DNA of 40,457 nucleotides from Chloroflexota bacterium (GTDB lineage Bacteria; Chloroflexota; Anaerolineae; Aggregatilineales; Phototrophicaceae): NCBI GenBank assembly GCA_011523705.1, contig WTGC01000049.1, positions 1 through 40,457 on the forward strand. Reading direction: 5' to 3'. Positions 1 to 40,457 of this stretch are shown in pieces. The notes below the pieces were generated by a model, which was not told the origin of the DNA, did no database searches, and was given only the letters and a program-made list of their open reading frames with translations. Both the position numbers and the translations under genes were made by a program. Each line of letters opens with the position of its first letter. The first letter of the stretch is position 1.

Positions 1-137
1 TCCAACACATGGTTGACTTGAGCCGGATTATCGGCCGAGAAGTTGACTTGCGAACAACAGAGGATTTGAGTCGCTATTTCCGACAAGCCGTGTGTGAGGA
101 AGCAAGACCAATCTTTGAAATCCAGCCGGGAGAATGA
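1..137 (+). CDS. MNT-type nucleotidyltransferase (MntA-like antitoxin), C-terminal part only
   Basis: The reading frame entering the window at base 3 translates to about 44 residues and stops with TGA at 135-137. It includes [13 protein letters not shown], then [14 protein letters not shown], then ARPIFE. A [17 protein letters not shown] tail followed by an Ala-Arg-rich end is typical of the C-terminus of minimal nucleotidyltransferase (MNT) domain proteins. These are usually the antitoxin or AMPylating partner of a HepT toxin. The catalytic GSx10DxD motif would lie upstream and is not visible. A HepT-like remnant follows directly, which fits the usual MNT-HepT gene pair. The family call rests on a short tail, so confidence is moderate. 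Confidence 0.6.
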
Positions 138-219
138 CCTCATCAGGCTGTGCCATGCGCTGGATGCGGCGCAAAAGGCTCGGCGGCTCAGAACGGGTAG
201 ACTTATTCGTCCTCGCTGA
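136..219 (+). pseudogene. HepT-like toxin remnant, truncated after about 20 recognisable residues
   Basis: In the frame starting at 136 the translation reads [18 protein letters not shown] and then a short unrelated tail to TGA at 217-219. The pattern DLxRLxHxLDAAxxA is how HepT (DUF86) proteins begin, just after the start codon. It overlaps the end of the nucleotidyltransferase as in intact MNT-HepT operons. There is no in-frame ATG, GTG or TTG at the expected place, and the remaining roughly 90 residues of a HepT are missing. Homology fades at about 190-200, where the convergent DUF2335 gene ends. I read this as a toxin gene cut off by replacement of its downstream part. A chance similarity over 18 residues is the main alternative. 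Confidence 0.45.
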
Positions 220-745
220 ATCTGGTATCGTATCTGCCGCCGCTGCTGTAACTCTTGATATAGGCGACGATTACGCCACATGCTGTACCGGCGATCATTG
301 CAAAGCCTTCCGCGCCGTGTCCCAATTCGATTATGCGCGTTCCCGCAATCACAATAACTAGCGCCAGTCCAACAAATAGCAGCATAGCCTGCCGATGATT
401 CCATACCAGGCCCCGTACCGCTGCCAAATCTGCCTCTGACCTAGTCTGACGATCCAGCCGCTCCAATTCAATGTTCGCTGTTTGGCGCTCTTCCGCCATT
501 TTCAAAATGCGATCCGTATTGCCAGCCAACGTGGCCTCGCAACGCTCAACAACGAAAGGATATGGAATGGGACCAGAATACTGCTCGACGCGTTCGACCT
601 CAAGACGGTACGCGGCGATTGCGCGCAGGAATTCCGCACGCTTTTCAGTGGGGACGAAATGAAGAAGTTCAGTTGGAAACGGGCTACGACTGGAGACGCC
701 GGGAGCTTGCGACAATTTGTCGTCAGCGTTTTGCAAGTCTGTCAC
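203..745 (-). CDS. DUF2335-family membrane protein
   Basis: A 180-residue protein with GTG start at 745. Around residues 55-85 it has YSGPIPYPFVVERCEATLAG followed by NTDRILKMAEE. This matches the DUF2335 pattern of GPIPPP, then a P/AG-x-x-(E/D)RIL-x-MAE stretch. A charged helix follows, then two hydrophobic segments at about 118-136 and 146-163 separated by a short loop. The tail is cytoplasmic and acidic (RFSEDE). The function of DUF2335 is not established; it is a predicted small inner-membrane protein. Its start overlaps the stop of the upstream 84-aa gene by four bases (GTGA), so the two are probably translated together from the strong promoter at 1025-1054. It sits next to a toxin-antitoxin remnant, which suggests an accessory patch. 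Confidence 0.7.
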   Translation of the reverse strand: MTDLQNADDKLSQAPGVSSRSPFPTELLHFVPTEKRAEFLRAIAAYRLEVERVEQYSGPIPYPFVVERCEATLAGNTDRILKMAEERQTANIELERLDRQTRSEADLAAVRGLVWNHRQAMLLFVGLALVIVIAGTRIIELGHGAEGFAMIAGTACGVIVAYIKSYSSGGRYDTRFSEDE

Positions 746-996
746 TCGTGTTCTTTCTCACCGAGTTCTTTTTCGAATTCTCCGATAGCCCAGCGCATGC
801 TATCTCCTACTGACTCCCAAGTCGCTCGGATCGCTTCTTCCGTCGACGGGATTGGCGGCGGATTCCGATAGCGCGCTCTGATACTCTCGATCGTTGCCCG
901 ATCCAACGAGCCGCTGAAATCAAACAGCCGCGCAACGCCGTTCCAAAAGCCTGATTCTGGAAGTACAATCTCTCGTGCTGTCTCGCGCTCAGCCAT
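742..996 (-). CDS. Hypothetical 84-aa soluble protein, first gene of a DUF2335 operon
   Basis: I do not recognise a named family. The protein begins MAERETAREIV, has an aromatic/hydrophobic stretch (GFWNGVARLFDFSGSL), a proline-rich PPPIPSTEEAI segment, and ends in an amphipathic acidic helix (WESVGDSMRWAIGEFEKELG). It has no membrane segment or signal peptide. I chose the ATG at 996 rather than the upstream in-frame ATG at 1026. GAGGAG lies eight bases before 996, and the 1026 codon overlaps the -10 box of the promoter at 1025-1030. The stop overlaps the GTG of the DUF2335 gene. The two-gene layout suggests a small cytosolic protein working with a small membrane protein, but the role is unknown. 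Confidence 0.6.
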   Translation of the reverse strand: MAERETAREIVLPESGFWNGVARLFDFSGSLDRATIESIRARYRNPPPIPSTEEAIRATWESVGDSMRWAIGEFEKELGEKEHE

Positions 997-1024
997 TTCA
1001 GAATCTCCTCGAATTGCAAACCGC

Positions 1025-1054
1025 ATTATATGTCCCGCGGTTGCCTATTGTCAA
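1025..1054 (-). promoter_or_regulatory. Strong sigma70-type promoter for the DUF2335 operon
   Basis: On the minus strand TTGACA (1054-1049) and TATAAT (1030-1025) are both perfect consensus hexamers, separated by 18 bases. Transcription would begin at about 1018, giving a leader of roughly 20 bases with GAGGAG before the ATG at 996. It lies only 13 bases beyond the uvrC stop. Confidence 0.85.
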
Positions 1055-1066
1055 GAATACCGCTCC

Positions 1067-2953
1067 TCAATCCAAGTGACTCTTGATGTTTAGCGCCACC
1101 TCTTTGCTGATGCCGTTGACCGCTGCCAACTCCGAGACGCTGGCGCCCTTGATGGCGTCGATGGAATTCTCAAAGTGCTTGAGCAGGACCTTGCGCCGCT
1201 TGGGTCCGACGCCGGGGATGGTCTCCAAGCGGCTGGCCAAGCCTTTCTTGCGGCGCTGAGACCGATGGCTGGTGATGGCGAAGCGATGCGCTTCATCACG
1301 CACGCGCTGCACCAGATAGAGCGCTTCGCTGCGGCGCGGAAGCAAGATCGAATCGACTTGATCGGGCACAAAGATTTCCTCGATGCGCTTGGCCAGCGCG
1401 GCCAGCGGCACACGATCGGTCAAGCCGAATTCCGCCAGCACCGACTTCGCCACATTGAGCTGCCCCAACCCGCCGTCGATCAGCAGCAGATCGGGCAGTA
1501 GGCGCCAGGTTTCATCTCGGTCTACGCCATCGGGCGAGAGCTCGGTTTCCGCTTCGGCCGCCTGCTTCCATCGCAGGAAACGGCGGGTCAGCGCTTCGTT
1601 CATCGATTGATAGTCGTCCGAGCCGCTGTGCGAAACCGTGCGGATGTTGAAGCGGCGGTATTCGCTCTTGCGTGCAACCCCGCGCGTGAAGACCACGCGG
1701 CTGGCGACGATCGCGGTGCCTTGCGTCGTGCTGATATCAAAGCATTCGATGCGGTTGGGTATGCGCGGCAGCTTGAGAGCTTCTTGCAATTCCGCCATCG
1801 CCTGCTCGTGCTTGGTGGTGTCGGCTTCGTATTGGGCGCGCATCATCTGCAAGCTTTCGAGGGCGTTCTCCTGCGCCAAGCCGATCAGTTTGCGCTTGTC
1901 TCCGCGCTGTGGCACATGGATCGTCACCTTGGCGCCGGCGCGCTTGTCGCTCAGCCAGCGCTCAAGGATGCGCGCTTCTTCGACATCGCTGGGCAAGATG
2001 AGCTCGCGCGGGATATTGCTGGACGAGGCGTAGAATTGGCTGATGAATTGCTCGAGCACGGCGGCGTCGCTCTCGCCTTCGGTATTATCCATCGTGCGCG
2101 AGTCGCTGCCGATGAGCTTGCCGTTGCGGATGAACATGATCTGCACGGTTGCGTCGCGCTCATCGCGAGCCAGGGCGATGACGTCATGATCGGACATGTG
2201 CTTGCCGACCGCTTTATGCTTATTGGTGATGAAGTCGATCGCCCAAAGCTGATCGCGAATGCCCGCCGCCGCCTCGAAGTCGAGCTCGGCCGACGCTTTT
2301 TTCATTTCTTTGTCGAGCCGCCTGCGCACATGCTCGGCGCGCCCACCGAGGACGTCCATCAGTTCCTGAATCATGAAGCGGTATTCATCGCGGTCGACGG
2401 CGCCGATGCAAGGCGCGTTGCAGAGCTTGATATCGTGGAAGAGGCAAGCGCGCTCGTCGGCGCCGGTGATCTCGCGATCGCAGGTCAAGTAGGGGAAAGC
2501 CTTGCGCAAATCGCGCAGCGTCTTCTGCACCACCCACATGGCGGAATAAGGACCAAAATAGCGCGATCCATCGTCGATGATGCGGCGCGTGGTCTCGATT
2601 TTGGGAAAGGCATCGCCCCAGCCGACGCGGATATAGGGGTAGCGCTTGTCGTCCTTGAGCTCGATATTGAAGCGCGGCTTGTGTTTCTTGATCAGCGTCT
2701 CTTCGAGGATCAGCGCCTTGACTTCGTTCTCGGTGATGATGAAGTCGATATCCTCGACCAGCCCGCGCATCCGCAAGGTCTTGCTGTTGCCGTCTGCCTG
2801 CGTCGTGAAGTAACTGCGCACCCGATTGCGCAGGCGCTTGGCTTTGCCGACGTATATCACCTTGCCTTTGCTATTCTTCAGCAGATAGACACCGGGCTTG
2901 GCCGGCAGGTTCTTTAAAATCGTCTCAATATGAGATGGTTTCTGATAGGTCAT
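1067..2953 (-). CDS. uvrC: Excinuclease ABC subunit UvrC
   Basis: UvrC makes the 3' and 5' incisions in nucleotide excision repair together with UvrB. With the ATG at 2953 the protein has 628 residues, close to the usual 600-620. The N-terminal GIY-YIG nuclease is visible as KPGVYLL and KVIYVGKAKRLRNRV (residues 19-45). A UVR motif for UvrB contact (KKASAELDFEAAAGIRDQL) lies near 205-225. The C-terminal RNase H-like nuclease has ECFDIS, DDYQSMNE and LLLIDGGLGQLN. Helix-hairpin-helix repeats (IPGVGPKRRKVLLKHF, AAVNGISKEVA) close the protein. In-frame ATGs also exist at 3004 and 2989, but 3004 lies on a probable extended -10 box (TGCTAGAAT). The gene stands alone. Confidence 0.95.
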   Translation of the reverse strand: MTYQKPSHIETILKNLPAKPGVYLLKNSKGKVIYVGKAKRLRNRVRSYFTTQADGNSKTLRMRGLVEDIDFIITENEVKALILEETLIKKHKPRFNIELKDDKRYPYIRVGWGDAFPKIETTRRIIDDGSRYFGPYSAMWVVQKTLRDLRKAFPYLTCDREITGADERACLFHDIKLCNAPCIGAVDRDEYRFMIQELMDVLGGRAEHVRRRLDKEMKKASAELDFEAAAGIRDQLWAIDFITNKHKAVGKHMSDHDVIALARDERDATVQIMFIRNGKLIGSDSRTMDNTEGESDAAVLEQFISQFYASSSNIPRELILPSDVEEARILERWLSDKRAGAKVTIHVPQRGDKRKLIGLAQENALESLQMMRAQYEADTTKHEQAMAELQEALKLPRIPNRIECFDISTTQGTAIVASRVVFTRGVARKSEYRRFNIRTVSHSGSDDYQSMNEALTRRFLRWKQAAEAETELSPDGVDRDETWRLLPDLLLIDGGLGQLNVAKSVLAEFGLTDRVPLAALAKRIEEIFVPDQVDSILLPRRSEALYLVQRVRDEAHRFAITSHRSQRRKKGLASRLETIPGVGPKRRKVLLKHFENSIDAIKGASVSELAAVNGISKEVALNIKSHLD

Positions 2954-2994
2954 AAGTGGGGAATCGCTGTTCACAACGCGACGAAACATGTCTA

Positions 2995-3003
2995 ATTCTA
3001 GCA
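2995..3003 (-). promoter_or_regulatory. Possible extended -10 promoter element of uvrC
   Basis: The minus strand reads TGC-TAGAAT, an extended -10 box, with no convincing -35. Transcription from it would start at about 2988. This fits a short leader before the ATG at 2953 (or a leaderless message from 2989) and argues against translation from 3004. Confidence 0.35.
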
Positions 3004-3004
3004 T

Positions 3005-3449
3005 GATCGTCGTGTCTTGAGTACGCGGTCTGGGCGCGTTTCAGTGCAATTGCGCCAGCTCGAAACGGTAACGATTGCGACCGTCTTCCCACAGATTTTG
3101 TATACTGTAGACACACGCGCGACAATGCCGCCGCCCACGCAAAATACCTTGTGCATTGTTGTGCAGACGGAATACTGTGGGCGAGTCACCGCCGGCGGTC
3201 AGTGTCTACGCGGCCTCGCCCCTACGGATCTTAATCAAAGCGCAAACGTGTAGGGGCGTTTGAACCGCAGTGTCTACGCGCGGCGCTGTAACGCCCTCTT
3301 GTATCGTGCAACGTAAACTGGGGCGGGTCTCGGGTCGCGAACACACTGACAGTCAGTTGCCCGTCGACTGAAATTCCAGATGCAAGCGGGCGACTCGCAG
3401 AGCCGCCCCTACAAATTCCTTCTAATGGGAATTTATTAAGATAGACGCG
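3005..3449. repeat. uvrC/rsmH divergent gap with interspersed repeat copy A
   Basis: This 445-base gap has no gene. Positions 3106-3320 begin TGTAGACACACGCGC and match, as reverse complement, 7891-8081. Shared blocks include CACGCAAAATACCTTG, GCAGACGGAATACTGTGGGC, CTACGGATCTTAATCA, CGTGTAGGGGCGTTTGAACC and CTACGCGCGGCGCTGTAA. Copy A carries about 20 extra bases near 3189-3210 that copy B lacks. A separate module at 3388-3408, GGGCGACTC-GCA-GAGCCGCCC, is an imperfect hairpin that also occurs at 7868-7888 in the same orientation. A 7-bp inverted repeat (AAATTCC/GGAATTT, 3413-3434) lies just before rsmH. I see no clear rsmH promoter. Confidence 0.85.
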
Positions 3450-4385
3450 ATGAATCAGCATATCCCGATTATGGAGCGCGAGGTCATCCAGGCGCAGCGC
3501 GCCGATGATCCAACGGTCAAGCGATTGATCGATGGCACGGTCGGCGGCGGCGGGCATACGCTGGCGCTGATGCGCGCCGGCATTGATGAAGCTCTCGGCA
3601 TCGACCTGGACCAAAGCGCGATCAATCGGGCAAGAGAGCGCCTCAGTGACTTCGCGGAGCGCGCGCGCCTCGTCCGGGGCAGTTACATCGACATGGCGGC
3701 TCATGCTGAATCATTGGGCTGGCGCGAGGTTGATGCGATATTGCTGGATCTGGGCGCCTCCTCGCTGCAAATGGACGAGCCGGCGCGCGGCTTCTCGTTT
3801 CGCTTCGACGCGCCCCTGGACATGCGCTTTGATGGCGGAAGCGGCGGCGAGACCGCCCAGGATCTGGTCAATGGATTGGGAGCATCCGATCTGGCCAACC
3901 TGCTGTATCGCTATGGCGAGGAGCGGCATTCGCGCCGAATTGCGCGCGCGATCGTCGAGCAGCGACCGATCACCACCACGCGTCAACTAGCAGAGCTGGT
4001 GGCGCGCGTCAAACCAAGGCGGTCTCGGCTTTCGGCGAAAACGCATCCGGCGACGCAGGTCTTCCAGGCGCTGCGCATCGCCGTCAATCGGGAATTGGAG
4101 TCGGTCGAATGCGTGCTTCCCGTCGCTGTCAATCTTCTCCGACCAGGGGGGCGGCTGGCGGTGCTATCTTTTCATAGCCTGGAAGACCGCATCGTCAAGC
4201 GGACCTTCCGAAAGCTGTCCATGACGGTGATAGCGCCGCCTGGCATGGCTTCGATCGAGGAAACGCTCGCTCAAGTTCGTCCAGTTTATCGCAAGCCCAT
4301 CGTCCCCAGCGGCGAAGAAATCAGGCGGAATCCACGCAGCCGCAGCGCGAAACTTCGCGTTGTAGAAAAGCTGGAACGGGCTTAA
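3450..4385 (+). CDS. rsmH: 16S rRNA (cytosine(1402)-N4)-methyltransferase RsmH (MraW)
   Basis: RsmH transfers a methyl group from S-adenosylmethionine to N4 of C1402 in 16S rRNA, in the ribosomal P site. The 311-residue length is normal. The start HIPIMEREV and the SAM-binding loop DGTVGGGGHT (residues 28-37) are diagnostic. They are followed by GIDLDQSAINRA and by ILLDLGASSLQMDEPARGFS. The C-terminal part holds HPATQVFQALRIAVNREL and LSFHSLEDRIVKR, both family signatures. It is the first gene of the division and cell-wall cluster, as usual, but mraZ, which normally precedes it, is not here. No strong Shine-Dalgarno sequence precedes the ATG. Repeat copy A sits directly upstream. Confidence 0.97.
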   Translation: MNQHIPIMEREVIQAQRADDPTVKRLIDGTVGGGGHTLALMRAGIDEALGIDLDQSAINRARERLSDFAERARLVRGSYIDMAAHAESLGWREVDAILLDLGASSLQMDEPARGFSFRFDAPLDMRFDGGSGGETAQDLVNGLGASDLANLLYRYGEERHSRRIARAIVEQRPITTTRQLAELVARVKPRRSRLSAKTHPATQVFQALRIAVNRELESVECVLPVAVNLLRPGGRLAVLSFHSLEDRIVKRTFRKLSMTVIAPPGMASIEETLAQVRPVYRKPIVPSGEEIRRNPRSRSAKLRVVEKLERA

Positions 4386-4491
4386 GCCGAGTTGCGTGAT
4401 CTCCTTATCTGAATACATTTATAAGCATACATGGCGCTGCCCTTGCGGTATCGTCCGCGTTGAATTCTCGATTGCCAGATATTTGAAATTT

Positions 4492-4962
4492 ATGTCGCAG
4501 ACCTGGTTTCAGCATACCTTCAGTCGCAAACGTTTTCGCACGCGCAACCAGGCGACCGCCATGGCGATTCTGGGCGTCGCCGTATTGCTGCTCTTGGGCG
4601 GCTTGTATCTTTCGCAGGTGGCTTCCTTCGCCATCACCAACCGAGAGATTGAGGACTTGATCAGCCGACGTGATCAACTGAAACGACAGAATGAGCAGCT
4701 TGTCGGGGAAATCGCCAGCTTCCGCACCGTGCCGCGCTTATATGCGCGCGCGGTGGAGATCGGCTTTCGCCCGGCGACCAACAGCGACATCGATTACTTG
4801 CTCATCGAGGGATATAATCCGCAGCGAGAGCTTGCGCTATTGGAAACGACAGCGCCAAGCCAGCAGCTGGAAGCGGCGCCGGTTTACGCAGAGAGCTTTA
4901 GCGGCTGGCTCGAGCGGCAATTCACCCTCCTGCGAGACCAATTCGAATCTTTTGGCGAGTGA
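4492..4962 (+). CDS. ftsL: FtsL/DivIC-like septum formation protein
   Basis: The protein has about 156 residues when started at the ATG at 4492 (MSQTWFQHTF). An in-frame ATG at 4396 would add 32 residues that do not look like the family. It has a basic N-terminus, one membrane span near 25-45 (MAILGVAVLLLLGGLYLSQV), then a coiled coil (NREIEDLISRRDQLKRQNEQ) and a periplasm-type tail. This is the bitopic layout of FtsL/DivIC proteins, which link FtsQ to the FtsW-FtsI pair. Sequence alone is weak for FtsL, but its place between rsmH and the FtsI-type gene is the standard ftsL position. Its stop overlaps the GTG start of the PBP gene by four bases, so the two are probably coupled. Confidence 0.8.
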   Translation: MSQTWFQHTFSRKRFRTRNQATAMAILGVAVLLLLGGLYLSQVASFAITNREIEDLISRRDQLKRQNEQLVGEIASFRTVPRLYARAVEIGFRPATNSDIDYLLIEGYNPQRELALLETTAPSQQLEAAPVYAESFSGWLERQFTLLRDQFESFGE

Positions 4963-6728
4963 CGTTAGCGATTGATCGTATGCAAGCACCGAGTCCACAG
5001 CAATCGACAATCCAGGCTCGACTGCCATTTGTAGCCATCTTCCTCATGCTGATGGCGGCTTACCTGGTGATCAATCTGGCGAATTTTCAGTTCTTCCCGC
5101 GGTCGGTGCGACAGGAGTTGGAAAAAATCGGCAGCTCGGTGACGAACACAACGCTGCGCGTGCCGGCCGAGCGCGGTCTCGTATTCGACCGAGACGGCGA
5201 GCCGCTCGCCTTTAACATCGTCCAGTATCGTCTGGGCGTCAGCCCGGCGCTGGTGGCTGATGACGAGGCTTTGATGAAAAGTCTGGCCGCGATCCTGGAC
5301 ATCAATGAGTTCGATCTCTTTCGCAAGATCACCAGCGAGAATGTTTGGGAATTCGTCGCCGGTCCGATCTCGGCGGAACAGGGGCAAGCTATCGCCGCGC
5401 TGGAGGAAATCTCCCTCGGGCTGGAGGAGATTCCCAAGCGCTTCTATCCGCAAGGGACGCTTGCCGCGCACGTTGTCGGCATCGTGCTGGATGAAGGGCT
5501 GGTCGGCTCACTCGGCGTCGAAGGCGCCTACAATGATACGCTGTCCGGGCGCGTCCTGGACCTTTCGATCAGCAATGTCCCCTTTTATCTGCCGGAAGAC
5601 CGACCGGCGGAGCAGCGCGGCAAAGATATTGTACTGACGCTGGACCGCGATGTGCAGTTTTGGGTCGAAAGCGAATTACAGGTGGCGGTGGAGGAATATA
5701 AAGCCTACCGCGGAACCGTGATTGTGATGGACCCGCGCAACGGCGATGTGCTGGCGCTGGCCAACTACCCCACGATGGATCCAAACCGCTTTCTGGAAAT
5801 TGAAGACCCCGGTCTGCTGGAGAATCCCGCAGTACAGGGCGCTTATGAACCGGGATCAATTATGCAAGTGCTAACGGTCGCCAGCGCACTTGAAACCGGA
5901 GCGATTTCGCCCTATTGGACTTATAATGACATCGGTCAATTGGAAGTGGGCGGGCAAGATATCTACAATCGACACTTTCAGGCGCATGGCACTGCCGATG
6001 CCGCGACCGTGCTGATCCGCTCGCTGAATGCGGGGGCGGCCACCATTGGGCTGGAGATGGGCACGGCGCAATTCTACAGCATGATGCGCGCCTTTGGCTT
6101 TGGCCAACCCACCGGCGTCGGTCTCTTCGCCGAAGACCCCGGCGAACTGAAGATTCCGGGAGACACGAACTGGAACGAAAGTTACCTGGGCCACAACAGT
6201 TTCGGACAGGATCTGCAGGTGACGTCCATGCAGTTGATTACCGCCTTTAGCGCGCTCGCCAATGACGGCATTATGCGGCAGCCGCGCATCGTCCGCCAGG
6301 TGATCGGCGAAGCGGGGGTGGAAGAGGCGCGCCCGACAACCGTTCGGCGCGTCGTATCCGCGGAAACAGCCGCGATCGTCCGCGATATGATGATCCGCGT
6401 GGTGCGCGAAGGCGCGACCGGCGCGTTTATGCGCGGCTATACCATCGCGGGCAAGCCGGGCACTGCCTGGATTTCGACCGCGGTCGGTCAGGAATATGGC
6501 GAACACTCGTCAGTAGTCACCTTCGTCGGCGCGCTGCCGGCGCATGATCCGCAAGCGGTCGTTTTGGTCAAGCTGGACCGACCCAATGAATATTACGGCT
6601 ACGCTGTCACCCCGCACGTCTTCAAGAGAATCGCAGACCGTCTTGTGATTTTGCTTGAAATACCGGATGATGATGTCCGCAATCGCCTTGAAGCGGCGAA
6701 GGCAGACGTTACGACCGACGAGAGCTAG
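4959..6728 (+). CDS. ftsI: FtsI/PBP2-type penicillin-binding protein with altered active-site motifs
   Basis: This 589-residue protein has the class B PBP layout: one N-terminal membrane span (about 23-45), a dimerisation/pedestal domain with LRVPAERGLVFDRDGEPLA (near 64-85), and a C-terminal transpeptidase domain from about 225. The domain is well preserved around the active site (GTVIVMDPRNGDVLALANYP, GAYEPGS, NSFGQDLQVTSMQ). However, the SxxK motif reads S300-I-M-Q303, so the general-base lysine is Gln. The KTG/KSG motif reads K499-P-G-T. SxN is kept as S355-L-N357. Acylation by the usual mechanism should fail, so a structural or FtsW-activating role is likely. The start is GTG at 4959, overlapping ftsL, or ATG at 4980. 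A single-base error could explain the Gln but not also the Pro. Confidence 0.9.
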   Translation: MTLAIDRMQAPSPQQSTIQARLPFVAIFLMLMAAYLVINLANFQFFPRSVRQELEKIGSSVTNTTLRVPAERGLVFDRDGEPLAFNIVQYRLGVSPALVADDEALMKSLAAILDINEFDLFRKITSENVWEFVAGPISAEQGQAIAALEEISLGLEEIPKRFYPQGTLAAHVVGIVLDEGLVGSLGVEGAYNDTLSGRVLDLSISNVPFYLPEDRPAEQRGKDIVLTLDRDVQFWVESELQVAVEEYKAYRGTVIVMDPRNGDVLALANYPTMDPNRFLEIEDPGLLENPAVQGAYEPGSIMQVLTVASALETGAISPYWTYNDIGQLEVGGQDIYNRHFQAHGTADAATVLIRSLNAGAATIGLEMGTAQFYSMMRAFGFGQPTGVGLFAEDPGELKIPGDTNWNESYLGHNSFGQDLQVTSMQLITAFSALANDGIMRQPRIVRQVIGEAGVEEARPTTVRRVVSAETAAIVRDMMIRVVREGATGAFMRGYTIAGKPGTAWISTAVGQEYGEHSSVVTFVGALPAHDPQAVVLVKLDRPNEYYGYAVTPHVFKRIADRLVILLEIPDDDVRNRLEAAKADVTTDES

Positions 6729-6740
6729 GCGCGAGGATTC

Positions 6741-7766
6741 ATGCACGGACAATTCCCATTGGCGCTCAGCGTTGGTGGCGCGACCTTTTTGCTCGGCGTG
6801 ATCTGGGGCGGTCCCTTTGTCGAGATCCTGCATCGATTCAATATGGGCAAACAGATCCGCGCCGAACTGATGGACAGCCATCACGCTGGGAAGATCGGCA
6901 CGCCGACGATGGGCGGCATCATGATCATCCTGCCGACCATCGCCGTCACCCTGTCGCTTAACATCTCGCGGATTGTCGACGAAGGCGAAGGACGCAGCAT
7001 CCTTTTGCCGCTCATCGTGCTGATAGGATTCGCCCTTCTCGGCTTGATCGATGATTGGGAGGGCATCCAGACCTCTCGCGGCAACGTGGGCGAAGGGCTC
7101 TCCGGCAAACTGAAATTCGCCTTTCAAATTCTGCTGGCGCTCAGCGCCTCGACAGTCATCTCCTACTTCGAATTCTCGTACGCCAACAGTTTGGAGCTTC
7201 CCCTGATAGGCGCGGAGATCCCCCTGCATCCCGTGCTATTCATCGCGATCAGCACCTTCATCATTGTCGCGACCTCCAACGCGACCAATTTCACCGATGG
7301 GCTGGACGGGCTGGCCGGCATCATCACCGCCAGCGCATTCGGCGCCTACGGCGTCATCGCCTTCGTGCATGATCAGATCTACATGGTCGAACTCTGCTTC
7401 GTCATCGTCGGCGCCTGTTTCGCCTTTCTGTGGTACAACGCGCATCCGGCGCAGCTGTTCATGGGCGATACCGGCTCGCTGGCTTTGGGCGCCACCCTGG
7501 GCACCGTGGCGGTGATGACCGGGCAATGGCTGCTGCTGCCGATTATCGCGATCGTGCCGGTAATGGAAATCTTAAGCGTGATCCTGCAAGTCGCGTCAGC
7601 CAAGCTGAGCCGGCGCTTTTATGGCGTTGACATTCGGCCCTTCCGCCGAACGCCTATCCATCATCATTTTGAATTGGGCGGCTGGAGTGAAACGCAGATC
7701 GTGCAGCGCTTCTGGCTGATTGGCATTCTGAGCGCCTTCGTCGGCGTCGCGCTGGCATTGCTGTGA
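6741..7766 (+). CDS. mraY: Phospho-N-acetylmuramoyl-pentapeptide-transferase MraY
   Basis: MraY attaches phospho-MurNAc-pentapeptide to undecaprenyl phosphate, giving lipid I at the inner membrane. The 341-residue protein has about ten membrane spans. Family signatures are present: KIGTPTMGGIMI near residue 51, LLGLIDDWEGI near 98 (the Asp pair), NATNFTDGLDGLAGI, AQLFMGDTGSLALG with the metal/catalytic Asp, and RRTPIHHHFELGGWSE with the His triad. The usual Lys of DDxxK is Gly here (DDWEG), which I think is a lineage variant rather than a defect. GAGG lies just before the ATG. The gene follows the PBP gene after a 12-base gap. Repeat copy B begins soon after its stop. Confidence 0.97.
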   Translation: MHGQFPLALSVGGATFLLGVIWGGPFVEILHRFNMGKQIRAELMDSHHAGKIGTPTMGGIMIILPTIAVTLSLNISRIVDEGEGRSILLPLIVLIGFALLGLIDDWEGIQTSRGNVGEGLSGKLKFAFQILLALSASTVISYFEFSYANSLELPLIGAEIPLHPVLFIAISTFIIVATSNATNFTDGLDGLAGIITASAFGAYGVIAFVHDQIYMVELCFVIVGACFAFLWYNAHPAQLFMGDTGSLALGATLGTVAVMTGQWLLLPIIAIVPVMEILSVILQVASAKLSRRFYGVDIRPFRRTPIHHHFELGGWSETQIVQRFWLIGILSAFVGVALALL

Positions 7767-8207
7767 GGACGAGACGAGGGTCGCCCGGGAAATCAACCCC
7801 ACCCCCGGCCCCCTCCCCGACGAGTCAGGGAGGGGGAGTTGACAATGACGGATTGCGTCTGGTTGGCGGGCGACTCACAGAGCCGCCCCTGTTTACGTTG
7901 CACGTTGCAAGAGGGCCTTACAGCGCCGCGCGTAGACACTGCGGTTCAAACGCCCCTACACGTTTGCGCTCTGATTAAGATCCGTAGGGGCGAGGCGGTG
8001 ACTCGCCCACAGTATTCCGTCTGCACAACAACACGCAAGGTATTTTGCGTGAGCCGCTGCAATGCAGCGCGTGTGTCTACAGATGGTATCTGTGGTGGGC
8101 GAGCGACCTGATGGATCGCTGTCGCAATTCGCAGTCTGTGAAGAGCAATCCAATATAATTGGTAGTGTTTGCTCGCTTGCGCTAGCGCTTGAGGCTGCTT
8201 GGCAATA
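7767..8207. repeat. mraY/murD gap with interspersed repeat copy B and a GC-rich repeat
   Basis: This 441-base gap has no gene. Positions 7798-7842 hold a C-rich/G-rich hairpin element (CCTCCC ... GGGAGG) that recurs inverted at about 9749-9796. A GGGCGACTC-ACA-GAGCCGCCC hairpin lies at 7868-7888. Positions 7891-8081 are the reverse complement of 3106-3320 and end with GCGCGTGTGTCTACA. The remaining 8082-8207 shows no repeat and may hold the murD promoter and leader, but I cannot identify clear hexamers. Confidence 0.85.
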
Positions 8208-9617
8208 ATGGCTGAACGAGATTCCCTGGCTGGCAAGAAGGTCGTCGTATTTGGATTCGGCCGCGGCGGCAAAGCCTTGGCTCGCTGGCTGCCGACGGTG
8301 GGCGCAGAAGTCGCGGTGACCGACAGCCGCAGCGCGAAAGAGCTCGAACTGCGCCGCCGCGACTATCCCGGGGTCCGCTTTCACCTCGGCGGGCATCGGG
8401 AAGACGTCCTCATTGGGGCGCGCTGCGTCTGCGTTTCCGGCGGCGTTCCGCTCGACAATCCCGTCCTGCAGCTGGCGCAGCAGCGCGGCCTGCCGCTGAC
8501 TAACGACGCGCAGCTTTTCCTCGAGCGCTGCCCGGCGCCCGTCATCGGCATTACCGGCAGCGCGGGCAAGACGACCACGTCAACCTTGGTGGCGAAAATC
8601 GTGGAACGGGCTGGCTACAAGGTGTGGCTCGGCGGCAATATCGGCAATCCGCTCATCGAGGACCTGCCGAAAATCAAGGCGAGCGACATCGCCGTCATGG
8701 AGCTTTCCAGCTTTCAACTGGATTTGATGACGAGCAGCCCGCAAGTCGCCGCCGTGCTCAATCTGACGCCCAATCACCTTGACCGGCACGGCAGCTTTGA
8801 GCGCTATGCGTCGGCGAAAGCTAACATTCTGCGCTACCAGCGAAAGAATGATGTGGCCGTGCTCGGCTGGGATGACGCGGGCAGCCGGGCGCTGGAGCGA
8901 ATCGTCGAGGGCGAGTTGCTGACATTCAGCCGCTACGAGATGGCGCCGGATGGCGCATTCATGCTGGGAAGCCGACTGCTCGTCGCCGGTTCAGCCAGTT
9001 ATGACGCCAGCCCGCACGTCGTCTGCGAGCGGGAGGAGATCCCCTTGCGCGGCGATCACAATGTGCTAAACGCGCTCGCCGCATGCGCCATCAGCGGCTC
9101 GCTGGGTCTGGCGATCGACCGGCCGGGCGTCATGCCTGAAGTGATGCGCGAGGCGATCCGCGCCTTCACAGCGGTGGAGCACCGGCTGGAAACCGTGCGC
9201 GCGCTCGAGGGCGTCTCCTGGGTGAATGACAGCATTGCCACGGCGCCCGAGCGCACCTTGGCCGCGCTCGTCAGCTATGATGAGCCGCTCGTGCTGCTGC
9301 TTGGGGGCGCCGATAAAGACCTGCCCTGGGAGGCGGCGATACAGTTCGCGCTTCGCAAGGCGCGGCATATCATCGTCTTCGGCGAAGATGGCGACAAACA
9401 GGTGGCGACCAAAGTCATGGAGCTGCTTTCCAAGATGCGCGTCGGCGATGACCAGGTCTCCCGCGCGGTGACATTGGAAGACGCGGTCGCGCGCGCTGCG
9501 GCAATTGCGCAAGCGGGGGATGTCGTTTTGCTATCGCCTGGCGGGACCAGCTACGACGCCTACGCCGATTTTGCTGAACGCGGGGAGCACTTTCGCCAAT
9601 TGGTATCTCAATTATAA
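8208..9617 (+). CDS. murD: UDP-N-acetylmuramoyl-L-alanine--D-glutamate ligase MurD
   Basis: MurD adds D-Glu to UDP-MurNAc-L-Ala in the cytoplasm using ATP. From the ATG at 8208 the protein has 469 residues. It shows an N-terminal nucleotide-binding fold (VVVFGFGRGGKALA), the Mur-ligase P-loop GITGSAGKTTT (about 114-124), ELSSFQLD, NLTPNHLDRHGSF, and the C-terminal signature WVNDSIATAPERT with LLLGGADKDLPW. The last two distinguish MurD from the other Mur ligases. A TTG at 8199 in the same frame is a less likely start. It is separated from mraY by a repeat-filled gap, so it may have its own promoter. Confidence 0.95.
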   Translation: MAERDSLAGKKVVVFGFGRGGKALARWLPTVGAEVAVTDSRSAKELELRRRDYPGVRFHLGGHREDVLIGARCVCVSGGVPLDNPVLQLAQQRGLPLTNDAQLFLERCPAPVIGITGSAGKTTTSTLVAKIVERAGYKVWLGGNIGNPLIEDLPKIKASDIAVMELSSFQLDLMTSSPQVAAVLNLTPNHLDRHGSFERYASAKANILRYQRKNDVAVLGWDDAGSRALERIVEGELLTFSRYEMAPDGAFMLGSRLLVAGSASYDASPHVVCEREEIPLRGDHNVLNALAACAISGSLGLAIDRPGVMPEVMREAIRAFTAVEHRLETVRALEGVSWVNDSIATAPERTLAALVSYDEPLVLLLGGADKDLPWEAAIQFALRKARHIIVFGEDGDKQVATKVMELLSKMRVGDDQVSRAVTLEDAVARAAAIAQAGDVVLLSPGGTSYDAYADFAERGEHFRQLVSQL

Positions 9618-9954
9618 TGGAATGCAAGAATGTCCATTAGAGAATCAACCTGACAGAAGTGACTGAGTTGTCGGCAGACTATTGAATGAATGTAGACACA
9701 CGCGCAGATCGGCAGCAACTCACGCCAATTGCCTTGTATCCAGCAGCGTTTAGCTCCCCCTGCCTAGCTCGCTGGGGAGGGGGCCGGGGGGGTAGGGTGG
9801 CCGCCCGCAATGTAATCCGCGGCGACCCAATAGGTCGCCCGTCTTCCAGTGTTCGCATTTGCGGGCGACATGGTATGTCGCCCCTGCAATCTGTGTCCGA
9901 TAGATCATTTTTGACCTTGAGCGCCTGGACCTGCCCTATGCAAAGAGAGAAGGC
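9618..9954. repeat. murD/ftsW gap with hairpin repeats (copy C)
   Basis: This 337-base gap has no gene. TGTAGACACACGCGC recurs at 9689-9703, the same end sequence as repeats A and B. At about 9749-9796 lies the inverted partner of the GC-rich element at 7798-7842 (CTCCCC ... GGGGAGGGGGCC). Two perfect hairpins follow: GGCGACC-CAATA-GGTCGCC (9821-9839) and GGGCGACA-TGGTA-TGTCGCCC (9863-9883). They belong to the same GGGCGAC/GTCGCCC palindrome family as those at 3388 and 7868. No good promoter spacing is seen before ftsW. Confidence 0.8.
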
Positions 9955-11277
9955 ATGAGCGAGCGAGCCAACCTGGATTCCAGGCAGCGTCGCATCCGCC
10001 GCCGACTGCGACGGGGCGCTGGTTTGCCCGCGGTCAGCGGCGAGGGCGCGCGCCCGGTCACTCATCCGAGGCGGAATTTTCTAGCGTCGCTGGACAAGCC
10101 GATGGCAGCGGTTGTCGTCCTGCTGCTGGCCATTGGATCGCTGATGGTGTTCAGCTCCACCTGGGACTGGAGCAACAAGACCTATGGCACGGCGACCGGC
10201 TTTTTTGTTGAAGAGCACTTGCGCAATGTCGTGGTTTCGGCGCTGGCGCTCGTCATCTTCGCCGCGATCGATTATCGCTTTTGGAAGAAGTTCGCCTTTT
10301 GGCTGCTGCTGGTTACGATCGTTCTTCTGGTCGCTGTATTGGCATTTGGCGAAGTCATATTCGGCGCCAAACGCTCTTTCACCGACGGCCGCTTGCAGCC
10401 GGGCGAGTTGGCAGAGTTCGCGATAGTCCTCTATATGGCGGCTTGGCTCGGCTCCAAGAGCGCGAAGGTGGACAGCGTTTTGCTTGGCATGCTGCCATTC
10501 CTCTTTGTAGTCGGCACCGTCAGCTTCTTGATCGTTCAACAACCGGATCTGAGCTCAGCCGCCATCGTTGCGCTGACGGCCGGGGTCATGTTTTTTGTCG
10601 CCGGCGCCAATATCCTGCAAATGACGGCGGTCGGCGGCATTGCCGGCGCGGTCAGTCTGGTGGTTATCGAAAGCTGGCCCTATGCCCAGCGCCGCATCGC
10701 CGACTTCCTGGCCGGCTTCAGCGATGTCACCTTGTCGGATTACCATACCCTGCAGGCGATAACTGCCTTCCTGCGCGGCGGCTGGATCGGCGTGGGCATC
10801 GGCCATTCGGAGCAGAAGTTCGGGGCGCTGCCGGCGCCGCATACCGATAGCATTTTCGCCATCATTGGGGAAGAACTGGGCGTTTTGGGCGCGGCTATCG
10901 TGGTCGCGCTTTACGTCGTCTTCGCCATCCGCGGCTTTCAGTTTGCGCGCCGGGCGAACGACAACTTCGGGTCGCTGCTCTGCGTCGGATTCACCTCCTG
11001 GGTGATCATTCAGGCGCTGCTGAATATCGCGGTGATGACGGGCGCCGTGCCGTCAACCGGCGTGCCCTTGCCCTTCATCAGCTTTGGCGGCTCCTCATTA
11101 TTTGTAGTGATGATCGGCGTTGGGCTGATGCTGAGCGTTCAGCGCGTGGCGACGCGGCGCAAATCGACTGCGGAACGGAGAAGCGATATTGCGAGTTTTG
11201 ATCGGAGCTGGCGGGACCGGCGGGCACGTCTATCCCGCGCTGGCAACCGCCCAGGCGCTGCTGCGGGACCAGGGTGA
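9955..11277 (+). CDS. ftsW: FtsW septal peptidoglycan polymerase (SEDS family)
   Basis: FtsW polymerises lipid II into glycan strands at the septum, working with an FtsI-type PBP. The 440-residue protein has a long basic cytoplasmic N-terminus (about 45 residues) and about ten membrane spans. SEDS signatures are present: LIVQQPDLSSAA, LRGGWIGVGIGHSEQKFGAL, PAPHTDSIFAIIGEELG with the catalytic Asp at about 298, and VPSTGVPLPFISFGGSS. The polymerase site therefore looks intact, unlike its presumed PBP partner upstream. The basic C-terminal tail (SWRDRRARLSRAG) is read in another frame over the start of murG, so the two genes overlap by 89 bases. AGAGAGAAGG precedes the ATG. Confidence 0.95.
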   Translation: MSERANLDSRQRRIRRRLRRGAGLPAVSGEGARPVTHPRRNFLASLDKPMAAVVVLLLAIGSLMVFSSTWDWSNKTYGTATGFFVEEHLRNVVVSALALVIFAAIDYRFWKKFAFWLLLVTIVLLVAVLAFGEVIFGAKRSFTDGRLQPGELAEFAIVLYMAAWLGSKSAKVDSVLLGMLPFLFVVGTVSFLIVQQPDLSSAAIVALTAGVMFFVAGANILQMTAVGGIAGAVSLVVIESWPYAQRRIADFLAGFSDVTLSDYHTLQAITAFLRGGWIGVGIGHSEQKFGALPAPHTDSIFAIIGEELGVLGAAIVVALYVVFAIRGFQFARRANDNFGSLLCVGFTSWVIIQALLNIAVMTGAVPSTGVPLPFISFGGSSLFVVMIGVGLMLSVQRVATRRKSTAERRSDIASFDRSWRDRRARLSRAGNRPGAAAGPG

Positions 11278-12292
11278 GGCGCGGGAACTGCATTTCGTCG
11301 GCGCTGTGGGGGGCATGGAGCGAAAGCTGGTACGAGAATCGGCGCTCGAAATCGCCAGCTATCACGAAGTATTCGCCGGTCCTTTACACGGCGTCAATCC
11401 GCTCAGCGCCTTCGTCAGCCTGGTCAAATTGGGCATCGGCGCCATGCAGTCGCTGGTCAAGCTCTTGCGGATCCGCCCCCGGGTCGTATTGCTGACGGGC
11501 GGCTGGGCCAACTTGCCGATAGCCTTGGCCGCGCGCCTTCTCGGCATCCCCATTGTGATCCATTTGCCCGATATCGAACCGGGGCTGACGATCAAGGTTT
11601 TGCAGCGTTTCGCCCGAACAGTCGCCATCACCGTCAAGGAGTCCGCGCGCTATTTTCCAACGGGAAAGACGATCGTCACCGGCTATCCCTTGCAAGAGAA
11701 TCGGCTGAGCGCCACGCGGGAATCGGCTCTCGAGCGCTTCCAGCTGGATTCCCGCCGCCGGACGCTGCTGGTCTTCGGCGGCAGCCGCGGCGCGCGCAGC
11801 ATCAATATCGCTCTGGGCGCCTGTCTCGGGCGTCTGCTGGCCGATGGCTTGCAAATCCTGCACATCACAGGCGAACTGGATTGGCAGCGGGTGACGCAAG
11901 AAACGGGGGAATGGAAAGACCATCCAGATTATCAGGCTTTCCCATATTTGCATGACGATATGGGGCTGGCTTTTGCCGCCGCCGATTTAGTGCTTTGCCG
12001 CGCCGGCGCCAGCACACTGGCCGAGCTGCCGCTTTTCGCGCTGCCGGCGATTCTCGTGCCCTATCCTCATGCCTGGCGCTATCAAAAGGTCAACGCCGAT
12101 TATCTCAGCGAGCGCGGCGCGGCGATTCGGCTGAACGACGAGGATCTGTCCGAAAGACTGTATGATGAGATTGCGCAGCTGATTCACGACGATGCGCGTC
12201 TTCGCTGGATGAGCGATCGGTCGCGCGCGTTGGCCAACCCGGATGGCGCGGCCGCATTGGCGCGCTTGCTAATCGAGACGGGCGCGAACTGA
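11189..12292 (+). CDS. murG: UDP-GlcNAc:lipid I GlcNAc-transferase MurG
   Basis: MurG adds GlcNAc to lipid I on the inner face of the membrane, giving lipid II. It starts with TTG at 11189, with GGAG eight bases upstream; there is no other start before the conserved RVLIGAGGTGGHVYPALA. The 367-residue GT28 protein keeps the second donor-site region LVFGGSRGARSIN (about 190-202), DMGLAFAAADLVLCRAGAST, ELPLFALPAILVPYPHA, and Gln in RYQKVNADYL. Its first 89 bases lie inside ftsW. Its stop overlaps the ATG of the next gene (TGATG), so translation from ftsW through the first CvpA-like gene is probably coupled. Confidence 0.96.
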   Translation: MRVLIGAGGTGGHVYPALATAQALLRDQGEARELHFVGAVGGMERKLVRESALEIASYHEVFAGPLHGVNPLSAFVSLVKLGIGAMQSLVKLLRIRPRVVLLTGGWANLPIALAARLLGIPIVIHLPDIEPGLTIKVLQRFARTVAITVKESARYFPTGKTIVTGYPLQENRLSATRESALERFQLDSRRRTLLVFGGSRGARSINIALGACLGRLLADGLQILHITGELDWQRVTQETGEWKDHPDYQAFPYLHDDMGLAFAAADLVLCRAGASTLAELPLFALPAILVPYPHAWRYQKVNADYLSERGAAIRLNDEDLSERLYDEIAQLIHDDARLRWMSDRSRALANPDGAAALARLLIETGAN

Positions 12293-12840
12293 TGTTGGAA
12301 TTGGCGACGGTGGTCTGGGTGTTTGTATTGATCTTCGCCCTGGTCGGCTTGGCGCGCGGCTGGACCAAGGAGATCATCGCCATGGCCGGCATCATGCTGG
12401 GGCTGTTCGCCTTGCATCAGTTTGACGCCGCCATCCGCGAGCAATTGCTGGTCAATTTCTCCTCGCAGGGGAAGTTTCTCTTTCAAAGCGCGATCCTGAT
12501 GATCATCGCCTTTTTCGCTTACCAGACTCGCGCCCTGGCGCGCCGCCGAGCGCAAGACGCGCCTGACGAAAGCGGACGCGACGCCTTGCAGTCGAAGGCG
12601 CTGGGCGGCATCGTCGGCGCGCTCAATGGTTACCTGCTGAGCGGCTCCATCTGGTATTTCATGCACATCAACGAGTATCCGCTGGCGCCTTATATTGAAG
12701 CGCCGGCAGCCGGTTCATTGAGCTTGAGCGTAGTGAGCAATCTGCCGCTTCATGTGCTGGCTGATGGGCCGGGCAGTTCTGGCGACTTGCTTTCCCTGTC
12801 GCTCATCGGCTTGTTTGTTGTCGTGTTAGTCTTGATCTAG
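12292..12840 (+). CDS. CvpA-like membrane protein, paralogue 1
   Basis: A 182-residue integral membrane protein with four or more hydrophobic segments (about 5-22, 27-42, 60-78, 98-116, and a C-terminal one at 160-182). The start WVFVLIFALVGLARGWTKEI, with a glycine and RGW after the first span, resembles CvpA/colicin V production family proteins. That family is broadly linked to the cell envelope, but its biochemical role is unsettled. The motif NGYLLSGSIWYFMHINEYP (about 111-129) recurs in the next gene. It begins on the murG stop codon (TGATG). A place inside a cell-wall cluster suggests a role in division or envelope assembly, which is inference. Confidence 0.6.
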   Translation: MLELATVVWVFVLIFALVGLARGWTKEIIAMAGIMLGLFALHQFDAAIREQLLVNFSSQGKFLFQSAILMIIAFFAYQTRALARRRAQDAPDESGRDALQSKALGGIVGALNGYLLSGSIWYFMHINEYPLAPYIEAPAAGSLSLSVVSNLPLHVLADGPGSSGDLLSLSLIGLFVVVLVLI

Positions 12841-12860
12841 AAGGCTTTTCGTACTCAGCC

Positions 12861-13388
12861 ATGATTAGTCTCTTATCGCTGATGTGGACGACCGCCGTAT
12901 TCTTCGCCTTGACGGGCGCGCTGCGGGGCTGGCGGCGGGAGTTGGTCGGCGCCTGCGGGATCACGCTGGGCTTCTTCGCCATTTTCCAATTTGACAGCCT
13001 CCTGCGCGGCAGTCTCTTTCTGCTGCTGACTGACGAACAGACATTTCTATTGCAGATGGCCGCCCTGCTCTGCATCACCGCCATCGCCTATCGCAGTCGG
13101 TTGGCCGTTCGCGCCGATGATGGCGCTGGCAGAGCCAAGAACATGGCATTTGGCGCCGCCGTCGGCTTCTTCAACGGTTACCTCATCGCCGGTTCCACCT
13201 GGTACTTCCTCGATATCAATCGTTATCCCTTTTCGCAGCTGCTATCGGCGCCGGCCGACGCATCGGTCAGTTTCCTGGGCGCCGGCGCCATGCCGATCGT
13301 CGTGCTTGGCGGGGGATTGGCTGGCGGCGGCGGGACCCTTGCGGTCGCTGTACTTGCGATCCTGGCGGTCATCGTCCTGTTCCTCTAG
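12861..13388 (+). CDS. CvpA-like membrane protein, paralogue 2
   Basis: A 175-residue membrane protein similar to the preceding gene in length, hydrophobic pattern and motifs. The first span is followed by RGWRRELVGACGITLGFFA. The shared motif reads NGYLIAGSTWYFLDINRYP, then LLSAP where the first copy has YIEAP. The C-terminus is a glycine-rich hydrophobic segment (GGGLAGGGGTLAVAV) ending in VIVLFL. The pair is therefore a tandem duplication that has diverged widely. It lies 20 bases after paralogue 1 and 40 bases before murC. No catalytic motif is visible; a membrane scaffold or transporter-like role is possible but unproven. Confidence 0.6.
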   Translation: MISLLSLMWTTAVFFALTGALRGWRRELVGACGITLGFFAIFQFDSLLRGSLFLLLTDEQTFLLQMAALLCITAIAYRSRLAVRADDGAGRAKNMAFGAAVGFFNGYLIAGSTWYFLDINRYPFSQLLSAPADASVSFLGAGAMPIVVLGGGLAGGGGTLAVAVLAILAVIVLFL

Positions 13389-13428
13389 CGCCCATTCCGC
13401 ATTTGATCGGGAAAGGCACGGCGACAAG

Positions 13429-14811
13429 ATGCTGGAGTTGCAGCCCCATCAGCGCGTTCACTTCATCGGCATCGGCGGCGCTGGCCTCTCGGCGATCGCG
13501 CGGATCCTGCTGGAGCGCGGCTACAGTGTCAGCGGCTCCGATTTGAAAGGCGGTCCGCTCACAGCGGCTTTGTCGGCCGATGGCGCGCGCGTCTTCGTTG
13601 GCCATGAAGCAAGCTATGTGCAGGGCGCGGACATCGTGCTGGCGACATCAGCCGCCCCGCCGGACCACGTTGAAATACTGGCGGCGCAGGCGCTGGGCAT
13701 CCCGGTTTACAGACGCAAGGACTTCATGGGGGCGATCCTGCGCGATGGCGATACGATCGCGGTCGCGGGTACGCATGGCAAGACGACGACCACCTCCATG
13801 ATCATTCATATATTGAAGTGCGCTGGCAAAGATCCAAGCTTCATTGTCGGCGGCGCGCTCGCGAATTGGGGCGCGAATGCCGGCGTCGGCAGCGGACCGT
13901 CTTTCGTCATCGAAGCCGATGAGTACGACAATATGTTTCACGGTCTGAATCCGGCGCTGGCAGTCATCACCAATGTGGAGCATGATCATCCCGATTTCTT
14001 CGAAACGCCGGCGCAGATGCGCGCCGCATTCAAAACCTTCGTCGGCACGCTGGCGCCGGGCGGTTCGCTGATTGCATGCGCCGAAGACGCCGCCGCGCGA
14101 TCAATCGCTGACGAATATCGGGCAACGGGCGGCAAAGCGACGACCTACGGCATCAGCAACCAGACGGCCGATTGGCGAGCGGCCGATCTGCGATTCGATG
14201 GCGAGCTGGTCACGGCCAGCATCTGGCGACATGGCTGCCGCTGCGCCCAATTCGAGCTGAGCTTGCCCGGCGCGCACAACGCGCTCAATGCGCTTGCTGC
14301 ACTGGTCGCCGCGAGCGAGCGCGGTGTTTCTCCCGAAGAAAGCGCCCAAGCTCTCGAAAGTTTCCGGTCGACGGCGCGGCGCTTTGAAATCCGTGGCGAG
14401 CGCGACGGCCTAATCGTGATTGACGATTATGCGCACCATCCCACCGAAATCCGCGTCAATATCGAGGCGGCGCGTCTGCGCTATCCCGAGCGCGAACTCT
14501 GGGCGGTTTGGCAGCCGCATACCTATTCACGCATCCGGCAGTTCTGGTCAGGTTTCATTAGCGCGTTCGACGGCGCCGACAACGTAGTCATCACGCCAAT
14601 TTACGCCGCGCGCGAAGAAGCGCTCGACGGCGTGAACAGCCCGGCATTGGCCGAAGCGATGGCGGATCATGGCGGGGCGGTCTATGCGCCCACATTTGAC
14701 GATGCCGCCGAAATCTTGCGCCGCGGCGTAATAGCGCCAGCTGTCGTGCTGATCTTCAGCGCCGGCGATGCCAACCAAATTGCGGATCTGGTTCTCGGCG
14801 GCGACGCATGA
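13429..14811 (+). CDS. murC: UDP-N-acetylmuramate--L-alanine ligase MurC
   Basis: MurC joins L-Ala to UDP-MurNAc, the first amino-acid step of the peptidoglycan stem. I start it at the ATG at 13429 (MLELQPHQRVHFIGIGGAG); the open frame extends far upstream but only as a shadow of the CvpA-like gene. The 460-residue protein shows HFIGIGGAGLSAIARIL, GYSVSGSD, the P-loop AVAGTHGKTTTT (about 111-122), FVIEADEYDNMF, VITNVEHDHPDFF, and the C-terminal DDYAHHPTEIRV and WQPHTYSRIRQF. These are standard MurC signatures. The stop overlaps the murB start by four bases (ATGA). Confidence 0.97.
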   Translation: MLELQPHQRVHFIGIGGAGLSAIARILLERGYSVSGSDLKGGPLTAALSADGARVFVGHEASYVQGADIVLATSAAPPDHVEILAAQALGIPVYRRKDFMGAILRDGDTIAVAGTHGKTTTTSMIIHILKCAGKDPSFIVGGALANWGANAGVGSGPSFVIEADEYDNMFHGLNPALAVITNVEHDHPDFFETPAQMRAAFKTFVGTLAPGGSLIACAEDAAARSIADEYRATGGKATTYGISNQTADWRAADLRFDGELVTASIWRHGCRCAQFELSLPGAHNALNALAALVAASERGVSPEESAQALESFRSTARRFEIRGERDGLIVIDDYAHHPTEIRVNIEAARLRYPERELWAVWQPHTYSRIRQFWSGFISAFDGADNVVITPIYAAREEALDGVNSPALAEAMADHGGAVYAPTFDDAAEILRRGVIAPAVVLIFSAGDANQIADLVLGGDA

Positions 14812-15734
14812 GACATAAAGAAAGGCCGCCTTCGCCTTCAATCGACGACTTGCCCCAAGGGCAAACGCTGGCGCGCTATACTGCTGCCCGCCTCGGTGGT
14901 CAGGCCGATTATCTCTACATCGCCAAGGATCCTAGCTACCGCGACCTGATGCCACTTCTCGACCAAGCCTGGGCGCGTGGGATGCCGGTGACCGTGATAG
15001 GAGGGGGCGCCAATATTCTGATCGCTGACGCTGGCATCCGCGGCTTGACGATCATCAACCGCGCTGCAGAAATCAGCCACGAAGACGAAGGCGATGAGGC
15101 TTTCGTCACTGCCAGCAGCGGAACCAATCTCATTCGTCTCGCGCGCTATTGCCAGGAGAACGGACTGAGCGGCATGGAATGGGCGATCGCTGTGCCCGGC
15201 ACGATAGGAGGCGCCGTGGTCAACAACGCCGGCGCCCACGGGGGGGATATCGCCAGCACGATGACGCGCGCTCTCATATTTGAAGCGGGGCAGGGAGAGC
15301 GCTGGCATGGAGCCGAAGAACTCGACTACGCTTACCGCCATTCTCTACTGAAGGGACGGGCCGATCAGCGCTTCTTCGTCATGCGGGCGCAATTCAAATT
15401 GCGGCCTGACGACCCGCATTGGATTCAGGCGCGGATGGAGCGCAACAACGATTATCGCCGCCGCACTCAGCCGCCGGGCGCCAGCCTTGGCAGCATCTTC
15501 AAGAATCCGCCGGGCGACTACGCCGGTCGCCTGATTGAAGCGGCCGGCCTGAAAGGACTGCGCGTCGGCTCGGTGCAGGTTTCCCCCATTCACGCCAACT
15601 TCTTCGTGAACATGCACGCCGAAGCCAGCGCTCGCGATTATTACGAACTCATTCGTCTGGTACGCGACCGGGTTGACGCAGCCTTTGGCATCCGTCTTGA
15701 GCTCGAGATCCAGACCCTCGGCGAATGGGACTGA
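14808..15734 (+). CDS. murB: UDP-N-acetylenolpyruvoylglucosamine reductase MurB
   Basis: MurB is the FAD enzyme that reduces enolpyruvyl-UDP-GlcNAc to UDP-MurNAc with NADPH. The 308-residue length fits the shorter type II enzymes. Visible signatures are [12 protein letters not shown] near the start, [17 protein letters not shown] (FAD-binding), [24 protein letters not shown] split over about 120-145, YRHSLLKG, and [20 protein letters not shown] with the catalytic Ser. Late HANFFVN also matches. It overlaps murC by four bases. It is the last Mur enzyme of the cluster; murE, murF and ddl, often nearby, are not in this window. Confidence 0.96.
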
Positions 15735-15832
15735 TATTCCGCCCCAGTCAGTTTGCGCCGAATTTTGAGCGACTGTAAACTGAATGCGGTATTGAGCGAC
15801 GGCTGCGTCAAGCTACCAGTGGAAGACCCCGA

Positions 15833-16666
15833 GTGGCAAGTCACGTCCAGGCTCATAGGCGGCAACCGGATCGGGCGCCAGGCGTGTTGCATCGGGCGGC
15901 GCCGGGGACCGTGCCGAAGCGAACGGCGACGGCGCGAATTGGCGGGCGCCGCGCCTTGTCCCGCTGGCGCCTTTGCAGCGCCGTCACGTTCGTCTTGTTC
16001 TGCGCCATCTTGTTGCTTTTTTTTAGCAGTGACGTCTTCTATGTGCGGTCGATTCAAGTGCGAGGAAACAATCATATCACGCGCGCGGAGGTATTCGCCT
16101 ATGCCGACATTGCCGATTACCACATGTTCTGGCTGGACCCGGAGCAAATCCGTCAAAGCGTCTTGCGCTCGGCATCGATTGCCGATATCGCAGTTGAGCT
16201 CGGTTGGCCGCCAAATCTGATCACCATCATCGTGCAGGAACGGCAGCCAGCCATCGTGTGGACGGAGGCCGGCGACGAGACCTGGATTGACCTCCAGGGA
16301 CGGGTCATGCAAGCCCGCGCCGAGATGCCCAACCTGCTGCGCGTCAATCTCATTGCCGGCGATTATGGCGGACCGAGACCGAGCGCGGAAGATTTCACCG
16401 GAGACATGGTGTTGGGCGCGCTGCGGCTCAAGGAGATCCTGCCGGCGGGCGAGCACTTGAGCTTCCATCCCATACACGGGCTGGGATGGACCAACGAATT
16501 GGGTTGGCAGGTATGGATGGGCAGTGATTCGGCCGCAGTGATGAGCGAGAAAGTCAAAATGTATCATGCGCTGGTGGAGAATATAATCAGTCGCGCAATT
16601 CCGATTGCCGAACTGAACATCGCCAATCCAGATGCGCCATTCTACAGCGTAATATGGGGGCTTTAG
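15833..16666 (+). CDS. ftsQ: Cell division protein FtsQ (DivIB type)
   Basis: FtsQ is a bitopic protein that recruits FtsL, FtsI and FtsW to the divisome. It has a long basic cytoplasmic N-terminus, one membrane span at about 47-66 (AVTFVLFCAILLLFF), and then a POTRA domain beginning VFYVRSIQVRGNNHITRAEV with the usual V..I.V.G...I pattern. A beta-rich FtsQ domain follows (ITIIVQERQPAIVW, WIDLQGRV). The start is uncertain: GTG at 15833 has GGAAG seven bases upstream and gives 277 residues, while GTG at 15911 would give about 251. It lies between murB and ftsA, the classic ftsQ position. The 98 bases between murB and the chosen start show no obvious element. Confidence 0.88.
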   Translation: MASHVQAHRRQPDRAPGVLHRAAPGTVPKRTATARIGGRRALSRWRLCSAVTFVLFCAILLLFFSSDVFYVRSIQVRGNNHITRAEVFAYADIADYHMFWLDPEQIRQSVLRSASIADIAVELGWPPNLITIIVQERQPAIVWTEAGDETWIDLQGRVMQARAEMPNLLRVNLIAGDYGGPRPSAEDFTGDMVLGALRLKEILPAGEHLSFHPIHGLGWTNELGWQVWMGSDSAAVMSEKVKMYHALVENIISRAIPIAELNIANPDAPFYSVIWGL

Positions 16667-16672
16667 ATTGAC

Positions 16673-17908
16673 ATGGGCGACTTAGTAGTAGGCTTGGATG
16701 TTGGCACTCACAAGATTTGCACAATCGTTGGCGAAGTGCGTCCCGAAGATGTCTACGTCGTCGGTTTAGGCATTGAACCGAGCGACGGGATGAAGAAAGG
16801 CGTTGTCAATGATGTTGGCGCGCTCTCTTCCGCCATTGCCAAGTCGGTCCGCAAGGCGGAGAAATCCAGCGGCTACGATATCAACCGCGCCTTCGTCAGC
16901 GTGGCTGGCAGTCATATTTCTTCCCTGACCAGCCGGGGCTTGGCGACCATCGTCGGCTCGCGCAGCGTGGGACCGGCCGATCTTGACAAGGCGATGAGCG
17001 TCGCCCGCAATATCGCGATACCTCACAACCGCGAGATTTTGCACGTGGTGCCGCGCAGCTACACGCTCGACGGGCAGGAGGGCATTCGCAGTCCTTTGGG
17101 CATGCACTGCTTCCGGCTGGAAGTGGACGCCCATATCATCACCGCCTCGACGACAAGCCTGGCCAATCTCGAAGACGCGGTGGAATCGGCCGGCGTGCTG
17201 GTCGATCGCTTCATCCTCAATCCGCTGGCGGCCGGCGATGCCGTCTTGACCGACCACGAACGCGAGATGGGCGCCGTGGTCATCGATATCGGCGGCGGCA
17301 CCACCGATCTGGCCATTTTCATCGACGGCACCGTATGGCATACGGCGATCATCCCGGTCGGCGGCAATCATGTCACCCAGGACATCACCTACTGGATGCG
17401 CGTTCCCTTCGGCTTGGCCGAGCAAGTCAAAATTCAACGCGGTCACGCCGATATGAACGCGGTAAGCGAATCGGAAGTCTTCCCCGTAGAGCCCTTCGGC
17501 GGCGAGATTCTCCCGGTTTCGCGGCGCGATCTGGCGATGGTGATCGAAGCGCGTTTCGAGGAGATCTTTGAGCTGGTGGAGAAAGAAATCAAACGCTCCG
17601 GTTATGCCGGTCTGCTGCGGGCGGGCTCGGTCATCACCGGCGGCAGCTCGCAATTGCCCGGGTATCGCGATCTTGCGTCGCGCATCTTGAATGTGCCAGT
17701 GCGCCTGGCGCATCCGGAAAAAATCACCGGCATCGCCGACACCCTTAAGAATCCATCCTATAGCACCAGTGTTGGCTTGCTGCGCCTGGGGCTGGAGATG
17801 GACGCCATGATCGAGCCCGAAGCAGTCGACACGATGGGCATTCCGGTAAACCAGTGGGGCCGCCGCATGAACGAGATTCTGCGCCGCTTTCTGCCGCAAG
17901 ATGATTGA
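16673..17908 (+). CDS. ftsA: Cell division protein FtsA
   Basis: FtsA is an actin-like ATPase that tethers FtsZ filaments to the membrane. The 411-residue protein starts VVGLDVGTHKICTIVGEV, the phosphate-1 loop, and has a 1C subdomain (DVYVVGLGIEPSDGMKKG), the phosphate-2 loop AVVIDIGGGTTDLAIF (about 201-216), and the adenosine motif SVITGGSSQLPGY (about 320-332). The C-terminus NEILRRFLPQDD is a short amphipathic helix of the kind used as the FtsA membrane anchor. It starts six bases after ftsQ and is followed by a 117-base spacer containing a likely ftsZ promoter. Confidence 0.97.
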   Translation: MGDLVVGLDVGTHKICTIVGEVRPEDVYVVGLGIEPSDGMKKGVVNDVGALSSAIAKSVRKAEKSSGYDINRAFVSVAGSHISSLTSRGLATIVGSRSVGPADLDKAMSVARNIAIPHNREILHVVPRSYTLDGQEGIRSPLGMHCFRLEVDAHIITASTTSLANLEDAVESAGVLVDRFILNPLAAGDAVLTDHEREMGAVVIDIGGGTTDLAIFIDGTVWHTAIIPVGGNHVTQDITYWMRVPFGLAEQVKIQRGHADMNAVSESEVFPVEPFGGEILPVSRRDLAMVIEARFEEIFELVEKEIKRSGYAGLLRAGSVITGGSSQLPGYRDLASRILNVPVRLAHPEKITGIADTLKNPSYSTSVGLLRLGLEMDAMIEPEAVDTMGIPVNQWGRRMNEILRRFLPQDD

Positions 17909-17953
17909 GAAATCCACCAAACAATTGATGAGAATTATTGCCGTATATTTGAT

Positions 17954-17981
17954 TTGCGCCGGTTTGCAATACGCGTACAAT
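17954..17981 (+). promoter_or_regulatory. Likely ftsZ promoter
   Basis: TTGCGC (17954-17959) and TACAAT (17976-17981) are separated by 16 bases. They lie in the only sizeable spacer of the ftsQ-ftsA-ftsZ run, about 60 bases before the ftsZ start. This would allow extra ftsZ transcription independent of upstream genes. Confidence 0.45.
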
Positions 17982-18040
17982 GAGCAATGGAACGAGCCGC
18001 ACACGTTGCTTTGACGTGCTGATTCATGAGGATAGACATA

Positions 18041-19279
18041 ATGGTCAATGATTTGATAACAGGGGAAAACTTCGCGCAGATCAAAGTCGTTGGTGTCGGC
18101 GGCGGCGGTGGAAATGCCGTCAATCGCATGATCAACGAAGGTCTGGGCGGCGTTGAGTTTATTGCGGTAAACACCGATAACCAGGCGCTGATGCTGTCCA
18201 AAGCGAAGACGCGCGTCCGCATCGGAGACAAGTTGACGCGCGGGCTTGGCGCCGGCGGCAATCCGGAAATTGGGCGCAAAGCGGCCGAGGAGAGTTCGGA
18301 AGACCTGCTAGAGGTGCTCCGCGGCTCCGATATGATTTTCGTCGCTTGCGGCATGGGCGGCGGCACCGGCACCGGCGCGTCGCCGATCATCGCGCAGATC
18401 GCCAAGGAGCTCGGCGCATTGACAATCGGCGTCGTAACCCGCCCCTTCACCTTCGAGGGCACGCGCCGCGCGCAATTGGCCAAGACCGGTATTGAGGCGC
18501 TTAAGAGCCAGGTCGATACGCTGATCGTGATTCCGAACGACCGCCTGCTGCAAATGGCGGACAAGCGCTCGACGCTGCAGCAAGCCTTCTCGCTGGCCGA
18601 TGATGTGCTGCGTCAAGGCATCCAAGGCATTTCCGAATTGATTACTGTGCCGGGCTTGATCAACCTCGACTTCGCCGATGTTCGCACGGTGATGTCGGAA
18701 GGCGGCGCCGCCCTGATGGCGGTGGGACGGGCGGCCGGCGACGACCGCGCGCGTTCCGCAGCCGAGCTGGCGATCACCAGCGGGTTGCTTGATGTCACGA
18801 TTGACGGCGCCCGCGGCATCCTGTTCTCGATCACGGGAGGCAGCGACCTGACCCTGTTCGAGGTGAACGAAGCGGCCGCCATCATCAAAGACAGCGCGCA
18901 TCCGGAATGTAACTTGATCTTCGGCGCCCACATCGACGAGAGCATGGGCGATGAGGTTCATATCACCGTGATTGCGACCGGATTCGAGCGCAGCCGGCTG
19001 GAGACGAATATGAAGGAAGCGGGCGCCTTGCCGATTCGCCAGGCGACGCCCCTGCCGCAGCCGCCAGTGGTGCAGCGGCAAATTTATGAAGAAGTGGAAC
19101 TTCAGGCGCCGGGTGAAAACGCGGCGGCCGGCGCTGGATCGGGGTCGTCATCGCCATTCCAGCGCAACCGTCTCGCGCCGCCTTCTCCACCACAGGAAGA
19201 TTCGCGGACCTACGACAACATCGACCCCAAGAACACCGAGCTGCCGGCATTCCTGCGGAAGCGCAACCGGCGTCAATAA
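18041..19279 (+). CDS. ftsZ: Cell division protein FtsZ
   Basis: FtsZ is the tubulin-like GTPase that builds the division ring. I prefer the ATG at 18041 because AGGA lies eight bases before it; the in-frame ATG at 18026 would add five residues. Signatures are [17 protein letters not shown], the tubulin GTP loop [12 protein letters not shown] near 105, the T7 loop [12 protein letters not shown] with the catalytic Asp, and [11 protein letters not shown]. After residue 315 comes a low-complexity Pro/Gln/Gly linker. The C-terminal peptide [14 protein letters not shown] closely matches the conserved tail that binds FtsA and other partners (IPAFLRK type). A terminator follows the gene. Confidence 0.98.
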
Positions 19280-19310
19280 CCCTCGACACTGTAGACATAG
19301 CGAGTTGAAG

Positions 19311-19337
19311 GGTGGGCAATTCCAGCCCACCTTTTCT
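19311..19337 (+). terminator. Rho-independent terminator after ftsZ
   Basis: GGTGGGC (19311-19317), loop AATTCCA, GCCCACC (19325-19331), then TTTTCT. The perfect 7-bp GC-rich stem plus U tract closes the division cluster 32 bases after the ftsZ stop. Confidence 0.9.
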
Positions 19338-19361
19338 ATTGCATACGATCGGCGCCGGAAT

Positions 19362-19390
19362 TTGCAAAACTAGAACGCGTGTGCTATACT
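19362..19390 (+). promoter_or_regulatory. nrdJ promoter
   Basis: TTGCAA (19362-19367) and TATACT (19385-19390) are 17 bases apart. The -10 box lies in TGTGCTATA, a string repeated at 19403-19411, with GTGCTATA a third time at 19484-19491. The repeats may be regulator sites, for example NrdR-like, but they are not a clear match to the NrdR consensus. Transcription would start at about 19397, leaving a leader of roughly 240 bases. Confidence 0.6.
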
Positions 19391-19396
19391 TTGCAT

Positions 19397-19635
19397 GAAG
19401 GTTGTGCTATAAGGGGAGAGCGGATACTTAATCAAAATCGGACATAAAGTCGACGAAGTTTCCTTCGCAAAGTAGATGTTTCCGTGCTATAAAAGTAATC
19501 ACCTTCGGCGAAGATGAATTCGCCATCTGCAATCCCAAATCGAATAACTGCGCCAATGAGAAGTCCAGATTTCAAGAAACGACTCACACCAATGGGTGTG
19601 GCACTTTTGAAATCCCTTTTGAGGAAATCCTCGTC
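19397..19635 (+). promoter_or_regulatory. Structured 5' leader of nrdJ
   Basis: No gene lies here. Hairpins visible by eye are CGAAG-TTTC-CTTCG (19454-19467) and GGCGAA-GATGAA-TTCGCC (19507-19524). A nested element follows in which GATTTCAA (19568-19575) pairs with TTGAAATC (19607-19614) around an inner CACACC/GGTGTG hairpin (19585-19600). A last GAGG-AAAT-CCTC hairpin (19621-19632) would cover the only Shine-Dalgarno sequence before the ATG at 19636. The layout suggests RNA-level control. I do not see a B12 box or other known riboswitch core. Confidence 0.45.
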
Positions 19636-22173
19636 ATGATACAGCCACAAACCACCACCAGCGCATTGCACGAACTTGGCTATAAGATCTTCCTTGATCG
19701 CTACGCGCAAAAGGACATGACCCGAGCTAGCCTGACGGTCGGCGACACTGTCATCGTGGTCGTCAACGCCAAGACGGGCCAGCGCGAGATCGGCACGGTG
19801 ACCGCCATAAACCTGCCGGATGTCACAGTCAGGCTCCTGGACGACGAGACCGTGGTGCGCGATCTCGAACATGTCGACAAGCCGATCGAACTTGAACCGA
19901 GTCAGATGATGGCCCGGGTGGCGCGCGGCGTGGCCGCGACCGAAGCGGACGACGCGAAAATCGGCGAATGGACGGAGAAATTCCGCTGGCTGCTCGATGA
20001 CTGGAAGTTCGTGCCGGGCGGGCGCATCTTGACCGCGGCCGGCACCGATCAGGACTTGACCTACTACAACTGCTATGTCATCCCCTCGCCGCAGGATTCG
20101 CGCGAAGGAATTATGACGACGCTGACGCAGATGACCGAGATCATGTCGCGCGGCGGCGGCGTCGGCATCAACCTGTCGACCTTGCGGCCGCGGCACGCTT
20201 ATGTCAAAGGCGTCAACGGGCGCTCCAGCGGGGCGGTATCCTGGGGCGGTTTGTACAGCTTCGTCACCGGGCTGATTGAACAAGGAGGCAGCCGGCGCGG
20301 CGCGTTGATGCTCATCCTCAACGATTGGCACCCGGACATATTCAACTTCATCAACAGCAAACGGCAATCGGGCAAGATCACCAATGCCAATATCAGCGTC
20401 GGCATCTCCGACAAGTTGATGGATGCGGTATACGCCGACGCGGACTGGGAACTCGTTTTTCCCGATACGCGCGATCCGGAGTATGACGAGCTATGGGATG
20501 GCGACCTGGACACCTGGATCGCGCGGGGCCGCCAAGTCGTGCCTTACAGGACGATCAAGGCGCGCGAGCTTTGGGACGCGATCATCGAAAGCGCCTGGAC
20601 GAGCGCGGAGCCGGGCGTCTGGTTCCGCGAGCGCAGCAACAAGATGGCGAACAGTTGGTATTTCAATCCGCAGATCTGCACCAATCCCTGTGGCGAGCAG
20701 CCGCTTGGCGCCTTTTCCGTCTGCAACCTGGGCGCGATTAACCTGTCGAAGTTCTATGACGAAAGCGCGCGCGATGTCGCTTGGGATAAGCTGCGCCGGA
20801 CAGTCGCATTCGCGACGCGCTTCCTCGATAACGTCATTGATACCACACCTTATTTCTTCGAGGAAAATCGCAAGGTGCAAATGTCGGAGCGGCGCGTTGG
20901 CCTGGGCACGATGGGCATCGCCGAGCTGATGCTGAAACTGGGCGTGCGCTACGGCAGCGATGAATCGGTCGCTGTCATCGACGACATCTACCGCACCATC
21001 GCCGTCACCGCCTACGAAACATCGAGCGATCTGGCGCGGGAAAAAGGCGCCTTCCCCATGTTTGAGGCTGAGAAATTCCTGGAAAGCGGCTTCATGCAGG
21101 CGATGCCCGCTGACGCGCGCGAGAAGATCCGGCGCGATGGCATCCGCAATGTGACGCTGCTGACACAAGCGCCGACCGGTACCACCGGCACCATGGTCAA
21201 TACCTCGACCGGCGTCGAGCCTTTCTTCTCCTGGGTCTATTACCGCAAGAGCCGTCTCGGTTTGCACGAGGAGCAAGCGCCAATCGTTAAAGACTGGTAT
21301 GCGGCGAATCCGGACGCGGAATCCCTGCCCGATTACTTCGTCACCGCGATGGATCTGTCGCCCGATGAACATATCAAAGTGCAAGGCGCCTTCCAGCGCT
21401 GGATCGACAGCGCCATTTCCAAGACCTGCAATGTGCCGAATGATTACACGGTCGAGCAAGTGAGCGAGCTTTACAAATATATGTACGAGCTCGGCTGCAA
21501 GGGCGGCACGATTTACCGCGATGGCAGCCGCGATGAACAAGTGCTGATGCTAAAGGGCGATGAACGCGCCGAGAGCGAAATGGAAGCGCTGCAGGGCGGC
21601 GCGGACACCGAGCCCGCCACGACGCCGCACCATGTTTATCCGCGGCCCGATATCCTGCAGGGCCGAACGGTTAAGACGCAGACCCCCTTTGGCACCGCGT
21701 ACATCACCATCAACCACGATGAGCAAGAAAATCCCTTTGAAGTATTCATTGCCATTGCCAAAGCCGGCACCGATATTCAAGCCGACGCCGAAAGCCTGGG
21801 GCGGATGATCTCGCTGCAGCTGCGCACGACGGCGCCGCACAATCGCCGCGATATGCTCAAGCTGATCATCGAGCAGCTCCAGGACATCGGGGGCGCGCGA
21901 CCGATTGGATTCGGACCGAAGCGCGTCCTGTCGCTGCCCGATGCGGTGGCGCGCGTTTTGCAGTTGGAATTCTTCCCCGAGGATCAGCCTCAGCAGTTGA
22001 ATTTGCCGATTGAGCAGGCTACGAACAAAGCCCGCTCGGCCGACGCCGACGGCGTCACGACAATGAACTCGACGATATCGGGCGCTGATATGTGCCCGGC
22101 TTGCGGGACGATCACCCTGATTCGAGCGGAGAATTGCCGCAAGTGCCTGACTTGCGGTTACAGCGAGTGTTGA
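19636..22173 (+). CDS. nrdJ: Class II (adenosylcobalamin-dependent) ribonucleotide reductase NrdJ
   Basis: NrdJ reduces ribonucleotides to deoxyribonucleotides without oxygen or a second subunit, using adenosylcobalamin to make the thiyl radical. The 845-residue protein has the first redox Cys in YYNCYVIPSP, the active-site NPCGEQPLGAFSVCNLGAIN, and the late QAPTGTTGTMVNTSTGVEP. It ends with a zinc-ribbon-like tail, CPACG ... CRKCLTCGYSEC. There is no N-terminal ATP cone. Instead residues about 30-85 form a beta-rich insert (GDTVIVVVNAKTGQREIG and following) before the normal FRWLLDDWKFVPGGRIL. An acidic, low-complexity linker with QQLNLPIEQ precedes the tail. It has its own promoter and a structured leader. 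The following genes seem functionally unrelated. Confidence 0.96.
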   Translation: MIQPQTTTSALHELGYKIFLDRYAQKDMTRASLTVGDTVIVVVNAKTGQREIGTVTAINLPDVTVRLLDDETVVRDLEHVDKPIELEPSQMMARVARGVAATEADDAKIGEWTEKFRWLLDDWKFVPGGRILTAAGTDQDLTYYNCYVIPSPQDSREGIMTTLTQMTEIMSRGGGVGINLSTLRPRHAYVKGVNGRSSGAVSWGGLYSFVTGLIEQGGSRRGALMLILNDWHPDIFNFINSKRQSGKITNANISVGISDKLMDAVYADADWELVFPDTRDPEYDELWDGDLDTWIARGRQVVPYRTIKARELWDAIIESAWTSAEPGVWFRERSNKMANSWYFNPQICTNPCGEQPLGAFSVCNLGAINLSKFYDESARDVAWDKLRRTVAFATRFLDNVIDTTPYFFEENRKVQMSERRVGLGTMGIAELMLKLGVRYGSDESVAVIDDIYRTIAVTAYETSSDLAREKGAFPMFEAEKFLESGFMQAMPADAREKIRRDGIRNVTLLTQAPTGTTGTMVNTSTGVEPFFSWVYYRKSRLGLHEEQAPIVKDWYAANPDAESLPDYFVTAMDLSPDEHIKVQGAFQRWIDSAISKTCNVPNDYTVEQVSELYKYMYELGCKGGTIYRDGSRDEQVLMLKGDERAESEMEALQGGADTEPATTPHHVYPRPDILQGRTVKTQTPFGTAYITINHDEQENPFEVFIAIAKAGTDIQADAESLGRMISLQLRTTAPHNRRDMLKLIIEQLQDIGGARPIGFGPKRVLSLPDAVARVLQLEFFPEDQPQQLNLPIEQATNKARSADADGVTTMNSTISGADMCPACGTITLIRAENCRKCLTCGYSEC

Positions 22174-22282
22174 AAGCGGTCTCGCCAGATTATCCGCAAA
22201 CATCAATAGCATTCTTGCAAAGCGCGACAGACTTGACGCGAGTATTCTGTGTACGGTTAGCCTTTGCCTTTAATGAGAACCG

Positions 22283-22936
22283 ATGACGCCGACGTCTGCG
22301 CCAAAATCCAAAACGCGAAAGCGCTTGAAGCGAGTGGCGCTGTGCCTTCTGCTAGCCGGGCTGCTCTACTTCGCGGCCTTCGCCGCTGCGGTTCACTTCA
22401 CCGGCTTGCAAGACAGCGCTGAACCGGCCGACATCATCATCGTGCTCGGCGCCGGCTTGAAAGAGGACGGGCGCCCCGGTCCCGCCTTGACCCGCCGAAC
22501 CAAACACGCGGCCGCGCTTTGGCACGAGGGCATCGCGCCGCTGGTTTTATGCGCGGGCGGGCAATCCGAGTATTATCCGCGCACGGAAGCAGCCGCCTGC
22601 AACGAGATTCTGCTCGCGGCCGGGCTGCCGGACGCAGCCATCCTGCTCGAAGAGCGCAGCCGCAGCACCGAAGAAAACGCCATTTACAGCAAGGAGATTC
22701 TGGACGAACGGCAACTCTCGAGCGTTGTCCTGGTGAGCGACGCAAGCCACATGCTGCGCGCGCGCTGGCTCTTCCATAGGCAGGGCATTGAACCGTTCGC
22801 CAGCCCGGTTCCGACTGATCAAATCCGGAATCCGCGCGTTTATCCCGCCGCGCTCATACGCGAGTTCATCGCCTTCAACTGGCAGCTTTTCAAAGAGCTC
22901 TTCAACATCCCCCTGACGCACATCAGCGGGATATAA
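22283..22936 (+). CDS. YdcF family (DUF218) membrane-anchored protein
   Basis: A 217-residue protein with a basic N-terminus, one membrane span or uncleaved signal at about 17-37 (VALCLLLAGLLYFAAFAAAV), and a DUF218/YdcF domain. The domain shows ADIIIVLGAGLKEDGRPGPA (about 49-68) and ALTRRTKHAAALW. It continues with LVLCAGGQSEYYPRTEAAAC, ILLEERSRSTEENAIYS and VVLVSDASHMLRARWLFHRQ. These are the conserved blocks of the family, which includes envelope proteins such as SanA and ElyC. The substrate is unknown; links to envelope carrier or polysaccharide metabolism are known for some members only. It starts 109 bases after nrdJ without a clear promoter. Confidence 0.85.
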   Translation: MTPTSAPKSKTRKRLKRVALCLLLAGLLYFAAFAAAVHFTGLQDSAEPADIIIVLGAGLKEDGRPGPALTRRTKHAAALWHEGIAPLVLCAGGQSEYYPRTEAAACNEILLAAGLPDAAILLEERSRSTEENAIYSKEILDERQLSSVVLVSDASHMLRARWLFHRQGIEPFASPVPTDQIRNPRVYPAALIREFIAFNWQLFKELFNIPLTHISGI

Positions 22937-22981
22937 TCTGGACTGGCGCTTCGATACAGCAGCGGCCGCCGGGAGAGACAA

Positions 22982-23761
22982 ATGAATGACTACGTTTGCA
23001 TCGGCGTTCCCTACTATCTCGGCAAGACAGTACCCGAACGGCGGGAAGTTGAGGCGCTGCGGGAATGCGGGATCGCCGATGAGCTACAAGCCGAATGGAA
23101 AGGTATTGAGCCGGATTTCGCGGCCGCGGCTGACCCGGTAGTGGCGGTGAATCGGGCGCTGGCCGCCGCGATCCAGGCCCAGGCGCCCAAAATACCGGTG
23201 GTATTCGCCAACGACTGCACCAGCTGCCTCGGCATGGTCAAGGGCTTGGAAGCGCAAGCGCCGGCGATCCTCTGGTACGACTCGCATGGCGATTTCAATA
23301 CGCCGGAGACGACGCCGAGCGGCTTCCTCGGCGGGATGCCGCTGGCGGCGCTGGTCGGCCGGGGGAATCAACATCTGATGCGCGGCGTCAATCTCGCACC
23401 AGTTGCCGAAGCCGATGTGATCGTGACCGATGTCCGCAACCTCGATCCGGAAGAGGGAATCATGCTTCATGAAAGCGATGTCACGATCTATGAGCGCCTG
23501 GATGCTTTGAAGGCCGCGGCATTGCCTGACAGGCCGCTCTATATTCATTTCGACACCGATGTCGTCGATTGCGCCGAAATGCCGGCAATGAGCTATCCGG
23601 AGCCAGGCGGTCCGTCGCTGAACGATTGCATCGCATCGCTAAAGCACGTAATGGAAGGGGGCAAGGTGGTCGGCATCTTGTTCAGCCTCTGGAATGATAC
23701 ACTGGAGGGCGGCGCCGAAGCCAAGTCCGCTACGCTGCAGTTGATACGCGCGCTGATATAA
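22982..23761 (+). CDS. Arginase-family protein with non-standard first metal motif
   Basis: This 259-residue protein keeps two of the three arginase-fold metal motifs: WYDSHGDFNTPET (D100, H102, D104) and IHFDTDVVDC (D191, D193). The first motif, normally GGDHS, reads ANDCTS (D78, C79), so the His metal ligand is replaced by Cys. A related form with Cys here exists in a subgroup of the ureohydrolase/arginase superfamily. I therefore call it only arginase family, not arginase or agmatinase. GGGAGAGAC precedes the ATG. Its neighbours (YdcF protein, small CxxC protein) do not reveal the substrate. It could hydrolyse an amidino compound or bind metals differently. Confidence 0.75.
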   Translation: MNDYVCIGVPYYLGKTVPERREVEALRECGIADELQAEWKGIEPDFAAAADPVVAVNRALAAAIQAQAPKIPVVFANDCTSCLGMVKGLEAQAPAILWYDSHGDFNTPETTPSGFLGGMPLAALVGRGNQHLMRGVNLAPVAEADVIVTDVRNLDPEEGIMLHESDVTIYERLDALKAAALPDRPLYIHFDTDVVDCAEMPAMSYPEPGGPSLNDCIASLKHVMEGGKVVGILFSLWNDTLEGGAEAKSATLQLIRALI

Positions 23762-23811
23762 TGGATACTTGCAAGAACTTAATTCGTGGTGAAAGAAAGG
23801 CAACAAGCCGC

Positions 23812-23840
23812 TTGCGATGGGCGCGAAATGAGCCTATGCT
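23812..23840 (+). promoter_or_regulatory. Likely promoter for the small double-CxxC protein
   Basis: TTGCGA (23812-23817) and TATGCT (23835-23840) with a 17-base spacer. Transcription would start at about 23847, so the open frame beginning at TTG 23853 would be nearly leaderless. The TTG at 23907 would have a leader of about 60 bases. Confidence 0.45.
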
Positions 23841-23906
23841 TTACTTGGCGTTTTGCTCAAGGCAAGTTGTGAATATCTACGCGTCACGAGTTTAGGGCAA
23901 CTCAAC

Positions 23907-24230
23907 TTGTATACGGACAACGAGATTCTGTTTCCACATTATGCGATTCCGGCGCTGCGCAATACGCGCGGGCGCGAATGGATGCGGCTGATCGACCGCC
24001 TGGCGGGCAAAGCGGAAACCAGCGTCGAGGTAATCGCCTTGATGTCTCTCATGATTGAACTCAATGGTTGCCTCGCCTGTGAAACCGACAGTTACCGAGC
24101 GATGCGCGGTTGTACTGCCTGCGCCCAGCAGACGCTACGCCGTTTCAAAGGCAGCGACGAGGAACTCATCCGCATGTATGAACAGAGCGTCGCCAGGATA
24201 CGCGAACTCGATATTGCGCTGGCGGATTAA
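23907..24230 (+). CDS. Conserved small protein with two CxxC pairs
   Basis: The frame is open from TTG 23853 to 24230. I favour TTG at 23907 (LYTDNEILFPHYAIPALR) with AGGG nine bases upstream, giving 107 residues. I recall similar proteins from Chloroflexota but know no assigned function. Visible features are FPHYAIPALRNTRGREWMRL, a predicted helical middle, then NGCLACETDSYRAMRGCTAC and LRRFKGSDEELI. The two CxxC pairs lie 12 residues apart. The arrangement recalls AhpD/carboxymuconolactone decarboxylase-like helical proteins with a redox CxxC, but a metal site is equally possible. It is expressed from its own likely promoter, downstream of the arginase-like gene. Confidence 0.6.
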   Translation: MYTDNEILFPHYAIPALRNTRGREWMRLIDRLAGKAETSVEVIALMSLMIELNGCLACETDSYRAMRGCTACAQQTLRRFKGSDEELIRMYEQSVARIRELDIALAD

Positions 24231-24608
24231 CGCGGGCGCGCGGCCAGGGCAATCGCTTCATATTTTTTCTGAACTACAGAGACCGCAGAGGACACAGAGT
24301 TTTCGTTCGCGAAGCGATCTTCTTCCAAATCCGTTGTTCCAATAAGATATTTGCGCTTTATTCCGGCGAAGCGGTCGCTTGCAGTTCAAGAGTATGTCAC
24401 CTAGCCTTGCGCTTTGCAGTCAAATGCTTTTTCTCTGTGCCCTCTGTAGTTAATTTTCAGCTTGACTCAGTTTCATTGCAGTAGATAAGCAATTTGACGC
24501 GATTGCCCGTTGCCTCGCGTGAGTTGCGGTTGACAAACTTCTATCGGACATGTTAAACTCTCCGCGCGTAGCGAAACCCTCTACGTCGATTCTTATTGCC
24601 AAATCCAT
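24231..24608. repeat. Gap before infC with an inverted CACAGAG-type repeat
   Basis: No gene is seen in this 378-base gap. The left arm at 24271-24299 contains AACTACAGAG ... GGACACAGAG. The right arm at 24431-24460 reads, on the minus strand, AACTACAGAGGGCACAGAG. The arms are about 130 bases apart and face each other. The left arm has nine extra bases (ACCGCAGAG). Such CTCTGTG/CACAGAG strings are widespread in environmental bacterial genomes as intergenic repeats. The last 80 bases hold the infC promoter. Confidence 0.65.
24530..24559 (+). promoter_or_regulatory. infC-rpmI-rplT promoter
   Basis: TTGACA (24530-24535), an 18-base spacer and TAAACT (24554-24559). The -35 is perfect. Transcription would start at about 24566, giving a short leader of roughly 45-60 bases before infC. 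That is too short for the long L20-type leader attenuators known in some Firmicutes. Confidence 0.7.
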
Positions 24609-25169
24609 TTGAAGGGACGTGCGGCGATAGCGAGTTCACCTTACAGGATCAACGGAAATATACGCGGCGTGCGCGAAGTTCGGTTGATCGACGACAGCAA
24701 TACCAATATCGGCGTAGTTAGTATCCACTATGCCCAGGAGCGCGCCGATGATGTCGGTTTGGATTTAGTGGAGGTCGCGCCCAATGCCGAGCCGCCCGTC
24801 TGCCGGATCATGGACTATGGAAAATTCCAGTACGAGCAGCGGCGCAAGGAACGCAAATCAAAGAAGAATCAAGTCAAGGTGACGGTCAAGGAGATACAGC
24901 TTCGCCCCAAGACCGACGAGTACCACCTGCGCTTTGACATTAAGCGGGCGGAGAAGTGGCTGCTCGAAGGCAAGAAAGTCAAGTTCCGCGTGCGCTTTCG
25001 CGGGCGTGAGATCACGCACCAGCACATTGGGCGGGACCGCTTGAGCAAAATTGAGGATGAGTTGAAAGACGTCGGCGTCGTCGAGCAGCGCCCGAACATG
25101 GAGGGGCGCGACATGCTCATGATTTTGGCGCCGCACAAGGACATCAGACAAGGTTCGGAGAAGCAATAG
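24609..25169 (+). CDS. infC: Translation initiation factor IF-3
   Basis: IF-3 binds the 30S subunit, checks the start codon and blocks premature 50S joining. The two-domain protein is clear: N-domain [17 protein letters not shown] and [20 protein letters not shown], then [15 protein letters not shown], a Lys-rich linker, and a C-domain with [19 protein letters not shown] and [15 protein letters not shown]. No ATG or GTG is available. TTG at 24609 has no Shine-Dalgarno sequence. ATA at 24627 lies 10 bases after AAGGG and would begin at ASSPYRIN. infC is known to use rare starts (AUU in E. coli), so ATA is a real option. The stop overlaps the rpmI GTG. Confidence 0.95.
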
Positions 25170-25420
25170 TGCCACGCAAGAAGAAGACGACCAAGTACAA
25201 GCTGAAGACGCATAAGGCGACCGCCAAGCGCTTCCGCATGACGGCGACGGGCAAGATCGTACGCACCAAGGGCGGCAAGAGCCACCTGCGCCGGCGTTCG
25301 GCCAAGCGGGTCAAACGCCAATGGGACAAGACCATGGAAGTCGGTGAAAAGGCGACGCAGCGCCGGATTCGCCGGCTGGCGCCTTATCTGGGCAAATACA
25401 AGGCAAACCCGCCGGCATAG
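25169..25420 (+). CDS. rpmI: 50S ribosomal protein L35
   Basis: L35 is a small basic protein of the large subunit. The 83-residue product begins [20 protein letters not shown] and carries [19 protein letters not shown] and [13 protein letters not shown], the standard L35 pattern. The C-terminus is about 15-18 residues longer than the usual 65-residue protein. The start is GTG at 25169, sharing a base with the infC stop TAG, with GGAG upstream. The infC-rpmI-rplT order is the universal arrangement. Confidence 0.95.
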
Positions 25421-25447
25421 GCGCATAACTCTTTCGCAAGGCATAAG

Positions 25448-25467
25448 CCCGGCGCTCAATTGCCGGG
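25448..25467 (+). promoter_or_regulatory. Hairpin between rpmI and rplT
   Basis: CCCGGC (25448-25453), loop GCTCAATT, GCCGGG (25462-25467), then TCTTTC. It could be a weak attenuator, a processing site or an L20-binding element. The short mixed pyrimidine run makes a full terminator unlikely. Confidence 0.4.
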
Positions 25468-25490
25468 TCTTTCATGTACGGAGAAGACGC

Positions 25491-25844
25491 ATGGCAAGAA
25501 CAAGAACCGGTATCGTCAGACGCCGGCGGCACAAGAAAGTCCTGAAATTCACCAAGGGGCAGTGGGGCACGCGCAGCAAGAACTTCAAACGCGCCAACGA
25601 GGCGATGATGCGCAGCCTGTGGTATGCCTACCGCGACCGCCGTCAGCGCCGCCGTCAATTGCGCCGGCTTTGGATCCAGAGGATAAACGCCGCCGCGCGC
25701 CTCAATGGCATGAAGTACAGCCAATTGATCCATGGCTTGAAGCGCGCCGGCGTCGAACTGGATCGCAAGAGCCTGGCGGGTCTCGCCATTCAGGATGCGG
25801 AGACTTTCGGCAAGATTGTCGACGTCGCCAAGCAAAGCCTCTAA
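25491..25844 (+). CDS. rplT: 50S ribosomal protein L20
   Basis: L20 is an early-assembly 23S rRNA-binding protein and, in several bacteria, represses its own operon. The 117-residue product starts at ATG 25491 with GGAG seven bases upstream. It shows [58 protein letters not shown] and the globular C-domain [20 protein letters not shown]. Length and sequence are typical. The frame is open upstream to 25344 only as a shadow of rpmI. A terminator follows 26 bases after the stop. Confidence 0.97.
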
Positions 25845-25870
25845 TCCGCAGCGGCATCATCTCTATCGAG

Positions 25871-25899
25871 AAGGGTCCAGCGACAGACCCTTTTTCGTT
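25871..25899 (+). terminator. Rho-independent terminator after rplT
   Basis: AAGGGTC (25871-25877), loop CAGCGACA, GACCCTT (25886-25892), followed by TTTCGTTTT. A perfect 7-bp stem with a U-rich tail ends the infC operon just before the methyltransferase gene. Confidence 0.88.
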
Positions 25900-25912
25900 T
25901 TCTTGGACTTGC

Positions 25913-26695
25913 ATGAATGTCATCAGCAGCAGGCAAAACAAGCGCGTCCGCTACATCAAGTCACTACAGACCAAGCCACGGTTCCGCCGCAGCGAGCGAA
26001 AACTGATCCTCGAAGGCGACCGACTCATCGCCGACGCCCTGGCAAGCCGCGGCAAGCCGGACATCGCACTTTATGCGCCGGGACGCGCCGACTATGAGGT
26101 CATCGCTAAATTGCAGGAGCGCAACTGCGCGCTGCAGCCTGTAAGCGAGGATGTGCTGCAGCATGTCAGCGATACCCAGCAGGCGCCGGGCATCCTGGCC
26201 GCCTTTCAACTGCCCCGTCCGCCGCTGCCAAGGCGAGCCGAGCGCGTGCTGATTCTGGACGCGGTCCGCGAGCCGGGCAACTTGGGCGCGATCTTGCGAA
26301 CGGCGGGCGCGGCCGGCGTCGATCTGGCGATTCTGGCGCCGGGCTGCGTCGACCCCTACAATTCGAAAGCGGTCCGAGCCGGCATGGGCGCGCATTTTCG
26401 CCTGCCGATTGTCGAGTCAAACTGGAATGAAATTGGCGCCTTTTGCCGGGATTTGAGCGTCTATGTGGCGATGCCGGACGCATCGACGCGACACACCGAG
26501 GTGAACTGGCTCGAGAGCTGGGCGCTCATTCTCGGGGGCGAAGCGCAGGGCATCAGCAAGAGCGCGCTAAATCTGGCGCGCGGACAAATCTCGATTCCCA
26601 TGATGGGCGCGACGGAGTCGCTCAATGTCGCCAGCGCCGCCGCCGTCATTCTATTCGAGGCGCAACGACAGCGTCTGGCATCGGCGAGTCGGTAA
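25913..26695 (+). CDS. TrmH/SpoU-family RNA 2'-O-methyltransferase
   Basis: SPOUT enzymes of this family methylate ribose 2'-OH in rRNA or tRNA with S-adenosylmethionine. From the ATG at 25913 (MNVISSRQNKRVRYIKSLQ) the protein has 260 residues. It has an N-terminal RNA-binding substrate domain (FRRSERKLILEGDRLIADAL) and the C-terminal SpoU knot: VREPGNLGAILRTAGAAGVD (motif 1), ALILGGEAQGIS (motif 2), and ISIPMMGATESLNVASAAAV (motif 3, with the cofactor-binding Asn). The frame is open much further upstream, over rplT, but that part is a shadow. The exact RNA target cannot be told from sequence. It follows the infC-operon terminator closely, so its promoter may lie within or around that hairpin. 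Confidence 0.9.
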   Translation: MNVISSRQNKRVRYIKSLQTKPRFRRSERKLILEGDRLIADALASRGKPDIALYAPGRADYEVIAKLQERNCALQPVSEDVLQHVSDTQQAPGILAAFQLPRPPLPRRAERVLILDAVREPGNLGAILRTAGAAGVDLAILAPGCVDPYNSKAVRAGMGAHFRLPIVESNWNEIGAFCRDLSVYVAMPDASTRHTEVNWLESWALILGGEAQGISKSALNLARGQISIPMMGATESLNVASAAAVILFEAQRQRLASASR

Positions 26696-26786
26696 GATTC
26701 CAGCAAAACAGCCACTCTTCATTTTGTAGGGCGCTGCGGTAGACTAGCGCGGCAGAGAGAGCCACAGCGGGCGGGAGAACAGTTTC

Positions 26787-28184
26787 ATGGCAAAAGAATA
26801 CGATGTCGTCGTTCTTGGGGCTGGTCCCGGCGGATATGTCGGCGCCATCCGCGCCAGCCAACTTGGGCTGTCGACCGCAATCGTCGAGAAGAAGTACTGG
26901 GGCGGCGTCTGCCTAAATGTCGGCTGCATCCCTTCCAAGGCGCTGCTGCGCAATGCGGAGCTGGCATATATCTTGAACAACGAAGCGAAGACCTTCGGCA
27001 TAAACGGCGATTTCACGCTTGATTACGGGGCAGCATATAAACGCAGCCGCCGCGTCGCCAATGGCTTGACCAAGGGCGTGCAATTCCTGATGCGGAAGAA
27101 CAAGATCGAGTCCTTTGAAGGCTGGGCGACCATTGAAGACGCGAACAGCCTGCGCGTCGCACTCAACAGCGGCGTGCAGGAAGAGTTGCGTTTCAAGCAC
27201 CTGATCATCGCGACGGGCGCGTCGACGAAGCTTCTTCCCGGAACAGCGCTGAGCAAACGGGTGGTGACATACGAAGAACAAATCATGGAAGACAAATTGC
27301 CGGCCAGCGTCATCATCGCCGGCGCCGGCGCGGTCGGTGTGGAATTCGCCTACATCATGCGCAATTATGGCGTGGACGTGACGATGGTTGAATTCCTCGA
27401 TCGCATCCTCCCGCTCGAGGATCCCGAAATCAGCGCTGAACTGGCGAAAGCCTTCAAGAAGCTCGGCATCCAGATGATGACGGGCGCGCGCGTCGATTCC
27501 ATTGAAGAAAGCGGCGACGGCGTTTCGGTCGTGGTGACGCCAGCCAATGGCGCGCCGGAGACGCTGCGGGCGGAGCGCGTCTTGCAGGCGATCGGCTTCC
27601 AGCCGCGCGTTGAGGGCTACGGGTTGGAGAACCTGGGCGTGGAACTCAATGAAGCCGGGGGCATCGAGGTCAACGACAAAATGCAGACAAATGTCTCGAA
27701 CATATACGCCATCGGCGATGTGACCGCCAAGCTGATGCTGGCGCATGTCGCCGAGACCATGGGGGTGGTCGCGGCTGAGAATATCGCCGGCGCGCCCACG
27801 ATCTCGCTTGATTTTGATATGATGCCGCGCGCGACTTACTGTCAGCCGCAGGTCGCCAGCTTCGGCTATACCGAGGAAGGGGCGACAGCGCGCGGTTACG
27901 ATATCAATGTGGCCAAGTTCCCCTTCCAGGCAAATGGCAAAGCCAGAGGCATGGGCGATGCGGCCGGCTTCGTCAAGCTGATTAGCGATGCGAAATACGG
28001 CGAGATCCTGGGCGCCCACATGATCGGTCCTGATGTTACCGAGCTGTTGCCGGAACTGACATTGGCGCGCGCGGCCGAGTTAACGCCGGCCGAAATCGCC
28101 CGCAACGTTCACGCCCACCCCACGCTGAGCGAGGCGCTAAAGGAGGCGGCGCACGGCTTGGAGGGGCGCTTCCTCAATATCTAA
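26787..28184 (+). CDS. lpdA: Dihydrolipoyl dehydrogenase (E3)
   Basis: E3 reoxidises the dihydrolipoyl arm of 2-oxoacid dehydrogenase complexes or the glycine cleavage system, passing electrons to NAD+. The 465-residue flavoprotein has the FAD motif GAGPGG (11-16), the redox disulfide [16 protein letters not shown] (C42, C47), the NAD motif [15 protein letters not shown], the second FAD motif [16 protein letters not shown], and the C-terminal His-Glu pair in HAHPTLSEA (H444, E449). GGGAG precedes the ATG. No E1, E2 or gcv genes lie nearby, so the complex it serves is not shown. Confidence 0.94.
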
Positions 28185-28237
28185 GCGCTTCCATGCCTGT
28201 CCAACTGCGCAGCGCAATTCAAGACCGTTTTGAATGA

Positions 28238-30202
28238 CTAGGCTTCAATCTTGAATTGCATAATGGGATGAATCTTGGCGCTTAAGCTGCTGATGAGGTC
28301 GGCGCCGCCAACTTTCTCCTTGCTGTAGCGATCGTAGAGGATGACCACGGCGCGATATGCGCCCGGGCTCAGTCCCGCTGTTGACAGCTCCGCTACGTAC
28401 CATTTGAGAATATTGTCGCTTAAATGTCTGTCTGTCTGGCGGACGTTCGCGCCTTCGCTATTGAGCAGCTGGATTGACACATTGAATTGTTCAAGCTGCG
28501 CCTCGTCTGCGACTTCCCAACCGGTCACAATGCGTATGGACTCGACCTCCTCATTGTAATCGCCGAATCTGTCGACGATTTTGATTCCGTTTTCGTATGC
28601 AATCGCCTGGTGTTCACGGTCGCAAGACAACGACTGATATACATAGCGCTGAACGAAGACAGTTTCTCGATCCACCATGACTTCGCATTGGGCATAATCA
28701 GCCTGAATCGCCGCAAGCACGTCGTTAAAGATAACAGGCTTGTCACGCGGATTGTAAGCGAAGATCAAAAAGGGATTATTGTCCAATCGATCTACGATGT
28801 TCTGACCCAGCTCTTCGCCGCGCAGGCGCGCATTGACAAAGCCGCCATCGATGCCGAGCCCAACCTGGGTGTAATAATCGGCTGTGGTCCATCCGTGCTT
28901 CAGCCCCCAGTTGATCATCGGCGACGGCGCGAAACCAATCACATAATCCTGCTCGCGGGTTGCGCCGCGCAGCGCATCGGAGAATTGTTGCAGCGGCGGG
29001 TGCTCCATGCGCAAAGTATGGTGGCCGCCGTAGGTCCAGCGCTCGGCCAACTGATCGATGCGATACCCGCCGGCCATCCAGACTAGCATGAACAATAGGG
29101 CAATGACGCGCCAACGACCAATCGAAAGCAGCAAATGCGCCACGACGATGACAAAGAAGGGCATCGCGAGCAGGAAGTAGCGCATCCGGTTGATGCCAAT
29201 GACCTGAAATACGCCATTCAGCAGGAACAAGGTGAGCATCATGCCGGCGAAAATCGACAGGAGGCGAAGGAATGCCCGCTGTCGCCGGGACTTCAATCCA
29301 TATCCAAGAAGAAACATAATTGGCAGCCAAAGGACTATCAGGTCGTTGACCAGAATGTGAGCCACGCTCAAGGCCAGTTCGGGTGTCGTCAAGGCATTTG
29401 ACAAAGTATTGACACTGGTGGTCACACCGAAGAATCCGCGGGAAAACACGGTGATATAGGGCAAAAATGTAAGCAGCGCCAAGAGCCAGCCGGCGACAAT
29501 CGCGAGCCACCGGCGCGATCTCGGCGGAAAAACGAGATGCTGCATCATGAGCCCGGCAAGGAAATACAGCGAGAAGACATGGGTATAAATGACGGCGATC
29601 GCCGACGCTACAAAGAGAAGCCAAGACCGCCAGCTCACGCGACGAACATCGCTAAGACGCCAGTAGACCCAGCAATGGAGCACTGCCAGCAGCAGCAGCA
29701 AGGTGTACATGCGAACTTCATGGAAATACAAGCTGACGAAGCCGTTCGTGCTAAGCAGGATAGCGGCCAGCAGAGCCACCCGCTGCCTAAAGACTTCGAC
29801 CGTGAACCTGTATATTGCCGCTATGAGCAGCGCGCCGAAAAGCAGGGAAAGATAGCGCACTGGCAGCTGTGTCCAACCAACCAGCTGCGCCCATTGCGAG
29901 CCCAAAACGAAGTACAGGGGAACATGATCCGGGCTGTAGGTTCTTAGGGAATTGACGACATCAGGCGGGCTGTAGGGCGGATTGAAGGCGCCCATATTCC
30001 CCAGCGAGAACATCTCGTCCAGCCAGACGATGTCAGAGTTCAGGCTCATCGCGCCGAAGGCAAAAGCAGCGAGCAAGACCAGCGTCATCGCGGCCAAGTA
30101 TTGTGGATGCCCGACTTTGCGCGCGCGTGATTCGCCCGCCAAATCGCCGTTTGGAGTCGTCTTGAATTGATCTCTCTCCAAGAGAGATATGATTCGAACC
30201 AT
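28238..30202 (-). CDS. GT-C family membrane glycosyltransferase (GT39-like), paralogue A
   Basis: A 654-residue polytopic protein when started at ATG 30202; the frame is open to 30376 but would overlap the neighbouring gene. It has a first membrane span, then the external DE motif IVWLDEMFSLGNMG, about ten further hydrophobic segments, and FHEVRMYTLLLLL in an early loop. This is the GT-C layout of enzymes that use polyprenyl-phosphate sugars. From about residue 500 comes a soluble domain with NGIKIVDRFGDY, GWEVADEAQLEQFNVSIQLL and ILKWYVAELSTAGLSPGAYR, nearly repeated in the next gene. The acceptor is unknown. It follows paralogue B by only eight bases, so the two are probably cotranscribed. 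Confidence 0.8.
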   Translation of the reverse strand: MVRIISLLERDQFKTTPNGDLAGESRARKVGHPQYLAAMTLVLLAAFAFGAMSLNSDIVWLDEMFSLGNMGAFNPPYSPPDVVNSLRTYSPDHVPLYFVLGSQWAQLVGWTQLPVRYLSLLFGALLIAAIYRFTVEVFRQRVALLAAILLSTNGFVSLYFHEVRMYTLLLLLAVLHCWVYWRLSDVRRVSWRSWLLFVASAIAVIYTHVFSLYFLAGLMMQHLVFPPRSRRWLAIVAGWLLALLTFLPYITVFSRGFFGVTTSVNTLSNALTTPELALSVAHILVNDLIVLWLPIMFLLGYGLKSRRQRAFLRLLSIFAGMMLTLFLLNGVFQVIGINRMRYFLLAMPFFVIVVAHLLLSIGRWRVIALLFMLVWMAGGYRIDQLAERWTYGGHHTLRMEHPPLQQFSDALRGATREQDYVIGFAPSPMINWGLKHGWTTADYYTQVGLGIDGGFVNARLRGEELGQNIVDRLDNNPFLIFAYNPRDKPVIFNDVLAAIQADYAQCEVMVDRETVFVQRYVYQSLSCDREHQAIAYENGIKIVDRFGDYNEEVESIRIVTGWEVADEAQLEQFNVSIQLLNSEGANVRQTDRHLSDNILKWYVAELSTAGLSPGAYRAVVILYDRYSKEKVGGADLISSLSAKIHPIMQFKIEA

Positions 30203-30210
30203 GATTCTCG

Positions 30211-32097
30211 CTAGCGCGGGACGCTGAACTCCAGAATGGGAAGAATATTGCCCGTTTCTCCCGTCGACTGATCGACGCCCGCGACCTTCGCCTTGCTTTG
30301 GCGGTCGTACAATATAACGACTACTCGATACGTGCCGGCTGACAAACCGGCAGTTGAAATCTCCGCCACATACCACTTGAGTACATTGTCATGCAAATGC
30401 CGGTCAGGCGCTTGCCCGACTTTCTGCCAATCGGGCGTGATGATCTGAATGGAGACATTGTATTGGTCCAGCTGTGCCTCATCGGCGACTTCCCAGCCGC
30501 TTACCACACGGACGGACTCGCGCGCCGCGTCATAGCCGCCGAACTTGTCCACAATCTTGATGCCGTTATCGTAGTGGATCGGTTGATAGCCGCGGTCGCA
30601 GGCTAGGGACTTGTCTACGAATCGTCTCACGAACAAATCGTCCTGCCTCACCAGGACTGCGCAGGCGGCGTACTCCGCTTCAATGACCGCGGCCACTTGT
30701 TCATATAACGGCAACCTGTCATCCGGTTCGTAGGCAAATAGCAGATACGGATGGCCGCCCAACTGCTCGTCTATGTTCAGCCGCGAATCGCTGTCGGGTG
30801 ACGGGTCTACAAAAAAGGTGTGGTCCAGATTCAGGATGGCGCCGAAATAATAGTCGGCGATGCTCTTGCCATGCCGCAGGGGCCAGTCAACGAACTTGGA
30901 CCGGCTGAAGCCGACGACCAGGTCCTGCTCATTCCGCCTCTGCTGCAAGGAGTCGGCAAATCGGTATAAGGGCGGTATGTCAGCGAAGAGCGTATTCCGG
31001 CCGGAATACCCCCAACTGTCGCCCAAGCCATGTATATGCAGCCCGCCCGCGATCCAAAGGAGCAAGACGGACCCGGCAACCACGCGAGCACGACCGCGCT
31101 GCCAAAGCACATAAGCGCAGAGAATGGCAAAGAAGGGCATGGCGGCCAAGAAGAAGCGAAAGCGAAGTCGATCGATTAAAGGGAAAAACTCGTTGAATAT
31201 CATCAATGACATAATGATGCCAGCGCCGACTACCAGAATTCGCAGAATCTGAGGATCACGCCCTTTCCTAAAGGCGAGAAACGCCAGCGCTACGAAAGGC
31301 AGCCATAGAATCTCAAGCCCGTTAACCATGATATGCGCCAGTTCGATGGCCAGCTGCGGCGCGCTCAGGGCGCTCTCTTGCAGCGAAGCGATGGTGCGTT
31401 CCGCCATTGCCCCGCGAAGATAGCCCGGCGCATAAGGCAGGAAAGCCATGCCACTGATGATCCAGGCGAGCAAGATGCTGCGCCAGCGCCTGATTCGGCG
31501 CGCGAAGATCAAGTGGTGGAGGCCGAATCCAACAAAAACAAAGACGGAGAAAACGTGCGTATAGAGTTGGGCGATCGCGGTCAATATAAAAAGCAGCCAC
31601 TCCTGCCATGTGGCCGTGGCTTTGGCGCTCAGCCGCCAATAGAGCCAGGCATGGACGAGCAGCAGCAGCAGCAGCAGCGTATACATGCGGATCTCATGGA
31701 AGTACATCAGGATGAAGCCGCTCGTCGCCACGAGCGCGGCCGCCAGGACCGCGGTTGAGCGATTGAGCGCATCCGCCGCGAAGCGATAGGTCCAGGCGAC
31801 GAACAAGATGCCGAAAAGCAGAGACAGGTAACGCATCGGCAGCTGTGACCAGCCGACAAAACGCGCCCACTGCGCCCCGAGGAAAAAATAGAGCGGCACA
31901 TGATTTTGACTGTGCTCGGTCAAGGAATCAACGACCTCGGGCAGGCTGTATGGCTGCGCGAAGACGCCCATATTGGACAGAGAATAGAGCTCGTCCAACC
32001 AGAGATTGTCCGCGTTGAGTTTTTGCGCGCCCATGGCAAAGCCGATAAGCAGCAGGCCAAGCATCATGCCGAGATACAGCCGGCCGAGACGGTTCAT
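30211..32097 (-). CDS. GT-C family membrane glycosyltransferase (GT39-like), paralogue B
   Basis: This 628-residue protein starts at ATG 32097, which overlaps the stop of the upstream GNAT gene (ATGA). The in-frame ATG at 32157 lies inside that gene. It repeats the layout of paralogue A: NLWLDELYSLSNMG, HVPLYFFLGAQWARFVGWSQ, LPMRYLSLLFG, FHEIRMYTLLLLLLL, multiple spans, and a soluble C-terminal domain with NGIKIVDKFGGY, GWEVADEAQLDQYNVSIQII and VLKWYVAEISTAGLSAGTYR. The C-terminal domains look more alike than the membrane parts, suggesting a shared ligand. Substrates are unknown; protein or cell-surface glycan glycosylation is plausible. Confidence 0.8.
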   Translation of the reverse strand: MNRLGRLYLGMMLGLLLIGFAMGAQKLNADNLWLDELYSLSNMGVFAQPYSLPEVVDSLTEHSQNHVPLYFFLGAQWARFVGWSQLPMRYLSLLFGILFVAWTYRFAADALNRSTAVLAAALVATSGFILMYFHEIRMYTLLLLLLLVHAWLYWRLSAKATATWQEWLLFILTAIAQLYTHVFSVFVFVGFGLHHLIFARRIRRWRSILLAWIISGMAFLPYAPGYLRGAMAERTIASLQESALSAPQLAIELAHIMVNGLEILWLPFVALAFLAFRKGRDPQILRILVVGAGIIMSLMIFNEFFPLIDRLRFRFFLAAMPFFAILCAYVLWQRGRARVVAGSVLLLWIAGGLHIHGLGDSWGYSGRNTLFADIPPLYRFADSLQQRRNEQDLVVGFSRSKFVDWPLRHGKSIADYYFGAILNLDHTFFVDPSPDSDSRLNIDEQLGGHPYLLFAYEPDDRLPLYEQVAAVIEAEYAACAVLVRQDDLFVRRFVDKSLACDRGYQPIHYDNGIKIVDKFGGYDAARESVRVVSGWEVADEAQLDQYNVSIQIITPDWQKVGQAPDRHLHDNVLKWYVAEISTAGLSAGTYRVVVILYDRQSKAKVAGVDQSTGETGNILPILEFSVPR

Positions 32098-32681
32098 GCG
32101 CGGTCCGCCGCCTTTTGCCGCGCGCGATACTCGGGCGCCAGCAAGCCAAACTGCCAAAGGCTTTGGAAGGCGCCGCGCTTGAAGACGCGCTCGCGCCAGA
32201 CGCCCTCGAGCGTGAATCCAACTTTTCGGAGCAGCGCGGCCGAGGCGGCATTGCCCTCGACCACATCGGCTTCCAGGCGATGAACGCCCAGCCGGTCAAA
32301 GCAGAATTGCAGCACGGCTTGCGTCGCCTCTGTCATGATGCCCCGACGCCAGTAGTCCGAGTGCAATTCGTAGCCGATTTCGGCGCGGCGGTGACGCCGT
32401 TGGTACAAGTGAAAACCACAGGATCCAATCATGCGATCCGCCGGCTTGAGCGCAATCGCCCAGCGGATCCCGGACTTCTCGCAGGTAATTCGTTCCGCCC
32501 AGTCGATGATCTCGCGAACGACCTCGTCCTGCGGCGCGCCGTCGAAGTCAATGAGATAATCGAGCACGCCCGCGCTATGCCAGACCGCCAGCCAATCGTC
32601 ATGATCGGCTCTGCTGATCGGCCGCAAGCGCAGCCGCTCCGTATCCAGCGTCGGCACATCGGTGAAATCAAACGTAGTCAA
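32094..32681 (-). CDS. GNAT acetyltransferase, RimJ/RimL type
   Basis: A 195-residue GNAT protein if started at TTG 32681, which has a strong GGAGG five bases upstream. The frame is open to ATG 32846, but that stretch overlaps the upstream oxidoreductase gene and does not look like the family. Visible features are TERLRLRPISRADHDDW near the start, IRWAIALKPADRMIGSCGFH, RRAEIGYELHSDYWRRGIMT with the acetyl-CoA loop, HRLEADVVEGNAASAALLRK and VGFTLEGVWRE. These match N-terminal-type acetyltransferases that act on ribosomal proteins, antibiotics or other amines. The target is unknown. It is coupled to the glycosyltransferase downstream by an ATGA overlap. Confidence 0.85.
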   Translation of the reverse strand: MTTFDFTDVPTLDTERLRLRPISRADHDDWLAVWHSAGVLDYLIDFDGAPQDEVVREIIDWAERITCEKSGIRWAIALKPADRMIGSCGFHLYQRRHRRAEIGYELHSDYWRRGIMTEATQAVLQFCFDRLGVHRLEADVVEGNAASAALLRKVGFTLEGVWRERVFKRGAFQSLWQFGLLAPEYRARQKAADRA

Positions 32682-32769
32682 GTTAGCCTCCGCGGCCGCA
32701 TTGGGGCAAAACGCGCGCGCAGCGAAATAAACCGCGCCGAAGGATACCACGAGCTCGGCTTCACTTATT

Positions 32770-34791
32770 TTACATGCCCTCAGCGATGATCTCCGCGATA
32801 TCGGCGACTTGGGGTCCGCCGCCAGCTTCGGCGCGGGCGTCTTCAAACATGCGCATGCAGAAGGGGCAGCCTACCGCCAAGGTCTGCGCGCCGGTTGCTG
32901 CCGCTTCCTGGTAACGTTCGCTGCTGACCTTGCGCTGGCCCGGCTCCTCTTCCTTCCAGAATTGTGCGCCACCGGCGCCACAGCAGAAGGAATTCTTCCG
33001 ATTGCGCGCCATCTCCACCAACGGAAGCCCCACACGCTTGAGGCTTTCGCGCGGCGCCTCCATGATGTCATTGTGGCGGCCGAGGTAGCAGGGATCGTGA
33101 AATGTCACATTGCTCCAGTGCGCTGGGTTCGCTCCTTGCCCGAGTCGCCCGGCGGCGATCAGCTCGTCGATCAACTCGCTGTGATGCAAGACTTCAAAAT
33201 GACCGCCGAAAGCATCGTATTCCTTGCCGATATTATGCAAGCAGTGCGGGCAAGTGACGACGATGCGCTTGGGTTTGAGCGCATTGAGCGCCTCCACATT
33301 CGCTGAAGCCATTTCGTAATAGAGGTACTCGTTGCCGGCGCGCCGCGCGACATCGCCGGTGCAGCTTTCTTCGTCGCCCAAGATGGCGAAATTGACATCG
33401 GCCGCATGCAGCAGTTTGACTAAAGCTCGCGCCGTCTTCTGCGCGCGCGGATCATAACTCACGGCGCAGCCGGTCCAATAAAGCACATCGAAATTCCGAT
33501 TCTCAGCGACCGTGGGAACGGGAAAATCCAGCCCGCTCGTCCAATTGCCGCGCGGCTCCGCGATCTGCCAGGGATTGCCCTGCCGTTCCATGCCATTGAA
33601 AGCGCCCAGCAATTCCGCCGGGAACTCGCTGCGCATCAAAACGGCATCGCGCCGGATATCGAGAATATCGAACATGGGCTCATTGCCTACCGGGCAGATA
33701 TCAATGCAAGCGCCACAAGCGGTGCAGGCCCAAAGGGCCGACTCGCTGAGCAGACCGTCGGCGAGCGTCCAGCTAGATTCCTCCCCGCTCGCCAACTCCT
33801 CCCAATGGTCCTTGATTGAGAATCGCTTGTTGATTTCCAGCGCCGCCGGCGACAGTTCCTTGCCGGTCACATAAGCCGGGCAGACATCCTGACAGCGGTT
33901 GCACATGATACAGGCGAAGCCGTCAAGGATATGCGTTTTCTGCAGATCCTCCAGCCGGGCCGCGCCGAATTGTTCGATCTCGTCGTCTTCGAAATCCAGT
34001 GGCGCCAAAGCCCCCAGCGAACGCCGCTGCGGGCGCGTCATGAAATTCAGCGGCGCCATGAAGAGATGCGCATGTTTGCTCTGTGGGAAATAGGGCAAGA
34101 ACAGCAAAATGCCCGCCAGCGCAACCCACCAGAAGAGATGACGCATTACTTCAAGCGCGTTGCCATCCAAGCCCGACCAAATGCCCGCCGCAGTTGACGC
34201 GAATGGCATGAACGCATCGTAGCCATGTTGAGCCACAGCCACCGACTCGCCCAGGAAACGCGCGCCGACATGCAGCAAGATGAAGACGGCGACGATTAAG
34301 GAATCGGTGGTTACGCCACCGTCTTTGACTTTGGCATGCAGAAGGACATTGTCCTGAAATTGCAGCGCCTTTCGGTTGGGGAGCGCGATTCGCCGCAGGA
34401 CGAAGTAAAGGACGCCGACCAAAACAATGATGCTCAGCGCATCGCCCAGGAAACGATAAGCATCGTAGACAGATCCTAGCTGAGCTAACTGCCGCTCGAA
34501 ACCCGGCAAGAAACCGATCAATAGGTCAAGCGCGTTGATCAAAAAATAATAGGTGAAGCCGAGCACGACGCCCCAATGCAGCAGGCTGGTTAGCGGGCGC
34601 GTCTTGAGAGTCGTCCGCTGCGTAAGATAGACCGCCAGCGCCTGAAGGATCCGGCGGAAGATGCCATCCAGGCGCAGCTCGCCCTGCCCGCGCCCGATAA
34701 TTTGGAACATTCCACGAAAGCCGGCATAACTGGCGCCCAAGGCAAGTAGCGCCAGCAGAATAAAGAGCATCTTTTCCACGTCTGTCAACAT
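32770..34791 (-). CDS. Membrane (Fe-S) oxidoreductase with HdrD-type CCG domains (FadF-like)
   Basis: A 673-residue fused redox protein. Residues 1-240 hold about six membrane spans with a NarI-like look (LLHWGVVLGFTYYFLI, VFILLHVGARFLGESVAV). A ferredoxin segment follows with two [4Fe-4S] motifs: CIMCNRCQDVCP (C294, 297, 300, 304) and CTACGACIDICP (C356, 359, 362, 366). The C-terminal half has two heterodisulfide-reductase (CCG-type) domains, one altered (ESCTGDVARRAG) and one canonical (FHDPCYLGRHNDIM, then SFCCGAGGAQFW). Such proteins pass electrons between a soluble donor, often ETF in FadF-type members, and membrane quinone. No etfAB is seen here, so the donor is inferred. A promoter with an overlapping palindrome lies upstream. 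Confidence 0.88.
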   Translation of the reverse strand: MLTDVEKMLFILLALLALGASYAGFRGMFQIIGRGQGELRLDGIFRRILQALAVYLTQRTTLKTRPLTSLLHWGVVLGFTYYFLINALDLLIGFLPGFERQLAQLGSVYDAYRFLGDALSIIVLVGVLYFVLRRIALPNRKALQFQDNVLLHAKVKDGGVTTDSLIVAVFILLHVGARFLGESVAVAQHGYDAFMPFASTAAGIWSGLDGNALEVMRHLFWWVALAGILLFLPYFPQSKHAHLFMAPLNFMTRPQRRSLGALAPLDFEDDEIEQFGAARLEDLQKTHILDGFACIMCNRCQDVCPAYVTGKELSPAALEINKRFSIKDHWEELASGEESSWTLADGLLSESALWACTACGACIDICPVGNEPMFDILDIRRDAVLMRSEFPAELLGAFNGMERQGNPWQIAEPRGNWTSGLDFPVPTVAENRNFDVLYWTGCAVSYDPRAQKTARALVKLLHAADVNFAILGDEESCTGDVARRAGNEYLYYEMASANVEALNALKPKRIVVTCPHCLHNIGKEYDAFGGHFEVLHHSELIDELIAAGRLGQGANPAHWSNVTFHDPCYLGRHNDIMEAPRESLKRVGLPLVEMARNRKNSFCCGAGGAQFWKEEEPGQRKVSSERYQEAAATGAQTLAVGCPFCMRMFEDARAEAGGGPQVADIAEIIAEGM

Positions 34792-34826
34792 GGCGAACGC
34801 GCTTTCGCTGGGCTGGTAATCGGCTC

Positions 34827-34845
34827 AAACTGACAGGTTCAGTTT
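34827..34845. promoter_or_regulatory. Perfect 19-bp palindrome overlapping a promoter: likely operator
   Basis: AAACTGA-CAGGT-TCAGTTT has 7-bp arms and a 5-bp centre. It overlaps the -10 box (34841-34846) of the minus-strand promoter for the Fe-S oxidoreductase. The size and spacing suit a dimeric repressor. No candidate regulator gene lies next to it. Confidence 0.5.
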
Positions 34846-34869
34846 ACCATTGCGCCAGCGATTCACCAA
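34841..34869 (-). promoter_or_regulatory. Promoter of the Fe-S oxidoreductase operon
   Basis: On the minus strand TTGGTG (34869-34864), a 17-base spacer and TAAACT (34846-34841). Transcription would begin at about 34834, inside the palindrome at 34827-34845, and run into the oxidoreductase, GNAT and glycosyltransferase genes. Confidence 0.55.
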
Positions 34870-34937
34870 CCAGCCACGGCGAGTGGCAACGGGCGCGACA
34901 CCGCCCCATTGCTTATTTGGCTAATATGTATGCAAGG

Positions 34938-34965
34938 TTGTCGAATTCGCAGCCATCAGTAGAAT
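34938..34965 (+). promoter_or_regulatory. Promoter of the DinB-like gene
   Basis: TTGTCG (34938-34943), a 16-base spacer and TAGAAT (34960-34965). The -10 box overlaps the in-frame ATG at 34964, which supports translation from 35003 instead. Confidence 0.5.
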
Positions 34966-35002
34966 GAGAAGCCACCAGAGTACAAGCAGGGGAGCGGCAA
35001 AA

Positions 35003-35599
35003 ATGATTGACTTTTCACCTATGCGCGATGGCGATTTGACTTACCTGGAATACGCCGCGCGCGAAAATATCGGACCGGCCGAGCTGAAACAGCTTAGCGA
35101 CGAGAGCATCACATTCTTGCTAAGTCAACTGGATGGGCTCAAGGATGGTGATATTGTCTTTGATCCGGAAGACCCGGACGCGGACGATCCCTTTGCCGTC
35201 GAAGGCGAAGAGGAGATCGGCTGGAATTTCGGGCATCTGATCGCCCACGTCACCGCCAGCTCGGAAGAGGGCGCCGCTTTGAGCTCGCTGCTGGCGCGCG
35301 GCGTGCCGGCATCCGAGCGCCCGCGCTACGAGACGCCCTGGCGCCATATCAAGACCGTGGCGCAGGTCCGTCAGCGCCTGGAAGAGAGCCGCCGCATGCG
35401 CAATGCCTATCTCGAGACTTGGCCGGATGCGCCGCTGCTGGATGTCTGCCGCGACGTATCCGAGCGCTTCACCGCCAGATTCGGAGAGATGAACGCGCCA
35501 GCCGCATTCCTGTTCGGCTTGTCGCACGAGGTCGGGCATTACGAGCAAATTGAAGAAGTCAAGCGTCAGGCGCTAGCTGCCCGCGCCGCGACCGCTTGA
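35003..35599 (+). CDS. DinB-like four-helix-bundle protein
   Basis: A 198-residue protein from ATG 35003 (MIDFSPMRDGDLTYLEY), with GGGGAG about eight bases upstream. The ATG at 34964 lies on the promoter. The sequence is helix-rich. It has HLIAHVTASSEEGA near 80-93, TPWRHIKTVAQVRQRLEESR near 113-132, and FLFGLSHEVGHYEQIEEVKR near 171-190. Spaced His residues at the ends of helices, with HxxxH in the last one, resemble the metal site of the DinB/YfiT superfamily. Members include thiol-dependent transferases and damage-induced proteins, so the reaction cannot be stated. It precedes hisS by about 70 bases. Confidence 0.65.
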   Translation: MIDFSPMRDGDLTYLEYAARENIGPAELKQLSDESITFLLSQLDGLKDGDIVFDPEDPDADDPFAVEGEEEIGWNFGHLIAHVTASSEEGAALSSLLARGVPASERPRYETPWRHIKTVAQVRQRLEESRRMRNAYLETWPDAPLLDVCRDVSERFTARFGEMNAPAAFLFGLSHEVGHYEQIEEVKRQALAARAATA

Positions 35600-35671
35600 A
35601 GCACAAGCTCCCGCTGAACGCTGGCGTGGAAGCGTCGCAAGCGTTTAGGAGTCGCCCATAACGGAGGGTTG

Positions 35672-37000
35672 ATGAGCAAGTTCATCGCGCCACGCGCGCC
35701 CAAAGGCTTTCGTGATTTCTTGCCGAAGACGATGCTGCGGCGCAATTACGTTCTCGATATCATCAAGGACGTGTTCCAACTCTACGGATTCGAGCCGATC
35801 GATACGCCGATCCTCGAGCTGCATGAGACGCTCTTCGGCAAATATGGCGAAGAAGCCGAGCAGTTGATCTTCACGGCGCAGCATGGGCGCAGCAAACGCG
35901 AGCCGCTGGCGATGCGCTACGATCTAACGGTGCCGCTGGCGCGCGTGGTGGGCCAGTACGAAAACCAACTCAACCTGCCCTTCAAGCGTTACCATATCGC
36001 GCCGGTCTTCCGCGGGGAACGCCCGCAACGGGGGCGCTACCGCGAATTCTGGCAATGCGACGCCGATACGGTTGGCGTGGCCAGCATGAGCGCCGATGCC
36101 GAAATCGTGATCATGATGCACGAGATTCTCAAGCGCCTCGGCTTCCCGCAATTCCTCATCAAGATCAATCATCGCAAACTCTTGGCCGCCATCGGCCAGT
36201 TTTCGGGCGTGCCGCAAGAACAGCTGCCTGATCTCTATCGCAGCGTCGACAAGTTTGACAAGATCGGCGCCGATGGCGTGAGGGACGAATTGATCGAACG
36301 GGGAATCGATGGCGATGCGGTCAGCCGCATGATGGAGCTGATTCAGGCGACGGAGCCCGGCGAAAACAACCTGGACGCAATCGGCCAGACCATCGGCAGC
36401 GAAGACAACGGACTCGATGAGCTGCGCCTATTGGCGGACTTGCTAAATGACGCCGCGGTCACTAGCGAACATTACGACTTCGACTTCACCATGGTGCGCG
36501 GGCTGGGCTATTACACCGGCCCCATATTCGAAACGGTCATCTCCGAGCCAAATCTGGGCAGCATCAGCGGCGGTGGACGCTATGACAATCTGATTGGGAT
36601 GTTCCGCCGTCAAAGCCTGCCGACGACCGGCACCTCCTTCGGTATCGAGCGCATCATTGATTTAATGGACGAGTTGGAGTTGTATCCGCCGCAGATGGGT
36701 GGCACGCTGGTGCAAGCGCTGGTGACGGTCTTCAGTGAGGAGACGCGGCGCGAATCGGCGCGGATTGGCAGGCAGCTGCGTGAGGCCGGCATCAATACCG
36801 AGGTCTACCTGGGCAGGCGCAAGCTGGGGCGACAGTTAGCCCATGCCGACAAGAAGAAGATTCCCATCGTCGTCATCGCCGGTCCCGCTGAGATCGAGGC
36901 CGGCGTCGTCAAGCTGCGGCGTTTGCGCGATGGCAATGAGATTGCGGTCGATGCTTCACGGGCTGCGGAAACGGCGATAGATCTCCTGCACGAAAGCTAG
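35672..37000 (+). CDS. hisS: Histidyl-tRNA synthetase
   Basis: HisRS charges tRNA-His. I start it at ATG 35672 with GGAGG five bases upstream; a TTG directly before it is a poorer choice. The 442-residue class II enzyme has motif 1 around LRRNYVLDIIKDVFQLYGFE, motif 2 in KRYHIAPVFRGERPQRGRYR and EFWQCDADTVG, and the HisA/HisB signatures RGLGYYTGPIFE and GGGRYDNLIGMF. Motif 3 is TTGTSFGIERII. The C-terminal anticodon-binding domain (ALVTVFSEETRRESARIGRQ) is complete. It looks fully functional. Confidence 0.97.
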   Translation: MSKFIAPRAPKGFRDFLPKTMLRRNYVLDIIKDVFQLYGFEPIDTPILELHETLFGKYGEEAEQLIFTAQHGRSKREPLAMRYDLTVPLARVVGQYENQLNLPFKRYHIAPVFRGERPQRGRYREFWQCDADTVGVASMSADAEIVIMMHEILKRLGFPQFLIKINHRKLLAAIGQFSGVPQEQLPDLYRSVDKFDKIGADGVRDELIERGIDGDAVSRMMELIQATEPGENNLDAIGQTIGSEDNGLDELRLLADLLNDAAVTSEHYDFDFTMVRGLGYYTGPIFETVISEPNLGSISGGGRYDNLIGMFRRQSLPTTGTSFGIERIIDLMDELELYPPQMGGTLVQALVTVFSEETRRESARIGRQLREAGINTEVYLGRRKLGRQLAHADKKKIPIVVIAGPAEIEAGVVKLRRLRDGNEIAVDASRAAETAIDLLHES

Positions 37001-37019
37001 GTCTTGGTCAGCACAAGCG

Positions 37020-37652
37020 ATGAAACGCAAAAACCACGTTCCCCTTGGTTGGCGCCTTTTCCGGCGGATATGCCCTGTCATAGCGTTAGTAATCGCGTTG
37101 GCGGCTGGTTGCAAAGCATGGGTGGCCGCTTGTTCACTGCCCCAAGATATGCAGTTGCCAGTCGAGTATATTCCCGTGCTCAGGGAGCAGTTGGATGATC
37201 CAGCGCAAGTCGCTATAACGCTTTATGACGGCGTGACGCGACAGCTGAGTCGATATGGCGCAAGCGGGCTTTATGAATTCAATCTCAACGAACTCTGTCA
37301 ACTTGATGACTGTTCCATTGAGTCGGTATCGATCCTGGTCGAGGTAGAGCGCTGGCCTGTCTGTTTGACCTATCATCGTTTCAATCATTATATCGCCACC
37401 GTCACATTCGACGATTTCAAGACCTTCGAAGCTGAACTCGAAACTGAGCGGATTCGAACGAGTTGGGGTAGACACGAGCCGTCTTACTCTAAATTCAGAG
37501 CAGAACTGAATCAGGAGCGAGCGTATGCGCTGCATCGCATCAGGATTTCGGAGCGGCACAGCGATGCAGTAGTGAGAGTCAAATACAATAGGTATTTTGG
37601 CACATGGTTTCCGACAGACGACTGGTATACGGTTTGGAATGTGGCGGAATAG
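37020..37652 (+). CDS. Hypothetical exported protein
   Basis: I do not recognise this 210-residue protein. The N-terminus is basic (MKRKNHVPLGWRLFRR), followed by a hydrophobic stretch at about 17-30 (ICPVIALVIALAAG) and C31. It looks like a signal peptide. C31 might be a lipid-modified Cys, but the -3 residue is Ala rather than Leu/Val/Ile, so a lipoprotein call is weak. The rest is mostly beta-type and charged, with several Cys (CQLDDC, CLTYHRF) and no known motif. Base composition is less GC-rich than the neighbouring genes, which may indicate recent acquisition or relaxed selection. It starts 20 bases after hisS. Confidence 0.55.
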   Translation: MKRKNHVPLGWRLFRRICPVIALVIALAAGCKAWVAACSLPQDMQLPVEYIPVLREQLDDPAQVAITLYDGVTRQLSRYGASGLYEFNLNELCQLDDCSIESVSILVEVERWPVCLTYHRFNHYIATVTFDDFKTFEAELETERIRTSWGRHEPSYSKFRAELNQERAYALHRIRISERHSDAVVRVKYNRYFGTWFPTDDWYTVWNVAE

Positions 37653-37739
37653 ACACTACCATCTTACGTTAGCCGGCCTCATTCTGATCCAAACGGGGTT
37701 TCGCGCTTTCTGACGCCCCGGGGATGAACTCAAACTGCG

Positions 37740-39248
37740 ATGATTACGCTACCCCGTTCAAGCGGCATCCTGCTCCACCCCACATCGCTGCCGGGCGATT
37801 ATGGCATCGGCGACCTGGGCAGGGGCGCCTATCGCTTCGTCGACTGGCTGAAAGCGCAAGGGCAGACCATCTGGCAGGTGCTGCCGCTGGGGCCTACCAG
37901 CTATGGCGATTCACCTTATCAAACGCTGTCCGCCTTCGCCGGCAACAGCAACCTAATCAGCTTCGATCGCTTGGTCGAAGATGGGCTGCTGGACAAAGGC
38001 GACCTGGCGGATACGCCGCCCTTTCCCAAGGACCGCGTCGACTATGGCTGGGCAATCCCCTTTCACAATCAGAAGCTGGCGCTCGCCTACCACAAATTTG
38101 CGGCGAATCCCGCTCCGGCGTTGAGTCAAGCATTCAGGCAATTTGTCAGCGAGAATCATTTCTGGCTGGGAGACTTCGCTCTCTTCATCGCCCTGAAGCG
38201 GCAGCACAAACAGCGACCCTGGACGGCCTGGGAGAGCGAGCTGCGGCGGCGCGACCCAGCTGCATTGGCGGCGGCGCGCGCAGCCTGCGCCGAGCAGATC
38301 AATCTGGAGCGCTTTCGACAGTGGCTCTTTAATCGGCAGTGGTCAGCGCTGAAGCAATATGCGCAGGGCAAGGGCATCCGGCTCATCGGCGACCTGCCGA
38401 TCTTCGTCGCCCACGACAGCGCCGATGTCTGGGCGCATCAGAGCGAGTACTTTCTGGATGAAAATGGCAGTCCGTCAGTGATCGCCGGCGTGCCACCCGA
38501 CTATTTCAGCCCGACCGGGCAGCGCTGGGGCAATCCGCTTTATCGCTGGGATGTGATGAAAGCGGCAGGATACACGTGGTGGATTGAGCGGATCAAGGCG
38601 CTGCTGTGTCTAGTCGATTTCATACGCATTGATCATTTTCGCGGCTTCGAAGCTTACTGGGAGATCCCGGCGAGCGAGCCGACCGCGGTCAAGGGGCGAT
38701 GGGTCGAGGGACCAGGCGCGCCATTGTTTGAGGCGATAGCGGCGGCGCTGGGCGAGCTGCCTATTATTGCAGAAGACCTGGGCGTGATCACGCCCGGCGT
38801 CGAAAAGCTGCGCGACGACTTCGGCCTGCCCGGCATGAAAGTGCTGCACTTCGCCTGGAATGGACCGGCCAACCCTTTTCTGCCCCACAATCACCGGGTC
38901 AACTCCCTCGTCTATACTGGCACCCATGACAATAATACGACCCGCGGCTGGTGGGAAAATGAAGTTGATGAACAAACGCGCGCCTTCGTCAAAGACTATC
39001 TCGGGCAAGATGTGCAGGACATCGTATGGACAATGGCGCGGGTCGGGATGCGCTCGCCGGCCAAGGTCTTCATCATGCCGATGCAAGATGTGCTAGGCTT
39101 AGGCGAGGAAGCGCGCATGAATCGACCAGGCGTGGCCGCCGGCAACTGGACCTGGCGCATCACTGACGCGGCGCTGACTCATCCGGGCAAAGAGGCGCTG
39201 CTGCATTTGACGCGACTTCATCAGCGCCACCCGGATCAGCAGCAGTAG
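37740..39248 (+). CDS. malQ: 4-alpha-glucanotransferase (amylomaltase, GH77)
   Basis: MalQ moves alpha-1,4-glucan segments between maltooligosaccharides in maltose or glycogen metabolism. The 502-residue length fits bacterial amylomaltases. Signatures include SSGILLHPTSLPGDYGIGDL, WQVLPLGPTSYGDSPYQ, PTGQRWGNPLYRW, the nucleophile region DFIRIDHFRGFEAYWEIPA, the acid/base in LPIIAEDLGVITPGV, and GTHDNNTTRGWW with the third carboxylate. All catalytic motifs are present. No clear Shine-Dalgarno sequence precedes the ATG. No other glycogen or maltose gene lies within the window. Confidence 0.96.
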   Translation: MITLPRSSGILLHPTSLPGDYGIGDLGRGAYRFVDWLKAQGQTIWQVLPLGPTSYGDSPYQTLSAFAGNSNLISFDRLVEDGLLDKGDLADTPPFPKDRVDYGWAIPFHNQKLALAYHKFAANPAPALSQAFRQFVSENHFWLGDFALFIALKRQHKQRPWTAWESELRRRDPAALAAARAACAEQINLERFRQWLFNRQWSALKQYAQGKGIRLIGDLPIFVAHDSADVWAHQSEYFLDENGSPSVIAGVPPDYFSPTGQRWGNPLYRWDVMKAAGYTWWIERIKALLCLVDFIRIDHFRGFEAYWEIPASEPTAVKGRWVEGPGAPLFEAIAAALGELPIIAEDLGVITPGVEKLRDDFGLPGMKVLHFAWNGPANPFLPHNHRVNSLVYTGTHDNNTTRGWWENEVDEQTRAFVKDYLGQDVQDIVWTMARVGMRSPAKVFIMPMQDVLGLGEEARMNRPGVAAGNWTWRITDAALTHPGKEALLHLTRLHQRHPDQQQ

Positions 39249-39307
39249 CGGTAGTATACCGTTTACGGAAATAACTACTCGCGTCGTCTTGTTTCCGAGA
39301 ATAGTTT

Positions 39308-39844
39308 ATGGACCCGCAAAGCGTCTTTCACGAAGAATGGCTGCGCAGCTTGCGCGAGCAATATAAACACGTTGCGCGCAATGACGATCGCGTGACTTTA
39401 AAGTCCCTTTCGGACGTCATGAGCAAGGTCGGCTTCCGCGAAAGCGAATTGGCGCAGTTGCGGATTGAAGCGACGATGCATGTTGACGAGGTCGGCAATG
39501 ACTTCAGCGCCGACTTGCAGATTCTTGGCGAACACAGAGCAGCGCAGGCGCATCCGGCTGAATGCGTATGTCCCGATTGCGTTACTGTCGATGAGAGCCC
39601 ATTCGACGCCGAGGGTCAGCCGATCACGCCCGATCCGGAAGCGGAGGCTGGCGAGACCGGAATCGTATTCCCCGTCGCTGAATTCGAAGAATCTGACGCC
39701 ATAGCGCATTCGGAATCGGTCACATTTGAGGACAGCGTCGCCGCTGACGTGTTGCAGTCGGCAGAAGCGGAAACGGAGCCGGCCGAAGATGAAGATGAAG
39801 GCGAGAACGATCCAGACGCGCCCGCGCAAATGAGCCTGTTCTGA
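39308..39844 (+). CDS. Small acidic protein with C-terminal clamp-like motif QMSLF
   Basis: The 178-residue protein has a helical, basic N-terminal part (FHEEWLRSLREQYKHVARND, then LSDVMSKVGFRESELAQLRI). A short Cys-rich HPAECVCPDC lies near residue 77-86. A long acidic, low-complexity region then runs to the end. The last five residues are QMSLF, close to the bacterial sliding-clamp (DnaN) binding consensus QL(S/D)LF, which is often C-terminal and on a flexible linker. I recall similar N-terminal parts in Chloroflexota proteins without assigned function. It starts 59 bases after malQ, beyond a short CGGTA-GTA-TACCG palindrome, and ends two bases before tadA. It may be a replication- or repair-linked accessory protein, which is inference. 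Confidence 0.6.
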   Translation: MDPQSVFHEEWLRSLREQYKHVARNDDRVTLKSLSDVMSKVGFRESELAQLRIEATMHVDEVGNDFSADLQILGEHRAAQAHPAECVCPDCVTVDESPFDAEGQPITPDPEAEAGETGIVFPVAEFEESDAIAHSESVTFEDSVAADVLQSAEAETEPAEDEDEGENDPDAPAQMSLF

Positions 39845-39846
39845 CG

Positions 39847-40320
39847 ATGCCGATCACGGATGACGACCGGAAATGGATGCGACACGCCCTGCGGCAAGCC
39901 GAGCGCGCCCTGGAATCGAAGGATGTGCCAATTGGCGCGATCGCCGTGCATCGGAGCGAGGCGATCGGGCGCGGCCGCAACCGCCGTGAAGCGGACAAGG
40001 ACCCGACAGCGCACGCCGAGATGATCGCCCTGCGCGAGGCGGCCGCCGCGCTCGGTACATGGCGCCTTGATGATGTGACGCTCTATTGCACGCTGGAGCC
40101 TTGCGCCATGTGCGCCGGCGCGATGGTGCTGGCGCGCTTGCCCCGACTGGTCTACGCGGCATCCGACCCCAAAGCGGGCGCGGCCGGCAGCGTCTTTGAT
40201 CTGACGCGGCACCACCGGCTCAATCATCGCTTGCATGTCGAAGGCGGTCTGTTCGCCGACGAAGCGGCTGAACTGATTCGCGGGTTCTTCCAAAGTCTCC
40301 GTGGCGGATCAGGGTCCTAA
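39847..40320 (+). CDS. tadA: tRNA(adenine34) deaminase TadA
   Basis: TadA converts A34 to inosine in tRNA-Arg(ACG). The 157-residue protein has the zinc-dependent deaminase core: VPIGAIAVH, the catalytic HAEMIALREAA (His ligand and Glu proton shuttle), and TLEPCAMCAGAMVLAR with the two Cys ligands. The DPKAGAAGSVFDL segment and NHRLHVEGGLFADEAAEL near the end separate TadA from cytidine deaminases. It follows the small acidic gene after two bases, so the two are probably cotranscribed. Confidence 0.93.
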   Translation: MPITDDDRKWMRHALRQAERALESKDVPIGAIAVHRSEAIGRGRNRREADKDPTAHAEMIALREAAAALGTWRLDDVTLYCTLEPCAMCAGAMVLARLPRLVYAASDPKAGAAGSVFDLTRHHRLNHRLHVEGGLFADEAAELIRGFFQSLRGGSGS

Positions 40321-40360
40321 GTGTTGAGCAACTGGCTGTTCAAATTCGCCCGCCGGCCTG

Positions 40361-40366
40361 TATACT
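40361..40366 (+). promoter_or_regulatory. -10 box of the tRNA-Ser promoter
   Basis: TATACT lies 13 bases before the tRNA 5' end, giving a start at about 40373. The -35 region (TTCAAA near 40339, 16-base spacer) is weak. Confidence 0.4.
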
Positions 40367-40379
40367 GAATGTCCGCTCG

Positions 40380-40457
40380 GGAGAGGTGCCAGAGTGGACG
40401 ATCGGGACTGTCTCGAAAACAGTTGTACCCTCCGGGGTACCGTGGGTTCGAATCCCA
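40380..40457 (+). tRNA. tRNA-Ser(CGA), 3' end beyond the window
   Basis: The acceptor strand begins GGAGAGG, followed by a D-arm (GCCAGAGTGG), an anticodon arm ACTGT-CT-CGA-AA-ACAGT giving anticodon CGA (Ser, UCG codons), a long variable arm (TACCCTCCGGGGTACC) typical of serine tRNAs, and the T-arm GGGTTCGAATCCCA. The window ends before the 3' acceptor strand and CCA. Confidence 0.92.

Follow-up and report, generated by a model that had tools for sequence, protein, structure and literature searches.

The FtsI homolog encoded in the window (the whole 40,457-nucleotide stretch of Chloroflexota DNA analyzed here) is probably a pseudo-transpeptidase that is retained as a structural activator of the FtsW glycan polymerase, with the septal cross-links coming mainly from one or both MecA_N class B penicillin-binding proteins (PBPs) of the same genome. 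A probability of about two in three is given to this reading, which is drawn from sequence comparison. It is reached because the catalytic lysine is lost clade-wide, the other active site motifs have decayed through repeated changes, the gene remains under purifying selection, and the relaxation appears confined to the transpeptidase domain, with the membrane helix and the N-domain still constrained. The original prediction of an inactive transpeptidase kept as the partner of FtsW is thereby supported.

The FtsI Homolog and the Division Cluster

The ftsI gene (4959-6728, forward strand) encodes a protein of 589 amino acids with an N-terminal membrane helix, a PBP_dimer/pedestal region and a transpeptidase-fold domain that lacks the catalytic lysine. 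Pfam recognizes the PBP_dimer (54.7 bits) and Transpeptidase (219.5 bits) domains, and none of the 21 NCBIfam families listed exceeds its curated cut-off, the best being spoVD_pbp with 298.9 bits against 688. The former SxxK motif (5856-5867) is preceded by YEPG and reads S300-I-M-Q303, with TCA at 5856-5858 and the Gln codon CAA at 5865-5867. The SxN motif (6021-6029) is retained as S355-L-N357, and the former K[TS]G motif (6453-6461) reads AGK499-P-G501-T. Translation therefore bears out both substitutions originally noticed, the missing SxxK lysine and KPG in place of KTG/KSG, and SxN is the only one of the three motifs of an active D,D-transpeptidase that the window FtsI still carries. An alternative reading of CAA and CAG is needless, as both Gln codons are used at the lysine position among relatives.

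The relatives of known structure are FtsI/PBP3 and SpoVD. Two alignments to them match Q303 to the catalytic lysine, and P500 to the Thr or Ser in the middle of K[TS]G. An AlphaFold2 model built with a 60-row alignment has a mean pLDDT of 78.3 and a pTM of 0.72; most 10-residue blocks of the transpeptidase domain reach 90 or more, the stretches 49-68 and 161-219 fall below 50, parts of the N-domain being of low confidence, and the membrane helix spans residues 13-43. Foldseek and VIA-align group the model with PBP3/FtsI and SpoVD structures, including the FtsI of the FtsWIQBL complex 8bh1, with an rmsd of 7-8 over the full length and about 2 for the transpeptidase domain alone. The PBP3-like transpeptidase fold is thus predicted to be retained with the catalytic residues gone. 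This fold, the domains and helix, and the place in the division (dcw) cluster identify the protein as a member of the FtsI family.

The cluster has the order rsmH, FtsL-like protein, ftsI, mraY, murD, ftsW, murG, murC, murB, ftsQ, ftsA, ftsZ, in which the names rsmH, mraY, murD, murG, murC, murB and ftsA rest on sequence and gene order. It starts, all on the forward strand, with rsmH (mraW, 3450-4385) and a small membrane protein directly upstream of ftsI (4396-4962), which has no Pfam match and is putatively FtsL/DivIC-like by position and layout. The next gene downstream of ftsI, mraY (6741-7766), is assigned by a sequence motif as well as by order. Further along are ftsW (9955-11277), ftsQ (15833-16666, with an FtsQ-type POTRA domain), ftsA (16673-17908) and ftsZ (18026-19279), again on the forward strand. 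Two adjacent Colicin V/CvpA-like membrane proteins (12292-12840 and 12861-13388; PF02674, the second below the Pfam cut-off) lie between murG and murC.

FtsW is a SEDS glycan polymerase by its FTSW_RODA_SPOVE domain (283.3 bits) and its conserved Asp region, HTDSIFAIIGEE, which presumably contains the catalytic Asp. The retention of this region, which had been predicted for the window, extends to the relatives: 29 of the 30 named loci contain the pattern HTDSIFA[IV][IV]GEE, the stretch of the remaining one (L020) being without ftsW, and the relative order of ftsI and ftsW is shared by 29 of the 30. The genome contains three SEDS proteins, namely the window FtsW, one on contig C67, which lies near an intact MrdA-type PBP2 and is presumably RodA, and a third on contig C227.

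Spread of the Lysine Loss

FtsI was obtained from 59 of 61 genomes around the window genome, G037 and G055 giving none. Within the genus the SxxK lysine is missing in 33 of 34 genomes (G000-G032; 31 Gln and 2 Leu), and the exception, G033, is the most divergent member. Its FtsI has intact SxxK, SxN and K[TS]G motifs, as do all 25 FtsI proteins from other genera and families. The best 120 of 3203 database homologs carry Gln (105), Leu (1), His (1) or Lys (13) at this position. Among the 30 named loci from Chloroflexota MAGs (L009-L038) there are 28 Gln, 2 Leu and no Lys; Lys is present in a 31st locus, a Coxiellaceae record (L039) that is 31% identical. Some homologs of the lysine-less FtsI are recorded in databases as penicillin-binding protein 2.

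The original prediction called for an alignment of the clade to see whether Gln and Pro are conserved. The answer is positive for Gln, which occupies the lysine position in 135 of 139 non-Lys rows, and mixed for the middle position of K[TS]G, where Pro is found in 104 of the 139 rows and Ala in 29.

Evolutionary History of the Active Site

The 139 non-Lys rows comprise related genomes and near-duplicate proteins from two sources. Because the rows are not independent events, parsimony counts are a better measure of change than row counts.

In a FastTree phylogeny of 178 rows, calculated with the motif columns removed and with P0097 (end unalignable) and P0001 (duplicate of G000) dropped from the trees, all 139 non-Lys rows cluster in a single group (SH 97). 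Its sister group consists of 14 intact SVMK/SIMK rows, the 13 Lys database homologs and G033, and has its own fork (SH 85); the SxxK, SLN and KTG motifs of these rows are intact. An IQ-TREE run on 44 rows, likewise with the motif columns removed, recovers the non-Lys clade with UFBoot/SH-aLRT values of 100/95 and one change of state. These trees indicate a single loss of the lysine, placed at the base of the clade. The lysine appears to have been lost first and the other motifs later, because two early branches still have them: P0110 reads SVLQ, SLN, KTG and P0102 reads SLMQ, SLN, KSG.

Within the non-Lys clade parsimony gives 9 changes at S300, 11 at N357, 8 at K499, 29 at column 339, 20 at column 418 and 9 at column 511, against none at any of these columns in the Lys rows. 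The SxN motif, predicted to be intact, is so in the window protein and not throughout the clade: N357 is kept in 90 of 139 rows, the others having D, H, R, Q, T, K, S or Y. K499 has changed to M, R, V, I and T. Among 575 columns, relaxation is strongest at 339, 418 and 511, which hold an invariant D, G and Y in 39 of 39 Lys rows; presumably they belong to the PBP substrate site, and column 418 follows the GQ of GQG in intact rows.

Within this otherwise decaying active site a few features persist. The nine changes at column 300 are all between Ser and Thr, so that the hydroxyl is never lost (S/T in 139 of 139 rows), Gln303 is near fixed, and Gly501 is invariant (139 of 139). The S/T and Gln retention appears to represent more constraint than free drift would predict, which counts against the pseudo-transpeptidase reading. 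Judging from this pattern, the kept hydroxyl and Gln, together with Gly501, may reflect a non-catalytic role of the pocket.

Selection on the Lysine-less Gene

The lysine-less ftsI gene is under strong purifying selection. Pairwise dN/dS values (NG86) range from 0.054 to 0.126 over 13 close non-Lys pairs, and from 0.026 to 0.131 over four intact pairs.

The distribution of constraint along the protein was described by a change ratio, defined as the changes per column in the non-Lys rows divided by those in the Lys rows, of which only the differences between regions are meaningful because the two row sets differ in size. Read in this way, the ratio is 0.80 (95% interval 0.53-1.08) for the membrane helix and 1.04 (0.90-1.21) for the N-domain, and it rises to 1.61 (1.46-1.77) for the whole transpeptidase domain and 1.50 (1.36-1.63) for that domain away from the motifs. 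It reaches 3.10 (2.28-4.36) in the 47 columns around the motifs, where, of 72 columns unchanged in the Lys rows, 8 of 18 have at least four changes in the non-Lys clade as opposed to 4 of 54 elsewhere (Fisher p 0.001); both 3.10 and this p value are somewhat flattered, as the windows were set around the known motifs and three relaxed columns. The four columns that are relaxed like motif columns though away from the motifs are 109, 191, 459 and 553. In the intact control, which sets the 14 rows of the sister group against the 25 outgroup rows, the ratio hardly varies (0.14, 0.12 and 0.15, with 0.10 at the motifs). Relaxed constraint thus appears to be confined to the transpeptidase domain, the helix and N-domain being as constrained as in the relatives. 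Such a pattern would be expected if selection maintained the protein for its structure and not for catalysis.

A Second Degenerate PBP-SEDS Pair

The genome also encodes a degenerate PbpA-like protein with a Transpeptidase domain (L007). At locus L102 on contig C227 of the window genome, G000, a PbpA-like class B PBP stands beside the third SEDS gene (7283-8692 and 8693-10000, both on the reverse strand); the neighboring frames look FHA-like by eye. This partner of the third SEDS protein has matches in 54 of the 61 genomes. In all 50 that were read (the matches in G039, G049, G058 and G059 being left out) the SxxK lysine and K[TS]G are absent, across the order. The lysine position holds Gln in 17 of 21 proteins from outside the genus (3 Glu, 1 His) and mostly Tyr within it (21 of 29); in 31 of 50 proteins Gly stands where the serine would be. 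By these comparisons the PbpA-like pair is older, more decayed and order-wide relative to the FtsI case, and these bacteria have evolved degenerate class B PBP-SEDS pairs on at least two occasions, each time with a Lys-to-Gln step.

The recurrence of Gln bears on an alternative explanation of the FtsI case, in which the pocket is that of a non-enzyme that uses the S/T hydroxyl, Gln and Gly501 to bind a stem peptide or a lipid-linked strand, and so acts as a substrate sensor gating FtsW. The persistence of these three residues in the clade, the good confidence with which the transpeptidase fold is predicted, and the Gln of most pseudo-PbpA proteins outside the genus all speak for it. However, columns 339, 418, 511, 357 and 499, each invariant in the Lys rows, have changed 8 to 29 times; Met, Arg, Ile, Val or Thr in place of Lys499 would hardly be tolerable in a conserved ligand site; the Ser position of the pseudo-PbpA proteins is mostly Gly; and S/T and Gln may merely pack the active site helix. 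A sensor of this kind is therefore considered unlikely.

Other Transpeptidases of the Genome

If the window FtsI does not cross-link, another enzyme would have to. A genome-wide search for other class B PBPs and L,D-transpeptidases, which the original prediction had proposed, found several intact candidates: two MecA_N class B PBPs (L002 and L003; C96:3235-4242 and C21:12307-13296), the MrdA-type PBP2 (L004) and four YkuD matches. Two class A PBPs (L005, L006) are further intact alternatives, and a third protein matches PF00912 but no transpeptidase domain above threshold.

Both L002 and L003 combine MecA_N, PBP_dimer and Transpeptidase domains with intact SVMK or SVYK, SCN and KTG motifs and are thus PBPs of the MecA_N type, the MecA_N match of L003 barely clearing the Pfam cut-off of 22 bits (22.2). 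Each has a match to a simple lipobox pattern near the N-terminus (LAAC and LSAC), a feature shared by 24 of 33 L002-type and 25 of 33 L003-type rows. The L002 type occurs in all 33 non-Lys genomes and the L003 type in 32 of them (all except G013, which is 87% complete). Wherever the last motif is readable it is intact, in 31 of 31 rows of the L002 type and 25 of 25 of the L003 type. By Pfam counts, 31 of the 33 non-Lys genomes have two MecA_N proteins, one has three (one of them below cut-off) and one has one; 22 of the other 28 genomes have one and six have two. For G034 Pfam missed an additional MecA_N fragment, and the L003-type protein of this genome is a 405-amino-acid fragment. The MecA_N tree was calculated without L105 and L115 (partial), L130 (duplicate of L002) and L202 (no match).

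Both MecA_N types co-occur with an intact FtsI in G034 and G035, where they have long branches. This lends no support to the idea that a MecA_N PBP was gained at the moment of lysine loss, and the paralogs seem to predate the loss. No linkage of L002 or L003 to division genes was found in the ten neighboring frames searched. Because of these two observations the MecA_N PBPs are best regarded as a permissive background and not as a gain that accompanied the loss; a single evolutionary event cannot prove that the loss depended on them. The sole intact genus member, G033, is without the L002 type (its best match, at 35%, is its own L003-type protein), an observation from one genome. At L257 a DUF348/G5-domain protein of resuscitation-factor-like layout (5617-7194, forward strand) adjoins the L003 gene (7197-9542, reverse strand) on the opposite strand.

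Septal cross-linking might instead be carried out, beside an inactive FtsI, by the class A PBPs or the L,D-transpeptidases. The genome has the genes for this in L005, L006 and the four YkuD matches, and a precedent exists in Clostridioides difficile, in which the main synthase of the vegetative septum is a class A PBP (PMC12713402, PMC10693644). Against this stands the fact that neither set is enlarged in the non-Lys genomes, with 3-4 YkuD matches compared with 2-8 in the other 28 genomes, and 3-4 PF00912 matches compared with 2-4, whereas two MecA_N proteins are the rule in the former and one in the latter. This explanation is judged slightly less probable still than the sensor.

Proposed Role of FtsI in Septum Formation

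By combining these observations it is possible to outline how the pseudo-transpeptidase and the MecA_N PBPs might share the work. The window FtsI would no longer be acylated. Its pedestal would still contact loop 4 of FtsW and permit polymerization, as in the RodA-PBP2 and FtsWI complexes, for which pedestal-loop 4 activation of the polymerase is described (PMC8078798). FtsW, switched on by the pseudo-FtsI, would polymerize the glycan, and one or both of the MecA_N PBPs would make most of the septal cross-links. A similar division of labor can be forced upon Bacillus subtilis, where cells divide with a PBP2B that has no catalytic activity, provided that PBP3, which has a MecA-N domain, is present, the structural role of PBP2B being kept (PMC5656894). 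The PBP2B gene is still essential, presumably for FtsW activation (PMC12713402).

A bolder version of the pseudo-transpeptidase proposal is less likely. FtsI would be naturally non-enzymatic throughout the lineage, evolution having divided the SEDS-class B PBP pair into FtsW as the polymerase and FtsI as a pure activator or sensor whose S/T-x-x-Q remnant reads the strand or stem peptide. The MecA_N PBPs would cross-link the septum, pseudo-class B PBPs would be recurrent regulators of SEDS proteins, with the independently degenerate PbpA-like pair as a second case of Lys replaced by Gln, and the core divisome would be blind to beta-lactams.

The enzyme might also still be active by an altered mechanism, with Gln and other residues replacing Lys, as the kept nucleophile hydroxyl and the strong purifying selection could suggest. 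Glutamine, however, is not expected to act as a general base in PBP chemistry, the position can also hold Leu or His, and the SxN and K[TS]G motifs have degenerated alongside it, which makes this improbable. A sequencing, binning or pseudogene artifact is more improbable yet and can be set aside: all the data are draft or metagenome assemblies, but independent MAGs and contigs of up to 4.98 Mb agree, dN/dS is 0.05-0.13, and the ftsI/ftsW order is conserved in nearly all named loci.

Comparison with Known Systems

FtsI is ordinarily a penicillin-sensitive enzyme of wall cross-linking. In the literature compared here, the roles of septal FtsI as an enzyme and as a switch of FtsW have been separated only by engineered mutants. 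The present clade looks like a natural and long-standing separation of the two, accompanied by an intact sister group, so that sequence constraint alone can map the parts of FtsI that are needed without catalysis. It also suggests a route to penicillin-insensitive division without drug selection, and it illustrates that domain-based naming can overcall enzymes, as in the records labeled penicillin-binding protein 2. No natural pseudo-FtsI was found among the matches listed in the open-licence PMC literature, which supports its absence from print weakly.

Compared with FtsI/PBP3 of known structure (Pseudomonas aeruginosa PBP3 and C. difficile SpoVD), the window FtsI has Gln for the SxxK lysine and KPG for K[TS]G, and the catalytic residues of its clade are under relaxed constraint. 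The closest parallel is B. subtilis PBP2B(S309A) with PBP3 (Sassine et al. 2017, PMC5656894), where a dead division class B PBP is structurally needed and a MecA_N-domain class B PBP is at hand. PBP2B(S309A) is, however, a laboratory mutant of an active wild type, whereas the dead state in the present clade looks natural, fixed and old. SpoVD(S311A) of C. difficile, with PBP3 and SpoVE, is similar in that catalysis by the SEDS partner is partly dispensable and the protein is needed; it differs in being an engineered mutant of a sporulation protein, and C. difficile PBP3 helps without catalysis of its own (PMC12713402). Like PBP2A (MecA) of Staphylococcus aureus, L002 and L003 are MecA_N-domain class B PBPs and would be alternative transpeptidases beside native ones. 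In S. aureus the native PBPs are blocked by the drug, whereas in these Chloroflexota the native FtsI is itself without the catalytic lysine.
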